Assembly: GCA_035533475.1 (NCBI GenBank)
Contig: DATLTS010000014.1
Span: 62,001-126,000, forward strand
Length of the DNA: 64,000 nucleotides
Source of the DNA: Mycobacteriales bacterium
GTDB lineage: Bacteria > Actinomycetota > Actinomycetes > DATLTS01
Direction: 5' to 3'
Below the pieces are notes generated by a model that saw only the letters and a program-made list of their open reading frames with translations, had not been told where the DNA came from and searched no databases. Numbering within the stretch: position 1 is the first letter of the stretch; every line of letters begins with the position of its first letter. Made by a program: the position numbers and the translations under genes. Below, piece by piece: positions 1-64,000 of the stretch.

Positions 1-2
1 TG

Positions 3-140
3 AGCGTCACGATGAACGCGGTTCGCGATCTGCTGCTCGGTCGACCGGCGTACCACGACGTCTGGCAGGCCATCGCCTGGGCGCTGGGCATCCTCGTCGT
101 CGGCGCTGCGATCGCGATCCGCAAGTACCGGCGCAGCTGA
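3..140 (+). CDS. ABC-2 type transporter permease, C-terminal fragment
   Basis: Only the last 45 codons are inside the window; the reading frame enters from the left edge and ends at TGA 138-140. The fragment has the polar NAVRDLLLGRPA segment, one hydrophobic helix (AIAWALGILVVGAAIAI) and a short basic tail (RKYRRS). This is how DrrB-like ABC-2 permeases of actinobacterial drug or lipid exporters typically finish. The partner ATPase and the rest of the permease lie outside the window, so the substrate cannot be judged. It converges on groEL and shares a strong bidirectional hairpin with it. Confidence 0.6.
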   Translation, partial: SVTMNAVRDLLLGRPAYHDVWQAIAWALGILVVGAAIAIRKYRRS

Positions 141-152
141 CCCGGCGCGCGC

Positions 153-186
153 AACGGCCCCGGCGCATTCGCGCGCCGGGGCCGTT
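153..186. terminator. bidirectional rho-independent-like hairpin
   Basis: A perfect 14-bp inverted repeat (153-166 with 173-186) has a 6-nt loop and lies between the convergent permease and groEL. It starts AACGGCCCC and ends GGGGCCGTT, so both strands present a GC-rich stem with a short T run (TTT on the + strand). It can end transcription in both directions. Confidence 0.85.
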
Positions 187-197
187 TCGTTGCGGAC

Positions 198-1961
<1,764 letters not shown>

Positions 1962-1966
1962 CCCAA

Positions 1967-1995
1967 TTATTAGCACTCGACCAAGCAGAGTGCAA
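1967..1995 (-). promoter_or_regulatory. groEL promoter (-35 TTGCAC, 17 bp, -10 TAATAA)
   Basis: On the minus strand TTGCAC (1990-1995) is followed after exactly 17 bp by TAATAA (1967-1972), a good housekeeping-sigma promoter in a GC-rich genome. The -35 box is built from the outer arm of the upstream CIRCE and the -10 overlaps its other arm, so operator and promoter are interlocked. Confidence 0.75.
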
Positions 1996-1996
1996 G
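1970..1996 (-). promoter_or_regulatory. CIRCE element, promoter-overlapping copy (HrcA operator)
   Basis: TTAGCACTC - 9 nt - GAGTGCAAG. The left arm is a perfect consensus arm and the right arm keeps GAGTGC. The element covers the -35 to -10 region of the groEL promoter, which is the standard geometry for HrcA repression. Confidence 0.88.
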
Positions 1997-2004
1997 CGGT
2001 CGGA

Positions 2005-2289
2005 TCAACCGCCGGCGACCGCCGGGATGATCGACACGAGGGTCCCGTCCGGCACCGGCGTGGCCAGCCCGGCGGCGAAACGGACGTCCTCGTCACCCAC
2101 GTAGACGTTCACGAAACGCCGCAACCGTCCTTCCCCGTCGAGCACCCGATCGGCGATCCCGGGGTGGGCCGCGTCGACGACGGTGAGCAGGTCGGCGAGG
2201 GTGGCTCCGGGCGCCGGCTCGACCGCCACCTCGGCGGCCCCGCCGGTCAGCCCGCGCAGGATCGTCGGAACCCGCAGGGTCACGGTCAT
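2005..2289 (-). CDS. metO: MoaD/ThiS-family sulfur carrier protein, probable MetO
   Basis: 94 residues with a beta-grasp (ubiquitin-like) fold pattern: an N-terminal strand MTVTLRVPTILR, a central helix ATLADLLTVVDAAHPG, and the C-terminal strand ending in a native Gly-Gly (PAVAGG, then stop). The exposed Gly-Gly is the site where such carriers become thiocarboxylated and donate sulfide. Its ATG overlaps the stop of the upstream threonine-synthase-like gene (ATGA), so the two are translationally coupled. This pairing, plus the SAM riboswitch ahead of both, points to homocysteine synthesis rather than molybdopterin or thiamine. No activating E1-like (MoeZ) or Cys-protease partner is in the window. 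Confidence 0.82.
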   Translation of the reverse strand: MTVTLRVPTILRGLTGGAAEVAVEPAPGATLADLLTVVDAAHPGIADRVLDGEGRLRRFVNVYVGDEDVRFAAGLATPVPDGTLVSIIPAVAGG

Positions 2290-3542
2290 GACAGCCCGGC
2301 GGCCCGGAACGCGTCGAGGCTGGCCGGGATCGTCGCGGTCGGCCCGACCACACCGCTCACCGCGTCGATCGTCTTCAACCCGTCCCCGGTATTCAGCAGC
2401 ACGGTCTCCGCGTCCGGGTCGACCCGCCCGTCCGCGAGCAGCTTGCGCAGCGTGGCCACGGTCACGCCACCGGCGGTCTCGCCGAACACCCCTTCGGTGC
2501 GGGCGAGCAGCCGGATGCCCTCGACGATCTCCTCGTCGCCGACGTCGTCGATCGCCCCGCCGGTCCGTCGCACCACGTCGAGCGCGTACGGCCCGTCGGC
2601 GGGGTTGCCGATCGCCAGCGACTTCGCGATGCCCGACGGCCGGACCGGCGTCACCACGTCGCGACCAGCCTTGTGCGCGGTCGCCACCGGGGCGCATCCG
2701 CTGGCCTGCGCGCCGAATACCCGGTAGGGCGTCGGCTCGACGAGCCCGTAGCCGCCCAGCTCGGCGAACGCCTTGTCCACCTTGGTGAGCAGCGATCCGG
2801 ACGCGATCGGCACGACCACCTGTTCCGGCAGTCGCCAACCGAGTTGCTCGGCGATCTCGTAGCCGACGGTCTTGGAGCCCTCGGCGTAGAAGGGTCGGAC
2901 GTTGACGTTGACGAACGCCCACGGCTGCTCGCCGGACAGTTCCGCGCAGAGCCGGTTCACGTCGTCGTACGAACCGTCGACCGCCACCAGGGTGCCGCCG
3001 TACACGGCGGTGGTGACGACCTTCCCCGGCTCGAGGTCCGACGGGATGAGCACCACCGACCGCATCCCGGACCGCGCGGCCGCCGCGGCGACCGCGTTCG
3101 CCAGGTTCCCCGTCGACGCGCAGGCGAGCACCTCGAAGCCCAGGGCCCGCGCCGCACTCGCGGCGACGGCGACCACCCGGTCCTTGAAGGAGTGGGTCGG
3201 ATTGGCGCTGTCGTCCTTCACCCACAGGGTGCGCATGCCGAGCGCCCGGGCCAGGTTGTCCGCGCGGATCAGCCGGGTGCAGCCGACCCCGAGGTCGACC
3301 CGAGTGGACGGGTCAGAACCGGCCGGCAGCAGCGCCGCGTAGCGCCACATAGTCTGCGGCCCGGCCTCGATGTCGGACCGGGTGAGCCGGCGCAGGGTGT
3401 CGGTGTCGTAGGCAATGTCCAGCGGCCCGAAGCAGAAGCTGCAGACGTGCGTGGGACCGATCTCGTAGCTGGCGCCGCATTCGCGGCAGGCCAGGCCGAC
3501 TGCGGAACCGAATCCGGTCGGGCGGGCGACGACGGAGGTCAT
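2286..3542 (-). CDS. metM: threonine-synthase-like PLP enzyme, probable O-phosphohomoserine-dependent homocysteine synthase (MetM)
   Basis: 418 residues, fold-type II PLP enzyme of the threonine synthase family. An N-terminal zinc ribbon has Cys pairs at 19/22 and 34/37. The PLP lysine is Lys120 in NPTHSFKDR, and a glycine-rich phosphate loop (ACASTGNLANAV) follows. By family alone it would be called threonine synthase (ThrC). Two local facts argue for methionine synthesis: a SAM-I riboswitch is directly upstream, and a Gly-Gly sulfur carrier overlaps its stop codon. This matches the MetM/MetO system reported in Streptomyces, where phosphohomoserine plus thiocarboxylated carrier gives homocysteine. 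The specific role is inference; dual or plain threonine synthase activity cannot be excluded. Confidence 0.8.
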   Translation of the reverse strand: MTSVVARPTGFGSAVGLACRECGASYEIGPTHVCSFCFGPLDIAYDTDTLRRLTRSDIEAGPQTMWRYAALLPAGSDPSTRVDLGVGCTRLIRADNLARALGMRTLWVKDDSANPTHSFKDRVVAVAASAARALGFEVLACASTGNLANAVAAAAARSGMRSVVLIPSDLEPGKVVTTAVYGGTLVAVDGSYDDVNRLCAELSGEQPWAFVNVNVRPFYAEGSKTVGYEIAEQLGWRLPEQVVVPIASGSLLTKVDKAFAELGGYGLVEPTPYRVFGAQASGCAPVATAHKAGRDVVTPVRPSGIAKSLAIGNPADGPYALDVVRRTGGAIDDVGDEEIVEGIRLLARTEGVFGETAGGVTVATLRKLLADGRVDPDAETVLLNTGDGLKTIDAVSGVVGPTATIPASLDAFRAAGLS

Positions 3543-3559
3543 GGAGCGAGGCCTTTCTC

Positions 3560-3696
3560 CTCATCTTTCCCGCCGCGGGTCGCGGTCGGGACGGATGTGG
3601 CACCTGCCTTCGGTGCGGCCTCGCGGATAGCGCGAGCTGCACCGAGGTGGTTGCCGGGGCTTCACCGGGCCGTGTCCCTCTGCCCCTCGTGATGAG
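3560..3696 (-). ncRNA. SAM-I (S-box) riboswitch aptamer
   Basis: Read on the minus strand the 137-nt leader has the S-box blocks in order: P1 5' strand CTCATC (3691-3696), GAGGGAC, GGCCCGGTGAAGCC, CCGGCAACC, a P3 hairpin bounded by CTCGGTGC/GCACCGA, AGGTGCCACATCC, a P4 hairpin, and GAAAGATGAG closing P1 (3560-3565). This is the SAM-I architecture, not SAM-IV, which lacks P4. The closing strand runs straight into GAGGAGAAAGG, the ribosome-binding region of the downstream ATG at 3542. SAM binding that stabilises P1 could therefore hide the Shine-Dalgarno sequence (translational OFF switch). No U-tract terminator is visible. Confidence 0.93.
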
Positions 3697-3738
3697 CGGT
3701 ATTCAGTTGTTCTCGCGGGATGTGCCAGTGTTGCACAC

Positions 3739-4713
3739 GTGCGCGCCGACGCCCGCCGCTGGTTCGAGCGCCGCACTTCGCGGGCCGCGGACTGGCCACT
3801 GCCCCGGCTACTCGCCGCGAAGGGCGACAGTCGCGTGGCCGTCGTCCTCCCCGCGTTGAACGAGGCCGCGACGGTCGGCCGGATCATCACGCGGATCCGA
3901 CGGGACCTTTTTCCCCTTAACGAGGGCCCCGCCTCCCGACCGGGACTGCTCGACGAGATCGTGGTCATGGACTCGGGAAGCACCGACCGCACGGCCGAGG
4001 TGGCAACCGACGCCGGCGCCCGGGTGGTGCATCGCGGCGACGTGCTGCCCGGGTACCCGCCTCGGGCCGGCAAGGGTGAGGTGCTGTGGCGGTCGCTGGC
4101 GGCGACGAGCAGCGACGTCATCGTGTTCATCGACAGCGATCTCACCGATTTCCATTCGGCGTTCGTCACCGGCCTGCTCGGGCCGCTGCTCACCGATCCG
4201 TCCGTGTCGTTCGTCAAGGCGACCTACGACCGGCCGGTGACCGGATCCGACGCCCCGGCCGGTGGTGGCCGGGTGACCGAGCTGGTCGCGCGGCCGCTGC
4301 TGAACGTGCACTGGCCGGAGCTCGCCGGCTTCGTGCAGCCGCTCGGCGGGGAGTACGCCGCCCGGCGCAGCCTGCTGGAGCGGCTGCCGTTCCCCTGCGG
4401 GTACGGCGTCGAGTTCGGCCTGCTCGTCGACACCCTGCGCCTCGTCGGCCTCGACGCGATGGCCCAGGTCGACCTCACCCGGCGCAAGCACCGCAACCAG
4501 GACAACGACAAGCTGGGCCGGATGGCGACCGAGATCTGGCTGGTGGCGCTGGCCCGGCTGGAGTCCGAACGCAAGGTCGACGTGCTCCGCCGGCCGGCGA
4601 CGGCGATGACCCAGTTCGAGCGGTCCGGCGCCGGCTACCGGCTCATCGACACCGACATCGAGGGTCGGGAGCGACCGCCGATCGTGTCGGTCGCGGGGTA
4701 CGCGGCCTCATGA
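3739..4713 (+). CDS. gpgS: glucosyl-3-phosphoglycerate synthase
   Basis: 324 residues, GT81-type retaining transferase that joins glucose from a nucleotide sugar (UDP- or GDP-glucose) to 3-phosphoglycerate. Visible motifs are VAVVLPALNEAATVG (33-47), the nucleotide-sugar motif MDSGSTDRT (77-85), the GKGEVLWR segment (111-118) and the metal-binding DSD at 132-134. The acceptor-side PLGGEYAARR and GYGVEFGLLVD segments are also present. The start is GTG at 3739, only 42 bp from the divergent riboswitch. It overlaps the next gene by ATGA, consistent with a two-step synthase/phosphatase unit making glucosylglycerate, a compatible solute and methylglucose-lipopolysaccharide primer. Confidence 0.92.
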   Translation: MRADARRWFERRTSRAADWPLPRLLAAKGDSRVAVVLPALNEAATVGRIITRIRRDLFPLNEGPASRPGLLDEIVVMDSGSTDRTAEVATDAGARVVHRGDVLPGYPPRAGKGEVLWRSLAATSSDVIVFIDSDLTDFHSAFVTGLLGPLLTDPSVSFVKATYDRPVTGSDAPAGGGRVTELVARPLLNVHWPELAGFVQPLGGEYAARRSLLERLPFPCGYGVEFGLLVDTLRLVGLDAMAQVDLTRRKHRNQDNDKLGRMATEIWLVALARLESERKVDVLRRPATAMTQFERSGAGYRLIDTDIEGRERPPIVSVAGYAAS

Positions 4714-5549
4714 CCGGACCGGCGACCCGGGTGGTGTACACCGACCTCGACGGCACGATGGTCGGCCCCGGCGGGTGCTTCTTCCGGGACCTGGACCGCG
4801 GGCTCACCCTCGAGCCGGCCCGGGCCCTGGTCGAGGCGCTCGACGCCGGGATCCAGATCGTCCTGGTGTCCGGTCGGACCCGGGAGCAACTCATCGAGGC
4901 TGCCCGGATCTTCGGTGCCGACGGCTACATCGGGGAGCTCGGCTCGGTGCTCGGCTGGGACCGCGGCCGGCACAGCGAGCTGCTGCGCGGCGCGATGCCG
5001 GCCGACCTCGACGGGCCGCCGGCCGCGGCGATCACCGCGGCCGGCGTCACCGACCGCCTGCTCGAACGCCACCCCGGCCGGCTGGAGTACCACGCCCCGT
5101 GGCACCTCGCGCACGAGTGCGACGTCATGCTGCGCGGCCTGATCGACGTCGCCGCCGCCGAGGCGTGGCTCGCCGAGATCGGCTTCGGCTGGCTGCGGCT
5201 GCGGGACAACGGCGTCCTGCCGAGCTCCCGCAGCCATGGCCTGGTACCGGAGGCCCGGCCGCCGCACGTCTACCACCTGATGCCGGACGGCCTGTCGAAG
5301 GGCCTGGCGGTGGCGCGGGACCTGGCCCGGCGCGGCTACCTTCCGCAGGACGCGATCGCGATCGGCGACTCGGCGAGCGACCTGACGATGGCGCCGTACG
5401 TCCGGCAGCTCCACCTGGTCGCCAACGGCCACCGCCAGCCGCACATGGCCGCGCTGATCCGCGGGCTGCCCAACGTGACGTTGGCCAACGCCGCGGTGGG
5501 GCTGGGCTGGGCGGCGGCGGTCCGCGCCGCCGTGACCGGGCCCGGCTAG
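4710..5549 (+). CDS. HAD-family glucosyl/mannosyl-3-phosphoglycerate phosphatase-like protein
   Basis: 279 residues, Cof-type HAD phosphatase. Motif I is TDLDGT with nucleophile Asp12 and Asp14, motif II is SGR at 54-56, the conserved Lys is 197 (LSKG), and motif IV is GDSASD at 219-224. A C2-type cap lies between motifs II and III, as in mannosyl-3-phosphoglycerate phosphatase. The ATG at 4710 overlaps the gpgS stop, so the natural substrate is probably glucosyl-3-phosphoglycerate, giving glucosylglycerate. The mycobacterial enzyme for this step is an unrelated histidine phosphatase, so this would be the HAD solution. Substrate assignment rests on context. Confidence 0.82.
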   Translation: MTGPATRVVYTDLDGTMVGPGGCFFRDLDRGLTLEPARALVEALDAGIQIVLVSGRTREQLIEAARIFGADGYIGELGSVLGWDRGRHSELLRGAMPADLDGPPAAAITAAGVTDRLLERHPGRLEYHAPWHLAHECDVMLRGLIDVAAAEAWLAEIGFGWLRLRDNGVLPSSRSHGLVPEARPPHVYHLMPDGLSKGLAVARDLARRGYLPQDAIAIGDSASDLTMAPYVRQLHLVANGHRQPHMAALIRGLPNVTLANAAVGLGWAAAVRAAVTGPG

Positions 5550-5558
5550 CATCCCGGC

Positions 5559-6998
5559 GTGCCCGCAGCCCTGGTCGTCGCGTCCAATCGCGGGCCCGTG
5601 GCGTACAGCCTCGGTGACGACGGGGTGGTGCACGCCCGCCGCGGTGGCGGCGGCCTGGTCTCCGCGGTGGGCAGCCTGGCCGCGGACGCCGGCACGGTGT
5701 GGGTCTGCGCGGCGCTGGGTCCGGGCGACCGGCAGGCGGCTCGGACCGCCCCGCAGGGGCGGCTCGACACCGCCGACACCGGCGGGTTGGCCGTACGGAT
5801 GCTCGACATCGAGGAGACGACGTTCCACCGCGCCTACAACGCGATCGCCAACTCGACGCTGTGGTTCGTCCATCACCTGCTCTACGACACGCCGCGCCGG
5901 CCGGCCTTCGACGCGCTGTTCGCCCGGGAGTGGCAGGCCTACGTCGACTACAACTCCGCCTTCGCCGACGCCCTCGCCGCCGAAGCCGCGCCCGGTGCCC
6001 GGGTGCTCATCCAGGACTACCACCTGAGCCTCGCCCCCCGGCTGCTCCGGGAACGGCGAGCAGACCTGGCGATCGCGCATTTCTCGCACACCCCGTGGGC
6101 GCCGCCGGAGTACTACGAGCTGCTGCCCGACGAGGTCGGGGCGAGCGTGCTCCTCGGGATCCTCGGCGCCGACCACGCCGGCTTCCTCGGCCGGCGCTGG
6201 GCCGATGCCTTTCTCGCCTGTGCGGCCCGGCTGCCGGGGGTCAGCGTCGACGGGGACTCCGTGGTCTGCGCCGGGCACCGGACGCGGATCGGGGTGCACG
6301 CCCTCGGCGTCGACGGGCCGGCCCTGCTGGCCCGGGCCGCCGCCCCGGACGCGGCCGCCCGGCGGGACGCCCTGCTGGCCCGGACGGCCGGTCGGCAGAT
6401 CCTGTTGCGGATCGACCGGACCGAGCTGTCGAAGAACATCGTCCGCGGTCTCGCCGCGTACCGGGAGCTGCTCCGCCTCCATCCGGAGTGGCTCGGCCGG
6501 GTCGTCCACCTCGTGTACGCATATCCCAGCCGGCACGATCTGCCGGAGTACCGGGAGTACACCGCCGACGTGCAGCGGCTGGCGCAGCGGATCGAGGACG
6601 AGTTCGCCCGGCCGGACTGGACGCCGCTCGTGCTCGAGGTGAGCGACGACTACCCCCGGTCGCTGGCCGCCTACCGGATCGCCGACGTGCTGGTCGTCAA
6701 CCCGATCCGGGACGGGATGAACCTCGTCGCGAAGGAAGGCCCGGTGCTCTCCGACCACGGGGTCGCGCTGGTGCTGTCCCGCGCGGCGGGTGCCGCCGAG
6801 GAGCTGGCGGACGACGCCCTGCTGGTCAACCCGTTCGACGTCTCGGCCACCGCCGCGGCGATGGACGCGGCGCTGCGGATGTCGGCCGCGGATCGCAGCG
6901 AGCGGACCGGCCGGCTCGCCGCCGCCGCCACCGCGATGCCGCCGGCGGCCTGGCTGGCCGCGCAGATCAAGGCGCTGGACGACCGCGGATCTGCCTAG
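5559..6998 (+). CDS. otsA: alpha,alpha-trehalose-phosphate synthase (GT20)
   Basis: 479 residues, normal length for OtsA, which makes trehalose-6-phosphate from a nucleotide-glucose and glucose-6-phosphate. The N-terminus VVASNRGPVA and the glycine loop RRGGGGLVSAV bind the acceptor. IQDYHLSLAPRLLRE and HTPWAPPEYYELLP are family blocks. RIDRTELSKNIVRGL contains the phosphate-binding Arg and Lys, and NPIRDGMNLVAKEG is the donor-binding signature. The start is GTG at 5559, 9 bp after the HAD gene, so it probably shares its transcript. A related GT20 specificity (such as glucosylglycerol-phosphate) is possible, but the adjacent otsB favours trehalose. Confidence 0.9.
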   Translation: MPAALVVASNRGPVAYSLGDDGVVHARRGGGGLVSAVGSLAADAGTVWVCAALGPGDRQAARTAPQGRLDTADTGGLAVRMLDIEETTFHRAYNAIANSTLWFVHHLLYDTPRRPAFDALFAREWQAYVDYNSAFADALAAEAAPGARVLIQDYHLSLAPRLLRERRADLAIAHFSHTPWAPPEYYELLPDEVGASVLLGILGADHAGFLGRRWADAFLACAARLPGVSVDGDSVVCAGHRTRIGVHALGVDGPALLARAAAPDAAARRDALLARTAGRQILLRIDRTELSKNIVRGLAAYRELLRLHPEWLGRVVHLVYAYPSRHDLPEYREYTADVQRLAQRIEDEFARPDWTPLVLEVSDDYPRSLAAYRIADVLVVNPIRDGMNLVAKEGPVLSDHGVALVLSRAAGAAEELADDALLVNPFDVSATAAAMDAALRMSAADRSERTGRLAAAATAMPPAAWLAAQIKALDDRGSA

Positions 6999-7794
6999 CG
7001 AGCGCCCGGAGCAACTCGACCATGCCGTCGGGTCCGGCCACGACCACGTCGGCGGCGGCGGCCAACTCTGCCGGGGTGTCCCGGTCGGCGACGGCGACGG
7101 TGAGCCCCGGCACGCCGGCGGCGCGCAGCTCGGCGACCGCCGCGAACGCCGGCAGGTCGCCGGCGTCGTCCCCGGCTACCAGCACTGCCGTCGGCGTCCG
7201 CTCCGCGGCGAGCCGCCGGATCACGGTGCCCTTGTCGACGCCGGGCGGGCGCAGTTCGAGGACGAGCCGGCCGGCAACCAGCTCGAGCCCGGTCTCGGCG
7301 CCGAGGACCGCCAGCCGGTCGTGCAGGGCGGCGAGCGCCGCCACCGGGTCCACCGCCGGGCGGGCGTGCACCGCCAGGGCCTGTCCCTTGTCCTCGACAT
7401 GCACGCCGCGCGCCGCGTCGGCCAGCAGCGCGGGCAGCCGGGCCCGGGCCCGGTCCAGCCCGGCCGGCGGGGGCGGCGCCTCGAGTCGGCCGCCGCGGAG
7501 GACCTCGAGCCCGTAGTTGCCGGCGACGACCAGCCCGGGCACCCGGTCCAGCCCGGCGAGCGCAACCACGGTCCGGGCTTCCCGGCCGGTGACGATCGCC
7601 AGCCGGCCGACCAGGGTGGCCAGGTCGGCGAGCGCGTCGACGGCGCCGGGGGCCGGGCGGGCGTCGTTAGGGACATCGACGATGCCGGCGAGGGTCCCGT
7701 CGAAATCAGTCGCCACGAGTGCGCCGCCCGGTGCGTCGAGGATGGCGGCCAAGCCGGCCCGCCCCGCGACGGTCGTGGGGGTCGGGAGGGCCAC
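6967..7794 (-). CDS. otsB: trehalose-6-phosphate phosphatase
   Basis: 275 residues, HAD phosphatase that removes phosphate from trehalose-6-phosphate. DFDGTLAGI at 30-38 carries nucleophile Asp30 and Asp32. The block VTGREARTVVALAGL, the segment AGNYGLEVL and the late motif VAGDDAGDLPAF are characteristic. It is convergent with otsA and their 3' ends overlap by 32 bp, so the two trehalose genes are on opposite strands and must be expressed from separate promoters. The mRNA tails are mutually antisense. Confidence 0.92.
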   Translation of the reverse strand: MALPTPTTVAGRAGLAAILDAPGGALVATDFDGTLAGIVDVPNDARPAPGAVDALADLATLVGRLAIVTGREARTVVALAGLDRVPGLVVAGNYGLEVLRGGRLEAPPPPAGLDRARARLPALLADAARGVHVEDKGQALAVHARPAVDPVAALAALHDRLAVLGAETGLELVAGRLVLELRPPGVDKGTVIRRLAAERTPTAVLVAGDDAGDLPAFAAVAELRAAGVPGLTVAVADRDTPAELAAAADVVVAGPDGMVELLRALARQIRGRPAP

Positions 7795-7798
7795 CGGC

Positions 7799-8377
7799 TC
7801 AGGCGCCGGCGTAGTAGCGGGTGAGGATTACGGTGAGGGCTCCGGTCAGCCCGGCGAAGCGGGGCAGCCGGCGGGTGATCCGCGGGAAGGCAGCCTGAAG
7901 CGCCGCCGCGGCGGCCTCCTCGCCGGGCGCGTAGTAGACGGTGGTTTGCGGGATGCGGCCGGTGAAGTTGCCGATTCGCTGGATCGGCCAGCCGGCGGCC
8001 GCGAACTCGGCGGCCGAGTGGCGGGCCAGGCCGGTGATCCGCGAGTTGTTGAGCACGGTGAGCGCCGGGCGGACCGCGGTGGGCTCGGTTCGGACCGCCG
8101 GTGCGGCGCCGGTCCGGGCGGTCGGGGTCGGGGTCGGGGTCGGTGTAGGCGGCGCTGTCGGCGGCGCTGTCGGCGGCGGCCCGAGGGTGGTCATCGGCGG
8201 CGATCCGACGACCGCGCTGTCGATGCCACCGGCCGGTTGGCCGCGCACGAGGACCAGACCGACGATCAGCGCCGCCACCGCGGCGACGGCGACCGCGGGC
8301 GCGAGCAGCGCCCGGGCGATGTCGGCGAGCCGCGCGCGACCGCGCCTTCGGTGCGCGCCGCCGGTGCGGCCGGTCAG
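7799..8377 (-). CDS. membrane-anchored LytR C-terminal-domain protein
   Basis: About 192 residues if started at the CTG that overlaps the DUF3263 stop (CTGA). It has a short basic N-terminus, one membrane helix (LLAPAVAVAAVAALIVGLVLV) and a Pro/Thr linker with short repeats (PPTAPPTAPP, TPTPTPT). A C-terminal LytR_C domain follows (LTVLNNSRITGLARHSAAEF ... VYYAPGEEAAAAAL). Such domains occur alone or behind LCP cell-wall ligases and are exposed outside the membrane. No ATG or GTG lies in frame between the DUF3263 stop and the helix. The next in-frame ATG is at 8578, deep inside DUF3263. The start is therefore unresolved. Confidence 0.7.
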   Translation of the reverse strand: MTGRTGGAHRRRGRARLADIARALLAPAVAVAAVAALIVGLVLVRGQPAGGIDSAVVGSPPMTTLGPPPTAPPTAPPTPTPTPTPTARTGAAPAVRTEPTAVRPALTVLNNSRITGLARHSAAEFAAAGWPIQRIGNFTGRIPQTTVYYAPGEEAAAAALQAAFPRITRRLPRFAGLTGALTVILTRYYAGA

Positions 8378-8667
8378 CCCTCGAGCCCGAGCCGGCGGGC
8401 CGATCGGGCCCGCTGCCGGGCGGCCCGCAGCCGGCGGAGCCGCTTGACGAGCATCGGGTCGGCGGCGAGCGAATCCGGGCGGTCGATCAGCCCGTTGAGC
8501 ACCTGGTAGTACCGGGTCGCCGACATGTCGAACAGGTCGCGGATCGCCTGTTCCTTGGCCCCGGCGTACTTCCACCACTGCCGCTCGAAGCCCAGGATCT
8601 CGCGCTCCCGCTCGGTGAGCTCAGCCGGCCGCTCGGTCACGCTCGACATCGCGTTCGCGGCGTCCAT
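8374..8667 (-). CDS. DUF3263 family protein
   Basis: 97 residues from ATG 8667. The domain fills the protein: ELTEREREILGFERQWW, then AGAKEQAIRDLFDMSATRYYQVLN, then DPMLVKRLRRLRAARQRAR. The central part resembles a helix-turn-helix and the C-terminus is strongly basic, so nucleic-acid binding is plausible, but the family function is unknown. DUF3263 next to a LytR_C protein is a recurrent actinobacterial pair. The chosen ATG has GGAGGG close upstream; ATGs at 8649, 8682 and further upstream are alternatives. The upstream region contains a perfect palindrome and a 17-bp direct repeat. Confidence 0.8.
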   Translation of the reverse strand: MDAANAMSSVTERPAELTEREREILGFERQWWKYAGAKEQAIRDLFDMSATRYYQVLNGLIDRPDSLAADPMLVKRLRRLRAARQRARSARRLGLEG

Positions 8668-8705
8668 CGGCCCTCCGTTCATCGCGAGGCAGTCCTTCGC
8701 GAACC

Positions 8706-8750
8706 ACTCCACCGCCAGGCGGTCCATCGCGAGACTCCACCGCCAGGCGG
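8706..8750. repeat. 17-bp direct repeat upstream of DUF3263 gene
   Basis: ACTCCACCGCCAGGCGG occurs at 8706-8722 and again at 8734-8750, with start points 28 bp apart. It lies between the DUF3263 start and the palindrome at 8765, in what should be the 5' leader or promoter region. Confidence 0.7.
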
Positions 8751-8764
8751 CACATCTGGCAAAC

Positions 8765-8776
8765 GACAACGTTGTC
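8765..8776. promoter_or_regulatory. 12-bp perfect palindrome, operator-like
   Basis: GACAACGTTGTC is a perfect palindrome with a central CG, the form of many LacI-family operators. It lies about 90 bp upstream of the DUF3263 start and 45 bp beyond the ROK kinase 3' end. No LacI-type regulator is encoded nearby. Confidence 0.4.
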
Positions 8777-8821
8777 ATTCAAGCATGCTGCCCGGACGAT
8801 TTCCGGGTCGGCACGCCGCGC

Positions 8822-9685
8822 TCAGACGATCGGCCGGCTCCACAGCCGGATCCCACCGAGCACCCCTGCTGAGTTGTCCACGATCGTGGCACTCGGCCCG
8901 AGGTCGATCGTGACCCGGCGGGAGTTCCCGCCCCCGATGTAGAGGTGGTCGTAGAAGAACAGCGCGTAGAGCTGGCTGATCGCGAGGCCGACCCGGCTGT
9001 TCCACTTCCGGTTGCCGATCTTCGCCCGGGCGGCATCACCCAGCTGCTCGTTATAGGTCTCGTTCTTGCGGAACGGGTGGTGCGCCAGTTCGAGGTGCGG
9101 GGCCAGCGCGCCCTGGTAGTAGACGGCGGTGCCGAGCCCGGTGCCGAGGGTGATGACCAGCTCGAGGCCGTCCCCCTTCACCACCGCGGCGCCCTGGAGG
9201 TCGGCGTCGTTGGCGACCCGCACCGGTCGGCCGAGGGCTGCCTCCAGGCCGCCGGCCAGATCGAAGTTCTCCCAGGCCGAGGTGAGCTCCTTCGAGATCT
9301 TCGTGCCGGGGCCGTGCAGGGTGACGAAGTGCGGCGCGGACCGAACCCGCCCGGCCCGGACGACCCCCGGGAACCCGGCCGAGATCCGGTCGAAGCCGGG
9401 CAGCTGGGCGCCCAGGCCGGCGAGGTCGGTGAGCAGCTTGTCCGGCGGGCACGGGTAGGTCGTGTCGACCCGGACCCGTTCGCCGAGTGGCCGCCCCCGC
9501 CAGTCGAGGAGGGCCGCCTTGAGCCCGGTCCCGCCGATATCGATCGCCAGCGTCTTCGGCTGCAACGCCGCCCGGCTCGCCCGCGGGGGGCGGGTCGCCG
9601 CGGGGGTGCCTCGCAGCTTGGTGGTCGCGGGGCCGCCGGCAGGGGCCGCGGCCGGTCGGTCAGTCGGTTTTCTCGGCGTGGCCAC
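8822..9685 (-). CDS. ROK-family sugar kinase, glucokinase (possibly polyphosphate-dependent)
   Basis: 287 residues from the GTG at 9685, which has GGAAGGAG close upstream; an ATG at 9757 would give a longer, unlikely N-terminus. The first phosphate-binding loop [13 protein letters not shown] follows a low-complexity basic leader of about 45 residues. Further ROK blocks are [25 protein letters not shown] and the second phosphate loop [11 protein letters not shown]. The zinc-binding Cys cluster of classical ROK repressors and kinases is absent, and the [15 protein letters not shown] segment is like the polyphosphate-glucokinase branch. It overlaps the end of the 6-phosphogluconate dehydrogenase gene by 26 bp, linking it to glucose-6-phosphate supply. 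Confidence 0.8.
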
Positions 9686-10676
9686 CGAACTCCTTCCGCA
9701 TGGCGGAGAGGACGCGGTTCGCGTAGTCGGCCTCGCCGCGGGAGCTGAAACGGTCATACAGCGCAGCCGTGAGGACGTGGGCCGGGACGCCCTCGTCGAC
9801 GGCGGCCAGCACGGTCCAGCGACCCTCGCCGGAATCGGAGACCCGGCCGTGGAAGCCGGCCAGCTCGGGGTCCGCCTTCAGGGCGGCCGCCGTGAGGTCG
9901 AGGAGCCAGGAGGCGATCACGCTGCCCCGCCGCCACACCTCCGACACCGCCGGGAGGTCGATGTCGTACCGGTAGTACTGCGGGTCGCGCAGCGGGGTGG
10001 TCTCCGCATCCTGCTCGGACCCGGACTGGGCGCCCACGTTGGCCTTCTCCAGGATCCCGAGCCCCTCGGCGTATGCGGCCATCACCCCGTACTCGATGCC
10101 GTTGTGCACCATCTTGACGAAGTGGCCGGCACCGTTCGGCCCGCAGTGCAGATACCCCTGCTCGGCAGTGTCCGGGCTCCCGGTCCGGCCGGGCGTGCGC
10201 TCGATGGTGCCGAGCCCGGGGGCGATCGTGGCGAAGATCGGGTCGAGCCGTTCGACGACATCGGTCTCCCCGCCGATCATCAGGCAGAACCCGCGCTCCA
10301 GCCCGAACACACCGCCGCTGGTCCCGACGTCGACGTAGTGCAGCCCCTTCGCGGACAGCTCCTTCGCCCGTTCGATGTCGTCGCGGTAGTAGCTGTTGCC
10401 GCCGTCGATCACGATGTCCCCGGCCTCCAGGAGCCCGGCCAACCGGCTCACCGTTTCGCCGGTGAGCGCTGCCGGCACCATCACCCAGACGGCCCGCGGA
10501 ACGGTCAACGCGGCGGCGAACTCCTCGAGGGTCCGGGCCCCGGTGGCGCCCTCCGACTCCAGCGACTTGATCGCATCCTCGTTGACGTCGAAGACGACGC
10601 ACTCGTGACCGTCACGCATCAGCCGCCGGACCAGGTTGGCCCCCATCCGGCCCAGACCTACCATCCCGAGTTGCAT
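9660..10676 (-). CDS. gnd: 6-phosphogluconate dehydrogenase (decarboxylating), short YqeC/GndA-like type
   Basis: 338 residues. The Rossmann loop GLGRMGANL is at 8-16, the [13 protein letters not shown] segment follows, and substrate and catalytic blocks [14 protein letters not shown] and [16 protein letters not shown] (catalytic Lys and His) are intact. At about 340 residues it belongs to the shorter dehydrogenases, usually NAD-preferring, not the 470-residue NADP type. It oxidises 6-phosphogluconate to ribulose-5-phosphate and CO2. Neighbours are a glucokinase downstream and a glucose dehydrogenase upstream on the same strand, which suggests a glucose/gluconate oxidation group. Confidence 0.93.
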
Positions 10677-10728
10677 GTCGGCACCGTCCTCTCCGAAGGA
10701 GGCTCAGCCTGTCACGTATCGGCTCCGC

Positions 10729-11772
10729 TCACGCCTGAATGTCGACAACCACCTTGACATCGTCGGGCTGGCGGACCAGCGCGGTCGGCCACTGCTCCAT
10801 CGGCACCCGCCGGGTCACCAGGCGCCCCAGCCACTCCCGGTCGGCCTTGGCCAGCGCGGCGGCCGCCTGCTGGTAGTTCGCCAAGCCGGCGTTGACCGAG
10901 CCGAAGACGACCTCGTTGGACAGGACCATCTCCTTGTTGACCGCGTCGCCGGCGACCCCGACCTCCCGGGTGCCGGAGGAGATGCCGGTGAGGCAGACGA
11001 TGGCGTTCGGCGCGGTGCGGCCGAGCACGTCGAAGACCAGCGGGCCGAGTCCGGTGCACTCGATGACGACGTCCGGTGGTCCGGACAGCTGGTCGAGCGA
11101 GGTGATGTAGTGACCGCCGAGGGCGGCGACCAGCTCCGGCTTCAGCCCCTCGGTCACCCGGTCGAGGACGTCGACCTCGAGTCCGCGCTGCACCGCGAGC
11201 AACGCGGCGAGCAGCCCGATCGGGCCGGCCCCGGTTACCAGGGCCCGGCCGGCGTCCCAACAGGCCCGGGCGCCGATCCGCTCGACCTGGTCCCAGGCCT
11301 TCGCGACCACCGAGGTGGGCTCGAGCAGGACCCCGACGTCACCGAGGGCGGGATCGAGCCGGATCGCGAACTTCGGCGCCACCCGCCAGCGCTGCGAGCC
11401 GTAGCCGTCCCGACCCTTGATCCCGCGCTCGGTGAACTCCCCGTTGCGGCAGAAGTCCCACTGGTCCTTGGCGCAGCACGGGCAGGGCTGCGGGTCGGGA
11501 CGGCGCACCACCCCGGCCACCAGGTCGCCGACGGCTAGCTCGCCGCCGGCGGGGGCCTCGAGGACCCGGCCCAGCGACTCGTGGAAGAGGACCAGACGGT
11601 CGCGGCCGGCCGGCGGCTGCCCGTAACCGAACTGCGAGATCTCGATGTCGGTGCCGCAGATCCCGACGAACAGGCCCTCGACGAGGACTTCGCCGTCGGC
11701 CGGGTCCGGTTCGGCAACCTCGTCGACCCGTGCGGATTCGAGCTGGCCTGGGATCACCGTGCATGCCTTCAT
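10729..11772 (-). CDS. glucose 1-dehydrogenase-like zinc MDR alcohol dehydrogenase
   Basis: 347 residues. The catalytic zinc residues are Cys39 (GICGTD) and His64-Glu65 (LFHES). A structural-zinc-like cluster CPCCAKDQWDFC is at 97-108. The nucleotide-binding loop VTGAGPIGLLAALLA lies near residue 205. The arrangement matches archaeal and actinobacterial glucose dehydrogenases that oxidise glucose to gluconolactone with NAD(P). Co-orientation with 6-phosphogluconate dehydrogenase and a ROK glucokinase supports a sugar substrate, but another polyol is possible. A 6-bp C/G hairpin (11806-11820) lies just upstream of its start. Confidence 0.78.
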   Translation of the reverse strand: MKACTVIPGQLESARVDEVAEPDPADGEVLVEGLFVGICGTDIEISQFGYGQPPAGRDRLVLFHESLGRVLEAPAGGELAVGDLVAGVVRRPDPQPCPCCAKDQWDFCRNGEFTERGIKGRDGYGSQRWRVAPKFAIRLDPALGDVGVLLEPTSVVAKAWDQVERIGARACWDAGRALVTGAGPIGLLAALLAVQRGLEVDVLDRVTEGLKPELVAALGGHYITSLDQLSGPPDVVIECTGLGPLVFDVLGRTAPNAIVCLTGISSGTREVGVAGDAVNKEMVLSNEVVFGSVNAGLANYQQAAAALAKADREWLGRLVTRRVPMEQWPTALVRQPDDVKVVVDIQA

Positions 11773-11805
11773 GCGGGCTCCTCTCGAGGTGCGCGGTCGA
11801 AACTA

Positions 11806-11820
11806 TCCCCCTTGGGGGGA
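11806..11820 (-). terminator. short C/G hairpin between gdhA and glucose dehydrogenase genes
   Basis: TCCCCC-TTG-GGGGGA, a 6-bp stem with a 3-nt loop. On the minus strand it is followed by TAGTTT, so it could be a weak terminator of the glutamate dehydrogenase transcript or an attenuating structure in the next leader. No long T run is present. Confidence 0.35.
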
Positions 11821-11842
11821 CGGCGGCGGCGGGGCTGGCCTC

Positions 11843-13090
11843 TCAGGGGTAGAGCCCCCGGGTGCGGTGCGCCTCGGCGACCCGACCCACCCCGATCACC
11901 TGGGCGGCGATCCGGCGGGAGATCCCGCGGTCGTCCGCCAGCTCGGCGACCTCCGCGTAGGCGCTTTCCATCAGCCGGCGCAGCCGGTCGTTGACCTCGT
12001 CCTCGCTCCAGAAGTACGCCTGGAGGTCCTGCACCCACTCGAAGTAGGACACCGCGACGCCGCCGGAGTTCGCCAGGATGTCGGGTACCACCAACGTGCC
12101 CTTCGCCTCGAGGATCGCGTCGGCGTCCGGCGTCGTCGGCCCGTTGGCCCCCTCGACGACGAAACGCGCCCTGACCCGGTCGGCGTTGCCTTCGTGGATC
12201 ACGCCCTCCAGCGCGGCCGGCACGAGGACGTCGACGTCGAGCTCGATCAGCTCCTCGTTGGTTATGACGTCGGTTCCCGGATATCCGACGACCGACTCGG
12301 CGCCGGCCCGGATGTGCCGCAACATCGCGGCCGGGTTGAGGCCCATCCCGTTGTAGGCGCCGCCCTTGACGTCGCTGACCGCGACCACCTGGCAGCCCGC
12401 GTCGTGGAGGAACTGCGCGGCGAGTCCGCCGACCTTGCCGAAGCCCTGGACCGCCACCTTGACCTCCCGCGGGTCGATCCCGGCCTCGCGCAGGGCGCAG
12501 AAGGCGGTGAACAGAACCCCGCGCGACGTGGCGCCGCCGCGGCCCTGCGAGCCGCCGAGGGAGACCGGCTTGCCGGTCACCACCCCGGTGACCGTGTGCC
12601 CGGTGTTCACCGAGTAGGTGTCCATGAACCAGGCCATCGTCTGCTCGTCGGTGCCGACGTCCGGGGCCGGGATGTCCCGCTCCGGGCCGATGATCGGCTG
12701 GATCTCGCTGGCGTAGCGCCGGGTGATCCGCTCGAGCTCCCCCGGCGAGTAGAGCCGCGGATCGATCGCCACCCCGCCTTTCGCCCCGCCGAACGGCAGG
12801 CCGATCAGCGAGCACTTCCAGGTCATCCACATCGCGAGCGCCTTGACCTCGTCGAGGTCGGTCGAGGGGTGGTAGCGGATGCCGCCCTTCGCCGGGCCGC
12901 GGGACAGGTTGTGCTGAACCCGGTAGCCCTGGAGCACCTCGATGTGCCCGTCGTCCCGGCGGACCGGGATGCTCACCGTCAGGGCCCGGCGGGGGGTGGC
13001 GAGCAACTCGTGCTGGCCGTCGCTGAGGCCGAGTTCGCGGGACGCGGCGGCGAGTTGGATGAGGGCCGAATCCCAGGCCGACTGCGGCAC
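11843..13090 (-). CDS. gdhA: Glu/Leu/Phe/Val dehydrogenase, probable glutamate dehydrogenase
   Basis: 415 residues, the hexameric ~45-kDa class. Substrate-side blocks are GPAKGGIRYHP and PFGGAKGGVAIDP, containing the substrate and catalytic lysines, followed by the catalytic Asp in DIPAPDVGT. The coenzyme fold begins with VAVQGFGKVGG. It interconverts glutamate and 2-oxoglutarate plus ammonia. The GAKGG environment and length fit glutamate dehydrogenase better than leucine or valine dehydrogenase (about 350-370 residues). The start is GTG at 13090 behind GAGGGAGG. Confidence 0.9.
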   Translation of the reverse strand: MPQSAWDSALIQLAAASRELGLSDGQHELLATPRRALTVSIPVRRDDGHIEVLQGYRVQHNLSRGPAKGGIRYHPSTDLDEVKALAMWMTWKCSLIGLPFGGAKGGVAIDPRLYSPGELERITRRYASEIQPIIGPERDIPAPDVGTDEQTMAWFMDTYSVNTGHTVTGVVTGKPVSLGGSQGRGGATSRGVLFTAFCALREAGIDPREVKVAVQGFGKVGGLAAQFLHDAGCQVVAVSDVKGGAYNGMGLNPAAMLRHIRAGAESVVGYPGTDVITNEELIELDVDVLVPAALEGVIHEGNADRVRARFVVEGANGPTTPDADAILEAKGTLVVPDILANSGGVAVSYFEWVQDLQAYFWSEDEVNDRLRRLMESAYAEVAELADDRGISRRIAAQVIGVGRVAEAHRTRGLYP

Positions 13091-13172
13091 CGCGGGCCTC
13101 CCTCTGCGCGGTCGCCGGTGACTGCGCCGGCCGGATCATCCCACGATCGGTCTGCTGCGACCCGGCGACGGG

Positions 13173-14207
13173 TCAGTCCGGAAGACCGCCGATCGCGGCC
13201 CGCGCCGCCTCGGCCAGGCCGGTGATGGCGGCCGGCATCTGGGTGGCGATGCTGCCGGCCTGACCCATGTCGCCGGACGCGTACCTGATGTAGACGCCTT
13301 GCAGGATGCAGGCGAGCTTCCAGTACCCGAAAGCCATGTAGTAGGGGATGGCGGAGACGTCGCGGCCGGTGATCCGGGCGTACCGCTCGATCAGATCGGC
13401 TCGGCTCGGGAAGCCGGCGGCGAGCGTGGGTTGGCCGAGGCTGCCGCCTGCCTCGTCGCCCGGCTCGGACCAGTAGACCATCATGATCCCGAGATCGGCG
13501 AGGACGTCGCCGAGGGTGCACAGCTCCCAGTCGAGAACCGCTCGAATTGCGCCGTCGGGGCCGACGATGCAGTTGTCCACCCGGTAGTCGCCGTGCACGA
13601 TCCCGCTGGTCTGCTGGGCCGGGACCCGCGCGGACAGCGTGGTGTACACCTCGTCGATCGCCGGCAGCTCGCGATCCTTGGACCGCTGCCATTGGCCGTA
13701 CCACCGGTCGAGTTGGCGACTGATGTAGCCCTCGCGCCGACCGAGATCGCCGAGTCCCACCGATTCGGGGTCGATCGCGTGCAGCGCGGCCAGCACCTCG
13801 ATGAGCTGTTCTCCCGCCACGGCCCGCTCGGCCTCGCCGATCATCGATTGGGCGGCGGCCGTGTCACGCAGCACGAAACCGTCGACGAAGTCCATGACGA
13901 AGAACGGGGCCCCGTTCACGGCCAGGTCCGGGCAGATCCCGACGGTGGGGGGCACCGGAACCCGGCTGCCGGCCAGCGCGGAAATGATCCGGTGCTCCCG
14001 CCCCATGTCGTGCGCGGTCGGTAGCACGTGGCCCAACGGGGGGCGGCGGATCACCCACTGTCGCCCGGTGTGGTCACGGGCCAGGTAGGTGAGGTTCGAA
14101 TGCCCGCCGGCGATCAGCTGGTAGTCCACGGGCGGGACCAGGCCGGGCAGCCGCTCGGCGAGCCACGCCGTGACCCTGGCGCCGTCGATCCCAGGGGACT
14201 CGGTCAT
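13173..14207 (-). CDS. aminoglycoside-phosphotransferase-fold kinase (phosphotransferase family protein)
   Basis: 344 residues. The N-lobe has the glycine loop IAGGHSNLTYLARD and the ATP lysine region WVIRRPP. The C-lobe has the catalytic loop VHGDYRVDNCI (HGDxxxxN) and the metal motif VLDWELCTLGD. This is the FadE36/ACAD10-like branch of the APH family, often near fatty-acid oxidation genes. The substrate is unknown and no acyl-CoA dehydrogenase lies next to it here. ATG 14207 was chosen because upstream in-frame codons run into a palindromic element at 14257-14329. Confidence 0.85.
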   Translation of the reverse strand: MTESPGIDGARVTAWLAERLPGLVPPVDYQLIAGGHSNLTYLARDHTGRQWVIRRPPLGHVLPTAHDMGREHRIISALAGSRVPVPPTVGICPDLAVNGAPFFVMDFVDGFVLRDTAAAQSMIGEAERAVAGEQLIEVLAALHAIDPESVGLGDLGRREGYISRQLDRWYGQWQRSKDRELPAIDEVYTTLSARVPAQQTSGIVHGDYRVDNCIVGPDGAIRAVLDWELCTLGDVLADLGIMMVYWSEPGDEAGGSLGQPTLAAGFPSRADLIERYARITGRDVSAIPYYMAFGYWKLACILQGVYIRYASGDMGQAGSIATQMPAAITGLAEAARAAIGGLPD

Positions 14208-14256
14208 GGCAGCAGTCTGCCGCACCCCTGGCGGGCCTCGGCCGGGGCCCGAAACT

Positions 14257-14329
14257 CGCGAGTGTGCAATTTCCGACATCCGACCACGCTCAGCGCCCCC
14301 CGAAAGCTGTCGGAAATTGCACACTCGCG
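14257..14329. repeat. palindromic repeat element, copy 1
   Basis: A 21-bp perfect inverted repeat (14257-14277 and 14309-14329) surrounds a 31-nt loop. The arm core is CGAGTGTGCAATTTCCGAC. It lies between divergent genes, 49 bp from the minus-strand start and 40 bp from the plus-strand start. A second copy at 49291-49359 has the same 19-bp arm core, the same loop length and CCACGCT at the same loop position. The arms are more AT-rich than the surroundings. Confidence 0.95.
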
Positions 14330-14369
14330 GGCCGCACCGGGCTGCGGCCCCTGGGACGATGGCGGGACC

Positions 14370-15623
14370 GTGGACGTCGACTCGCTACTCGCCCCGGCCG
14401 CGGGGGCACTGCTCGCCGAGGTCATGCAGGTCCCCGACACCCCGGCCGCGCAGCTCGCGGCCGGCACCAGGTTGCGGCGTCGTTTCCCGGCCGGGCTCGT
14501 CGCAGCCGCCTTCGCCCAGGCCGGGCTGCGCCGGCGGGCGGCGACCAAGTTCGACCGCTGGGAGCGGATGTGGTTCACCGCCGACGGACTCGAGCAGGCC
14601 AGCGCGGAGCCACTCGCCCGGCACCGGGCCCGGCGCTTCGACGGCGCCGACCGGGTGGTCGACCTGTGTTCGGGGATCGGCGGGGACCTGCTGGCCCTCG
14701 CCGAGGGCCGAGCCGCGCTCGCGGTCGACCGTGATCCGCAGGTCCTCCGCCTCGCCGTGCGCAACGCCGAGGTCTACGAGGTGGCCGGCGCCATCAGCAC
14801 GGCGGTGGCAGACGTCGGGGACGTTGCTCTCGACGGGGCGGTCTTCGTGGATCCGGCCCGGCGCCGGGCCGGGCGCCGGCTGCCCGCCGGCACCAGCGAG
14901 CCCAGCCTCGGCTGGTGCCTGGAGTTGGCCACCCGGGTCCCCCACGTGACGATCAAGGCGGCACCGGGGCTCCCCCGCGACCGGGTGCCCGCTGGCTGGG
15001 AGCTGGAGTTCGTCGCGCTGGGCACCGCACTCAAGGAGGCGGTGCTGTGGTCCCCCGCCTGGTCCGGCAGCCGGCGCCGGGCCAGCGTGCTGCCGGCGAC
15101 CGCCGCCGGTCGGCGGCTCGCGCCGCCGGCCGCAGAGCTCACCGGAGACGGGTCCGAGACGGTCCCGGTGGGTGATCCGGGCGCCTACCTGCTCGACCCG
15201 AACCCGGCGGTGACCCGGGCCGGACTGGTCGGAGCGCTCGGGGCACGTCTCGGCGCCCGGCAGATCGACCCGGAGATCGCCTTCCTGTGCACGGACGCCC
15301 CGGTCCGCACGCCGTTCGCGCGGTTGCTGCGGATCGACGACAGCCGGCCCTGGCACCTCGCCGACCTCACCCGGGAGATCCGACGCCGCGAGATCGGGGG
15401 GCTGGATCTGCGTCGGCGGGGGCTCGCCGGGGACGTCGAAGACCTGCGGCGCCGGCTCCGCCCGCGCGGGCCGCACCGGGCGACCCTCGTCATGACCCGA
15501 AGAGGCGACCGCCCCTGGGCGCTGCTCTGCTCGGAACCGGACCCGGACCCGCACCCGCACCCGGACCCGCACCCGAACCCGGACCCGCACCCGGACCCGC
15601 ACCCGGACCCGCATCCGGAGTGA
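14370..15623 (+). CDS. class I SAM-dependent methyltransferase with THUMP-like C-terminal domain
   Basis: 417 residues from GTG 14370. SAM motif I is VVDLCSGIGGDLLALA near 98-113, followed by an acidic strand (AVDRDP) and the FVDPARR motif. The second half matches the THUMP-like domain often fused to these proteins (DPEIAFLCTDAPVRTPFARLL and HRATLVMTRR). An RNA substrate is likely but unproven. The last 29 residues are a low-complexity Asp-Pro-His-Pro tail encoded by a short tandem repeat that also encodes, on the other strand, the tail of the convergent gene; the two coding regions overlap by 134 bp. Confidence 0.82.
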   Translation: MDVDSLLAPAAGALLAEVMQVPDTPAAQLAAGTRLRRRFPAGLVAAAFAQAGLRRRAATKFDRWERMWFTADGLEQASAEPLARHRARRFDGADRVVDLCSGIGGDLLALAEGRAALAVDRDPQVLRLAVRNAEVYEVAGAISTAVADVGDVALDGAVFVDPARRRAGRRLPAGTSEPSLGWCLELATRVPHVTIKAAPGLPRDRVPAGWELEFVALGTALKEAVLWSPAWSGSRRRASVLPATAAGRRLAPPAAELTGDGSETVPVGDPGAYLLDPNPAVTRAGLVGALGARLGARQIDPEIAFLCTDAPVRTPFARLLRIDDSRPWHLADLTREIRRREIGGLDLRRRGLAGDVEDLRRRLRPRGPHRATLVMTRRGDRPWALLCSEPDPDPHPHPDPHPNPDPHPDPHPDPHPE

Positions 15624-16716
15624 GGATCCCCAGCCGAGCTAGCCCCGCACCGAGCCCGGCCTCCCAGGCCGCCCGGGTCCGCGGCTCCGGCGGCGCCACC
15701 CGGGAGGCGCGGTCGAGGGCAGCCAGGGCGGATCGGGTCAGTCCGGCCGGATCCGGCGACGTGACGTCGGCGTGGCCGATTTCGAGTTCATGTTGGAGGT
15801 TGTCCCGACCGTGGCCGGCGACGACGTCGATGAGTAGCAGTGGCCGACCGATTGCCCGGGCTTCCGCGCAGGTGTCCCCGGAGGAGGTGACGACCAGATC
15901 GGCGGCGGCCATGAGCTCGGGGATCCGGTCGGTGAAGCCGAACGGGTGGATCCGGGGCTGGCCGGCTGCGGCCGCGCGCAGCCGCGCCTCCAGCCGATGG
16001 TTGCGCCCGGCGACCGCGAGCACTTCGACCCCTTGCGCCGCGAGCTCGGCGGCGGCGTCGGCCAGCGGACCGAGTCCCCACGCGCCGCTCATGAGCAGCG
16101 CGGTCGGCGCCTCGGGGGGAACCTCGAGCCGGGTCCGGGCCTCGGCCCGGTCGGGTGCGGCGTAGAACGCGGTCCGCACCGGCGGCGGGACGACCGCGAC
16201 CGCCGCCGTCGGCTCGAACCTCCGCACCGCCGCCGCCGCCACCTCGGAGGTCACCAGGTAGAGCTCGATGCCCGCGTGCACCCAGAGTCGGTGCGGTGTC
16301 GCGTCGGTGCAGAGCACGGCGGTGCGGGTGGCCGGGAATTCCGCCTTGAGCCGGCCCGTCGCCGATGCTCCGGTCGCGAACACCGCGACCACCAGGTCGG
16401 GTGCCCGCTCGGTCAGGGCCGCACGCAGCCGGGGGACCACCCGGCGGGCCGCCGCCGAGTCGGTGAGCCGGGCCAGTCGGTTCCCGGTCCGCAGCGCGGC
16501 GAAGTGGTAGGCGTCGTAGACCCCGGGAACCGACAGCATCGCGCGGAAAACGGCTTCACCCGCCCGGCCACCGGCCTCGCCGAGCAGCAGCATCGCGTCG
16601 AGGGTGCTGGACTCCCAGCCGTGCGCGGCGAGGAACCCGGCGCACGCCTCGGCCACGACGTCGTGGCCCATCCCGATCGAGCCGGACAGCAGCAGGGCGC
16701 GGCGCGGCTGGTTCAC
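15490..16716 (-). CDS. MGDG-synthase-like glycosyltransferase (GT28 fold)
   Basis: 408 residues. The N-terminus LLLSGSIGMGHDVVAEA is the glycine loop of monogalactosyl-diacylglycerol synthase and MurG-like enzymes. The donor-site half has LMSGAWGLGPLADAA, FGFTDRIPELMAAADLVVTSSGDTCAEA and IDVVAGHGRDN. It probably moves a sugar onto a lipid at the inner membrane face. GTG 16716 overlaps the epimerase stop (GTGA), completing a three-gene operon with an epimerase and a DegT aminotransferase. The C-terminus is a Gly-Ala-Gly-Pro repeat tail antisense to the Asp-Pro-His-Pro tail of the methyltransferase gene. Confidence 0.75.
   Translation of the reverse strand: MNQPRRALLLSGSIGMGHDVVAEACAGFLAAHGWESSTLDAMLLLGEAGGRAGEAVFRAMLSVPGVYDAYHFAALRTGNRLARLTDSAAARRVVPRLRAALTERAPDLVVAVFATGASATGRLKAEFPATRTAVLCTDATPHRLWVHAGIELYLVTSEVAAAAVRRFEPTAAVAVVPPPVRTAFYAAPDRAEARTRLEVPPEAPTALLMSGAWGLGPLADAAAELAAQGVEVLAVAGRNHRLEARLRAAAAGQPRIHPFGFTDRIPELMAAADLVVTSSGDTCAEARAIGRPLLLIDVVAGHGRDNLQHELEIGHADVTSPDPAGLTRSALAALDRASRVAPPEPRTRAAWEAGLGAGLARLGILTPDAGPGAGPGAGPGSGAGPGAGAGPGPVPSRAAPRGGRLFGS
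15538..15617. repeat. tandem GGACCCGCACCC-type repeat in overlapping 3' ends
   Basis: Degenerate 6/12-bp units alternating CGGACC and CGCACC. In the plus frame they encode (Asp-Pro-His-Pro)n, and in the minus frame Gly-Ala-Gly-Pro. Both neighbouring proteins end in it. Replication slippage would change both C-termini at once. Confidence 0.9.
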
Positions 16717-17645
16717 TCCGCCGACCGGACGGCCAAGGGCTGCTGCGCCCGGTACCACTCGAGGTAGCGCCGCACCCCCTCGCGGAACGAGGTGGTCGGC
16801 CGCCAGCCGAGCAGGGCAGCGGCCTTGTCCGCGGACACCGAACGCCCGGTGTAGTCACCGGGCCGACCCGGGACCTGCTCGACCTCGACGTGACCCACCA
16901 GATCGGTCACCGTGTCGACGAGCATCCGCACCGAAATCGGCTCGGCCCCTTCCAAGGCGAATACCTGATCCTCGGCCGTGTCCGCCAGGGCCGCGACATG
17001 CGCGTCGGCGAGGTCTTCGACGTAGAGGTAGTTGCGGAACTGGCTGCCGTCGCCGGCGATTGTCAACGGCTCGCCGGCCAAAGCCTTCTGGACGAACCTC
17101 GCGACGACCAGCTCGTCGCGCATCCGCGGGCCGTATGGGACGCCGTAGCGCAGGATCGTGAAGTGCTGGTCGTAGAGCTCGCGGTAACTGTGCACGACAA
17201 GTTCGGCGGCGAGCTTCGTCGACGTGTACAGGTGTCCGGCACGAGCGAGGTCGATCGGCGAGTCCTCGCGCAGCGGTCCGGCCCCCTCCGTTGCCGCGCC
17301 GTACACCCACACCGTGCTGGCCAACACCACCCGCTGTACCCCGCAGGCCCGCGCCGCCTCGAGCACCGCGGTCGTCCCGACGACATTGAGCGCGACGGTG
17401 CGCATCGGATACCGGTGGGCCTCGTCGACGTTGGACATCCCGGCTAGATGGAAGACGACCTCGCAACCCTCGACCGCGCGAACGACCGCGTCCCGGTCGG
17501 TGACGTCGCATTCGACATAACGAGCCCCCCCGCTCGACAACCCGATCGACTCATCTAGCACGAGAACGTCGTGTCCCGCCGCGACGAGCCGATCCACGAC
17601 GTGGGAACCGATGAAGCCGCAACCACCGGTGACGACGGTGTTCAT
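16713..17645 (-). CDS. NAD-dependent nucleotide-sugar epimerase/dehydratase (extended SDR)
   Basis: 310 residues. TGGCGFIGSH at 6-15 is the NAD loop. The catalytic Ser/Thr region is LASTVWVYG at 108-116, and Tyr140-Lys144 form the YxxxK pair. RNYLYVEDLADAHVAAL is the usual substrate-side block. It modifies a nucleotide sugar (4-epimerase, dehydratase or similar); the specificity cannot be read. It overlaps the aminotransferase gene upstream (ATGG, start 17645 inside 17642-17645) and the glycosyltransferase downstream, so the operon probably makes and transfers an amino sugar. Confidence 0.85.
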   Translation of the reverse strand: MNTVVTGGCGFIGSHVVDRLVAAGHDVLVLDESIGLSSGGARYVECDVTDRDAVVRAVEGCEVVFHLAGMSNVDEAHRYPMRTVALNVVGTTAVLEAARACGVQRVVLASTVWVYGAATEGAGPLREDSPIDLARAGHLYTSTKLAAELVVHSYRELYDQHFTILRYGVPYGPRMRDELVVARFVQKALAGEPLTIAGDGSQFRNYLYVEDLADAHVAALADTAEDQVFALEGAEPISVRMLVDTVTDLVGHVEVEQVPGRPGDYTGRSVSADKAAALLGWRPTTSFREGVRRYLEWYRAQQPLAVRSAE

Positions 17646-18781
17646 GGCGCCCCGCGGCCCGCCATGTCTGCGACTTCGACGAGGAAGTGGTCGAGAACGT
17701 AGTCGGCTTCCTGCTCGGTCATGTCCGAGTGCAGGGGCAGGCAGACCTGACGGGCGCAGACGTCCTCGGCCACCGGGAACTCGCCGCCGTAGCCCTCGAA
17801 TACCGGCTGACGGTGCAACGGAAGTTCGTAGACCTCACCGGACAGGGTGATGTCGTGGTGTTCGCGTAGCCGCTTCTTCAACTCGGTGCGGTCGATGTCC
17901 CCCGGCAACAACACGATGTACTTGTAGTAGTTGGATCGGCAACGGTCGGGGATCGGCAGCGACCGCAGACCGTCGATTGCGGAGCCCGCCACCCCGGCGT
18001 CGTAGCGACGGGCCACCCGACCGCGATGAGCGACGAATTCTTCGAGGCGTCGCAGGTGCACCGCACCGACGGCGGCGTGCAGTTCGCTCATCCGCCAAGC
18101 GTGGCCGAGCCGGATGTGGACGTTGCCGAGGAATCCCGCTTTCCCCTGGTCCCGGTAGACCAGAGCCTCGTCCCGCAGCGCGGCGTCATGGGTGAGGATC
18201 AGGCCGCCCTCGCCGGTCGTGACGACCTTGGTGGGATAGAAGGAGAACGCGGCGGCTACCCCGAAGCTGCCGGCGAACCGCCCGTCCATGGTCGAGCCGT
18301 GGGCGTGGGCGGCGTCTTCGACGAGCGCCACGCCGCGGGCCGCGCAGATCGCCCGGATCGCGTCGGCGTCCGGGCTGATCAACCCACCGACATGCACGAG
18401 GACGACGGCAGCGGTGTCCTCGGACAGGACGTTCTCCAGGGTGGCTGGCGAGAGGGCCAGGGTGTCCGCGTCGACGTCGGCGAAGACCGGCCGCGCACCG
18501 GCGTGCAGGACCGCGCCGGCGGTGGCGTAGAAGGTGTTCGCGGGGACCACGACCGGCCGGTCGGCGACCCCGACGCTGCGCAGGATGATCTCGAGGGCGG
18601 CGGTCCCGCTCGACACGGCCACCGCATGCGGAGCGGCATGCGCGACCGCGAAGGCCCGCTCGAACTCCATGGTGTGCGCGCCGAGCGTAAGCGCGCCCGA
18701 CTCGAGCATCTCGACGACCGCATCCGCGACTTCCCGCCGGTCTGCTTCGGCGAAGACGATGCGTGCCGCGGGCACCTTCAC
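17642..18781 (-). CDS. DegT/DnrJ/EryC1/StrS sugar aminotransferase
   Basis: 379 residues, fold-type I PLP enzyme acting on keto sugars. SSGTAALEIIL (57-67) binds the cofactor phosphate, VEDAAHAHGS (154-163) contains the pyridine-stacking region, and Lys185 in FYPTKVVTTGEGG is the Schiff-base lysine. GTG 18781 is the first gene of the minus-strand operon and faces a divergent small gene 90 bp away. With the next epimerase and the lipid-type glycosyltransferase it suggests an amino-sugar glycolipid or surface sugar. Confidence 0.88.
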   Translation of the reverse strand: MKVPAARIVFAEADRREVADAVVEMLESGALTLGAHTMEFERAFAVAHAAPHAVAVSSGTAALEIILRSVGVADRPVVVPANTFYATAGAVLHAGARPVFADVDADTLALSPATLENVLSEDTAAVVLVHVGGLISPDADAIRAICAARGVALVEDAAHAHGSTMDGRFAGSFGVAAAFSFYPTKVVTTGEGGLILTHDAALRDEALVYRDQGKAGFLGNVHIRLGHAWRMSELHAAVGAVHLRRLEEFVAHRGRVARRYDAGVAGSAIDGLRSLPIPDRCRSNYYKYIVLLPGDIDRTELKKRLREHHDITLSGEVYELPLHRQPVFEGYGGEFPVAEDVCARQVCLPLHSDMTEQEADYVLDHFLVEVADMAGRGAP

Positions 18782-18871
18782 CGCTTCGTCCCCATCCGAT
18801 CGGCAACGCTTGGTCGCACGAGTGTAAGCAGCGCACGTTTGTCATTTGCGTACGTCTCCTACCCTCGACCC

Positions 18872-19330
18872 ATGCTCCCCCCGCTCGCCCTGGCGCAGCT
18901 CACGACCCTCGTCATCGGCGCGTCCCTGCTCGGTCGGCTGCTCCTCGATCGAAGCGACTCCCCCGACGCCTCGATCGAGGAGGACGGCGATTCGGTTTCC
19001 GTCGTGCTGCACGGGTGGGACGCGCTGTGGGCTCAGCGGCGACGGGTGCGGGTTCGCCTCGACGACGTGCGGTCGGTGTGCGTCGAGCCGTTCGACCGGC
19101 TGCCGGCCACCGGCGTTCCGATTTGGGGGACGGTCCTGCCCGGCCGGCTGCGGGTCGGGACGTTCCTCGTTCGCGGGGAGCGCGAGTTCTGGGCGGCGCG
19201 CCGCCGTGGCGATCTCCTCCGGGTGGAGCTCGGTGCCGGCGCGCGCTGGGACCGCCTGCTCGTGCAGGTCAGCGACCCCAACGCCACCGCGATCGCCCTG
19301 CGTAGGCGGGCGGCCCCCGCGCTGGGGTAG
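18872..19330 (+). CDS. membrane-anchored conserved hypothetical protein (PH-like)
   Basis: 152 residues. One N-terminal helix (ALAQLTTLVIGASLLGRLLL) is followed by a mostly beta domain: SVSVVLHGWDALWAQRRRVRVRLDDVRSV, PGRLRVGTFLVRGEREFWAARR, LRVELGAGARWDRLLVQVSDP. The pattern of a charged groove and a late DPNAT motif recalls uncharacterised actinobacterial PH-like proteins. Function unknown. The following 113-bp intergenic stretch contains TTGACA at 19350-19355, possibly a promoter for the ABC genes. Confidence 0.65.
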   Translation: MLPPLALAQLTTLVIGASLLGRLLLDRSDSPDASIEEDGDSVSVVLHGWDALWAQRRRVRVRLDDVRSVCVEPFDRLPATGVPIWGTVLPGRLRVGTFLVRGEREFWAARRRGDLLRVELGAGARWDRLLVQVSDPNATAIALRRRAAPALG

Positions 19331-19443
19331 CCGCTTCGAACCCGATCGCTTGACAGCGAGCCCATTCCCCTATTCCCTAGTGAGTCAATTGAGTTTATCG
19401 GGATGAGGTGGGTGACCGGGATGGGGTGCGGTACGTGACCGGG

Positions 19444-20241
19444 ATGACCGCCACCGATGAGCTCCCCGACTCCGCGGCCGGCCGACCCGGGGCAGCGGAG
19501 TTCGCCATCTCCGTCCGGGCCGCGACGAAGACCTTCCGCGGCGCGCATGGGCCGGTCGCGGCCCTGGATCGGATCTCCCTCGACGTCCGTCCCGGCGAGT
19601 TCGTCTGCCTGGTCGGTGCCTCCGGCTGCGGGAAGAGCACGCTGCTTTCCCTGGTCGCGGGGCTGGACCAGCCGACATCGGGGACCGTCGAGAGCCACGG
19701 CCTGCGGGTCTCCTTGCTCTTCCAGGACGCCGCGCTGTTCCCCTGGCTGACCGCGGGGCAGAACGTGGAACTGGCGTTGCGGCTGGCCGGCCGGCCCCGC
19801 CGCGAGTGGCCGGCCGCGATCACCGGGCTGATGGCCACCGTGCGGCTCGAAGGCTTGCAGGCGCGCCGACCGCACGAGCTGTCCGGTGGCATGCGCCAGC
19901 GGGTGGCGCTGGCTCGGGCCCTCGGCCAGCGGGCCGACGTACTGCTCATGGACGAGCCGTTCGGGGCACTCGACGCGATGACCCGGGACCTGCTGCACGA
20001 CGAGCTCGAGCGGATCTGGTTGGACACCGGGGTCACCGTGCTGTTCGTTACCCACAACGTCCGGGAGGCCGTTCGACTCGGTGACCGGATCCTGCTCCTG
20101 TCCAGCCGACCCGGTCGAGTGGTCGCCGAGTTCGCGGTGCCGCATCGCCGGCCCAGGCGGATCGACTCCCCCGAGGTGGCCACCCTGGCGGCTACGGTCA
20201 CCGACCGGCTCCGCGCCGAAGTGCGCCGGCATGGTGGCTGA
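19444..20241 (+). CDS. ABC importer ATPase, nitrate/sulfonate/taurine type
   Basis: 265 residues from ATG 19444; GTGs at 19408 and 19435 are alternative starts. Walker A is GASGCGKST, the Q-loop LLFQDAALFPWLT, the signature LSGGMRQRVALARAL, Walker B VLLMDEPFGALD and the switch His is in FVTHNVREA. The FPWLT after the Q-loop and the DEPFGALDAMTR block are typical of SsuB/TauB-like ATPases. It overlaps the permease gene by 11 bp. A 12-bp direct repeat GTGACCGGGATG (19412-19423, 19435-19446) straddles the start region. Confidence 0.82.
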   Translation: MTATDELPDSAAGRPGAAEFAISVRAATKTFRGAHGPVAALDRISLDVRPGEFVCLVGASGCGKSTLLSLVAGLDQPTSGTVESHGLRVSLLFQDAALFPWLTAGQNVELALRLAGRPRREWPAAITGLMATVRLEGLQARRPHELSGGMRQRVALARALGQRADVLLMDEPFGALDAMTRDLLHDELERIWLDTGVTVLFVTHNVREAVRLGDRILLLSSRPGRVVAEFAVPHRRPRRIDSPEVATLAATVTDRLRAEVRRHGG

Positions 20242-21097
20242 TCCCACCCTGGCCGCGCGGAATCTCGCCGGCCTGGACGAACTCGAACTGCCCCGGGAGC
20301 CCCCGCGCCGCAGGACGTCGCGGGCGTGGTCGTCAACCTGGCCCAAGTTGGCGGCGATCGTGATCGCGGTCGGCGCCTGGCAACTCGTGGTCGCGAGCCA
20401 CTGGCGCCCGGACGGAATCCTGCCGGGCCCGGGCCCGGTGTTTTCCGACCTGTGGCGGCAGATGCACACGGCCGTCTTCTACGAGGAGATCGGGACCACG
20501 ATGCGCCGGGCCGTTGTCGGTTTCGCGGCGGCGCTCGTCATCGGGACCGTGCTGGGCCTCGCCGTCTCCCGGGTTGGGGCGCTGCGAAGCGCGGTCGGGT
20601 CGCTGATCACCGGCCTGCAAACCATGCCGTCGATCGCCTGGTTCCCGCTGGCGATCCTGTTGTTCGCTCCGTCCGAGGGCGCGATCCTGTTCGTCGTCGT
20701 TCTCGGCGCCGCCCCGGCCATCGCGAACGGGCTGATCTCCGGCGTCGACTACGTTCCCGCCCTGCTGCTGCGGGCCGGGCGGGCGCTCGGAGCAAGCGGC
20801 CTTCGCCTCTACCGGCACGTGGTGCTGCCGGCGGCGCTGCCGGCCTACGTCAGCGGCCTCAAGCAGGGTTGGGCCTTCGCCTGGCGCAGCCTGCTGGCCG
20901 CCGAGCTGCTCGTCGCCATCGCGCACCGCCCCTCGCTCGGTCTGGTGCTCCAGCACGAGCGCAACGTCAACGACTCGACCGGGCTGCTCGCGACGATGAT
21001 CGTCATCCTGGCCCTCGGGATCGGCGTCAACGCCCTGTTCAACCGGGTGAACACGGTGATCCGACAGCGTTGGGGGGTAGCCGGCGACGGGGGCTGA
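20231..21097 (+). CDS. ABC importer permease, nitrate/sulfonate/taurine type
   Basis: 288 residues with about six membrane helices, starting with LAAIVIAVGAWQLVV. The coupling-helix EAA-like region is LLRAGRALGASGLRLYRHVVLPAALPAYVSG, the standard permease motif. It is the partner of the preceding ATPase, from whose end it starts (ATG 20231). No substrate-binding protein is encoded on either side, so either it lies elsewhere or this pair uses a shared one. It is followed after 7 bp by the convergent fumarylacetoacetase gene. Confidence 0.82.
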   Translation: MVADPTLAARNLAGLDELELPREPPRRRTSRAWSSTWPKLAAIVIAVGAWQLVVASHWRPDGILPGPGPVFSDLWRQMHTAVFYEEIGTTMRRAVVGFAAALVIGTVLGLAVSRVGALRSAVGSLITGLQTMPSIAWFPLAILLFAPSEGAILFVVVLGAAPAIANGLISGVDYVPALLLRAGRALGASGLRLYRHVVLPAALPAYVSGLKQGWAFAWRSLLAAELLVAIAHRPSLGLVLQHERNVNDSTGLLATMIVILALGIGVNALFNRVNTVIRQRWGVAGDGG

Positions 21098-21104
21098 ACA
21101 ACGC

Positions 21105-22328
21105 TCAGGCCGGCGCCGGACGGATCCGCCCAGCCACCTCGCCGAAGCCGATCCGGGTCCCGTCCGGGCCCGGCGCCGACCCGGTGATCACCACCGAGTC
21201 CCCGTCCTCGAGGAAGCTTCGGCTGCTCCCGTCGGAGAGGCTCAGTGGTGACTGCCCGTTCCAGGTGAGCTCGAGCAGGGAGCCCCGCTCGTCGGGTTCG
21301 GTGCCGCTAACCGTGCCGGACGCGTACAGGTCGCCGGTGCGTACCGAGGCCCCGTTCACGGTGAGGTGGGCGAGTTGCTGGGCCGCGGTCCAGTACATGC
21401 CGGCGAACGGGGGGTGCGACACCAGGTCGCCGTTTACGCGGATCTCGAGGGAGATGTCCAGCGCCCACGGGTCGGCGTCGTCCTCCAGGTATGGCAGCGG
21501 AGCCGGGTCCCTCCGCGGGGGCCGGACCCGGGCGGCGGACAGCGCGGCGAGCGGAACCAGCCAGGGTGACACCGAGGTGGCGAAGGACTTGGCGAGGAAC
21601 GGGCCGAGCGGCACGGTTTCCCAGGCCTGGAGGTCGCGCGCCGACCAGTCGTTGAGCAGGCAGGCACCGAAGACGTGGTCGGCGAAGCCGGGCACCGGGA
21701 TCGCGGCGCCCCACATCGAGGGCTTGCCGACCACGAAGCCCACCTCCGCTTCGATGTCGAGCCGGGTCGACGGCCCGAAGGTCGGGCGTTCCGCCCCCGC
21801 CGGCCGGCTCTGCCCGCGCGGGCGCACGACCGGGGTACCGGACACCACCACCGTGCCGGCCCGGCCGTGGTAGCCGATCGGCAAGTGCTTCCAGTTCGCA
21901 GACAGCGGTTCCTGGTCGGGCCGAAAGATCCGGCCGACGTTGGTTGCATGCGCTTCGGACGAGTAGAAGTCGACGTAGTCCCCGACCTGATAGGGCAGGT
22001 GGAGGTCGACTTCTCCGATCGGGACCAGATACGGCTCGACGTGTGCGCGCTCGTTATGGTCGATGAGCAGCCTGGTGATCCGACTGCGCGCGGCGGACCA
22101 GACTTCGGGTCCTTGCGCCATGAACCCGTTGAGCGTCTGGCCGGCAAGGCTCGGCGGGAGATCCGCGACCGGGACCAGGCCGGCCAGGTCCAGGACGTAC
22201 GAACCGATCGCGACGGCGAGCCCGCGACGGGCGTCGGTTTCGCCTCGCCGGCTGAACCGGCCGTAGGGCAGGTTCTCCGCACCGAACAGCGAGCCGTCCG
22301 CGCCGGGGACCCAGCTCCGCAGCGGCAC
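21105..22328 (-). CDS. fahA: fumarylacetoacetase
   Basis: 407 residues, normal length for the last enzyme of tyrosine/homogentisate breakdown, which cleaves fumarylacetoacetate to fumarate and acetoacetate. The N-terminal SH3-like domain starts with WVPGADGSLFGAENLPYG. The catalytic domain has VDFYSSEAHATNVGRIFR, LPIGYHGRAGTVV, EAEVGFVVGKPS and LLNDWSARDLQAWE, which hold the metal Asp/Glu ligands and catalytic His. The GTG start at 22328 is followed upstream by the lipoprotein gene. No other homogentisate genes are near. Confidence 0.95.
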   Translation of the reverse strand: MPLRSWVPGADGSLFGAENLPYGRFSRRGETDARRGLAVAIGSYVLDLAGLVPVADLPPSLAGQTLNGFMAQGPEVWSAARSRITRLLIDHNERAHVEPYLVPIGEVDLHLPYQVGDYVDFYSSEAHATNVGRIFRPDQEPLSANWKHLPIGYHGRAGTVVVSGTPVVRPRGQSRPAGAERPTFGPSTRLDIEAEVGFVVGKPSMWGAAIPVPGFADHVFGACLLNDWSARDLQAWETVPLGPFLAKSFATSVSPWLVPLAALSAARVRPPRRDPAPLPYLEDDADPWALDISLEIRVNGDLVSHPPFAGMYWTAAQQLAHLTVNGASVRTGDLYASGTVSGTEPDERGSLLELTWNGQSPLSLSDGSSRSFLEDGDSVVITGSAPGPDGTRIGFGEVAGRIRPAPA

Positions 22329-22349
22329 CCGGCGGACTTTACCCGCCGG

Positions 22350-22934
22350 TCAGTAGCCGCCGTATCCGCCGCCGGAGCTGCTGCTCGTCGTGGCGCTCGG
22401 CGCCGCTGCGGTCAGCGCGGCCCCCGCCGAACTCACGACGTACCAGGTGCCGCCGAAGCTCACGATGCCCTCGCCGTTGGTCTGGGCGTTGCCGCTGTCG
22501 CCGGCGAAGGTGTACAGCGGCATCCCGTTCGCGACGATCTGGAGTTGGCTGCCGCGGGCGAGGGTCGTGAGTTGAGCCGTGACCCCGGCCCCTGCCGTCA
22601 CGGTGGTCGTTCCGGCGGGAACGGTCGCGAGCTTCCAGACGCTCAGGCAGCCGCCGACGCAGGCGAGGTGACCCGGCCGGTCGTCGGACAGCTCGTAGAG
22701 CGTGCGCCCGTGGGAGTCGACGAGCGCCCCACCGATTGAGGTGGTCGCGCTGGCGACCGGGGGCGTCGACGCGCTGGCGACCGGGGGCGTCGACGCGCTG
22801 CCACCCGTGCCGACCGACGCGCCCGCCCCGCCGCACGCGGCGGCGAGCAGACCGACCCCGGCCAGGCCAATGCCCAGCGATGAGTGGGCTCCCCGACGGC
22901 GCGGGCCGGGGATGCGGGCAGGCGTGAACCTCAT
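22350..22934 (-). CDS. secreted lipoprotein with YxFxxD-type repeats (COG4315-like)
   Basis: About 194 residues. An arginine-rich N-terminus (RIPGPRRRG) and a hydrophobic segment end at LAAACGG, a lipobox-like cysteine. The mature part has two copies of the family motif: GRTLYELSDDRPGHLACVGGC and GMPLYTFAGDS. This is the family of small periplasmic or secreted repeats of unknown function. A 24-bp DNA tandem repeat encodes ASTPPVAS twice in the linker. The start is uncertain (ATG 22934 or 22946). It is divergent from the Crp-type regulator 103 bp away, which may control it. Confidence 0.75.
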   Translation of the reverse strand: MRFTPARIPGPRRRGAHSSLGIGLAGVGLLAAACGGAGASVGTGGSASTPPVASASTPPVASATTSIGGALVDSHGRTLYELSDDRPGHLACVGGCLSVWKLATVPAGTTTVTAGAGVTAQLTTLARGSQLQIVANGMPLYTFAGDSGNAQTNGEGIVSFGGTWYVVSSAGAALTAAAPSATTSSSSGGGYGGY

Positions 22935-23037
22935 GTGTGGCGTCATACTCCGGAACACGCGCGGCGGCAAGGCCCGGTTCGCCGCGCCACCGAGCCCCCC
23001 CGGGCGGGATGGCAGTGCGAGCGTTCGGAGGGCGGCG

Positions 23038-23718
23038 GTGAGCGGGATCACGCGCTGGGCGCTCGAGCAGACCATGCTCCTCGGCGGCCTCGACGAGACG
23101 ACCCTGGACCGGCTGGCCCAAGCCAGCTCGACCCGCCGTTACGGACGCGGCCAGCGTGTCGTGCGCGATGGCGACCCGGGCGGGGACCTGCTCGTCGTGG
23201 CGGAGGGCCGGATCAAGGTCGTGACCCGGTCAGCGGACGGGGGGAATCTGCTGCTCACGGTCGCCGTCCCGGGGGACAGCCTCGGCGAGATTTCCCTGCT
23301 CGATCTGGAGGCGAGATCGGCGACGCTCGAGGCGGCCGAACCTTCGGTGGTCATCACGGTGCCCGGCCCGGTGATCCGGGAAGCAATCCGGTCCGCCCCC
23401 GATCTCGCCGAGGACCTGCTGCGCCAACAGGCGGCGCTGATCCGCCGGCTCGCCGGGCCGTCCGCCGACCTTGTCTTCCTCGACCTTCCGCACCGGGTGG
23501 CGGCGTATGTGGTCGATCGGGCCAACCGGGACGGGCGGGTCGACCTCGGGCTGTCCAACGCCGAGCTGGTCGCCGCCGTCGGCGAGGCGCGGCAAAGCAT
23601 GGACGCCGCGCTGCGCGGGTTCCAGCGCCGGGGGTGGATCCACGTCGAGGATCGCGTCGTGACGGTTCGCGACCGCGCCGCCCTGGCCGGCTACGCCGCC
23701 GCCGAGGCCACCCCGTAG
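23038..23718 (+). CDS. Crp/Fnr-family transcriptional regulator
   Basis: 226 residues from GTG 23038 behind GGAGGG. The N-terminal cyclic-nucleotide-binding-like beta roll includes GQRVVRDGDPGGDLLVVAEGRIKV and VPGDSLGEISLLD. A dimer helix follows, then a C-terminal winged helix (LSNAELVAAVGEARQSMDAALRGFQRRGWI). The Arg and Ser pair that binds cAMP in Crp is not obvious, so the ligand is unknown. It is divergent from the lipoprotein gene; autoregulation or control of that gene is plausible. Confidence 0.85.
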   Translation: MSGITRWALEQTMLLGGLDETTLDRLAQASSTRRYGRGQRVVRDGDPGGDLLVVAEGRIKVVTRSADGGNLLLTVAVPGDSLGEISLLDLEARSATLEAAEPSVVITVPGPVIREAIRSAPDLAEDLLRQQAALIRRLAGPSADLVFLDLPHRVAAYVVDRANRDGRVDLGLSNAELVAAVGEARQSMDAALRGFQRRGWIHVEDRVVTVRDRAALAGYAAAEATP

Positions 23719-23835
23719 GCGACAGACGACTCGGGATGCGCGTACGGTGGACAGCGAGCCGCGCTGCGACTCGCTGGGTGGCTAGGTCCAAGTCCCGACG
23801 TCGACGCCCGGGCCTCTATTCCGAGAGAGTCCCAC

Positions 23836-24543
23836 ATGCGCCGCATCAATCTTCGCGTGCCTGTCCTGACCGCGGCGGTGGGTGAGCGACAACAGCCCTT
23901 GCGTGGGCTGTCCACCCTGCGTGCCATCGGGCGGCACTCGCTGCCCAACGTCGTCGAGGCCACCGTCGCGCCCACCGTGCTGTTCTACATCGGCTACGGG
24001 CTGTTCGGCATCTGGCCCGGGCTGATCGCCGCGTTGGCCTGGGCCTACGCCATGGTCGTTCGCCGACGTATGGCCCGTCGGCGAATTCCCGGCCTGCTCA
24101 TCCTGTCGGTGGTCGGACTGACCGCCCGCACGGCGATCGCCTTCGCGACCGGGAGCACCTTCCTCTACTTCGTGGGCCCGATCCTCGGCACGGTCGTCGT
24201 CGCCGCGATGTTCTTCCTGTCCACGCTCACCGACACCCCGCTGGTCGACCGGCTGGCCGCGGACTTCTGCCCGTTGGCCCCAGCGGTGGCCGCCCGGTTG
24301 GGGATTCGCCGGTTGTTCCGCCGGCTCACCGTCATGTGGGGCGTGATCAACCTCGCGAACGCCGGAGTGACCTTCTGGCTTCTGCTCAGCCTGCCGGTGG
24401 GGGCCTTCGTCGCGCTCAAGGCCGTCACGGCTGGCGGCATCACCTGGGGAGGCGTGGCGATCACCGTCGCCTGGTCGTTGCGGGTGGCTCGCCAGGAACG
24501 GCTCGTCCATCACGGCGGCCTGTTCGCGGCGGCGGCCGCCTAG
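23836..24543 (+). CDS. VC0807-family integral membrane protein
   Basis: 235 residues with about six hydrophobic segments, for example NVVEATVAPTVLFYIGYGLFGIWPG and IPGLLILSVVGLTARTAIAFATG. The family resembles the intracellular-septation-like membrane proteins often annotated VC0807; its role is not known. ATG 23836 follows GAGAGAG. The 117 bp upstream of it contains no RNA or gene that I can recognise. It is convergent with the ACT-domain gene. Confidence 0.7.
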   Translation: MRRINLRVPVLTAAVGERQQPLRGLSTLRAIGRHSLPNVVEATVAPTVLFYIGYGLFGIWPGLIAALAWAYAMVVRRRMARRRIPGLLILSVVGLTARTAIAFATGSTFLYFVGPILGTVVVAAMFFLSTLTDTPLVDRLAADFCPLAPAVAARLGIRRLFRRLTVMWGVINLANAGVTFWLLLSLPVGAFVALKAVTAGGITWGGVAITVAWSLRVARQERLVHHGGLFAAAAA

Positions 24544-24625
24544 CGAACTCGGCTCGTGCCGCGGCGGTACCCGCCCGTTGGTCGTGGCATGACGGGTTCG
24601 GTCCCGTCAGGAGCAGCGACCCGTC

Positions 24626-25279
24626 TCAGCGCGCCGGCACCGAGAGGAGCTGCCCCAGTCGGCTGCGGCAGTCCAGGACCGCGACGAGACGGTGGAGCTC
24701 CGTAGCGGTGAACCGCACGGCATAGGGCCTGGCCGCCATCACGACATAGGACGGTTCCGGCGAGTCCGGCGCGGCCACCACCCACACCCCCGATCCCGCC
24801 TCCTCGCCCCCGGCGCCCAGTGGCTCGGGGGGCTGGGTGAGGCGCTCCACGACTGGACGCCCGGTACGGATCGCGTGCACGCCGATCGGCCATTGCAGGG
24901 CCTCCTCGAGGGTCAGCACGTGCACGGGATCGATCCCGGTGAGCAGCCGCACCCCCGTCGCCAGCGAACTCCGGCGCCGCGGTGCCTCCAAGGTTGCCGT
25001 CACCCAGGTCAACGCGGTGACCGTTGGGTCACCGCGCATGTCGCATGCGGCGATGGACAGCAACTCCGCGCCTGCCCCCGCCAGCACCGGCCCCAGATCC
25101 GAATGGGCCGGCAGCCGGGCGACCTGAACGACGATCTCGTCGACCGCTCGGCTGCCCTCCACCTCGTGGATCGAGACCTCGACCACGTTCAGCCCCTTGA
25201 CGGCCAGCACCCGGCTGACCGCCGCCAGCGCTCCTGGATGGTCGGGCAGCTCGATCCGCAGCCGGGCGAACGTCGTCAT
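24626..25279 (-). CDS. ACT-domain protein (amino-acid sensing, function unknown)
   Basis: 217 residues from ATG 25279, which overlaps the preceding stop (ATGA). An N-terminal ACT domain (FARLRIELPDHPGALAAVSRVLAVKGLNVVEVSIHEV) is followed by a second ACT-like region and an acetyltransferase-like tail (RPYAVRFTATELHRLVAVLD). ACT domains bind amino acids to control enzymes or regulators. The partner gene upstream encodes a free-standing AsnC ligand domain, so both gene products are ligand-sensing modules without a DNA-binding part. Confidence 0.75.
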   Translation of the reverse strand: MTTFARLRIELPDHPGALAAVSRVLAVKGLNVVEVSIHEVEGSRAVDEIVVQVARLPAHSDLGPVLAGAGAELLSIAACDMRGDPTVTALTWVTATLEAPRRRSSLATGVRLLTGIDPVHVLTLEEALQWPIGVHAIRTGRPVVERLTQPPEPLGAGGEEAGSGVWVVAAPDSPEPSYVVMAARPYAVRFTATELHRLVAVLDCRSRLGQLLSVPAR

Positions 25280-25521
25280 CGGGCCACCGACCGGCACAGG
25301 CACAACCGGGCCAGACCCGGAGCCCGCTGCACCGCTTCGATCGCATGGCGTTCAGCTAGCGGGTCCGGGCAGTCGACCCGGCCGATCACGTCGTACGGGC
25401 CGGAGGTGACGGTCGCCTCCACGACGGCCGGGATGGCGCTGATGGTGGCGGCCAGCGTCGCGGCCGTGCCGGTTTCGGCCTGCAGCAGCAGGATCATCGA
25501 GTTGCCCACGCCCTCGAGCAT
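25276..25521 (-). CDS. stand-alone Lrp/AsnC ligand-binding domain (RAM domain)
   Basis: 81 residues: SMILLLQAETGTAATLAATISAIPAVVEATVTSGPYDVIGRVDCPDP, the beta-alpha-beta RAM fold that binds amino acids in Lrp/AsnC regulators, with no helix-turn-helix. It could form mixed oligomers with a full regulator or act on an enzyme. It precedes and overlaps the ACT-domain gene. An inverted repeat with a TTCG loop lies 18 bp upstream of the ATG at 25521. Confidence 0.82.
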   Translation of the reverse strand: MLEGVGNSMILLLQAETGTAATLAATISAIPAVVEATVTSGPYDVIGRVDCPDPLAERHAIEAVQRAPGLARLCLCRSVAR

Positions 25522-25835
25522 CCGGCCGCCCGGTCACGTCACGCTTTCGAGCGTGAAACGAACATGTTTCGGATCGCGCCCGCGATGGCCCCCCGGTGGC
25601 TGCCCTCGGCGGCGGGCCGATGGGGTTCGGCCCCGCCGGGCCAACTGACCGGCGCGAGTGGGCGGTTCACCCGGGGCGGACCGCCCGCTCGATGGCCGGG
25701 GCGCACAATCGCCGCCCGATGGACCGGGTGACCGAGCCCCGCCCCGTCTCGCCAACGCCGACCGCCGCTACCTCCCAGGCCGAGAGGTCGCTTTCCGATT
25801 AGGCTGCCGCCGAGATCCGACCGATTGGGGTGGCC
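25522..25835. other. 314-bp intergenic region between divergent AsnC-like and BNR-protein genes
   Basis: No gene or known RNA is recognised. Its left part holds TCACGCT-TTCG-AGCGTGA (25539-25556), a perfect 7-bp stem, overlapping GAAAC-6 nt-GTTTC (25555-25570). Both are near the AsnC-like start. The remaining ~260 bp is GC-rich leader or promoter DNA of the plus-strand surface-protein gene. Confidence 0.5.
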
Positions 25836-28800
25836 ATGCGCAGGCGGAACACCAGGCGATCCGGTACGTCGATGGTGTGCCGGCGCGGGGCGACTCTCGT
25901 CGTCGGGCTCGCGGCTGTCGCGGCGGCCCTGGTTTCCCCGAACAGCCTCCCGACCCTGTCCACGCATACCAGCAGGATCGGATGTCCGGCCGGCACCGCC
26001 GCCGGAGAGAAGTCGGTTGCTGCCATCGCGGCGGGCCGGCCGACGTGTTCCGCACTCGGTGGGCCGGAGGCGTTCACCGAGCAGGCCGCCAACGCCGCGC
26101 AACTTCAGGCCCGGACCACCGCGCCATTCGCCACGAGTGCGCCGGGGGCGTACGCGGCCGGACTCGCACAGGCCGAGCGGCTGCCCGCGGCGGGCACCGT
26201 GCCCGGTAGCGGCAACGCCTGGACGCTCTACGGCAAGTCGCCGGAGTGCGCCGCGCCATCCACCCAGTCCTCCGTCTGCGCCGCCAACGACTCGGCGAAC
26301 GGCAGCTACTCCCAGGTCGGCGCCCTCGGCTTCCGCACCTTGTCCGGCCGGGTCTCGAGCTTCGCGGCCGACCCGGCCAACCCGAACCGGCTGTGGGCCT
26401 CCCCAACCGCCGGCGGGGTCTGGGAGTCCGACAACGGTGGCTCCAGCTGGTTCTCGATCGGGGACGGGTTGCCGACCCAGGTGGTCGGCGCCATCGCCTA
26501 CGACGCCACGTTCCACCGGCTTCTCGTCGGCACCGGTGACAATTCCTTCGGTGGCGACGGCATCAGCGGTCACGGGCTCTTCTACAGCGACAGCGACGGA
26601 AGTTCCTGGGCGCAGGCGGGCGGCGTGCCCGACCTGGCCCTGAGCTTCCGGGTTGTGGTCTCCCCGGCAGACAGCAGCGGGCGGACCGTCTACCTGGCCA
26701 GTAGCAAGGGGCTGTTCCGCTCCACGGACGGCGGTTCCTCGTTCGTGAACGAGAACCTGCAAACAACTCCGCCCGGGTATTCCCCGAACTGCGCCGGCAA
26801 CACGACCACCCCGCTGTGCTTCTTCGCCAACGACGTGACCGACGTGGTGGTCAAGGCAACGGGCTCCGCGAACGCGCCCGCCGGTTCGGTCATGGCCGTG
26901 GTCGGCTGGCGAGCCGGCGCGGAGGCGGACGTGAACCCCGACGGCACCACCAACACCAGCTGCCGGCTGAACGGCTCGCCCACCCCCTGCCTGCAGGGTC
27001 CGCGCAACGGGCTCTACATCTCCCACACCGGCGTTCCCGGCTCGTTCGCCTACCAGGACCAGGGGGCCACCCAGCCCACCACCCAAGGTTTCGCGCCTGA
27101 TCCGGTCGTCGGACGGACCGCCCTCGGGATCGCCAACGGGCCCGGCCAAAGCTCCGACGCGGTCTACGCCATCGTCGAGGACGCGACCAAGTTCCAGGGT
27201 TGCCCGGACGCACTCGACGCCGGAGTGAACCCGGTCTGCAACTCCACCGTCGTCGGATTGGGCATCGCGACCTACCTGGACGGCATGTACGCGACCTATG
27301 ACTTCGGGCACAGCTGGACGAAGATCCTGGACTACACGCAGACGAAGTACCCCGGTACGAACAGCAGCATCGCGGCCTTGCCGGGGTACAGCCCGGGCGT
27401 CCAGTCCTGGTACAACTTGTGGGTCCAGCCGGATCCGTCGACGCATGACGCATCGGGCCACCCCACCCGCGTCCTGTTCGGACTCGAGGAGGTGTGGGAG
27501 AACAACCTCACGGTCCCCGGGGTGCTCAGCGACCCGTGGCAACTGCATCAGACACCCGCGCCGGGCGTTGCCCCGTGGCGCGTGATCGGACGGTATTGGA
27601 ACGCCTGCTCGGAGCTCAACACCGGAATCCCGTGCAACCCGGACCTCAAGTCGAACCCGATCCCGGGCAGCACGACACACCCCGATCAGCACGCCGTGCT
27701 GTTCGTGCCAGACCGCTCCGGCGGCGGGGAGACGCTCTACGTGGGGAGCGATGGCGGCGTCTTCAAGCAGCACATCGCGGCCGGCGGCGACTTCTCCAAC
27801 GACAGCTGGGGCGACGGGCAGAACATCGGGTTGTCCTCGTTGCAGCCCTACGACGCCGAAATGTCCAAAGACGGGACCGTGGTGTCCGGCTTGCAGGACA
27901 ACGGCGAGGAGAAGACCACCCCGAGTGGTCAGGAGTACGAGATCTACGGCGGCGACGCGTTCTTCAACACGATCGACCCGGACAACAGCCAGAACATGAT
28001 CGAGGAGTACACGTACGGCGCGCTCGCGATGACCAACGACGGAGGCGCCAGCTGGTTCCCGTGGGGGGAGACGAACAGCTGCAGCTCGTCAACCGGATTG
28101 TTCTCGACACCGATCGAGCAGGATCCGACCATGCGCGGCCACGTGGTCGTCGGTTGCGGCGGAGTCCAGGAGGCCGTCAATGCCTACGCGAACCCGTGCG
28201 CCGTCCCCCCAGGTGCGCCGGCCTCCACCTGCCAGTTGATCAATATCCCGTTCACCACCGTGTTCAATCTCGGCAACGCCCCGTCCGGCACCCCGTACGT
28301 TCCGTCCGCCCTGGCCGTTCGCGGCGCGAACATCTACGTCGGCTTCTGCGGCTACTGCGACGTGGTGGTCGGGGGACTGCCGTTCCGTAGCGGCCTTGCG
28401 ACCAACGTCGGCGGTTCCCAGCCGCCGGCGATCGGGACGGGCAACGGGTGGCATCTCCTGAACCCCACCTGCTCGGGCTGCGGCACGCCGGACGGCAAAC
28501 TGCCGCAGCGCTACATCACGTCGATCCAGATGGATCCCGCGAACCCGAAGACGGTCTACCTGACCATGGGCGGCTACGGCCGGCGCTGGATTCCACCGGG
28601 CGCGCTCGGCGACGACACGAGCCATCTCGGCGTCGGTCATCTGTTCGTGTCCTACAACGGCGGCCAGTCGTTCACGAACATCTCCGGCAATCTGCCGGAC
28701 GTGCCGGCGAACTGGACCCTGCTGCACAACGGGAACCTCATCGTCGCCACGGACCTCGGTGTCTACATCGATCCACCGAGCGCTTTGGGGCAATTCTCGG

Positions 28801-29090
28801 TGCTCGGCACCGGACTGCCCCGAGTGCCGGTATTCACCCTCCGCGCCGATCCGGGGAACGCGAACCTGCTGCTCATCTCGACCTACGGACGCGGTGACTG
28901 GACCTACCGGTTCCCGGGCTCCGTGTCCGGAACCGGTAGTGGCCACACCGGATCGAGCAGCGGCGGCGGGGCGAGCACCGGCGGCGGCTCCCTAGCCAAC
29001 ACCGGCGAGCAGATCGGCATCCCGATCGGAGGGCTCATTCTCCTCGTCGGGAGCCTCGCCCTCTACCGCCGGCGTCGCAATATCGGGTGA
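25836..29090 (+). CDS. large secreted BNR/sialidase-like repeat protein with LANTG sorting signal
   Basis: 1084 residues from ATG 25836 (GTG 25830 possible). A basic N-terminus and a hydrophobic signal peptide (GATLVVGLAAVAAALVS) come first. The body is a beta-propeller-like exo-sialidase/BNR array with Asp-box-like units such as SDNGGSSWFSIG, SDSDGSSWAQAG and STDGGSSFVNE. Several Cys pairs suggest extracellular disulfides. The C-terminus has a Gly/Ser linker, LANTG, a hydrophobic helix and RRRR, a complete sortase signal of the LAXTG (class E) kind. No catalytic sialidase arginine triad was identified, so binding or structural function is as likely as hydrolysis. Confidence 0.82.
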   Translation: MRRRNTRRSGTSMVCRRGATLVVGLAAVAAALVSPNSLPTLSTHTSRIGCPAGTAAGEKSVAAIAAGRPTCSALGGPEAFTEQAANAAQLQARTTAPFATSAPGAYAAGLAQAERLPAAGTVPGSGNAWTLYGKSPECAAPSTQSSVCAANDSANGSYSQVGALGFRTLSGRVSSFAADPANPNRLWASPTAGGVWESDNGGSSWFSIGDGLPTQVVGAIAYDATFHRLLVGTGDNSFGGDGISGHGLFYSDSDGSSWAQAGGVPDLALSFRVVVSPADSSGRTVYLASSKGLFRSTDGGSSFVNENLQTTPPGYSPNCAGNTTTPLCFFANDVTDVVVKATGSANAPAGSVMAVVGWRAGAEADVNPDGTTNTSCRLNGSPTPCLQGPRNGLYISHTGVPGSFAYQDQGATQPTTQGFAPDPVVGRTALGIANGPGQSSDAVYAIVEDATKFQGCPDALDAGVNPVCNSTVVGLGIATYLDGMYATYDFGHSWTKILDYTQTKYPGTNSSIAALPGYSPGVQSWYNLWVQPDPSTHDASGHPTRVLFGLEEVWENNLTVPGVLSDPWQLHQTPAPGVAPWRVIGRYWNACSELNTGIPCNPDLKSNPIPGSTTHPDQHAVLFVPDRSGGGETLYVGSDGGVFKQHIAAGGDFSNDSWGDGQNIGLSSLQPYDAEMSKDGTVVSGLQDNGEEKTTPSGQEYEIYGGDAFFNTIDPDNSQNMIEEYTYGALAMTNDGGASWFPWGETNSCSSSTGLFSTPIEQDPTMRGHVVVGCGGVQEAVNAYANPCAVPPGAPASTCQLINIPFTTVFNLGNAPSGTPYVPSALAVRGANIYVGFCGYCDVVVGGLPFRSGLATNVGGSQPPAIGTGNGWHLLNPTCSGCGTPDGKLPQRYITSIQMDPANPKTVYLTMGGYGRRWIPPGALGDDTSHLGVGHLFVSYNGGQSFTNISGNLPDVPANWTLLHNGNLIVATDLGVYIDPPSALGQFSVLGTGLPRVPVFTLRADPGNANLLLISTYGRGDWTYRFPGSVSGTGSGHTGSSSGGGASTGGGSLANTGEQIGIPIGGLILLVGSLALYRRRRNIG

Positions 29091-29175
29091 GGCCATGCAT
29101 CGGGGGCCGGACACGCTCGAAGGACAGTCCGGACGGAGCGCAGGGCCCATCCTTGCTTGTTGACGGCGGGTGAGC

Positions 29176-32118
29176 ATGTCCGAGCGGGTCAGCGGCCGGG
29201 CCACCTGGTGGAACCGCGACCTGACCCGCCGTCGGTTGCTCGAGGGCACCCTGCAAGTCGGCGCACTGGCGGCCGGTTCGCTGGCATTCGACGCGGCACC
29301 GGTCCGCGCCTCCATCACGTGCGGAGGTTCGGCCGGAACGGCGGGCATGGGCCCGGTGTTCGGCGCCGAGTTGCAGTATTTCCGGATGCGCCCGAGCTAC
29401 ATTCCGGCGCGGTTGGACCTGTGCCAGCAGGCGGCGTTCACCACGATCCAGTCCTACGTGGCATGGAACGTGCACGAGTACCTGCCCGGCCAGTTCGACT
29501 TCACCGGCAGGACCCACCCGGTACTGCCCGACGATCACGCCGACGAGTACCAGATCGAGACCCCCGCCCAGGAGCTTCAGGACGGGGGGATCATCGGAGG
29601 CGTCGCGAACACCGACCTGCACGGTTTCCTCGGCATGTGCCGGGAACGGGGCTTCCGGGTGATTCTGCGTCCGGGGCCGTTCATCTCCGATGAGTGGCGC
29701 AACGGGGGCCTCCCGGATTGGTTGCTGCTGGCCGGGTATCCACAGATCTATGAGCGAGGGCCGGACGGATCGGCCCTGACCCCAGGGTTCCCGTTCAGCC
29801 CTCCGGCGGGCGTGGTCACCGGCGGTGGACCGCTTTTCTACTTTCCTTCGCCCAGCTACGCGTCGAGCTCCTACCTGGCCTCCGCGCGCGCCTGGTTCGC
29901 GGCCTTCGCCGCGTTCATCAGGCCGTGGCTCGCCAGCGCGGGCGGCCCCGTGGTGAACATCCAGGTCGACGACGAGTCATGCTTCTACTACCGATTCGGC
30001 CCGTTCGAGGTCGACTACCACCCGGAAATGATCGCCCGCTACCGGGCCGTTGAAGGTAGCTCACCACCGACCGCCTGGCCCCCACCGGCGGCGGGGGTCT
30101 CGAGTCTGCGTCCGGCCTTCGCCTGGCAGAGCTTCAAGGCGGCGCAGGTAACCGCCTTCCTCGCCACGTTGGCCGCGGACCTCCGCGCCAGCCGCGTCGA
30201 TGTTCCAGTCACGCATGAGTTGGAGCTGACGTTGGCGCCTCCGGCGGACATGGCACGGGACGCGGCGCACGTCCAGCTCAACCCGGAGCTTTACGTAGGC
30301 GGCACCGATCCATGGACGCTGCCCTGCAACGAACTGTGCGCGCTCGCCGCTCGGGCGGCCCAGCGCAACCGAGGCGTCCTATGGGCGACCGAGATGGAGA
30401 ACGACAACATCGTCCTGTACGACCTCCTTTTCGGGGAGGGGATTCTCGGGGGCCTGCAGTTCACCTACACCGCGGGCGTTCCCGACGGCGCCCTCGGAGA
30501 TCTCGGCCGGTTGGGTCGAACCCTACGAACCGCCGGTGAGCGACTTGGCGCCGCCATCCGCCGACCGGACGTCGCGATCATCTGGGACAACGCCTTGACC
30601 CGCGCCCCCTACAGATCGCAGCGGTGGGGGTTCCGCACCGACGTCCGCAATGTGATCGAACGCGACGTGCCGGCACTAGCCACCCTGCTGATCCGGGGCG
30701 GCTTCGCCTTCGACCTGCTCGACGCCGATGCCGCGGAGGCCGCGGACTACCGGGATTACCCGACCGTGTTCCTGGCGGCCGCCGACATCCTGCCCCGGCG
30801 CGTCCAGGAGCACCTCGTGGCCTACGTCGCCGCCGGTGGAAGGCTGGTGTGCTGGCCGGCGCCACCCAACCTCGACGAGGACCTGAATCCGTGCACGATC
30901 CTCGCCGATGCGTTGTACTTCCAGCCGCGGCGAACCTTCTACCCGGCCGACGCTCAGCAGGTGCGCGTGCTCGGCGTTCTGGTGAGCACGTGGCGGGGGG
31001 TGAGCACTTACCGGCTCGGCCCCCATGCCCGTTCCATCGCCAGCCGGGGCGGTGAGTCCTGTGGCTACGCGTTCCCTTACGGCCACGGTGAGGCCCTGTT
31101 GTTGGGCTCCTGGCTTGCGGCCGACTCGATACCGGGACGGGCCGGTTCCGTTCTGCAAACCCAGGCGCTGCCCACCCCGATCGGGGCGCCTGCGGCGGCG
31201 CGGGCACTGGCCGAGCAGTTCCTCGGCCCGGCGGTTGTCGCACTGGTGCCGAACACGTTTCCTGGCGGCCCGGCGCAGACGCTCCTGGTGTACGACTACA
31301 CCAACGAGCGCCGCGGTGGAGAGGTCATCACCGGCGGTGCCCTCGCCTACTGGGACGGCGAACAAGTCGTCGGCCTCGCCGAGTTGAACACGACCCAGAC
31401 GGGAGGCGGGGCCAGCCGGCTCCCGTTCCGGCCGGTGCAGGAGGCACATCTGGAGGTCATCCGCGCTCTTGCCAACGTTCATCCGCAGATACAGAGCAGT
31501 GACGCGCGGGTGCAGGCAAGGATTCTGGACGCCCCCACCTCGGGCACGGCGACGGTGATGGCAGCCAACCGCGGTGACACGCCCGTCGAGACCGTGCTCA
31601 CCACGACCTTGTCCGGCAAGGTCATCCGGCTGCCGACCGAAGGCACCCTCAGGCTGCCCCCGGCCACCGCCGTGCTGCTTCCCCTCGGCTACGAGCTTGC
31701 GCCGGGCGTGGTTGTCGAACAATCGAGTGCCCAACTCGTCTCCGCCGACCCGGGCCCGGGTTCGATCACGCTCCGCTTGTGGGCGCCCGCGGGCGGCGAA
31801 CTCGTGATCCGGCTGCCGGCGTCACCGGATCGCGCCACCCTCGGCGGTCGGGCCATCGCCCTCAGCCCGCAGGGACGACCACCCGGCGGCCTGGTTCGGA
31901 TTGCACTACCCGCCGGCGACCTCGTGCTCGAGCTGACCTGGACGGCCACGGCTGCGACCTGCGCGACGGGCCCGGGCCCAGCCCGCGCGGACACCCGGCG
32001 CTTGCCAGCCACCGGCACTCGCACGTCCCTGCCGGTCCTCGGGGCGGTCGGGCTGGGCATCGGCGCATGGCTGCGCTGGCTGCGGGAGCGGGAGCCAAAC
32101 GACGGCTGGCATCCGTAG
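29176..32118 (+). CDS. secreted GH35-like beta-galactosidase with LPATG sorting signal
   Basis: 980 residues from ATG 29176 (GTG 29170 possible). A Tat-type signal (LTRRRLLEGTLQVGALAAG) precedes a TIM barrel with the GH35 block RPGPFISDEWRNGGLPDWLL (165-184). The acid/base motif, normally QVENEY, reads QVDDES (263-268), keeping Glu267. The probable nucleophile is Glu406 in VLWATEMEN. A glutamine-amidotransferase-like domain (DILPRRVQEHLVAYVAAGGRLV) and beta domains follow. It ends with LPATG, a hydrophobic helix and a charged tail, so it is likely wall-anchored. It starts 85 bp after the BNR protein and probably shares its transcript. Confidence 0.82.
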   Translation: MSERVSGRATWWNRDLTRRRLLEGTLQVGALAAGSLAFDAAPVRASITCGGSAGTAGMGPVFGAELQYFRMRPSYIPARLDLCQQAAFTTIQSYVAWNVHEYLPGQFDFTGRTHPVLPDDHADEYQIETPAQELQDGGIIGGVANTDLHGFLGMCRERGFRVILRPGPFISDEWRNGGLPDWLLLAGYPQIYERGPDGSALTPGFPFSPPAGVVTGGGPLFYFPSPSYASSSYLASARAWFAAFAAFIRPWLASAGGPVVNIQVDDESCFYYRFGPFEVDYHPEMIARYRAVEGSSPPTAWPPPAAGVSSLRPAFAWQSFKAAQVTAFLATLAADLRASRVDVPVTHELELTLAPPADMARDAAHVQLNPELYVGGTDPWTLPCNELCALAARAAQRNRGVLWATEMENDNIVLYDLLFGEGILGGLQFTYTAGVPDGALGDLGRLGRTLRTAGERLGAAIRRPDVAIIWDNALTRAPYRSQRWGFRTDVRNVIERDVPALATLLIRGGFAFDLLDADAAEAADYRDYPTVFLAAADILPRRVQEHLVAYVAAGGRLVCWPAPPNLDEDLNPCTILADALYFQPRRTFYPADAQQVRVLGVLVSTWRGVSTYRLGPHARSIASRGGESCGYAFPYGHGEALLLGSWLAADSIPGRAGSVLQTQALPTPIGAPAAARALAEQFLGPAVVALVPNTFPGGPAQTLLVYDYTNERRGGEVITGGALAYWDGEQVVGLAELNTTQTGGGASRLPFRPVQEAHLEVIRALANVHPQIQSSDARVQARILDAPTSGTATVMAANRGDTPVETVLTTTLSGKVIRLPTEGTLRLPPATAVLLPLGYELAPGVVVEQSSAQLVSADPGPGSITLRLWAPAGGELVIRLPASPDRATLGGRAIALSPQGRPPGGLVRIALPAGDLVLELTWTATAATCATGPGPARADTRRLPATGTRTSLPVLGAVGLGIGAWLRWLREREPNDGWHP

Positions 32119-32220
32119 CCGGCTAGCCGAATTCAGCTCCGCGCGGGGCGCGGTGGCCGCGAGGCGCCGCCCGGCGTCGGGTGTGGCGCGCGTTCGGTCG
32201 CGAGGTCGGCCGCTATTCGC

Positions 32221-33321
32221 TTAGGCCCGGTGCCGACGAAACCGACTAGACCGCGTGCTGGGCTTGGTGCGCGGATCTGCGACTGCCGGATGCCCGGCAG
32301 CCAGCACGATAAGAGCACCCAGCATGAGCGCCAACAGTCCGACGATCACCGGGAGGCCCACCGGTTCGCCGGTCCGCGGGAGCCCCACCCCGGGGCCGGC
32401 CGACCCGCCGCCGCCGACAGATCCGTTCGTCGTGGACAGCCCGGGGAGGGCTGGCGCCGAAGGGGGGATCGCTGTCGAGGAGGTGATCGAGGCTGCGGGG
32501 ATCGCGGACGTCGTGGGAGCCGCCGAGCCCATCGGGGTCGCGGACGCCGTCGGAGTCGCCGAGGCCGTCGGAGTCGCCGAGGCCGTCGCGCTCACGCAGT
32601 TCGGGCGGGTGACGCTGTTGGAGTCCAGGGTGACCGCACCGTTGCGCGCGAGCAGACGCCCGGCTACCGAAGCGCCGGTGTCGGCGGTCACCGAGGTCAG
32701 CGCCAGGATGCTGCCCACGAATACGGAGTTGGTGCCAAGCGTCGCGGAGCTTCCTACCTTCCAGAATACGTTGCAGGCGCTGGCCGAACCGATGAGCGAA
32801 ACAGCGCTCGCAGAGCCGGTGATGAGCGTGCTGCCGGCCTGGAAGACGAACACGGCACTGGGGTCGCCCTGCGCGTCGAGGGTGAGTGTGCCGTTGAGGG
32901 CGAGGGTCGAGCCGGAATAGACGCCGGGTACCAGCGTTCGTCCGCCGAGGTCTGCTGTGACCGTGGCCGTGGGCGAACGACCGGCGGCATCGTTGTAGGC
33001 CGTGGTCAGGTCGGCTTGCGCCTTGGCCGCCACAGCATCGGCGATGTAGACGGTGCCATTACTCACCGTGCCTGGAGGGAAGCCGGTCACCGAGGTTCCC
33101 GGGCTCAGCCCGAGGTCACCACTGAGCGTCGACGGGCCGGTGTTGGTGACGGTGGTGTGCGCTAGCACCGCGAAGCTAGCGGCCGTCCCAAGTCCGACGG
33201 GCGCTTGGGCGGCATCCGCTGGGCCGCCGGCGAGGACCGTTAGGGCGAGGGTGACGGCGACCGTGATCCCGAGCCCAGGTACCAGAACCCGGGTGGGGAA
33301 ACGCGCAAGCGGACCAGTCAT
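32221..33321 (-). CDS. DUF3494 ice-binding-like adhesin with LPRTG sorting signal
   Basis: 366 residues from ATG 33321 behind GAGGGG. A signal peptide (LGITVAVTLALTVLAGGPADAAQ) precedes a DUF3494 beta-solenoid domain (SFAVLAHTTVTNTGPSTLSGDLG, then GVYSGSTLALNGTLTLDAQGDPSAVFVFQ, SILALTSVTADTGASVAGR). A low-complexity linker encoded by an 18-bp tandem repeat (ATPTAS units) leads to LPRTG, a membrane helix and a basic tail. DUF3494 proteins bind ice or act as surface adhesins. Convergent with the GH35 gene. Confidence 0.88.
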   Translation of the reverse strand: MTGPLARFPTRVLVPGLGITVAVTLALTVLAGGPADAAQAPVGLGTAASFAVLAHTTVTNTGPSTLSGDLGLSPGTSVTGFPPGTVSNGTVYIADAVAAKAQADLTTAYNDAAGRSPTATVTADLGGRTLVPGVYSGSTLALNGTLTLDAQGDPSAVFVFQAGSTLITGSASAVSLIGSASACNVFWKVGSSATLGTNSVFVGSILALTSVTADTGASVAGRLLARNGAVTLDSNSVTRPNCVSATASATPTASATPTASATPMGSAAPTTSAIPAASITSSTAIPPSAPALPGLSTTNGSVGGGGSAGPGVGLPRTGEPVGLPVIVGLLALMLGALIVLAAGHPAVADPRTKPSTRSSRFRRHRA

Positions 33322-33547
33322 CGGAGTGCCCCTCGGAGAGAGTTCCTGCGACCGGGATCCAGGGCCGACGCACGGCTGAATATGCCCGCTAAAGCGCAAT
33401 ATACTCCGGTTTCCCGAAAGTGGGGATCACGCCGACGCTCCCAACGAGCCGGCCACGGCGCAAACGCCCATTCCCGCGTGGTCCAATGCGGAGCGAAGTC
33501 CGCTTCGCGGTGAGGGCACGGATCAACCGGGCCACACCTCCGGTCAG

Positions 33548-33621
33548 AGCCGACGCTCGGATTTGAACCGAGAACCTGCCGATTACAAGTCGGCTGCGCT
33601 GCCAGGTTGCGCCACGCCGGC
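33548..33621 (-). tRNA. tRNA-Thr (anticodon TGT)
   Basis: The minus strand folds into a full cloverleaf. The acceptor GCCGGCG pairs with CGTCGGC (one G-T). The anticodon stem is GCCGA/TCGGC with loop CTTGTAA (anticodon TGT), and the T arm is CTCGG-TTCAAAT-CCGAG. CCA is not encoded. It sits at the border between the surface-protein block and the glycan region. Confidence 0.93.
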
Positions 33622-33684
33622 GAACGCCTCGATGGTACGGCCGGGCGCAGGCTCCCCCGTGTCCCCGTCGTTAGTCTCTGGCAC

Positions 33685-35151
33685 ATGCCCGGATCCAGTC
33701 CCATCGAGCGCGTAGTGATCGTGGGCGCCGGGCCGGCCGGTCTTACCGCTGCCTACGAACTGGGTCGACACGGCCGGACGGCGACCGTCCTGGAGTCGGA
33801 CTCGGTCGTGGGTGGGATCGCCCGGACGGTGGAACGTGAGGGTTGGCGCTTCGATATGGGCGGGCACCGCTTTTTCACCAAGGTCGAGGCTGTGGAACGG
33901 GTGTGGCACGACATCCTCGACGACCGGGATTTCCTCCTCCGGCCGCGGATGAGCCGCATCTACTACCGCGGGCGCTTCTTCGACTACCCGCTGCGGCCCG
34001 CGAACGCGCTAAAGAACCTCGGGGTGGTCGAGGCGATCCGGTGCCTCGCCTCATACCTGTGGGTCCGGGTGCGACCCCCCCGGGATACCACGACGTTCGA
34101 GGGATGGACGGCCGCCAGGTTCGGTTGGCGGCTGTACCGGATGTTCTTCAAGACCTACACGGAGAAGGTGTGGGGTGTCCCGGCCACGGCGATCAGCGCG
34201 GACTGGGCGGCGCAACGCATCAAGAACCTCTCGCTCCTCAACGCGATCACCAGCTCGCTTCTCCCCCGACGCCGGAGCCGCACCCGAATCACCAGCCTGA
34301 TCGAGCAGTTCCACTACCCACGCCTCGGACCCGGGATGATGTGGGAGCGCATGGCTGAACGGGTGCGGGAGCAGGGCTCCGAGATCCTTTTCGACAGCAA
34401 GGTCATGCGCCTGCATCGGACCGGAGACGTCGTCAGCTCGGTCACCGTCGACAGTCCCGCTGGCCCGTTCCGCGTCGAGACGGATCAGCTGATCTCCTCG
34501 ATGCCGCTCGGCGACCTGGTCCTCGCGATGGATCCTCCAGCGCCCGAGCCGGTGCAGGCGGCGGCCCGCGGACTGTCCTACCGGGACTTCCTCACGGTGG
34601 CGCTGATCGTCCCGGCCGAGGACGGCTTCCCGGACAATTGGATCTACGTGCATGCCCCACGGGTCAAGGTCGGCCGGATCCAGAACTACGGGCGATGGTC
34701 CGCCGACATGGTCAAGGACGGCCTTACCTGCCTGGGCCTCGAGTACTTCGTCTTCGCGGACGACGAGCTGTGGTCTCTCCCCGACGACGAGTTGATCCGG
34801 CTCGCGGCCGGCGAACTGGCCATCCTCGGGTTGGTGGCGCCGGAGCGGGTCCAGCGTGGCTTCGTGGCGCGGATCAGATCGGCCTACCCGGTCTACGACG
34901 AGGGTTACCAGGAGCGGGTGGACGTCATCCGCGACTGGCTGCGCGCCGAGGTCCAGAACGTCCAACCGGTGGGGCGCAACGGCATGCACAAGTACAACAA
35001 CCAGGACCATTCGATGTTGACGGCGATGCTGGCGGTGGAGAACCTCCAGGGCGCACGTCGCGACATCTGGTCGGTGAACGTCGAGGACGTGCACCATGAG
35101 ACGGGACGCAGCGCTCCGATGCTCCGGAGGAGCCCCGCCCCCACCGGCTGA
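33685..35151 (+). CDS. FAD-dependent oxidoreductase, UDP-galactopyranose-mutase/HemY-like
   Basis: 488 residues from ATG 33685. The FAD loop is VVIVGAGPAGLTAAYELGRHG, followed by the GG motif VGGIARTVEREGWRFDMGGHRFF, as in UDP-galactopyranose mutases and protoporphyrinogen-oxidase-like enzymes. Conserved blocks near the C-terminus (NGMHKYNNQDHSMLTAMLAVENL) match FAD proteins common in surface-polysaccharide loci. A role in sugar ring or redox modification is plausible; the reaction is not known. It is the first gene of the glycan region. Confidence 0.78.
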   Translation: MPGSSPIERVVIVGAGPAGLTAAYELGRHGRTATVLESDSVVGGIARTVEREGWRFDMGGHRFFTKVEAVERVWHDILDDRDFLLRPRMSRIYYRGRFFDYPLRPANALKNLGVVEAIRCLASYLWVRVRPPRDTTTFEGWTAARFGWRLYRMFFKTYTEKVWGVPATAISADWAAQRIKNLSLLNAITSSLLPRRRSRTRITSLIEQFHYPRLGPGMMWERMAERVREQGSEILFDSKVMRLHRTGDVVSSVTVDSPAGPFRVETDQLISSMPLGDLVLAMDPPAPEPVQAAARGLSYRDFLTVALIVPAEDGFPDNWIYVHAPRVKVGRIQNYGRWSADMVKDGLTCLGLEYFVFADDELWSLPDDELIRLAAGELAILGLVAPERVQRGFVARIRSAYPVYDEGYQERVDVIRDWLRAEVQNVQPVGRNGMHKYNNQDHSMLTAMLAVENLQGARRDIWSVNVEDVHHETGRSAPMLRRSPAPTG

Positions 35152-35173
35152 CGTCCGCGAGCGCCGGGACCGA

Positions 35174-35728
35174 CTACGGGGCCGCCCGGACCGGCCGGAG
35201 CACCGCCCACTGCGAGACCAGGCCGACGATCCGCCGCTCCACGACGACGAAATGCGGCATCCGGCGCACGTCCAAAAGGTGGCTGTGCGGGCTGGTCCGG
35301 CGTTGAAGGACTCCGGCTGCCTCACCGATCCGGCACGCCCAGTCCAGTCGAGGCACCGGCGTCGTCACCATCAGCCTCCCGTCCGGCTCGAGGAGATCGT
35401 ACAGCACCTCACTGAACTCCCCGTGCTCGAGCACCTCGAACGCGATGATCACGTCGAAGCCGTGTTCGGGCAGCCCCAACGAGCGCCACGCTCGGATGTC
35501 GCCGACGATGTCCGCCGGCGGCCGGACGTCCACGCCGAGAACCCGGTGTCCGTGCCGAGCCGCCCAGCGGCCGACCCAGCCGTCGGCGCAACCCAGTTCC
35601 AGTATGGTGGCGCCCGGCGGAACCTGGTCGAAGAAGTAGCGCAGCTTGCGGTCCCGGGCGAGCCGACTGAGCCATGGGGATGGCCGGTCAGGTGCCGGCG
35701 TCGCGTCCCGGCTGGTCACAGACGCCAT
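35174..35728 (-). CDS. class I SAM-dependent methyltransferase
   Basis: 184 residues from ATG 35728. SAM motif I is ILELGCADGWVGRWAARHG; later motifs are VDVRPPADIVGD and DVIIAFEVLEHGEFSEVLYDLLEPDGRLMVTTP. It is a small Methyltransf_11-type enzyme; the substrate is probably a sugar or lipid-linked glycan, by context only. Its start codon is only 15 bp from the start codon of the divergent membrane-protein gene. Confidence 0.85.
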   Translation of the reverse strand: MASVTSRDATPAPDRPSPWLSRLARDRKLRYFFDQVPPGATILELGCADGWVGRWAARHGHRVLGVDVRPPADIVGDIRAWRSLGLPEHGFDVIIAFEVLEHGEFSEVLYDLLEPDGRLMVTTPVPRLDWACRIGEAAGVLQRRTSPHSHLLDVRRMPHFVVVERRIVGLVSQWAVLRPVRAAP

Positions 35729-35743
35729 TGTCGGCGAGGGGGC

Positions 35744-37207
35744 ATGGTGCGGGCAGCGACATCCGCGAAAAGCCAGGACCGGCTGCTTGCGCTCAGCGTC
35801 GCTCTCCTCGTCGGCGGGATCGGGTTCCTGTTCGCGCGGTCCCTTTACGACAACTACGACGGGTTCATCATGGGTGAGGTCGCCCGGAACATTCTGGGGC
35901 ACCACTCCATCACGGTCGCGATCGATCCCTTGAAGATCAACACGCCGTACTCCTCCTACGGGCTCGGCATGTCCCTGCTCATGATCCCGACCCTCGCGCT
36001 CGGCAGGCTGGTGGGCGCCGGCGCGGCCGCCGGCATCATGGCGACCAACGCGTGGCTGCTGGGTGGGCTGGCGGCTGCCGTCTACGCGTGGTGCCGGTTG
36101 CGGGAGTGCACCCGCGTCTCGGCGTACGCGATCGCCCTGGCCGCCGCCCTCGGCGGCGGGCTGTTGCCGTACGCGAGCACCGGCTTCGGCGAGATCGCGC
36201 TCGGGCTGGCGATCACCATCGGCCTGCTGGGGATCACCGCCACCTCGCGGGGTTTGCGCTGGGGCCCGCCGGTGACCGGAGTGGCGGCCGGCGCGAGCGC
36301 GCTGATCCGGAGCGACTCCCTCGCCCTGGTCGTGCCGTGGCTCGTGCTCGGGGCGATCCTCGTCAGTCCGAAACGCCGGGAGACCGCCACCCGGCTGGCG
36401 CTCGCAGCGCTGCCCTTCGCCGGGCTGTGGGCCTGGTACAACGCCGCGCGCTACGGCGCGCCGTGGCGGCTCGGCTACGACGTCGGGGTCTTCGTTCTCA
36501 ACCACTCCCTCGGCGCCGGTCTCTACGGCCAGATCCTGTCGCCGGGAAAGGGGGTGCTCTTCTTCGCGCCGCTGATGGTGGTCGCCCTGCTCGGCTGGCG
36601 TGCCGCCTGGCGGAGCAGCCGGGTGATCACCTTCGTGGCGAGCGGGCTGGTCGTGGAGCGGTTGCTGTTCTTCGCGGTCTACTGGGGCTGGTACGGCGGC
36701 GGAAGCTTCGGCCCACGCTACTTTCTCCCGGTCCTGCCAGTCATGACGCTCGGGCTCATCGAGCTCGCGCACCGGGGTTGGCGGCTCCGGGTTGCGCTTC
36801 GCCCGGTCGCGGTGGCACTGTCCGGCGCCAGCCTGCTGGTCGGGGTGGCCGGGGTGGCCGTCGACTACGAGCAGAACAGCCAGCTGCGCGCGCTGGCCCG
36901 AGCGATCCATCCCCGACCAGCCCAGACGAGGGGTCGCGCCTACATCGCATTGCTCGAAGAACCGGCGACGGAAGCGGCAATAGACCGCCGCCTCTTCGAC
37001 TGGTCGACGTTCCCGGTCACCGACGAGATCGGCTCACTGGTCCGGGGGCGGGATATCGCCAGCGCGGCATTGGGCCCGTCCGGCCAAGGCTCCAGGCTCG
37101 CCATCACGCTCGGCCTGCTCGGCTGCGGGGGGGCGGCGGCTGCGGCAGCGGTTCGGGTCCGTCATCGCGGCACGTCCGGTGACGGGTCGAGGTCCACCAG
37201 CGCGTAG
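35744..37207 (+). CDS. multi-pass membrane protein, GT39/ArnT-like glycosyltransferase candidate
   Basis: 487 residues from ATG 35744 with about ten to twelve hydrophobic segments. The first extracytoplasmic loop contains acidic residues after helix 1 (SLYDNYDGFIMGEVARNILG), where GT-C enzymes keep their catalytic Asp/Glu. The C-terminus is soluble and basic. GT-C enzymes use polyprenyl-phosphate sugars outside the membrane. The assignment rests on topology and context, not on a diagnostic motif. Its 3' end overlaps the convergent methyltransferase by 46 bp. Confidence 0.6.
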   Translation: MVRAATSAKSQDRLLALSVALLVGGIGFLFARSLYDNYDGFIMGEVARNILGHHSITVAIDPLKINTPYSSYGLGMSLLMIPTLALGRLVGAGAAAGIMATNAWLLGGLAAAVYAWCRLRECTRVSAYAIALAAALGGGLLPYASTGFGEIALGLAITIGLLGITATSRGLRWGPPVTGVAAGASALIRSDSLALVVPWLVLGAILVSPKRRETATRLALAALPFAGLWAWYNAARYGAPWRLGYDVGVFVLNHSLGAGLYGQILSPGKGVLFFAPLMVVALLGWRAAWRSSRVITFVASGLVVERLLFFAVYWGWYGGGSFGPRYFLPVLPVMTLGLIELAHRGWRLRVALRPVAVALSGASLLVGVAGVAVDYEQNSQLRALARAIHPRPAQTRGRAYIALLEEPATEAAIDRRLFDWSTFPVTDEIGSLVRGRDIASAALGPSGQGSRLAITLGLLGCGGAAAAAAVRVRHRGTSGDGSRSTSA

Positions 37208-37989
37208 AGGTCGTTCCCCATGACCAGACGGGCAGGCCATCCCGCCGCGACCTTGGCCAGCAGCCTGATCAGCGGGTTGGTGGCCAACGCGGACGTCCAT
37301 TCACTGGCGCCGGACCGCATCACGTCGCCATCCACCCAGGTGCGCGCGGTCAACCCGCTCTGGCGCATCAGCCGGCGCAGCGACAACGGATTGAGCTCGT
37401 TGGGGTGCATGAGCCCGCGTAGGCGGTTGTACTCGGCGAACCGCGCGAGCACCTCCGAGCGACCGAGCAGCCGCAGGGCGATGAGCAGCGGCGGCAGCAC
37501 GAGACGGATGAACCAGGTGTTCGGCGCGGTGTGTACCAGGATGCGACCGCCTGGTGTGGTCACCCGCGCCGCCTCCCGCAGCGCCCGAACCGCCATCGGC
37601 CACGGCAGGTGCTCGATGACGTCACCGAGCAGCACCCGGTCGAAGGCACCGGCGGCAAACGGTAGTGCCACGGCATCGGCCTGGGCGACCAGGGCCCGTC
37701 CGGCTACCAGACCCCCGGCCAGCCGTGCGGCATCCCACGAATAGTCGACGCCGCAGACCTCGAACCCCCGGCGCAGGAGCTCGGCCACGACGTCCCCGCG
37801 ACCGCACCCTAGGTCGAGCACGCGCTGGCCCGGGCGGATCGCCAGCAGGTCGATCTCCCTTTGCTTGACCAGCGAAACGGTGCCGGCCTGGAACGCCGGC
37901 AAGCCCTCCAGCGCTGGTGAGAGCAGGTACTCGGTGGAGTACAGCGTGGAAGGCGGCACGGTCTGGGTGGATCGTCGGTCGGGAAACAT
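37162..37989 (-). CDS. class I SAM-dependent methyltransferase
   Basis: 275 residues from ATG 37989. Motif I is VLDLGCGRGDVVAELLRRG, with later blocks AQADAVALPFAAGAFDRVLLGDVIEHLPWP and LREAARVTTPGGRILVHTAPN (Methyltransf_11/25). A hydrophobic C-terminal half (FIRLVLPPLLIALRLLG) may sit on the membrane, which is common in lipid-linked glycan methyltransferases. Neighbouring genes are all glycan-related. Confidence 0.87.
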   Translation of the reverse strand: MFPDRRSTQTVPPSTLYSTEYLLSPALEGLPAFQAGTVSLVKQREIDLLAIRPGQRVLDLGCGRGDVVAELLRRGFEVCGVDYSWDAARLAGGLVAGRALVAQADAVALPFAAGAFDRVLLGDVIEHLPWPMAVRALREAARVTTPGGRILVHTAPNTWFIRLVLPPLLIALRLLGRSEVLARFAEYNRLRGLMHPNELNPLSLRRLMRQSGLTARTWVDGDVMRSGASEWTSALATNPLIRLLAKVAAGWPARLVMGNDLYALVDLDPSPDVPR

Positions 37990-38074
37990 CGCAGCCCGCA
38001 GGATAAGGGCGCGGGCCGCCGCGGGCTGCGATCAGCGGCGCGTGCCCCAGCGGCAGTGGCCTAGACTCCGCCCG

Positions 38075-39052
38075 GTGACCGGGCCGGGTGCGGAGCTGCT
38101 CATCTCCGTGTGCGTAAGCACTCGCAATCGGTCCCACCTGCTTCCTCGCCTCGTGACCGCGTTGGAAAACCAGGTGCTCGGTCCGGACGCCTTCGAAGTC
38201 GTCGTGGTCGACGACGGCTCTACGGATGACACCTGGGAGGTGTTGGAGCGGCTGCGCGCGGATTCCCCGCTGAAGCTGACTCTCATCCGCAACGACGAGT
38301 CGCAGGGGCCGGCCGCCGGCCGCAACCGTGCCTGGCAAGCGTCCAAGGCGCCCGTCGTCGCGTTCACCGACGACGACTGCGAGCCCACGTCCTTGTGGCT
38401 GTACGTGGGCGCGGAGGCGATGGCCGAACCAGGTCGGATCGGCGTCGGGCGGGTCATCCCGCATCCAGGTCAGATGCACCTGGTCGGCCCGTTCTCCTAC
38501 ACCCTGTGGGTCGACGAGGGAGTTCTGCTGTGGTTCGCAACGGCGAACCTGTTCTACCGCCGGACGGACCTGGAGGCTGTCGGCGGATTCGACGAGTCGT
38601 ACCGGTTTCCGGCCGGGGAGGACACGGACCTCGGGCTGCGCATCGTCGAACACGGCGCCAAACCGACGTTCCTGCGCCGCGCTCTCGTCTACCACGATGT
38701 CCGACCGAGCAGCTTCGGTGCCATGCTGCGCGACCAGAGGCGCTGGCAGGACATTCCCGGCGTGGTCGCTCGGCATCCGATCCTGCGGCAGCGGGCGCTG
38801 ACCGCCGGGGTCTTCTGGAAGCAGTCGCACGCCCGGCTGCTGCTGCTCTTCCTCGGCGTGGCGCTGACCCCGCGGGATCGGCGGGCATTGGCGCTGACTC
38901 TGCCCTGGCTGCACTACCGGACCTGTGTCCAGCCGCTGTGTGAGGGGCCGCGACGCAGATGGGCCGTGCTTCCCGGTGCCATGGCGATCGAGCTCAACGA
39001 GATGCGGCACATGATCCGTGGCTCGATCCGGCACCGAACCTTCGTGCTCTAG
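38075..39052 (+). CDS. GT2 family glycosyltransferase
   Basis: 325 residues from GTG 38075. The GT-A core is LLISVCVSTRNRSHLLPRL, VVVVDDGSTDDTWEVL and the metal motif FTDDDCEP; the acceptor side has AVGGFDESYRFPAGEDTDLGLRI. It ends with RGSIRHRTFVL, nearly the same as the tail of the minus-strand glycosyltransferase at 60685-61689. The two share the whole layout and are paralogues at opposite ends of the glycan region. Its TAG stop and that of the convergent gene are formed by the same CTAG. Confidence 0.92.
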   Translation: MTGPGAELLISVCVSTRNRSHLLPRLVTALENQVLGPDAFEVVVVDDGSTDDTWEVLERLRADSPLKLTLIRNDESQGPAAGRNRAWQASKAPVVAFTDDDCEPTSLWLYVGAEAMAEPGRIGVGRVIPHPGQMHLVGPFSYTLWVDEGVLLWFATANLFYRRTDLEAVGGFDESYRFPAGEDTDLGLRIVEHGAKPTFLRRALVYHDVRPSSFGAMLRDQRRWQDIPGVVARHPILRQRALTAGVFWKQSHARLLLLFLGVALTPRDRRALALTLPWLHYRTCVQPLCEGPRRRWAVLPGAMAIELNEMRHMIRGSIRHRTFVL

Positions 39053-40389
39053 CCGGACCGGCGGTCGACCGGATCCCCACCGGGGCCGGTCTCCACGTCG
39101 ATCGTTCGCGCCGAGACGAGCCGCCGCAGGGGGTTGCGAGTCGGGCGGCCCCGGTAGACGAGCAGATGCGAGCGCCCGTGGAAGCGCCGGTAGTAGAGCA
39201 GCCCGTGTCGGCGGGCTCGATCCACCAGTCGTTCGATGGGCAACGCCCGGTGCAGGTGCGTGTCGGCCGGCTCCGGTTCCAGCAGGTTCACGACGACCAG
39301 CCGGGCCAGCGCCTCGAGCCGTGCCAGGAACGCGAACGGGTCGGCCACGTGCTCGATGACGTCGAAGGCGTAGGCCGTGTCGAAGCCGCCCGGCACGATG
39401 CCTTCGATGTCGTGGATCGGGGCGGTGAGTCCGCTGTCGGCCAGTCGCCAACGCAGAAACGCGGTACTCGGGTTGTCGAAGTCGGCGAACTCGACCCGGT
39501 AGCCGAGACGCAGCAGCCGAACCCCGTCGGCGCCGACCCCGCAGCCGTAATCCAGCAGCCGACCCCCCGGCGGGGTGAACTGACGCAGCACCGCCCGGTA
39601 GGGACGCTTGGTCGGCCAACTTCCGAACGCGGTCAGGTCGTAGAGGTAGGCCCGGCTCGACCGGTAGAACGCGAGCTCGTTCTCGGCGGTCGCCTCCTCC
39701 CGCTCCACCGCGCCACGGTGGTCCAGTAGGTCGGCTTCGTCGAAGCCACTGCCGAGGTAGGCGCGCAGCTGCGCCAAGTCGAAGACGTCGGACCAGCCGT
39801 CGACGAAAGCGGCCAACCCGTCGGCGGCCGGCGCGGGCAGCGAGTCCGGTGCGTGCCATCGGACACCGGTCTCGGCGACCGAGCGGCCATAGTCGCGGAT
39901 CGCCTCGACATCGAGCCGGGTAGGGCAGCGCACCCGAGCCCGGGGTTCGGCCAGAAACTCGAGACCGGTGGCGCGGAGCTCGATCTCCAGCCGCGAGGCG
40001 TCCCCGCCGTCCAGGGCGACGACGGTTGCCGCCTCGCCGAGGGCCGCGGTCGGACCCGAAATGTTCCAGGTGTGGAATCGGGTCGCCCCGGGCCAGGGGG
40101 CTGCTCCCAGCACCAGCCGGCCGCGCGGGCTGCCACGGTGCTGGTCGAGGTGGCGGCGGACCAGGTCGCCCGCCGGTCGCACCCCGCCCCGCAGCAGCAG
40201 CAGGAGCGGTCGCCGCGAGACGTCGACGGCCGCCCGCACCGCCGCGACCGCGCCACCGGCGTCCACGACCATGACGTCGGCTCCGTCGCGCACGGTGTCG
40301 CGCAAGGCCTCGACCGTCACCTGGGTGGGTGCGCACCGACCGTGGCCGTCGATGACGATCGTCAGGTCGCGAGCCGACGCCGCTAGCAC
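39049..40389 (-). CDS. fusion of degenerate GT2-like domain and SAM-dependent methyltransferase
   Basis: 446 residues from GTG 40389. Residues 1-160 have the GT-A strand-helix pattern, but the nucleotide motif reads VMVVDAGGAV instead of VVVDDGS and no DxD follows, so this half is probably inactive or a binding domain. Residues 260-400 form a class I methyltransferase with DYGCGVGADGVRLL (280-293), VEFADFDNP and DVIEHVADPFAFLARLE. It overlaps the acyltransferase gene upstream by 7 bp and ends at the shared CTAG. It probably methylates the polysaccharide or a nucleotide sugar. Confidence 0.72.
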   Translation of the reverse strand: MLAASARDLTIVIDGHGRCAPTQVTVEALRDTVRDGADVMVVDAGGAVAAVRAAVDVSRRPLLLLLRGGVRPAGDLVRRHLDQHRGSPRGRLVLGAAPWPGATRFHTWNISGPTAALGEAATVVALDGGDASRLEIELRATGLEFLAEPRARVRCPTRLDVEAIRDYGRSVAETGVRWHAPDSLPAPAADGLAAFVDGWSDVFDLAQLRAYLGSGFDEADLLDHRGAVEREEATAENELAFYRSSRAYLYDLTAFGSWPTKRPYRAVLRQFTPPGGRLLDYGCGVGADGVRLLRLGYRVEFADFDNPSTAFLRWRLADSGLTAPIHDIEGIVPGGFDTAYAFDVIEHVADPFAFLARLEALARLVVVNLLEPEPADTHLHRALPIERLVDRARRHGLLYYRRFHGRSHLLVYRGRPTRNPLRRLVSARTIDVETGPGGDPVDRRSG

Positions 40390-40994
40390 TCGAGCCCGGC
40401 CGGCCGCCGGTCCGGTGGCCCGAAATATTCGACCACGCGCGCGGGGACGCCGACCGCGAGGCAGTAGGCCGGGATGTCGCGATTCACCAGCGCGTGCGCA
40501 CCGACGACGGCGCGTTCACCGACATTGGCGATGATCGTGCATTTGCTCAGGATCACCGCCCCCGCCCCGATGTCGATCGGGCGGAAGTCGAACCCCTGCT
40601 CGAGGAACGGGATCGTGTGGTCGCGGAAGCGATGGTTGCCGTCGGCGATGAACACCGACTGCCCGAACTGGGCATCAGCTCCGACTGTCACGGTCGTGGT
40701 GCATTGAATGAGGGCATTCGAGGTGAAGACCGCGCGAGGTCCGATCTCGACCCGCCCATCTCCGGCGATCTCGCAGACGAAGCCCCGCCGGAACTGGCAA
40801 TCGGGACCGACCACGAAGCTGCCCTGCTGCCAGATCTCCAGGGAGAACCCCGGCCCGAGATGCACCGGGCCGTTGAACTCGACCCGGCAATGGCGATGGG
40901 TGGCGAGGACGGACAGTCGGCGCAGGTCCGAGGCCAGTCGACGACCGGAGCGGTAGCGCAGCGTCCACGGGACGCGTCGCCAGGCCGGGGACAC
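40383..40994 (-). CDS. left-handed beta-helix (hexapeptide) acyltransferase
   Basis: 203 residues from GTG 40994. Hexapeptide-repeat rungs run through the centre (VHLGPGF, FVVGPDC, VEIGPRAVF, VTVGADAQFGQSVFIADGNH, IDIGAGAVILSKCTIIANVGERAVVGAHALVNRDIP). The FIADGNHRF loop holds the catalytic His of the WbbJ/maltose-acetyltransferase family. It would transfer an acetyl or other acyl group to a sugar of the glycan. It is co-transcribed with the downstream fusion methyltransferase. Confidence 0.9.
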   Translation of the reverse strand: MSPAWRRVPWTLRYRSGRRLASDLRRLSVLATHRHCRVEFNGPVHLGPGFSLEIWQQGSFVVGPDCQFRRGFVCEIAGDGRVEIGPRAVFTSNALIQCTTTVTVGADAQFGQSVFIADGNHRFRDHTIPFLEQGFDFRPIDIGAGAVILSKCTIIANVGERAVVGAHALVNRDIPAYCLAVGVPARVVEYFGPPDRRPAGLEC

Positions 40995-41021
40995 CCGGCA
41001 ATGTTACCGGCCCAGCGGACA

Positions 41022-41060
41022 CTCAGCCGATGCGCTCAGCCGATGCGCTCAGCCGATGCG
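41022..41060. repeat. three perfect 13-bp tandem repeats containing a stop codon
   Basis: CTCAGCCGATGCG is repeated three times without gaps (41022-41034, 41035-41047, 41048-41060). It spans the 3' end of the glycosyltransferase gene; the TCA in the third unit is its TGA stop. Because 13 is not a multiple of three, loss or gain of a unit changes the downstream frame, not the protein upstream of its stop. Confidence 0.93.
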
Positions 41061-41996
41061 GTTTGCCGCTGCCTCGGCCGACTCCCAGCCCGCCCGGTAG
41101 GCGGCAGCGACCTGCTGGCGGTACCACAGGTCGGCCCCGGTGCGGATCCGGCCGGCCACCGGCCCCCGCCGCCGGAGCAGGGTCTCCGGTGTTGCGGCGG
41201 CGAGCGCCGGCCACCACCGGCCGGTCGGCGGTCGACCCGCGGCGTCGCGGAGGAGGTCGCCGAAGAAGGGCCGGAACCAGTCGTGCTTTTTCGCCATCAA
41301 CCATTCGGCTTCACCGCGGCTGCGGTAACGGTCCCGCAGTCGGTCCAGCCGGTAGGGGTGCAGGTGGTGCACCAGCGCGGACCGGTCGTAGCGGATCCGC
41401 AGCCCTCGCTCGGCCAACCGGAAGCCCAGGTCCAGATCTTCGTAGTCGAAGCGGAACTGCGGATCGAACCCGCCGGCCGCCTCGAAGAACGTGCGTTTGA
41501 GTGAGACGTTGCAGGAGTAGAACCGGCCCCAGCCGGCCTCCGCCCCGTCCGTGATGCCGAAGTCGAATTGGGTCAGGGATCGGTCGATCCAGCGGATCAA
41601 GCCGGTCCGACGTACCGCGCGGTGCCACTCCACATGACCGAGAACGGCAACCTCCTCGCCCGTGTCCGCCCGGTGCCCGTCCAAGTGACGGCCCACCAGC
41701 GAACGCGTCGGGACCATGTCGTCGCCAAGCAGCAGGAGCAGCGACCGGCTGGTCACCGCCGCGCCGACGTTGCGCGCCCCGCCCGGCCCGGTGCGCTCCT
41801 GTTGGACGGTGCGCAGCGCCAGTCCCCGGGCGCTGGCCGAAAGATCGGGGACAACCTGGTCGGTGCCGTCCACCACGACGACGACCTCGAAGCCGGTGGT
41901 GTCCTGCCGCCCGAGCGCCGACAGCGTCACGCGCAGGATGTCCCAGCGGTCGCGGGTGGGAATGACGACGCAGACGTCGGAACCGCTGACCGTCAC
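41049..41996 (-). CDS. GT2 family glycosyltransferase
   Basis: 315 residues from GTG 41996, which overlaps the preceding stop (GTGA). The catalytic core is DVCVVIPTRDRWDILRVTL, VVVVVDGTDQ and LLLLGDDMVPT, the last standing in the DxD position. The acceptor side has AAGGFDPQFRFDYEDLDLGFRLAERG. An extended C-terminal region (KKHDWFRPFFGDLLRDAAG) resembles chain-elongating transferases. Fourth gene of a minus-strand run (GT2, oxygenase, methyltransferase, this gene). Confidence 0.88.
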   Translation of the reverse strand: MTVSGSDVCVVIPTRDRWDILRVTLSALGRQDTTGFEVVVVVDGTDQVVPDLSASARGLALRTVQQERTGPGGARNVGAAVTSRSLLLLLGDDMVPTRSLVGRHLDGHRADTGEEVAVLGHVEWHRAVRRTGLIRWIDRSLTQFDFGITDGAEAGWGRFYSCNVSLKRTFFEAAGGFDPQFRFDYEDLDLGFRLAERGLRIRYDRSALVHHLHPYRLDRLRDRYRSRGEAEWLMAKKHDWFRPFFGDLLRDAAGRPPTGRWWPALAAATPETLLRRRGPVAGRIRTGADLWYRQQVAAAYRAGWESAEAAANRIG

Positions 41997-42844
41997 TGCG
42001 CCTCCGGTGGCAGGAGGCGGTGGGCGGCCCGCCAGGCCTCGGGCAGGGTGGCCTCGAGGGTCGAGTACCGCGCCGAGTCGAAGATGTGCGCAAGGTAGAT
42101 CTGCTCGGGCCACGCCCGGTGGTATTCCTCAGCGGGGAGCTCGTATTTGAGGCCGTGCAGGGGACCGATCTTGCGATGCCCGTGGGTGTCGTTAAAGTCG
42201 ATGATCGCGGCCCGTTCCCCGGCGAAATCGCTCCAGCCGTAGCCGAAGATGTCGTCGAAATAGCACGCGACTCGGGGCAACAGCCGCTCGGCGGGTGCCT
42301 CGAAAACGGTCAACGCGGCCCGGGTGGCGGTGTACAGATCCAGGTCGAAGGCGGCGAAACCCACCGGCGGCGGTTCGCGGGACAGCCACCCGCCGAGGGT
42401 GTCCTCGACCCGGCCGATGACCAACTCCGCCCGGCGCAGGCGGGCCCGGAGCTCCGGCTCGTCCATCGGGAGGATTCCCGGCTCGATGGCCCAGGGCAGG
42501 TCCCGGGCATCCTGCGGTGGCGGCATGCCGGTCCCGATGTCGAAGCCGAACACGTCGACTCGCACCGGGAACAGCCTCTCCGCCGCGTCCGCCGCCCACT
42601 CGAGGGCGATCAGGCCGTTGCCCCCGGCGACGCCGAACTCGACCGCACTCACCGACGCGAGTCCGAGGGCACTCGCCAGCCGGGCGGCGTGCAGGACCCC
42701 CCACAGATACGCGGGACGGCTCCGCGGCCAGCGGTCCCGGGCCCAGACGTAACACCCGGTGGTGCTGGTGCGGTCCGCCCCCGCGCTCGCGTCGGGGGGG
42801 GCCACCGGGCGGCGGCCGAAGCGGCGGGTCAAGCGGCGGATCAT
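41993..42844 (-). CDS. TylF/macrocin-O-methyltransferase-like protein
   Basis: 283 residues from ATG 42844, overlapping the oxygenase stop (ATGA). The SAM-site strand is VSAVEFGVAGGNGLIALEWAA, followed by VDVFGFDIGTGMPPP. Later FAAFDLDLYTATRAALTVFE and DDIFGYGWSDFAGERAAIIDFN carry the acidic metal-binding residues of the TylF family. Such enzymes O-methylate sugars. Coupled to the 2OG-Fe(II) oxygenase and a glycosyltransferase. Confidence 0.75.
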   Translation of the reverse strand: MIRRLTRRFGRRPVAPPDASAGADRTSTTGCYVWARDRWPRSRPAYLWGVLHAARLASALGLASVSAVEFGVAGGNGLIALEWAADAAERLFPVRVDVFGFDIGTGMPPPQDARDLPWAIEPGILPMDEPELRARLRRAELVIGRVEDTLGGWLSREPPPVGFAAFDLDLYTATRAALTVFEAPAERLLPRVACYFDDIFGYGWSDFAGERAAIIDFNDTHGHRKIGPLHGLKYELPAEEYHRAWPEQIYLAHIFDSARYSTLEATLPEAWRAAHRLLPPEAQ

Positions 42845-43605
42845 CGGGCACCGGTGAATCGGTTCAGCCGCCGCCGCACGGCGCGGGCCACACCGGATCC
42901 CGCCGGTGCGGCGTCCCCCCGGAAGAGCGTGTTGTGCGCGCGGACGGTGCGGTCGGGCAGCGAGTAGTAGTACATCGCGAGCGAGCGGCGGGCGCGGTCC
43001 GGCGGGCAGGCGAGCGGTCGCGGGTGACCGTGGAAGGAGCGCGAGGTGGTGGAGAAAACGACCGCCCGGTTGAACTTCGGCTCGATGAGGACCTGCGGTC
43101 CGGACGCCGGGCTCCCCCACAGTTCCAGTGCGCCGCCGAAGGCGGGATCCCAGTCATGGTTCAGGTAGATCAGAAGATTGAGGCGACGTTGCAGCCGGGT
43201 GAGCGGGTGCAGGTTGAAGTCGGCGTGCACCTCGAGGAACCCCCCGGCTTGGATCTGGTGCAGGCCGCCGCCGTGCAGGTGCGGATCCGGGACCAGTCCG
43301 CCGATGCCGGTGAGCGCGCCGAGGAAATCGAGCATGGTCGCGGCGTTGAGTTCGTGGAGGAGTTGCCGCGTGACCGGTCCCATCGCCGACTCGTCGCGGG
43401 ACGCCAACTTGCGCTCGTGTTCGCCGTCGAAGCGCCACCAGTCGTCCCGGTCGGGGCTGGGGAACTCGTCCAGGACCCGATCGAGCACGTCGGCAGACAG
43501 GAAGGAATCGAAGACAGCGTGCGGGAACGGGGCGGCCGCCGCATAGGCAGCGGCCGTGGACGCCGCCAGCTCGAGCAGGCGGGTTCGGTCGAGGAAGTAG
43601 GTCAT
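42841..43605 (-). CDS. 2-oxoglutarate/Fe(II)-dependent oxygenase (prolyl-4-hydroxylase-like)
   Basis: 254 residues. The iron triad is visible as His127-Asp129 (VHADF) and His192 or His194 (SFHGHP). A basic stretch after it (PPDRARRSL) supplies the 2-oxoglutarate Arg. It would hydroxylate a sugar, lipid or peptide; inside this run the product of a neighbouring transferase is the likely substrate. Its stop overlaps the methyltransferase start, so hydroxylation and O-methylation may be successive steps at one position. Confidence 0.82.
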   Translation of the reverse strand: MTYFLDRTRLLELAASTAAAYAAAAPFPHAVFDSFLSADVLDRVLDEFPSPDRDDWWRFDGEHERKLASRDESAMGPVTRQLLHELNAATMLDFLGALTGIGGLVPDPHLHGGGLHQIQAGGFLEVHADFNLHPLTRLQRRLNLLIYLNHDWDPAFGGALELWGSPASGPQVLIEPKFNRAVVFSTTSRSFHGHPRPLACPPDRARRSLAMYYYSLPDRTVRAHNTLFRGDAAPAGSGVARAVRRRLNRFTGAR

Positions 43606-43639
43606 CGTTGCCGCGCAGTCTAGGCAGCAGACCCGCCGG

Positions 43640-44566
43640 TCAGGTGGGGATCGTTCGGCCCAGAGCGCGGTACTCGCTGGCGATGGCCCACCACTCGTCG
43701 GCTAGTTGAAGGTCCCCGCGGTTCCGGGCCTGGTCGGCGACCCGCCGGGCGATCCGAACATTGAGGCGTCGGAACATTTCCGCCGACACGGCGCCGCGGT
43801 ATCGGCGGTACACCCGCTGGGTATTGACCATGACGTGGCGCCGGCGGGAGGTCCCGTAGGCCTGGGCCCCGGACGCGTTCCCCACATGCTCGACGACGGC
43901 GCCCGGCTCGAACCAGACCCGGTATCCGTGCCGACGGGCGCGCCAGCACCAGTCGACATCCTCCGCGTACATGAACAGTGAGTCGTCGAACCCACCCACC
44001 GCGTCGAGCGTGGACCGCGGGATGAGCAGCGCCGCACCGAACGCCCAGTCGACCGTTCGGGGCCGATCGTGGTGCCACGAGCCCTCGAGGCACAGCCGGT
44101 CCGCCCACCGCTGTGGCAACCGCTCGCGCAGACCGGAGGCGTAGAGACCGGCGATGGCGAGCGACGGGAACGGGTAGGTCGAATGCTCGAGCCCCCCATC
44201 GGGGCGGACCAGGCGGGGCGCGACCGCCGCCACCCGCTCGTGGGCCGCCGCGGCGGCCACGAGGCGGCCCAGCGTGCCGGGACGCGGGCAGGCGTCACTG
44301 TTCAACGGGAACAGGAAAGGCGCGCGGCATCGGGCCAGTACGGTGTTGACGCCGCCGGCGAACCCGAGGTTGGTGGCACCCGCGCTCACCTCCACCTCGG
44401 GTAGGGCCTGGCGGAGAGCCGCGACGGTGCCGTCGGTGGAAGCGTTGTCGTGAACCACGACCCGGAAGGGGACGCCTTGGTCACTGTTAACCAGGCGGCG
44501 CAGCAGCCGGGTCGTCAGCTCGCGGGTGTTCCAGGTCACGACGGCGACATCGACGAGCGGCGGCAT
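43640..44566 (-). CDS. GT2 family glycosyltransferase, rhamnosyltransferase (WbbL)-like
   Basis: 308 residues from ATG 44566. VAVVTWNTRELTTRLL, VVVHDNASTDGT, TNLGFAGGVN and FPLNSDACPRPG (DxD equivalent) are hallmarks of WbbL-like transferases. The acceptor block AVGGFDDSLFMYAEDVDWCWRARRHGYRVW is complete. It is divergent from the sulfatase-fold gene with 26 bp between the two start codons. First gene of the minus-strand GT/oxygenase/methyltransferase run. Confidence 0.9.
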   Translation of the reverse strand: MPPLVDVAVVTWNTRELTTRLLRRLVNSDQGVPFRVVVHDNASTDGTVAALRQALPEVEVSAGATNLGFAGGVNTVLARCRAPFLFPLNSDACPRPGTLGRLVAAAAAHERVAAVAPRLVRPDGGLEHSTYPFPSLAIAGLYASGLRERLPQRWADRLCLEGSWHHDRPRTVDWAFGAALLIPRSTLDAVGGFDDSLFMYAEDVDWCWRARRHGYRVWFEPGAVVEHVGNASGAQAYGTSRRRHVMVNTQRVYRRYRGAVSAEMFRRLNVRIARRVADQARNRGDLQLADEWWAIASEYRALGRTIPT

Positions 44567-44592
44567 ATACCGGACGCTACCCGGGCCGACCG

Positions 44593-45489
44593 GTGAGACG
44601 CAGCCGACCGCAGCAACGGCCAGGGCCGCCGGAAGCCGCCGGACGGCCGGAGCCGCCACCGGGCGCGCAGCACCTCGTGGTCCTGGTGCTCGACAGCCTT
44701 CGCTACGACTCGTGGGTCGCCGCCGCCCCGGTGGCGCTGTCGCGGATCGGGGCGGTCGAACGGCGATACAGCTACGCCTCCTGGACCGCGCCGTCGCACT
44801 TCAACATGTTGATGGGTCTACTGCCTCACACGTCGCCGACGGGAGTCGTCGCGAGCGATTACTACCAACGGGACTTCGCCCGGTACGGCCAGCGACTCGG
44901 CGTCACCGGCATCGACTTCCCCCGCTTCCTGCCGCAGCTGTGGCTCCCGCATTTCCTGCGGAGCACCCTGGGCTACCGCACGCACGCCTACGTCTCCATG
45001 CCGGTGCTCAATCCGGACACCCCCCTGAACCGGGATTTCGACAGCTACGAGCTGATGCCCCGCCACAACGACCTGGCAACGATCCTGCCGCGGATGCGAT
45101 TCGACCGGGGGCCGAGCTTCCACCTGGTGAACACCGGGGAGACCCACTACCCCTACGCCCCGCCGGACGAGCCGCCGGACAGTTGGCCCCGGATCTCCGG
45201 CCTGCACGGCGCGTTGCGTGACCTGGGCGCCGCGCCGAGCCAAGGGCGCCAGGGGTTGCCGTTCGACCGCGCCGAGTTGCGCGCGCTTCAGGACCGCCAG
45301 ATCGAGGTGGTGCGGTCCGTGGACACCGTGGTGGAGCGGCTGATCGACATGGTCCCGGACGACACCTGGCTGGTCGTAACCAGCGATCACGGGGAACTGT
45401 TCGGCGAGGACGGGTTCTTCGGGCACGGGCCGATCGCCCACGAGAAGGTGATCGAGGTTCCGTTCGTCGAAGGCCAGGTCCCACGCTGA
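44593..45489 (+). CDS. sulfatase-fold protein, C-terminally short, Thr at the nucleophile site
   Basis: 298 residues from GTG 44593. Metal-binding VLVLDSLRYDS (Asp34) and the late SDHGELFGEDGFFGHG block are intact. The active-site stretch is SWTAPSHF with Thr65 where sulfatases have Cys or Ser for formylglycine, so it is probably not a classical sulfatase; phosphoglycerol-type transferases of this fold use Thr. The protein ends about 25 residues after SDHGE, while the neighbour at 45536-46981 continues for about 150. The stop lies in a stretch of degenerate 16-19-bp repeats, so it may be a truncated gene. Confidence 0.7.
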   Translation: MRRSRPQQRPGPPEAAGRPEPPPGAQHLVVLVLDSLRYDSWVAAAPVALSRIGAVERRYSYASWTAPSHFNMLMGLLPHTSPTGVVASDYYQRDFARYGQRLGVTGIDFPRFLPQLWLPHFLRSTLGYRTHAYVSMPVLNPDTPLNRDFDSYELMPRHNDLATILPRMRFDRGPSFHLVNTGETHYPYAPPDEPPDSWPRISGLHGALRDLGAAPSQGRQGLPFDRAELRALQDRQIEVVRSVDTVVERLIDMVPDDTWLVVTSDHGELFGEDGFFGHGPIAHEKVIEVPFVEGQVPR

Positions 45490-45528
45490 AGGCCAGTCCC
45501 GCGCTGAGCCGGTCCCGCGCTGAGCCGG
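45472..45528. repeat. degenerate 16-19-bp tandem repeats at a gene end
   Basis: Units of the form GGCCAGTCCCGCGCTGA occur about three times (45472-45490, 45491-45507, 45508-45523) plus a partial unit. Each contains CTGA, and the first supplies the TGA stop of the short sulfatase-fold gene. Confidence 0.75.
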
Positions 45529-45535
45529 CGACGGG

Positions 45536-46981
45536 CTACATGTAGCCGAGCATCCGCATCGAGGCGTGCAGATCCTCCCGGTTCCCCCCGACCGAGCCGG
45601 GGTCTTCGATGACGTCGGTCAGGGTGGCCACGGCCGGGTGATCGAGGGCGGCCCGCAGCCGTGGCAACCGCTGCGACAGCTCCGCCGGAAGCACCCCCGC
45701 CGCGTCCAGCGGGGCCAGCTCCTGGGGATCCGACTCGAGGTCGTAGACGTCCTCCCCGCCCGGGTGACGGACCAGTTTGACCCGGTCGTCCCGGGCTGCG
45801 GTCAGCGAGCGAGTGAGCCGAACCACCGCAGCCTCCGACAGCCCCCACGCGTCGGCCGCGACCCCGATCCGCGGGTCGTCGGCGTCGGCGAACCCGTCGA
45901 GCTGGGCGACGGCGACACCCTCCGGCACCGCCTCCTCCCGCCACACCGCATCGTCCAAACCGGCGGCCGCGGCGAGGAACCCGGGCAGGCTGGCGAGGCT
46001 GAACGGACTGGCCGGCACCTCGGGTGCGCCCCGCAGGACGAGCGGGACGTGCGTCAGCCGATCGTCCAACGAGACGGCATGCCCGATCAGGCCACCCTCG
46101 CCGAAGTTCTCACCGTGATCACTGGTGACGACGAGCAGCGTGTCGTCGAGGCGTCCACCCTCGGTCAGCGTGTCCAGCAGCCGGCCGAGCCAGTCGTCCA
46201 TGGAACGCACCGAACGCAGGTAGAGGTGGCGCATCCGGGCCAGCGAGCGCGGCGATGGCCCACGCCCGGTCACGCAGGCCTTGAAGACCCCCTCCAGGGT
46301 CAGGTGGCGGCGGGCGTCCCAGCCGGCGAGGGCGCGGGACCACGGGCCGAGGTCGTTGTACGGACGCGGCGGCAGGAACGGCGAGTGGCATTCGAAGACG
46401 TTGACGAACAAGAAAAAAGGCCGGCGCGGGTCGGCATCGGCGAGCATGCCGCGAACCGCGCCCTCCACGGCGGTCAGGCCATCGTCGACCTCCGCCCGGA
46501 TCGCATCCGACAGGTAGGCGAACGACCGGCGCAGACCGGCGCCCGCCACCAGATGGTTGCGCTGGGAGCGCACGGTGACGAACCGCGAAATCCCGAGGTC
46601 GAATCCGGACAGCTCGCCCACCCAGACGCTCGCGGACGCGGCCATCGTCTGATACCCGGCGGCCTGGAGCGCGACCGGCAGGTACCGGCGGCCGACCGTC
46701 CGCAGCGCCTGGGTGGACACCGACATCGGGCCCTCTGGGGCGTGACTCAGCCGGTGGCCCAGCCCCAACCGCCTGGGCATCAGCCCGGTGAGCATCGACA
46801 TGTGCGACGGCAACGTCCAGTTCGCGACCGAGAACGCCTGCTCGACGGCCTGCCCGTCGCGCGCGACGGAGTCGATCACCGGGGTCACGTCGGGAGCCGC
46901 CCCGTAGGGCGTGAACGCGTCGGCCCGGGCGGTGTCGAAGACCACCAGCACGATGTTCGGGGCGCCGGACGAGGTGGGCAC
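45536..46981 (-). CDS. sulfatase-fold hydrolase/transferase, Thr at the nucleophile site
   Basis: 481 residues from GTG 46981. Asp16 in VVFDTARADAF and the SDHGENFGEGGLIGH block supply the metal ligands of the alkaline-phosphatase superfamily. The site that carries formylglycine in sulfatases reads NWTLPSH with Thr56, so a phospho- or other transferase or a different hydrolase is more likely than a sulfatase. No membrane anchor or signal peptide is visible, so it may act in the cytoplasm. Convergent with the shorter paralogue. Confidence 0.78.
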   Translation of the reverse strand: MPTSSGAPNIVLVVFDTARADAFTPYGAAPDVTPVIDSVARDGQAVEQAFSVANWTLPSHMSMLTGLMPRRLGLGHRLSHAPEGPMSVSTQALRTVGRRYLPVALQAAGYQTMAASASVWVGELSGFDLGISRFVTVRSQRNHLVAGAGLRRSFAYLSDAIRAEVDDGLTAVEGAVRGMLADADPRRPFFLFVNVFECHSPFLPPRPYNDLGPWSRALAGWDARRHLTLEGVFKACVTGRGPSPRSLARMRHLYLRSVRSMDDWLGRLLDTLTEGGRLDDTLLVVTSDHGENFGEGGLIGHAVSLDDRLTHVPLVLRGAPEVPASPFSLASLPGFLAAAAGLDDAVWREEAVPEGVAVAQLDGFADADDPRIGVAADAWGLSEAAVVRLTRSLTAARDDRVKLVRHPGGEDVYDLESDPQELAPLDAAGVLPAELSQRLPRLRAALDHPAVATLTDVIEDPGSVGGNREDLHASMRMLGYM

Positions 46982-47047
46982 CTAGGGAGGGTACGGTCCG
47001 GCGGCCCCAGGGTCGCCGCCGGCCGCCGCCGGCCGCCGCCTGCAAGG

Positions 47048-47983
47048 TCACACCTCGGCGAGCAGGACGGCCCGCCAGAGGCCTTCCACCTGGTCGGTCT
47101 TGGCCAGCTTGTACGCCGTGTGCAGCCTGACCGTTCGGAAACCGGCGTCGATCACCATCTGGGCGAGCACCTCGAGCGACGGCAGCCACCAGACCACGTC
47201 ATGCCATCCGCCGAGGTACTGGGTCGTCGGCCCGGCCGGTCCGGGCGGGAGGTCAAGGGTCACCGCGTCCGAGATCAGGGCGCGGCCGGCGGTGACCGAG
47301 CGGATCCGACGCAGCGCCTCCAGCGGCCGTTCGAGGTGCAACAGCAGATCGGCCACATGAACGAAGTCGAACCGGCCGACCCGCCCGGGATCCAGGTCGT
47401 AGACGCTGCCTTCGACCCGGCGAACCGACGACCCGAGCGCGTCGTGGGCGATCCGGAAGCCGGTGCCCAGCGACGTCTGGTGAACCTCGGCGGGGAGCGC
47501 TGGACGAGCCTCGGGCGGGAAGTCGAGCCCGGCCACGCTGGGCAGGTCGAGCGCGGTGGTCCGGGCCCCGCGGCGCTCCATTTCGAAGGCCCAGAACCCG
47601 TCGAAGGTGGCGACGTCGAGGGCGGTCAGGCCGGCCATGTCTTCCGGCAGGCCGTACCGGGCGACGACCGACCGGTGGTCGAACTGGCCCGGTGTGGTCA
47701 CATCCCCCGGCAGGTCGATCGTGTGGTACCAGGATCTCGAGGCGACGCGGCGGGCCAGCGCTCCGCTGCCCGGGGCGGCCGGTCGGCCCGCGGGCGACAG
47801 GTTCACGAACGCCACCGCTGCGGCCGGATCCCGGGCCCGCACGTGCAGGTCGGGCAGCGGGTCGGCGAAGGTGACGCCGCCCGGCAGCCCGGGTGGCTCG
47901 AGAGCCCCGCCGGCTACGGCATCCGCGCGCCGCAGCTCCACCGACATTCGATAGCCGCGCCACCGCCACGACCGGCTGGGCAT
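47048..47983 (-). CDS. SAM-dependent methyltransferase, tRNA-mo5U34-like (DUF1698 type)
   Basis: 311 residues from ATG 47983, 5 bp after the GT4 stop, with GAGGTGG in the end of that gene. WYHTIDLPGDVTTPGQFDHRSV and LDVATFDGFWAFEMERRGA are the hallmark blocks of the CmoB/DUF1698 group, in which the SAM site sits after a HxIDL segment. VADLLLHLERPLEALRRIRS follows. In polysaccharide loci such proteins methylate sugars rather than tRNA. Co-transcribed with the GT4 glycosyltransferase. Confidence 0.8.
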   Translation of the reverse strand: MPSRSWRWRGYRMSVELRRADAVAGGALEPPGLPGGVTFADPLPDLHVRARDPAAAVAFVNLSPAGRPAAPGSGALARRVASRSWYHTIDLPGDVTTPGQFDHRSVVARYGLPEDMAGLTALDVATFDGFWAFEMERRGARTTALDLPSVAGLDFPPEARPALPAEVHQTSLGTGFRIAHDALGSSVRRVEGSVYDLDPGRVGRFDFVHVADLLLHLERPLEALRRIRSVTAGRALISDAVTLDLPPGPAGPTTQYLGGWHDVVWWLPSLEVLAQMVIDAGFRTVRLHTAYKLAKTDQVEGLWRAVLLAEV

Positions 47984-47987
47984 CTGG

Positions 47988-49223
47988 TCAACCACCTCCG
48001 CGGTGCATCGAACCACCGGGGCCACCCGGCCGCGCCGCCAGGACCTCCTCGTGCAGGGACTCCAGCTCGTCGGCGTACCGGTCGACCGTGTACCGGGCAG
48101 CAGTCGTGCGGCCCGCGGCGACCACCCGGTTGCGCAGAGCATCGTCAGCCGCGAGCCGGCGCACCGCGTCGGCGAGCGCCTGCGCGTCCCCGGCCGGGAA
48201 CACGACGCAGTTGTCGCCGTCGCGCAGGTACTCGGCCGAGCCACCACGCGCGGTCGCGACGACCGGCCGGCCGCAGGCCATCGCCTCCAGCGGAACCAGC
48301 CCGAATGGCTCGTCCCATTCGCTCGGAAAAACCACCACATCGGCGGCGAGGTAGCGGCCCCGCAGTTCCCCGCGCGGACACCGGTCGAACTGCACCCGTT
48401 CGCCGAGCCCGAGATCCCGCGCGTATGCCGCCAGGTCCGCACGGTGCTGGCTGTGGCCACCGCCGATGATGGTGAGGGTGTGGTCCGCCGGCAGGTGGCG
48501 CATGGCCGCGACCGCGGTGTGCGCGCCCTTCGCCGGGTCGACGCGGCCGACGTAGAGCAGCCGCCCCGTCCACGCGCGCCGCGGCGACGCCGACGGGCCA
48601 CCGGCGGGGAAGTCGACCGGGTCGATGCCTGGGGGCACGACCCGCCCGGCCAGGTCGGGCCAGCAGGCAGCCGTCCGCGCCGCGGTGAACGAGCTCACGA
48701 AGGCGGCAACCGACCCGTGCAGGGTCGGCGGCCCGGTCGGGAGTCCCGCCGCCCGACCGGCGAGGCGCCAGAGCCGGGAACGGCGGGCGTGCGCCTGCCA
48801 CGGAACGAGACCTGGCAGGTAGCACAGCCAGTCGTCACCTACGACAAGGCCCATCGGCAGCCCGAGGCCCTCGACCGTGTTCAGCAGCCCGATGGACAGA
48901 CCGCCCAGGTGCCACACCGATACGACGTCCGGCGCCATCCGGCGGATCGCGCGCCGAAGATGCCGGCGGTTCGCGGTCTCGGCAAGCAGGCTCGCGAGCG
49001 CGGAACCCCGCCGCTCGGACGCCGCCTCCCAGTCCCAGTAGGGGCGCAGCCGGCGCCACACGTTCCGGTCCTCCGGTGCGTCCACGGCCCCCGGAAGCCG
49101 GGAGGTGAGGACGCCTACCTGGTGCCCGCGCGCCCGCCAGCGTTCGAGGACGTCCCGGCAGGTGAGCTCGTATCCGCCGTAGAAATGCGGCGGATACAGG
49201 TTGGTCAGCGCGAGCACACGCAT
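47988..49223 (-). CDS. GT4 family glycosyltransferase
   Basis: 411 residues, GT-B fold. The N-terminal half begins VLALTNLYPPHFYGGYELTCRDV. The donor half has LLYVGRVDPAKGAHTAVAAM and the catalytic E-x7-E motif in FPSEWDEPFGLVPLEAMACG. The start is ATG 49223, 67 bp from the second copy of the palindromic repeat. A cytoplasmic sugar transferase for glycan assembly. Confidence 0.92.
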   Translation of the reverse strand: MRVLALTNLYPPHFYGGYELTCRDVLERWRARGHQVGVLTSRLPGAVDAPEDRNVWRRLRPYWDWEAASERRGSALASLLAETANRRHLRRAIRRMAPDVVSVWHLGGLSIGLLNTVEGLGLPMGLVVGDDWLCYLPGLVPWQAHARRSRLWRLAGRAAGLPTGPPTLHGSVAAFVSSFTAARTAACWPDLAGRVVPPGIDPVDFPAGGPSASPRRAWTGRLLYVGRVDPAKGAHTAVAAMRHLPADHTLTIIGGGHSQHRADLAAYARDLGLGERVQFDRCPRGELRGRYLAADVVVFPSEWDEPFGLVPLEAMACGRPVVATARGGSAEYLRDGDNCVVFPAGDAQALADAVRRLAADDALRNRVVAAGRTTAARYTVDRYADELESLHEEVLAARPGGPGGSMHRGGG

Positions 49224-49290
49224 CGGGCGCGACCCCCCATCACGGGGTCAGGCTACGCGGGGCTGGGAGGCGGGATAGGCCGCCGGGCGC

Positions 49291-49359
49291 CGAGTGTGCA
49301 ATTTCCGACACGGGCCCACGCTTGACCGCCGGCAAGGGGCGTCGGAAATTGCACACTCG
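49291..49359. repeat. palindromic repeat element, copy 2
   Basis: Perfect 19-bp arms (49291-49309 and 49341-49359) around a 31-nt loop. The arms are identical to the core of copy 1 at 14257-14329. It lies between a minus-strand GT4 gene (67 bp) and a plus-strand ABC permease (87 bp), again a divergent pair. The loop shares CCACGCT with copy 1 at the same offset. Confidence 0.95.
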
Positions 49360-49446
49360 CGGCTGGTCACGCCGTTTCGAGGGGTTCCTGGCGGGGGTTA
49401 GGCTGCGGGAGCATCGGGGCTCCCACCCGGGGCCGGGAGGGGTGAC

Positions 49447-50280
49447 GTGACCGACGAGGTCGGCCCCGGCACCGCGCTGTTGGATCTCGCCGGCCGGCGC
49501 ACCCCGGTCCACGAGCTGCTCGCGGACGCTTGGCGGATCCGCTCGGTGGTGCTGTTGCTGGCTCGCCGGGAGTTCGTGGTGCGCTACCGACGGGCCGCGC
49601 TCGGCAGCCTCTGGGCGATCGCCTTGCCTTTGCTTCAGGCCGTAGTGCTGGCGATCCTGTTCTCCAGGATCGTGCGGCTTCATCAGCCGCATTTCTTCGT
49701 CTTCGTCTTCGCCGGGATGACCGCCTGGGGGTTCTTCTCGGCGACCCTCCCCATCGGGGCGACCGCCATCGTCGACGGCTCCCAGCTGTCGAGCAAGGTC
49801 TATTTCCCCCGTCTGGTGCTCCCCGTGGCACTGGTTGCAGCCAATGTCTACGTCGTCATCGTGAACAGTGTCATCCTGCTGTTCGCCTGCCTGGTGTCCG
49901 GGATCGGCCTCGGTCCGCGAACGGCGCTGCTGATCCCGGCGGTCGCCCTGCTGCTCGCCCTCACCTTGACGCTGTCGCTGCTGCTCTCCGCGCTGCACGT
50001 GTACTTCCGCGACATCCGCTACCTCGTGCAGGCGGGGATGTTGCTCCTGTTCTACCTGACGCCGATCTTCTATCCGCTCCAGTTGGCCGGGCACCTGACG
50101 CTGATCGACCGGATCAATCCGGTGACCGGCGTTGTCGAGCTGATCCGAGCGGCCACGATCGGCGCCGATCCGCACACCACGAGCTCGGTTATCGGCTGCT
50201 GCGCGTGGATCGTCGGCACCGGTGCGGTGGCGCTCGCGCTGCACAGCCGCTACGACCGGCTGTTCTCGGATCTGCTGTGA
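49447..50280 (+). CDS. polysaccharide ABC exporter permease (Wzm/TagG-like)
   Basis: 277 residues from GTG 49447 behind GGGAGGGG. Six hydrophobic segments in the ABC-2 layout, with the block FVVRYRRAALGSLWAIALPLLQ near the N-terminus and YFRDIRYLVQAGMLLLFYLTPIFYP in the second half, which are typical of O-antigen/teichoic acid exporters. It would move a lipid-linked glycan across the membrane with the following ATPase, whose GTG overlaps its stop. Confidence 0.92.
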   Translation: MTDEVGPGTALLDLAGRRTPVHELLADAWRIRSVVLLLARREFVVRYRRAALGSLWAIALPLLQAVVLAILFSRIVRLHQPHFFVFVFAGMTAWGFFSATLPIGATAIVDGSQLSSKVYFPRLVLPVALVAANVYVVIVNSVILLFACLVSGIGLGPRTALLIPAVALLLALTLTLSLLLSALHVYFRDIRYLVQAGMLLLFYLTPIFYPLQLAGHLTLIDRINPVTGVVELIRAATIGADPHTTSSVIGCCAWIVGTGAVALALHSRYDRLFSDLL

Positions 50281-51485
50281 CCGAGCCGGCGATCCAGCTC
50301 AGCGCTTTGGGCAAACGCTACGTCCAGTACCGGGACACGCCGACCCTGGTTTCAGCCGCGCGCGGGCTCGGCCGGCGGACCCGGCGCGGCACCCTGTGGG
50401 CGGTCCGTGGTGTCGACCTGGTCGTTGAGCCGGGGCTGGCCCTCGGGGTGATCGGCCGTAACGGGTCCGGCAAGTCGACCCTGCTCCAGCTTCTTTGCGG
50501 GGTCACGGGCCCCACCGAAGGGCGGCTCCGGGTCCGTGGCCGGATCGCGCCGCTGATCGCGGTGGGGGTCGGGTTCCATCCGGAGCTGACCGGGCGGGAG
50601 AACGTCTTCATCAACGGCAGCATCCTCGGGCTGACCCGTCCGGAGATCGCGCGGCGCTTCGACGAGATCGTGGCCTTCGCGGAGATCGAGAACTTCATCG
50701 ATACGCCGGTCAAGTTCTACTCGTCCGGCATGTTCGTCCGGCTCGGCTTCTCGGTGGCGGTGTGCGTCGACCCCGACGTCCTGCTCATCGACGAGGTGCT
50801 GGCGGTCGGGGATCTGGGCTTCCAGATGAAGTGTGTGGACCGGATGCGCCAGGCCCGCGACCGCGGCGCGACCGTGGTCCTCGTCAGCCACAACCTGAAC
50901 GCCGTCCGCAACATGTGCGACCGGGTGGTGGTCCTCGAATCCGGCCGGCAGGTCTTCGACGGCGCCCCCGCGGAGGCCGTGTCCGCATTCCACCGGTTGA
51001 TCGCCGAGAACCGGGACCCGGAGGGTAGCGAGATGTCCTGGGGCGGCCGGGCGGTCGGCGGCCGGGCGGCCATCGGCAACGTCGAGCTGATCGACGCCGA
51101 CGGGAAACCGACGACGATCGTGGCCTCCGACGCGGAGGTGACGATCCGGCTGCGGGTCCGGGCGCTCCAACCGATCGAACGACCGTTCCTCGGGTTGTAC
51201 GTGGGCGCGGAGAACGGCACCCGCGTGTACAGCGACAGCGGGTACGAGCATCCGATGCCCGCCCTGGCGGCCGGCGAGGAGCGCGAGTGCCGGATCCGGT
51301 TCCGCCCGACCCTGGTCACCGGGACCTACTCGTTCCAGGTCAGCCTGGCCGACCGGAAGGAGCGCTCCGGGGAAACCGTGCAACTCGCGGTGGGCCCGCA
51401 GATCCTCGCCTTCGTCACCGGCCGGTCGCTCGCCAGCGGCGTGGCCGACCTGCGCGCGGAATTCGACGACGTCTCTACCGAGTAG
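50277..51485 (+). CDS. polysaccharide ABC exporter ATPase with Wzt C-terminal domain
   Basis: 402 residues. Walker A is GRNGSGKST, the signature region YSSGMFVRLGFSVA (typical for Wzt/TagH), Walker B VLLIDEVLAVGD, and SHNLNAVRNMCDRVVVL follows. After residue ~245 there is a beta-sandwich (VTIRLRVRALQPIERPFLGLYVG and TLVTGTYSFQVSLADR) like the Wzt_C domain that reads the non-reducing end of the glycan. This implies a chain whose end is capped or modified; the methyltransferases nearby are candidates. Confidence 0.92.
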   Translation: MTEPAIQLSALGKRYVQYRDTPTLVSAARGLGRRTRRGTLWAVRGVDLVVEPGLALGVIGRNGSGKSTLLQLLCGVTGPTEGRLRVRGRIAPLIAVGVGFHPELTGRENVFINGSILGLTRPEIARRFDEIVAFAEIENFIDTPVKFYSSGMFVRLGFSVAVCVDPDVLLIDEVLAVGDLGFQMKCVDRMRQARDRGATVVLVSHNLNAVRNMCDRVVVLESGRQVFDGAPAEAVSAFHRLIAENRDPEGSEMSWGGRAVGGRAAIGNVELIDADGKPTTIVASDAEVTIRLRVRALQPIERPFLGLYVGAENGTRVYSDSGYEHPMPALAAGEERECRIRFRPTLVTGTYSFQVSLADRKERSGETVQLAVGPQILAFVTGRSLASGVADLRAEFDDVSTE

Positions 51486-51891
51486 GCCGGCCGGTCAGCG
51501 GTGGTCGAGGCGACCCCGCAGATGGCGGAGATGGCGAACCGGGCGTGGTGGCTCGTCGTCAACCGGGAGGCAACGGAATGGCCCCGCGCGCGTAACTGAG
51601 CCCCTGAACCGGTACGACGGCGCCACGCCGCACAAGATGAAGCACAGGGTCGCCGGACTCATCGTGGCTGGGGATCGCGGTGATCCGGATTGGAGTAGGC
51701 GACGGTCACCCTGAGGGCTCGTCGGTGGCGGCAGACACCGCACGTGCAAAGGTCATGCATTCCCAGTGTTTTCACAGCGATAACGACCGGTAGTCGTGAG
51801 CCGCGTCTGCTATATCTCTGTGCGGCGGCTGCGTCTAACAGCTGGCCTGAGCGCCGCCGTGCGTCGGCGCGGACGAGGGAGGTAAACCCCG
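51486..51891. other. 406-bp intergenic region, mostly unassigned
   Basis: Holds the end of the exporter operon and the leader of the sulfoquinovose-synthase-like gene. The only protein-like piece is a 32-codon frame (51501-51599) that may be a gene remnant. TATATC at 51811-51816, about 75 bp before the next start, is a weak -10 candidate. The right half is less GC-rich than the surroundings. No terminator or RNA gene is recognised. Confidence 0.5.
51501..51599 (+). pseudogene. possible gene remnant (32 codons)
   Basis: GTG-initiated frame of 32 codons with protein-like composition (ATPQMAEMANRAWWLVVNRE), ending TGA 51597-51599. It is too short for a known domain and has no close Shine-Dalgarno sequence. 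It may be the end of a decayed gene at the junction between the exporter and the sulfoquinovose genes. Confidence 0.3.
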
Positions 51892-53058
51892 ATGCGGGTG
51901 CTCGTGCTCGGCGGCGATGGCTTCTGCGGTTGGCCGACCGCGCTGCACCTGTCCGAGCGTGGCCATGAGGTCAGGATCGTCGACAACTTCGCCCGCCGCG
52001 TCGCGGACATCGAACTGGAGGTGTCGAGCCTCACACCGATCACGCCGTTGGGCACCCGGCTGGCGGCGTGGCGGGAGCTGACGGGACGGGAGATCGGCTT
52101 CGACCGAATCGACGTGGCAACGGAATACGAACGGCTGGCTGGTCTGCTGACCGCCTGGCGGCCGGACACGGTGGTGCACTTCGCGGAGCAACGCGCCGCG
52201 CCCTACTCGATGAAGTCGAGCTGGCACAAGCGCTACACGGTCTCGAACAACGTAAACGCCACGCACAACCTGCTGGCCGCACTCGTTGACGTCGGCCTCG
52301 ACGCCCACGTGGTGCATCTGGGAACCATGGGTGTGTACGGCTACGGCACGGGCGGTGCCCGTATCCCGGAGGGGTACCTCACCGTCGGGGTCCGCGGTGC
52401 GGGCGGCCAGTGGGTGGAGCGGGAGGTACTGCACCCGACGGATCCCGGCAGCGTCTACCACCTGACCAAGACGCAAGATCAGTTGACGTTCGCCTACTAC
52501 GCCAAGAACGACGGGGTGCGGATCACCGATCTTCACCAGGGCATTGTGTGGGGCACCCAGACCGAGCAGACCCGCCGGGACGCACGACTGATCAACCGCT
52601 TCGACTACGACGGGGACTACGGGACGGTCTTGAATCGCTTCTTGATGCATGCCGCGATCGGGTATCCCCTGACCGTTCACGGGACCGGTGGCCAGACCCG
52701 GGCCTTCATTCACATCCGGGACACTGCCCGCTGCATCGAGTTGGCCGTCGCGAGCCCGCCGCCTGCCGGATCCCGGGTGCGGATCCTCAATCAGATGACG
52801 GAGACGCATCGGCTCATCGACCTCGCCAAATTGGTGTCACGGCTCACCGGTGCCGAAATCGCCTTCGTCGACAACCCACGCCAGGAGGCCGTCGAGAACG
52901 ACCTGGACGTCGTCAACGACGGCCTGCTCGAGCTCGGCCTGGCCCCGCTACTGCTGGAAGAGGGGCTGCTCGGCGAGGTCACGGAGATAGCAGAGAAGTA
53001 CGTGCACCGCTGTAATCGCGACGCGATCCCGTGCCGTTCGCTGTGGCGGCGACCCTGA
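51892..53058 (+). CDS. UDP-sulfoquinovose synthase-like NAD-dependent enzyme (SQD1/SqdB family)
   Basis: 388 residues from ATG 51892 behind GAGGGAGG. The N-terminus VLVLGGDGFCGWPTALHL is the SQD1-specific variant of the NAD loop. The segments FAEQRAAPYSM (98-108) and HLGTMGVYGYG (143-152) follow. Catalytic residues Thr145, Tyr189 and Lys193 (YHLTK) are in place. Known family members convert UDP-glucose plus sulfite to UDP-sulfoquinovose for sulfolipid or sulfoglycans. No SqdX/SQD2-type transferase is adjacent, so the sugar may enter the surface glycan. Other nucleotide-sugar chemistry in this subfamily is possible. Confidence 0.82.
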   Translation: MRVLVLGGDGFCGWPTALHLSERGHEVRIVDNFARRVADIELEVSSLTPITPLGTRLAAWRELTGREIGFDRIDVATEYERLAGLLTAWRPDTVVHFAEQRAAPYSMKSSWHKRYTVSNNVNATHNLLAALVDVGLDAHVVHLGTMGVYGYGTGGARIPEGYLTVGVRGAGGQWVEREVLHPTDPGSVYHLTKTQDQLTFAYYAKNDGVRITDLHQGIVWGTQTEQTRRDARLINRFDYDGDYGTVLNRFLMHAAIGYPLTVHGTGGQTRAFIHIRDTARCIELAVASPPPAGSRVRILNQMTETHRLIDLAKLVSRLTGAEIAFVDNPRQEAVENDLDVVNDGLLELGLAPLLLEEGLLGEVTEIAEKYVHRCNRDAIPCRSLWRRP

Positions 53059-53089
53059 CCTGCCCGAGCCCGACCCTCGCGGTCCGCCC

Positions 53090-53998
53090 GTGAGCTGGCT
53101 GTCCGGTGAGCGCATCGTCGTGACCGGGGGGGCGGGATTCATCGGCCGGGCACTGGCCCGAGCGTTTCGTGATGGCGGCGCGGAGGTCACGGTCGCGGAC
53201 CTACACGCCCACCCGGATCTGCCGAGCGTGCCCGGCGACCTGACCGAGCCCGGCGCGGTGGAACGCGCGGTACGACCCGGCACCACTGGCGTCGTACATA
53301 CCGCGGCCCGCACCTCGGTCCTCAAGTCTTTGCAGGAACCGGATCTCGTCTACCGGACGAACGTGGCCATGACCGCCGCCTTGCTCGAGCGCTGCCGAGC
53401 GCTCGAGGTGCCGCGCCTCATTTTCACCTCGACCAACGCGGTCGTAGGAGCGGTCGACGGTGAGCTGATCGACGAGCGAAGCCCGCTCCGGCCCCGGACT
53501 CCGTACGGCGCCAGCAAGGCGGCCGCTGAGATGCTCCTCGCCGGCTATGCGAACGGGTACGGCCTCGCCGCCACGTCGCTGCGTCTGACCAACGTGTACG
53601 GGCCGGGAATGACGGCCAAGGACAGCCTGGTCCCGCGACTGATGCGGGCCGCGGCGTCCGGTTCGCCGATCGAGATTTACGGGGACGGAGAGCAGGTCCG
53701 CGACTTCGTCCACCTAGACGACGTCGTGGTGGCCGTGCGCCTGGCGTGGGTGCAACGCGTCGTCGGGCCGATCCTCGTCGGGGCGGGCCACTCGGTGTCG
53801 GTCAACACCATGGTCGACCTGTGTGAACAGGCAAGCGGCCGGGCGATCACCCGCACCGGCAGCCCGTCCCGGCCCGGCGAGATGCGCCAGGTCGTGGTTG
53901 ACATCGGTCGGGCCCGCGCGCTCGGGTATCGGCCGTCGGTCGATCTCGCCGAGGGGTTGGCCGGCGTGTGGGCCGACTTTCGGCCTCACGAATCGTGA
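53090..53998 (+). CDS. NAD-dependent nucleotide-sugar epimerase/dehydratase
   Basis: 302 residues from GTG 53090. IVVTGGAGFIGRALARAF is the NAD loop; the catalytic region has FTSTNAVVG and the YGASK pair, and RDFVHLDDVVVAVRLAW is the usual late block. Substrate not determined. It follows the SQD1-like gene by 31 bp and overlaps the next glycosyltransferase (GTGA). Confidence 0.88.
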   Translation: MSWLSGERIVVTGGAGFIGRALARAFRDGGAEVTVADLHAHPDLPSVPGDLTEPGAVERAVRPGTTGVVHTAARTSVLKSLQEPDLVYRTNVAMTAALLERCRALEVPRLIFTSTNAVVGAVDGELIDERSPLRPRTPYGASKAAAEMLLAGYANGYGLAATSLRLTNVYGPGMTAKDSLVPRLMRAAASGSPIEIYGDGEQVRDFVHLDDVVVAVRLAWVQRVVGPILVGAGHSVSVNTMVDLCEQASGRAITRTGSPSRPGEMRQVVVDIGRARALGYRPSVDLAEGLAGVWADFRPHES

Positions 53999-54753
53999 CC
54001 CCCGACGAGGAAACAGCCCTCGCCCGCTTCCACGCCGACTATCCCCAGCCAGGACCTTGTGAGTTGGCAGTGGTCATCGCGGCCTTCAACGAGGAGTCGA
54101 ATATCGGCGCCGTCCTGGCGGACATACCAGCGACGGTCGTCGGCCTGCGGGCGACCGTCATAGTGGTGGATGACGGATCAACCGACCGGACCGCCGACGT
54201 GGCCCGCGTCCATCACGCGTTGGTGGGGGAGCTCGGACGCAACCACGGTCAAGGCGTGGCGCTGCGGTTGGGCTACCGGCTCGCCCGCGACCTCGGTGCC
54301 AGCTACATCGCTACCCTCGACGCCGACGGTCAATACAGTCCCTCTGACCTGCCGGTCGTACTCGCCCCACTGCTGGCCGGTCAGGCCGACTTCGTCACCG
54401 GCTCGCGCCGGCTCGGCAGCTCGATCGCGCCCACCCTGGCCCGGCGAATTGGTACGGTCATCTTCGCCGCGCTGGCCAGCCGGCTAGTCGGCCAGCACCT
54501 GACCGACACCTCCAACGGGCTACGTGCCATGCGAGCCGAGGTGACCGCCGCGGTCACCCTGCGCCAGCCCCAGTACCAGGCCGCCGAACTGCTGCTCGAG
54601 GTTCTCGCTTCCGGCTACCGCCTCGCCGAGGTCCCCACCGTCATCCATCGCCGGGCGTCGGGCCGCAGCAAGAAGGGCCCCAGCCTGGTGTACGGCTACC
54701 GGTACGCGCGGGTCATGGCAGGCACCTGGCGCCGGACGGCCCGTCGCCGCTGA
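53995..54753 (+). CDS. dolichyl-phosphate-mannose-synthase-like GT2
   Basis: 252 residues from GTG 53995. LAVVIAAFNEESNIGAVLADIP, VIVVDDGSTDRTADVA, LDADGQYSPSDLPVVL and VTGSRRLGSS are the DPM-synthase pattern, with Asp-x-Asp in LDADGQ. There is no C-terminal membrane domain. It should charge a polyprenyl phosphate with a sugar, the donor type used by GT-C enzymes such as the next gene. Confidence 0.88.
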   Translation: MTPDEETALARFHADYPQPGPCELAVVIAAFNEESNIGAVLADIPATVVGLRATVIVVDDGSTDRTADVARVHHALVGELGRNHGQGVALRLGYRLARDLGASYIATLDADGQYSPSDLPVVLAPLLAGQADFVTGSRRLGSSIAPTLARRIGTVIFAALASRLVGQHLTDTSNGLRAMRAEVTAAVTLRQPQYQAAELLLEVLASGYRLAEVPTVIHRRASGRSKKGPSLVYGYRYARVMAGTWRRTARRR

Positions 54754-54931
54754 GCTGGCTTGCGGCGCTCGAGCACGCCGGCCGGGTCGGGTGCCGAAGC
54801 CAATTCTCGAGTGGCGCAAGGAAGCCCAGCGCCGAAGACCCTGGGGCGGCGCGGATTCACAGTGAATTCACGGGAAGCAGTGGCAACGGCCCACCGGTCA
54901 CGGCAGGGTCGGTGTCGTAGAGTCGCGCCCG

Positions 54932-56992
54932 ATGCCCCGTCGCCAATCAGCCGTTCGGTCGGCTGCCGGCCCCGGCGCCACACGTGCGAGCGTCAACGAG
55001 CCGGACCGCACGGTCACGGTTATGGAGCTCGTCCTGTGCCTAAGCATCGCGGCCGTGGCCGTGTTCGCGTGGATGGCCCTGCTCCTACTGGACAACCACG
55101 TGGGCACACTGGTCGACGTCGCCGTCGTTGCGGCGGCGTGCTACGCCGCGCTTCTTGTTCTGCTGTGGCGGCGGTGGCATCGGCCGGCGATCCGCACCGA
55201 TCCCGCAGGCTTGGCCATCACCGTGGTGGCCGGAGCGGTGGGGGCTTTCTTCTTCTTCCCGGGCTTCCACTACGGGGTCACGGACAAGGACCCCGGCGGA
55301 TACATCGAGATTGGGGCGGCATTCGCCCGACACGCTTCCTACTCGTTCACCGACGTTCTGGCCCAGCATGTGCCGGGGATCGTCACCCAGTCGCCTGGTG
55401 CGCGCTTTCCGGCGGTGTGGCAGGCCGGCCCGCACACGGTCATACCGCAGTTTTACCATCTGTGGCCCGCGCTGCTGGCCATGGCCTACGACGTCGGCGG
55501 CCTGCGGCTCGAGGTCGAGGTAACCCCTGCGCTGGGGGTGCTCTCCGTCATGGCGTTTGCCGCTTTGCTCCGGCGGGCCGTGCGCCATCGGGCGGGGCTG
55601 GCAGCATCTGCGGTCGGGGGGCTGCTGCTGGCGACGAACATGCTCGAGGTCTGGCAGGCCAAGTACCCAACTGCCGAGATGTTGTCGCAGTTGCTGATCG
55701 TCAGCGCCCTGCTGGCAATCGCCCTCGCCCTGGACACCGGCTGGGCGCCGGCGGCCGGGCTGGCCGGACTGCTCGTCGGCGTCGATTGGCTCGCGCGGGC
55801 CGACATCGTGCTACTCGCGGCGATCGCGGTCCTTATCGGGGCGCTCCTCGTCGCGCTACGCCGATGGGACAGTCGCTGCTGGTGGTTCGTCGCGGGCCTC
55901 GGTGTCACCTTGCCCCACGTGCTATGGCAGGCGTACGCCGGCGCCGACGACTACACCATCAGCAACGGCGTTCCCGCCTTGCACCTCCTCATCGAAGGGA
56001 CGGTCGGCGCGTTCGCCGCAGCGGTGCTGTTTCGCTGGGCCGCGCGCCCGGCTCTCGACTGGATCGCCGAAGGCCTCAATCGAAAGCACTGGCAACGCCG
56101 CGGCGGTGCCGTGGTGTGCGTCACCGCCGTGGCACTCCTTGCCGCGGGCTTCCTACGTCCGTGGTACGACGTCACGCACACCGTGATCAGCGGCACCCGA
56201 TTGCCCACCTACAACGAGGAGAACCTCCGCAACCTGTCCCGATTCCTCACGCTGCCCGGAATCGCGCTCGCGGTCGCCGGACTCGCGTCACTGGCGCTGA
56301 GGCGGTGGCGTGCGACCCTGTGGCTCATCGCCATCCCGGCCCTGCTGGTCGCGCCCGTATATCTCTACGATCTGCACAACGTGTCTCGGCTCATGCCCGG
56401 TGGCAGGCGCTACGTTCCCGAGGTGTTACCCGGCTTCCTTATCCTGATCACGCTCGCGCTCGTCGCGGGAATGGGGTGGCGGCTGCGGCGGCGGGCGCCG
56501 CTTCGCCTACCGGCGATCGCCGCAGCGGTGGGACTCCTAGTCGTCTTCGTGTGGCAGTCGGCGCCGCTGCGAATGCACGACGAAGAGGGTGGCTCGCTCG
56601 CGGTCAGCGCTGCGCTGGCATCCACCGCGCAGGGCCGCACCGGCGTCTACCTGTTCCAGTGGAAAGGCCCGACGGTCTGTTGCACAGAGCCGGAGTACCT
56701 CTTCGGCGGCGCGATATGGCTGGAGCGCGGCGAGTACTCCGCCCTGCTGCCCTATGATCCCCATCTCGACGCCGGCTACGTGCGCAGTGTGCTGGCCGGC
56801 ATGCCGGGCTCTCCGGTCTTCGTGATCTGGGACGGCACCAGCTCGCCGCCGCCGCTTGCGCGCCTCTCGCTGACCGCGGTCCGCCACATCCAGACTGGGC
56901 TCCCGGTGTGGAACGAGTCGTACGTGGCGCGGCCGACTGGCGAGGCGGTCCCGATTCCGCTCGACTTCACGGTGTGGCGGGTCACCAGCTGA
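54932..56992 (+). CDS. large multi-pass membrane protein, GT39-like candidate
   Basis: 686 residues with a dozen or so hydrophobic segments and a long C-terminal soluble domain (YVRSVLAGMPGSPVFVIWDG). After the early helices there is a periplasmic-side acidic loop (YGVTDKDPGGYIEIGAAFARH), the position of the GT-C catalytic Asp. Neighbours, a polyprenyl-P-sugar synthase upstream and a flippase-like protein downstream, support an extracytoplasmic transferase, but no diagnostic motif was recognised. The 178 bp upstream contain ATTCAC-A-GTGAAT (54855-54867), a small palindrome. Confidence 0.55.
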   Translation: MPRRQSAVRSAAGPGATRASVNEPDRTVTVMELVLCLSIAAVAVFAWMALLLLDNHVGTLVDVAVVAAACYAALLVLLWRRWHRPAIRTDPAGLAITVVAGAVGAFFFFPGFHYGVTDKDPGGYIEIGAAFARHASYSFTDVLAQHVPGIVTQSPGARFPAVWQAGPHTVIPQFYHLWPALLAMAYDVGGLRLEVEVTPALGVLSVMAFAALLRRAVRHRAGLAASAVGGLLLATNMLEVWQAKYPTAEMLSQLLIVSALLAIALALDTGWAPAAGLAGLLVGVDWLARADIVLLAAIAVLIGALLVALRRWDSRCWWFVAGLGVTLPHVLWQAYAGADDYTISNGVPALHLLIEGTVGAFAAAVLFRWAARPALDWIAEGLNRKHWQRRGGAVVCVTAVALLAAGFLRPWYDVTHTVISGTRLPTYNEENLRNLSRFLTLPGIALAVAGLASLALRRWRATLWLIAIPALLVAPVYLYDLHNVSRLMPGGRRYVPEVLPGFLILITLALVAGMGWRLRRRAPLRLPAIAAAVGLLVVFVWQSAPLRMHDEEGGSLAVSAALASTAQGRTGVYLFQWKGPTVCCTEPEYLFGGAIWLERGEYSALLPYDPHLDAGYVRSVLAGMPGSPVFVIWDGTSSPPPLARLSLTAVRHIQTGLPVWNESYVARPTGEAVPIPLDFTVWRVTS

Positions 56993-57232
56993 CAACCGCG
57001 CGTCAACCCGACCGAGGGCCCCGGAAGTTACCGCGGCGCCCATCTTTGGCGGACCTCGGGGCACGGTGTTGCCACATCCCGTGCACCACGTGCGGAGACG
57101 GAAGCTGAGAGTTCGTTGAGAAACACGCCGGGCGGCGCGCCCCGGGGGGACGCCACTGACCCGTCAATGAGACGCTCAGGCAGAGAGGGTGCCCAGCCAG
57201 CTCGGCGTCGGGCATTCCGCGAAAGGAGACCT

Positions 57233-58225
57233 ATGCCCCGGCCGGTACCTCCGGGCGGGGACACGTCCAACCGCTGGATAGGCCTGCAAAAGATGCTGGC
57301 GGACCCCCTGCGGGAGCACCCAGCCCTGAAAAGGTCCTTGCGCGTCGGCGGCTACCTCCTGTGCGGGGCCCTGCTCGCCGACGTGGGCTACCGGGCGTCC
57401 ACGAGGTTTTCCCCGGAACGGCTGCGTGCCGCAGACCTCGCGCTTTGCCTGGTCCTGGGCATCATCTCGTGGACAGCGCTGGGTTGCGGCTGGGCAGTGC
57501 TCAGCCATCGCTGGATCGGCCCTCGCGCGGCGCTGTGGATCTGGGTGCGCACCCAGTTGCTGCGCTACCTTCCGGGCGCCGTATGGGGGCCAGCTGCCCG
57601 GGCCCGTGGCGCGACGACCCGGCTGGGGCAAGGCGTAACCCTGGTCGTGACCGAGAGCGTCCTCGCGCTCGGCGTCGCTAGCACCGTAGGCTCCGCGGTG
57701 CTAGCCGCCTCCGCAAGCCGGGCATGGGTCGTCGCTGCCGCCGGTGGCATGCTGATCCTCGCCGGAACCGCCGGGCTGAGTCGACGGTTAGGGCTCGGGC
57801 CGGGGACCATCGTTGCCGCGATCGGTTGCTATGTCGTGAGTTTCCTGACGTACGGCGCCATGGCGTTGACCGCGCAGGTCGCCGTCGGCCCCGTGGCCCG
57901 GCCGGGCCAGGTCTTCGGCGTCTCGCTCATCGCGTGGGTCGCGGGCGTCGTCGTGGTCACCGCTCCCGGCGGGCTTGGTGCCCGCGAGGCCGCCTACGTG
58001 GCGCTGCTCGCCGGCTTGCTGTCGAATACCGGGCCACTCTCGGCCGGGGCGGTAGCCGGCCGTCTGGTGATGTTGTTATCGGAGGTGGTCGTGCTGGCCG
58101 CGGTGGCCGCGGCTCGGACCCGCCGCCGGTCGGAGAGGCGCGTCGATCCTTCGCAGCCAACCCAACCCCGGTCGGCCAAAGTCGATGAGCAGCGTGTGGC
58201 TGTCACCGGGGCCACAACCGCCTGA
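57233..58225 (+). CDS. lysylphosphatidylglycerol-synthase-TM/AglD-like membrane protein
   Basis: 330 residues from ATG 57233 behind AAAGGAG. About eight hydrophobic segments; the blocks LLRYLPGAVWGPAARARGATTRLG and APGGLGAREAAYVALL are characteristic of the UPF0104/AglD family, which flips or helps flip lipid-linked substrates. It fits with the polyprenyl-phosphate-sugar synthase and GT-C candidate upstream. The 240-bp gap before it shows no gene. Confidence 0.8.
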   Translation: MPRPVPPGGDTSNRWIGLQKMLADPLREHPALKRSLRVGGYLLCGALLADVGYRASTRFSPERLRAADLALCLVLGIISWTALGCGWAVLSHRWIGPRAALWIWVRTQLLRYLPGAVWGPAARARGATTRLGQGVTLVVTESVLALGVASTVGSAVLAASASRAWVVAAAGGMLILAGTAGLSRRLGLGPGTIVAAIGCYVVSFLTYGAMALTAQVAVGPVARPGQVFGVSLIAWVAGVVVVTAPGGLGAREAAYVALLAGLLSNTGPLSAGAVAGRLVMLLSEVVVLAAVAAARTRRRSERRVDPSQPTQPRSAKVDEQRVAVTGATTA

Positions 58226-58307
58226 CGGAGCCACCGCGGCTCAGCGCCCGCGAACGCGGCGAGAAGGGCCCGTTCGGACCGCCACTGCCGGCGTAGCTGG
58301 CCGACTG

Positions 58308-59837
58308 CTACCCGGCGCCCACCCGCTGGGCCGCGCTGGGCTCTCGAGCGTCGCGGCGGCGTCCCGGCGAGGGGTTCTCGGCGGGCAGTCGGACGATGAA
58401 TTCGGCCCCGCCGCCGGGTGGCGCGGCCAGCTGCACATCACCGCCATGCGCTCGTACGATCGCCGCCACGATGGCCAGCCCCAGACCGACTCCGGTGATG
58501 CCGCCGGCTTGCCGGGGCCGGGCAGGGTGCACCCGGTAGAACGGGTCGAATACGTGCGCTCCATGTACAGGTTCGATTCCGGAGCCATGGTCACGGACGC
58601 TGATCACCACGACCGGACCGTCCTCGTGGACAGCGACGTCGATCGGTGCAACGGAGGGGGTGTGGACGACCGCGTTGGCGAGCAGATTCGCGATGACTTG
58701 ATGTAGCCGGTCGTTGTCGCCGCGGACGTGAACCGGGCCCGGCGCCGACAAGCCGATCGCTCGCCCGGGGGCGACCGTGCGCGCGTCCGCGACAGCGTGC
58801 TCTGCGAGCAGCGCTACGTCGACCCGCGCCTTCTGTAACGGCCGGCCCATGTCGAGCCGAGCGAGAAGAAGAAGGTCCTCGACGAGTCGGGTCATTCGGA
58901 CGGACTCGCCCTGGATCCGTTCGAGTGCGACCCTTCGCTCCGCCGGGGTGTGGGCTGCCGCTGTCTCGAGCAGGTCGGCGTAGCTGCGGATCGAGGTGAG
59001 TGGCGTTCGCAGCTCGTGCGAGGCGTCCGCGACGAATCGGCGCAGCCGGGATTCGGAAGCTTCCTTGGCGACCAGCGCGGCCTCGTTCTCGGCGAGCATC
59101 CGGTTCAGGGCTGCGGTGACTCGCCCGATCTCGGTCTCGTCCTCGGCACCGGCAATCCTGCTGCCACGCGCACCAGCGGTGATGGCCGCCGCGGTGTCGG
59201 CGATCGCGTCGAGGGGGCGCAGCCCCCGGCGAACCACCACTAATGCGAGAAAGCCGAGCAGAGCCAGCAGAGCCACTCCCCCGATGACCTCCACCGTCAA
59301 CAGCCGCTGAAGGGTCGACGTCGCATCCGTCATCGGGATGGCGACCAGCAGGACGGCGCGCGACCCAGGCAACCGGCTACTCGCTATTCGGTACTGGACG
59401 TGCCCAGAGCTGGCCGTGTAGTAGTCAGCGCCCGATCCATCCACGTCCGGGGCGGGAATACTCGCGAGCATCGTGATCACCGGCGCGAAGGCGAGGACGG
59501 GCGGCTGGTGTGGTGGACCCGCAGCGACACCGATCGCCGGGGCTCCCACCAACCGAACTTGCGCGGCGTCTCCCGGGGGCAGCGCGTCCCCCAACGCCCG
59601 TTGGATCGCGCGCACGGCGCTCGGTAGGTTCGAATCTCCGTGCGCCGAGCGAAGCGCAGACCGGACGGAGACCGCGGCAGCCCTCTCGGTAGCGAGCGCA
59701 TCGGTGTCCGTGCGGTGCAGGACGAAGGCACGGACCGCGCCGTAAGTAGTGGCGGCGAAAGCCACGAGACCGAGTGCGACGACGGCGAGTAGTCCCAGGA
59801 CCAGTCTCCGACGTAGGGACCGGGCGCGGCCTTTCAC
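58308..59837 (-). CDS. sensor histidine kinase (HAMP, HisKA, HATPase)
   Basis: 509 residues from GTG 59837, which overlaps the regulator stop (GTGA). Helix 1 is at about 11-32, a ~150-residue extracytoplasmic sensor follows, helix 2 is at about 183-203, then a HAMP linker. The phospho-accepting His274 lies in FVADASHELRTPLTSI. ATP-binding N and G boxes are in HQVIANLLANAVVHTP and GVGLGLAIVAAIV. The sensor domain is not one I recognise. It may report envelope state to the glycan region beside it. Confidence 0.93.
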   Translation of the reverse strand: MKGRARSLRRRLVLGLLAVVALGLVAFAATTYGAVRAFVLHRTDTDALATERAAAVSVRSALRSAHGDSNLPSAVRAIQRALGDALPPGDAAQVRLVGAPAIGVAAGPPHQPPVLAFAPVITMLASIPAPDVDGSGADYYTASSGHVQYRIASSRLPGSRAVLLVAIPMTDATSTLQRLLTVEVIGGVALLALLGFLALVVVRRGLRPLDAIADTAAAITAGARGSRIAGAEDETEIGRVTAALNRMLAENEAALVAKEASESRLRRFVADASHELRTPLTSIRSYADLLETAAAHTPAERRVALERIQGESVRMTRLVEDLLLLARLDMGRPLQKARVDVALLAEHAVADARTVAPGRAIGLSAPGPVHVRGDNDRLHQVIANLLANAVVHTPSVAPIDVAVHEDGPVVVISVRDHGSGIEPVHGAHVFDPFYRVHPARPRQAGGITGVGLGLAIVAAIVRAHGGDVQLAAPPGGGAEFIVRLPAENPSPGRRRDAREPSAAQRVGAG

Positions 59838-60580
59838 AGCGTCTTCTCCGGCAGTCGCAACATGTAGCCGACCCCGCGCACGGTGTGGATCAGCGGAGGC
59901 CCCAACGGATCAAGCTTGCGCCGAAGGTAGGAAACGTAGGTCTCCAGGAGATTCGGATTACCACCGAAGTCGTACGACCAGACGGCCTCGAGCAACTCCC
60001 CCTTGGTCAGGACCCGCCCGATGTTGACCATAAGGTAACGGAACAAGTCGAACTCCGTGCTGGTCAACCCGACGAGCGTGCCTCCTCGCCGGACCTCCCG
60101 AGTCTGCGTGTCGATCTCGACATCGCCGCAGCTCAGCCGGGACTTCGTGTGGCGCCGCAGATCGGCGGTGCGTCGCAGGATCGCCCGGACCCGGGCCAGT
60201 AGCTCGGCTACAGCGAACGGTTTGGTGAGGTAGTCATCCCCCCCTGCCGACAGACCCTGAATCGTGTCCTCGGTCCCGTCACGGGCCGACAGGAACAGGA
60301 TGGGCACATCCGAACCCGAGGCCCGAATCTCGCCGCAGACTTCAATTCCATCCAGGTCCGGCAACATGACGTCGAGGATCACGATGTCCGGTTGGAAGTG
60401 GCCGACGGCATCGATCGCCGCCCGGCCATTGTCGATCTTGATGGCCTCGTAGCCAGCGTGCCGCATCGCCATCAGAACAGCGTCCGCGATGAAATCGTCG
60501 TCATCGACGACCAGAACGCGCCCGCCGTTCTCGTCGGCAACGGCTCCGCCTGCGGGTTCAGGCGTTCGCACTAGGCTCAC
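59834..60580 (-). CDS. OmpR-family response regulator
   Basis: 248 residues from GTG 60580. The receiver domain has the acidic pocket VVDDDDF, phospho-acceptor Asp70 in VILDVMLPD, and Lys in LTKPF. The C-terminal winged helix contains LTSTEFDLFRYLMVN and VLTKGELLEAVW with YVSYLRRKLD. It is transcribed with the kinase. Upstream, CTCAG is repeated with an 11-bp period (60604-60619), the spacing OmpR-family dimers recognise, so autoregulation is plausible. Confidence 0.94.
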   Translation of the reverse strand: MSLVRTPEPAGGAVADENGGRVLVVDDDDFIADAVLMAMRHAGYEAIKIDNGRAAIDAVGHFQPDIVILDVMLPDLDGIEVCGEIRASGSDVPILFLSARDGTEDTIQGLSAGGDDYLTKPFAVAELLARVRAILRRTADLRRHTKSRLSCGDVEIDTQTREVRRGGTLVGLTSTEFDLFRYLMVNIGRVLTKGELLEAVWSYDFGGNPNLLETYVSYLRRKLDPLGPPLIHTVRGVGYMLRLPEKTL

Positions 60581-60603
60581 GGCTCACCAGTATGGGCCCC
60601 TTG

Positions 60604-60619
60604 CTGAGAGCCACCTGAG
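60604..60619 (-). promoter_or_regulatory. direct repeat, possible response-regulator box
   Basis: CTCAG-6 nt-CTCAG on the minus strand, repeat period 11 bp, 24-39 bp upstream of the response-regulator start. OmpR-type regulators bind such tandem half sites. Only two half sites are seen. Confidence 0.35.
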
Positions 60620-60684
60620 GCGCCCGCGACGTTCAACTGCCCCCACGCGGGCGGCCGGCCCGTGCCATCCGCTGGCCAGGCCGG

Positions 60685-61689
60685 CTACAGGACCGGGGTG
60701 CGGTGGCGGAGCGAGCCGCGCAGCATCGCCGCGATCTCCGCGACGTCGACGAGGAACTGCCCGGGCAGGGCGGCGGTGCGCAGCACCCGGTCCGGCGATC
60801 TCGGCGTCACGCACAGCCAGTCGTGCAGCCACGGCACCGCCAGCAGGACCAGCGGCGAGCGGCGACTGCGGGCCACCGCCGCCGAGGCCGCCACCAGCAG
60901 GAGCAGATGCGGATGGGTCGGCTTCCAGAAGATTCCCCCGTAGAGCAACGCGCGCCGGGCGGCGGGGCGGCGGCGGAAAACGGCCGGGATGTCGGCCCAG
61001 GCCGACTGGGCCCGGATGGTCTGCCAGACGGTGGACGGCCGCACGTCGTGGTAGACCACGGCTGTCTCGACGAACACCGGCTCCGAACCGGTTTCGATGA
61101 TCCGCCAGGCCAGCTCGGTGTCCTCCGCGGCCACCCGCCGGAACTTCTCGTCGAACCCGCCGACCGTCTCGAGGTCCGCGCGGGCGAAGAACGCGTTGGC
61201 GGTGGCGAACCAGAACGCGACCGTGCTGTCGACGAGCGGTACGTAGTAGAACGGCCGGTAGGACTCGAGCTGGTCGGGGTGCGCGCGGACCACCCCGGCG
61301 GCCACCCGGCGCCCCGGGCGCTCCATGACCGCGAGCCCCGCGGCCAGCCACTGCGGGGTGGGCACGCAGTCGTCGTCGGTGAACGCGATGACCGGCGCCC
61401 GCGCGGCCCGCCAGGCCCGGTTGCGCCCGGCGGCCGGGCCGAGTCCGGGCTGATTGCGCAGCACGGTCAACGCGAAGGGCGCATCCGCTGCCAGTTCCTG
61501 GAGTGTTGCCCAAGTGTCGTCGCTGGACCCGTTGTCGACGATGACGACCTCGAGGGCGTCGGGCCCGATCGTCTGCGCGATGAGCGCCTCGACCAGCCGG
61601 GGCAGCAGCTGGGACCGGTTGTGGGTGGACACGCAGACCGCCACCCGCGCCGGCGGCGAGACCGGGCGGCCGGTCACGTCACCCGGCAC
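60685..61689 (-). CDS. GT2 family glycosyltransferase (paralogue of 38075-39052)
   Basis: 334 residues from GTG 61689. VAVCVSTHNRSQLLPRLVEAL, VVIVDNGSSDDTWATL and FTDDDCVPT are the GT-A motifs; the TVGGFDEKFRRVAAEDTELAWRI block and the tail RGSLRHRTPVL follow the plus-strand copy at 38 kb residue for residue in layout. It lies between the two-component system and the core sigma gene, at the right end of the glycan region. Confidence 0.92.
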   Translation of the reverse strand: MPGDVTGRPVSPPARVAVCVSTHNRSQLLPRLVEALIAQTIGPDALEVVIVDNGSSDDTWATLQELAADAPFALTVLRNQPGLGPAAGRNRAWRAARAPVIAFTDDDCVPTPQWLAAGLAVMERPGRRVAAGVVRAHPDQLESYRPFYYVPLVDSTVAFWFATANAFFARADLETVGGFDEKFRRVAAEDTELAWRIIETGSEPVFVETAVVYHDVRPSTVWQTIRAQSAWADIPAVFRRRPAARRALLYGGIFWKPTHPHLLLLVAASAAVARSRRSPLVLLAVPWLHDWLCVTPRSPDRVLRTAALPGQFLVDVAEIAAMLRGSLRHRTPVL

Positions 61690-61741
61690 CGGGTTGGCCG
61701 CGGCGCGGCGGGTGGTCGGGTCGGTGTCGGTGACGGCGGGC

Positions 61742-62398
61742 TCAGCCGACGTCGGCGATCTCGCGGTCGCGCAGGTGGCCGTCGAGCTTGCGCTTGATCC
61801 GCTGCAACGCGTTGTCGATCGACTTGACGTGCCGGCGCAGGACGCTGGCGATCTCGTGGTAGCTCTTGCCGTCGACGTAGAGGCGGAGCACCTCGGCTTC
61901 GAGGTCGGAGAGCACCTCGTCCAGATGGGCCTGCATGGCCCGGATCCGGTCCGAGGAGATGACGAGGTCCGCCGGGTCGCAGATCGACGTCGTGGGGATG
62001 ACGTCGGCGAGGCAGCGGTCGCCGTCCTCGTCGGAGCTCAGCGGCCGGTGGAAGGAAACGTAGTTGTTCAGCGGCGTGTGCTTCTGCCGGGTCGCGGTCT
62101 TGATCGCGGTGATGACCTGGCGGGTCACGCACAGCTCGGCGAACGCCCGGAAGGAGGTGGACAGCGCCGGGTTGAAGTCCCGGATCGCCTTGTAGAGCCC
62201 GATCATGCCTTCCTGGATGATGTCCTCCCGGTCGGCTCCAACCAGGAAATAGGAGCGCGCCTTGGACCGGGCGAATGAGCGGTACTTGGTTAGCAGCAGG
62301 GTGAGGGCCTCGTCGTCGCCGTCACGCACCGCGGCGACGAGGTCTTCGTCCGCGCCCCCCCCGACCACCTGGGCTGCGGGGGTTTCCGCAGGACTCAC
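61742..62398 (-). CDS. RNA polymerase sigma factor, SigH (Sig-30)-like
   Basis: 218 residues from GTG 62398 behind AAGGA. Region 2 includes LTKYRSFARSKARSYFLVGADREDIIQEGMIGLYKAIRDF (core binding and -10 recognition). Region 4 has LSDLEAEVLRLYVDGKSYHEIASVLRRHVKSIDNALQRIKRKL (helix-turn-helix for -35). The sequence looks like Bacillus SigH-type factors, seen in many actinobacteria downstream of rlmB. Separated from rlmB by 226 bp that hold its promoter and nothing else I recognise. Confidence 0.9.
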   Translation of the reverse strand: MSPAETPAAQVVGGGADEDLVAAVRDGDDEALTLLLTKYRSFARSKARSYFLVGADREDIIQEGMIGLYKAIRDFNPALSTSFRAFAELCVTRQVITAIKTATRQKHTPLNNYVSFHRPLSSDEDGDRCLADVIPTTSICDPADLVISSDRIRAMQAHLDEVLSDLEAEVLRLYVDGKSYHEIASVLRRHVKSIDNALQRIKRKLDGHLRDREIADVG

Positions 62399-62624
62399 GC
62401 TCGGGTTCCTTCGGTCGGCCGGTTGGACGGTTCGTCGCACGAGCAGGCCCTTACTGTAAGACGGCGGTGGGCGTCTGAACATCGGGTGCTGTCACAACAA
62501 CGAGCAGGCGTCTTTGGGGTTACGGGCGAACCTACCACCGCGAAAACCGCACGAGATGGACGGAAATACCGCGAATCCGGCATACCTCTCCGGTCCGGAC
62601 CGCCCGGCAGGATTGTGAGCCGTC

Positions 62625-63563
62625 CTAAATCGCGGCGGACCGCCGCCGCTCCGCGATCGCGTGCAGCACGATGCCCGCGGCGACCGAGGCGTTCAACGAC
62701 TCGACCCCACGCGCGACGTCGATCCGCGCCGTGAGGTCGCAGGTGTCCGCGACCAGCCGGGACAGCCCGCGCCCCTCCGCGCCGACGACCACGACGATCG
62801 GATCGAGCCCCACCGAGAGGTCCGCGATGTCGAGGGCCCCGGCGCCGGTCAGCCCCACGACGACGAGCCCCTGCTCGGCGTAGCTGCGCAGGGATCGCAC
62901 CAGGTTGGTCGCCCGGGCGACCGGCAGCCGGGCCAGGCTGCCCGCACTGGCCTTCCAGGCGGCCGCCGTCACCCCGGCGGCCCGGCGCTCCGGGACGAGC
63001 ACGCCATGGCCACCGAACGCGGCCACCGAACGGGCGATGGCCCCGAGGTTGCGCGGGTCGGTAACCCCGTCGCAGGCGACGATCAGCGCCGGCTCGGCGG
63101 CGTCGACGGCGCGGGCGAGCAGGTCGTCGGGATGGTGGTAGGCGTATGGGGGCACGGTCAGGACCAGCCCCTGGTGCGCGACCGCCAGCCGGTCGAGCTC
63201 CGGACGCCCGGTCTCGAGGATCGCGACCCCCTGCTCGGCGGCGAGCCGCAGCGCCTCCCGCAGCCGCGGGTCGGCCTCGACCCCGGTGGCGACGTGCAGG
63301 GCGGTCGCGGGCACTCGGGCCCGGAGAGCTTCGACGACCGGGTTGCGCCCGGCGACGACCTCGGTCTGCCCGGCGGCCGGACCGCGCCGGGGGCCACCGG
63401 CCGGACGGCGTTCGGGGCGTTTCGCCGCGGCGGCCGCCCGGCGGGCCGCCGGGTGTCCGGGTCGCTGCTCGGCCGGCGGGGTGGGCCCACGGCCCTCGAG
63501 CCGGCGTCGGTTGTGCCCTCCGGTGCCGACCTGCGGGGCCCGCCGGCGTGGTTTGCCGGTCAC
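62625..63563 (-). CDS. rlmB: 23S rRNA (guanosine-2'-O-)-methyltransferase RlmB
   Basis: 312 residues from GTG 63563, overlapping the cysS stop (GTGA). A basic, low-complexity N-terminal extension of about 70 residues precedes the substrate-binding domain ([23 protein letters not shown]). The SPOUT knot has [51 protein letters not shown] and the terminal [15 protein letters not shown]. It methylates a ribose of 23S rRNA. The cysS-rlmB pair is conserved in actinobacteria. Confidence 0.95.
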
Positions 63564-64000
63564 GTCAGCCGCCAGCGCGGGCCGTCCGGGGTGTCCTCGA
63601 TGACCAGCCCCGCGTCGCTCAGCGCGTCCCGGATCCGATCCGCCTCGGTGAAGTCCCGGCGCCCGCGGGCGCCGGTGCGCGCGTCGAGGGCGATCGCGAC
63701 CAGCGCGTCGACGGTCTCGTGCAGCCGGCCACCCGCCGCCTCCGGCCACTGGGTCAGCGGGTCCAGACCGAGCACGGCGAGCATGCGTTGCACGACGTGC
63801 ACCTGCCCGGCGACCAGGCCGAGGTCCCCGTCGGCCAGCGCCCCGTTGCCCTCCCGGACCGCGTCGTGCACGACCCCGAGTGCCCGCGGGACGGCGAGGT
63901 CGTCGTCCATCGCCGCGGCGAACGCCTCCCACCAGCCGGCCGACGCGTCCGTAGCCGCGGTCGGCAGGTCGCCGACCCGCTCGACACCGTTGCGGAGGAA
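63560..64000 (-). CDS. cysS: cysteinyl-tRNA synthetase, C-terminal part
   Basis: Only the last 146 codons are present; the gene continues past the right edge. [31 protein letters not shown] and [29 protein letters not shown] are the C-terminal anticodon-side blocks of class I CysRS. Its TGA overlaps the rlmB GTG, so the two are coupled. Confidence 0.93.

Follow-up and report, generated by a model that had tools for sequence, protein, structure and literature searches.

The window, that is, the whole stretch of 64,000 nucleotides analysed here, lies on contig C14 in the genome of a soil-type actinobacterium and carries three adjacent genes whose products end in three different sorting motifs. 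As listed in Table 1, a double beta-propeller protein and a GH35 glycosidase are encoded on the forward strand, and a DUF3494 protein is encoded on the opposite strand, convergent with both. A tRNA-Thr gene lies directly beside the DUF3494 gene, between it and a large downstream glycan locus in which glycosyltransferases, epimerases and an ABC-2 permease follow. The three ORFs and the neighbouring glycan locus had been reported in an initial annotation made from the sequence, and all of them were recovered in our analysis.

Table 1. Coordinates of the features discussed in the text (window positions unless a locus is named).
Feature	Position	Strand	Basis
GH74-like double beta-propeller (BNR/Asp-box) surface protein	25836..29090 (ATG 25836, 1084 aa) or GTG 25830 (1086 aa)	+	
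GH35 / GlmA-like glycosidase, probable exo-beta-glucosaminidase type, 982 aa	29170..32118	+	
DUF3494 (Ice_binding) domain protein	32221..33321 (ATG); upstream TTG 33399	-	
LANTG sorting motif of BNR protein	28992..29006	+	sequence; held-out profile E 2.5e-9
LPATG sorting motif of GH35 protein	32002..32016	+	sequence; held-out profile E 4.1e-4
LPRTG sorting motif of DUF3494 protein	32368..32382	-	sequence; held-out profile E 3.2e-4
Tat-like twin-arginine motif TRRRLLEG of GH35 protein	29224..29247	+	sequence
Asp268-Glu269 of GH35 protein (predicted acid/base Glu after glucosamine-recognising Asp)	29971..29976	+	alignment to GlmA 'DDE'
tRNA-Thr (TGT)	33547-33621	-	
UDP-sulfoquinovose-synthase-like gene stretch, downstream glycan locus	51892-53058 with 44593-46981 and 49447-50280		
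DUF3494 loci with sortase data	L136 3604-5519; L137 3602-5524; L138 1046-2823; L139 5043-7426; L140 2-995		

The BNR protein scores below the cut-offs of both NF045728 (43 bits) and Sortilin-Vps10 (20.6 bits). A propeller profile of 11 homologues finds its best match in the GH74 xyloglucanases, and the top PDB matches of a predicted low-confidence propeller model (pLDDT 59) are GH74 double propellers with a TM by target of about 0.6. The BNR propeller of the initial annotation is, by family profile and predicted fold, a GH74-like double propeller. The two-propeller fold is thus shared with the double seven-bladed xyloglucanases, but the identity is only about 14%, the window protein is wall-anchored by its predicted signal, and one catalytic residue is apparently missing. 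In the profile alignment, where a shift of blade register is possible, GH74 'TDIGG' aligns to 'TAGG' of the propeller, and the catalytic Asp of blade 1, which we take to be the Asp in RTDIGG, appears to be absent. Because of this substitution xyloglucanase activity is doubtful, and binding is the likelier guess for its role. On the propeller tree the window protein groups most closely with proteins from a 'Chloroflexi' soil MAG (70% identity) and from Candidatus Aeolococcus gillhamiae, an Antarctic member of Dormibacterota, and the sorting motif is absent in both. Across the propeller family (L158, L169, L176, L180), Actinomycetes have sortase tails and Dormibacterota a plain membrane tail, and the Nevskiales homologues have a glycine/serine-rich stalk followed by a membrane tail with arginines. 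PEP-CTERM and GlyGly-CTERM anchors were considered for the homologues of these other phyla (Dormibacterota, Nevskiales) and rejected, as no curated model matched.

The second protein is a GH35-like glycosidase, as first annotated. It is above the cut-offs of PF01301 (93.8 bits, cut-off 27) and of PF22369, the GLMA second domain (68.2 bits, cut-off 27.7). Its nearest solved relatives are PDB 5gsl (E 9e-44) and 5gsm (E 8.5e-39), archaeal GH35 exo-beta-D-glucosaminidases or close kin. With archaeal GlmA of Thermococcus and Pyrococcus it shares the GH35 barrel sequence, the GLMA second domain, the Asp-Glu motif and the conserved Tyr and Glu of the binding site; but it is actinobacterial, it has a Tat-like export signal, an extra C-terminal region and an LPATG anchor, and it stays far below the equivalog NF041127 (156.8 bits, cut-off 1500). 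Is it a galactosidase? In GlmA-Tk the amino group of glucosamine is bound by Asp178, which precedes the acid/base Glu179; the beta-galactosidases of GH35 and GH42 carry Asn instead, and the D178N mutation inactivates GlmA (PMC6566704). The Asn-Glu motif of GH35 beta-galactosidases is absent from the window protein, in which Asp268-Glu269 stands at that site and aligns to the 'DDE' of archaeal GlmA; in five GH35 relatives from the same phylum, the aligned residues are Asn-Glu. A candidate for the nucleophile (Glu347 in GlmA-Tk) is the Glu in ATEMEN (residues 406-411), but the alignment there is gappy and the model (pLDDT 43) too poor to place it. Because of the Asp-Glu motif, and because GlmA proteins are the nearest solved relatives, the protein looks from its sequence like a glucosamine-specific exo-enzyme rather than a galactosidase, which turns the earlier proposal of a galactose-directed enzyme towards glucosamine. 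Among 118 genomes of its class, only the window genome reaches the GLMA_2nd cut-off. A scan of genome contigs for named relatives of the GH35 protein found none, and plasmid records gave only distant beta-galactosidases.

The third protein matches PF11999 over its full length (1-208 of 208, 215.5 bits, E 8.5e-64), and its closest solved structure is the antifreeze protein PDB 6eio (E 6.8e-57). The initial assignment as a DUF3494 ice-binding-like protein stands. It has the full-length domain of the DUF3494 ice-binding proteins; in contrast to them, a low-complexity stalk and then the LPRTG anchor follow, and ice binding is putative. The family shows another arrangement elsewhere. In other Actinomycetes, five of 18 DUF3494 matches (one of them partial) adjoin a sortase assigned to class F by its score, which in one case is just under the cut-off (Table 1). 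These sortase-adjoining proteins have unusual tails, with A or D and then G after xTG, not LPxTG, and the LPxTG-tagged DUF3494 proteins (window, G033, G051 and G040) have no listed sortase beside them. In G005 and G042 the DUF3494 proteins break off at GDNSTG, directly followed by the stop codon, and have no membrane segment (L136 3604-4677; L140 2-241; L141 228-1067), and in L136 and L140 such a gene stands immediately before the class F sortase gene. The DUF3494 genes with class F neighbours look like a dedicated adhesin-sortase pair. A literature search found no paper covering both DUF3494 and sortase.

Are the three C-termini real sorting signals? All of them have L(P/A)xTG, a hydrophobic helix and a basic tail. 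The BNR protein ends in LANTG-EQIGIPIGGLILLVGSLALYRRRRNIG, where a transmembrane segment is followed by YRRRRNIG; the GH35 protein ends in LPATG-TRTSLPVLGAVGLGIGAWLRWLREREPNDGWHP; and the DUF3494 protein ends in LPRTG-EPVGLPVIVGLLALMLGALIVLA, with a strongly hydrophobic segment and a basic tail. The curated LPXTG models are borderline here: the BNR protein is just below TIGR01167 (15.3 bits, cut-off 15.9) and below PF00746 (13.3 bits, cut-off 20), and the GH35 and DUF3494 proteins match neither of the two. For this reason a held-out HMM was trained on 42 sorting signals that did not include the three in question; 21 of them came from the same genome and the other 21 from propeller homologues. 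It was run against 1240 sequences, namely the tails of all window ORFs of 100 aa or more and 900 shuffled versions of the three tails. Exactly the three proteins rank first, with the E-values given in Table 1, and the best decoy among window ORF tails and shuffles has an E-value of 0.065. No other sorting-signal tail was found in the window. At the N-terminus, a hydrophobic segment is seen in all three proteins by hydropathy and by reading of the sequence, and that of the GH35 protein is Tat-like, with T-RR-R-L-L-E at residue 19. Thus the description of each protein as having an export signal and a C-terminal sorting signal is upheld. A 2024 paper (PMC10924467) describes natural Tat-dependent sortase substrates of actinobacteria, by its own account the first report of such substrates, and they share with the GH35 protein a twin-arginine signal and a C-terminal sorting signal; unlike it, the verified ones appear not to be glycosidases. 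Since its signal peptide has the twin-arginine motif, the GH35 protein is probably another substrate of this kind.

Which enzyme would anchor these proteins? The window has no sortase, as had been noted before. In the whole genome (3.27 Mb, 68 contigs, 98.7% complete), PF04203 matches occur only on contig C41, where we found two sortases, one clear class E and one class E-like. The initial reading is not refuted by a lack of sortase genes. The former (C41:286087) scores 240.4 bits against the class E model NF033747 (cut-off 160) and is located between a DUF881 gene and a gene whose sequence suggests a pabA-like product. The latter (C41:137190) scores 114.8 bits, below that cut-off, with class E still its best class. 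The tyrosine of 'GHY', presumably Tyr229 of S. coelicolor SrtE1 by our own count back from the catalytic His251, is kept in both. The system resembles the class E systems of S. coelicolor (SrtE1) and Actinoplanes missouriensis (SrtE) in its class E enzyme and in its LAxTG/LPxTG clients with a transmembrane segment and a basic tail. Two differences are the score of the second sortase, which stays under the class E cut-off, and the number of signals found here, which exceeds the eight candidates reported in A. missouriensis. A profile search of the genome, with a profile that included the three signals of the window and that may miss some tails, gave 24 tails, of which 17 are LPxTG and seven LAxTG, with A, R, N, D, S, E, H or M as residue X.

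Does the variety of motifs mean more than one sortase specificity, as was suggested at first? In such a scenario the LANTG and the LPxTG proteins would each have their own enzyme, with one set going to the class E sortase and the other to the second, diverged one. The presence of two sortases, one of them diverged, and the occurrence of both LA and LP clients in the genome are in line with it. But the class E tyrosine is kept in both enzymes, and the neighbours of the second sortase are a TadE-like gene and a protein with no LPxTG tail, not LA or LP clients. What is more, the position switches at random within one protein family. The propeller paralogue in the same genome carries LPATG where the window propeller has LANTG, and on a tree of 29 propeller homologues whose tag has A or P there, the two interchange at least 9 times. 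In 200 shuffles of the labels the changes range from 6 to 11, and 127 of the 200 have no more than 9, which means that the residue at this position shows no phylogenetic signal. Fully supported sister pairs on this tree differ in tag (IATTG/LPTTG and LPATG/LAATG). Note that the homologues come partly from genomes with three or four sortases each (G010, G033 and G051), so that this lability test is not drawn from single-sortase genomes; in five single-sortase genomes the signal profile detected one signal in total. On the enzyme side, LPETG and LAETG are both substrates of purified S. coelicolor SrtE1, which prefers Ala 2-fold (PMC5148588), and the SrtE of A. missouriensis appears to use LPVTG (PMC13251363). 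Given the genome-wide mix of tags, the random Ala/Pro switching and the acceptance of both by SrtE1, the data suggest that the differences among LANTG, LPATG and LPRTG do not imply several SPECIFICITIES and do not require a split between two sortases. We therefore consider the sorting of the two sets by different enzymes unlikely.

There is a further question, whether the three genes form a functional surface module that binds and trims a galactose-containing glycan of the cell's own, made by the downstream locus. The genes are adjacent to each other and close to glycosyltransferase genes, the BNR and GH35 genes share a strand and are only 79 bp apart, and the three signals fall within 3.5 kb, which exceeds chance under random placement of the genome's signals (p = 0.007). 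Against the module stand the glucosamine-type Asp-Glu motif of the GH35 enzyme, the convergent orientation of the DUF3494 gene and the tRNA-Thr gene between it and the glycan locus. Moreover, the same trio was not found at any related locus in a comparison across relatives no closer than class level. A search around 10 BNR loci (the paralogue of this genome and class relatives), and around 80 propeller loci of public genomes to a distance of about 6 kb, gave no GH35 or DUF3494 homologue, and neither GH35 nor BNR homologues were found near 13 DUF3494 loci. Six genomes with BNR homologues, including the three closest found, gave no GH35 in a search that had no positive control. The module is thus highly improbable in our estimate. 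Signal clusters occur elsewhere in the same genome as well, with a mixed LP/LA pair on contig C28 and three LPRTG-tagged proteins in 9 kb on contig C53 (G000:C53:2442-11366; loci L076, L081 and L082).

Some other features of the neighbourhood were also considered. The 3' end of the tRNA-Thr has no copy in the window, so there is no sign of an integrated element, and an island at this tRNA was rejected. A 15-nt direct repeat with one mismatch flanks the three genes (25303 and 33524) and is at the level of other chance repeats; intergenic terminators and promoters are no more numerous than in shuffles. In the downstream glycan locus, a UDP-sulfoquinovose-synthase-like gene (311 bits, cut-off 575) shares its stretch with two sulfatase-fold genes and an ABC-2 permease similar to a galactan exporter, and the locus may make a sulfonated or charged glycan.

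Taken together, we regard the three proteins as independent cell-wall-anchored clients of class E sortase, and not as a conserved unit or a glycan-trimming module, with a probability of about 75%. Of the initial interpretation, the export and sorting signals, the presence of sortases in the genome and the glycan locus have held up, and the several specificities, the galactose enzyme and the module have not. In the scenario of independent clients, the BNR and DUF3494 proteins would cross the membrane probably by Sec and the GH35 enzyme probably by Tat. Each would stay in the membrane through its C-terminal helix until the housekeeping class E sortase of contig C41, perhaps also the class E-like one, cleaves L(A/P)xTG between T and G and links the protein to the wall; the three tags differ no more than a single sortase type would tolerate. 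On the cell surface, the GH35 protein would cleave off terminal glucosamine in beta linkage, a polysaccharide would be the ligand of the double propeller, and the DUF3494 protein may act as an adhesin or as an ice or surface binder. A more specific picture, in which a Tat-exported, anchored exo-beta-glucosaminidase acts on a glucosamine-rich polymer of the cell's own wall or on chitosan and, in addition, some of the 24 signals belong to proteins served specifically by the second, diverged sortase, seems improbable as a whole.

What do these proteins mean for actinobacteria? They are known kinds of protein, and their meaning is mostly ordinary. Since the tag position swaps freely between homologues, neighbouring LAxTG and LPxTG tags in actinobacteria should not be taken as evidence of separate sortase pathways. 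What stands out most is the glucosaminidase-like enzyme, which is probably exported by Tat and anchored by sortase. With such a wall-anchored GlmA-like enzyme, an inexpensive assay could show whether the glucosaminidase activity known from archaea also occurs at the surface of actinobacteria.
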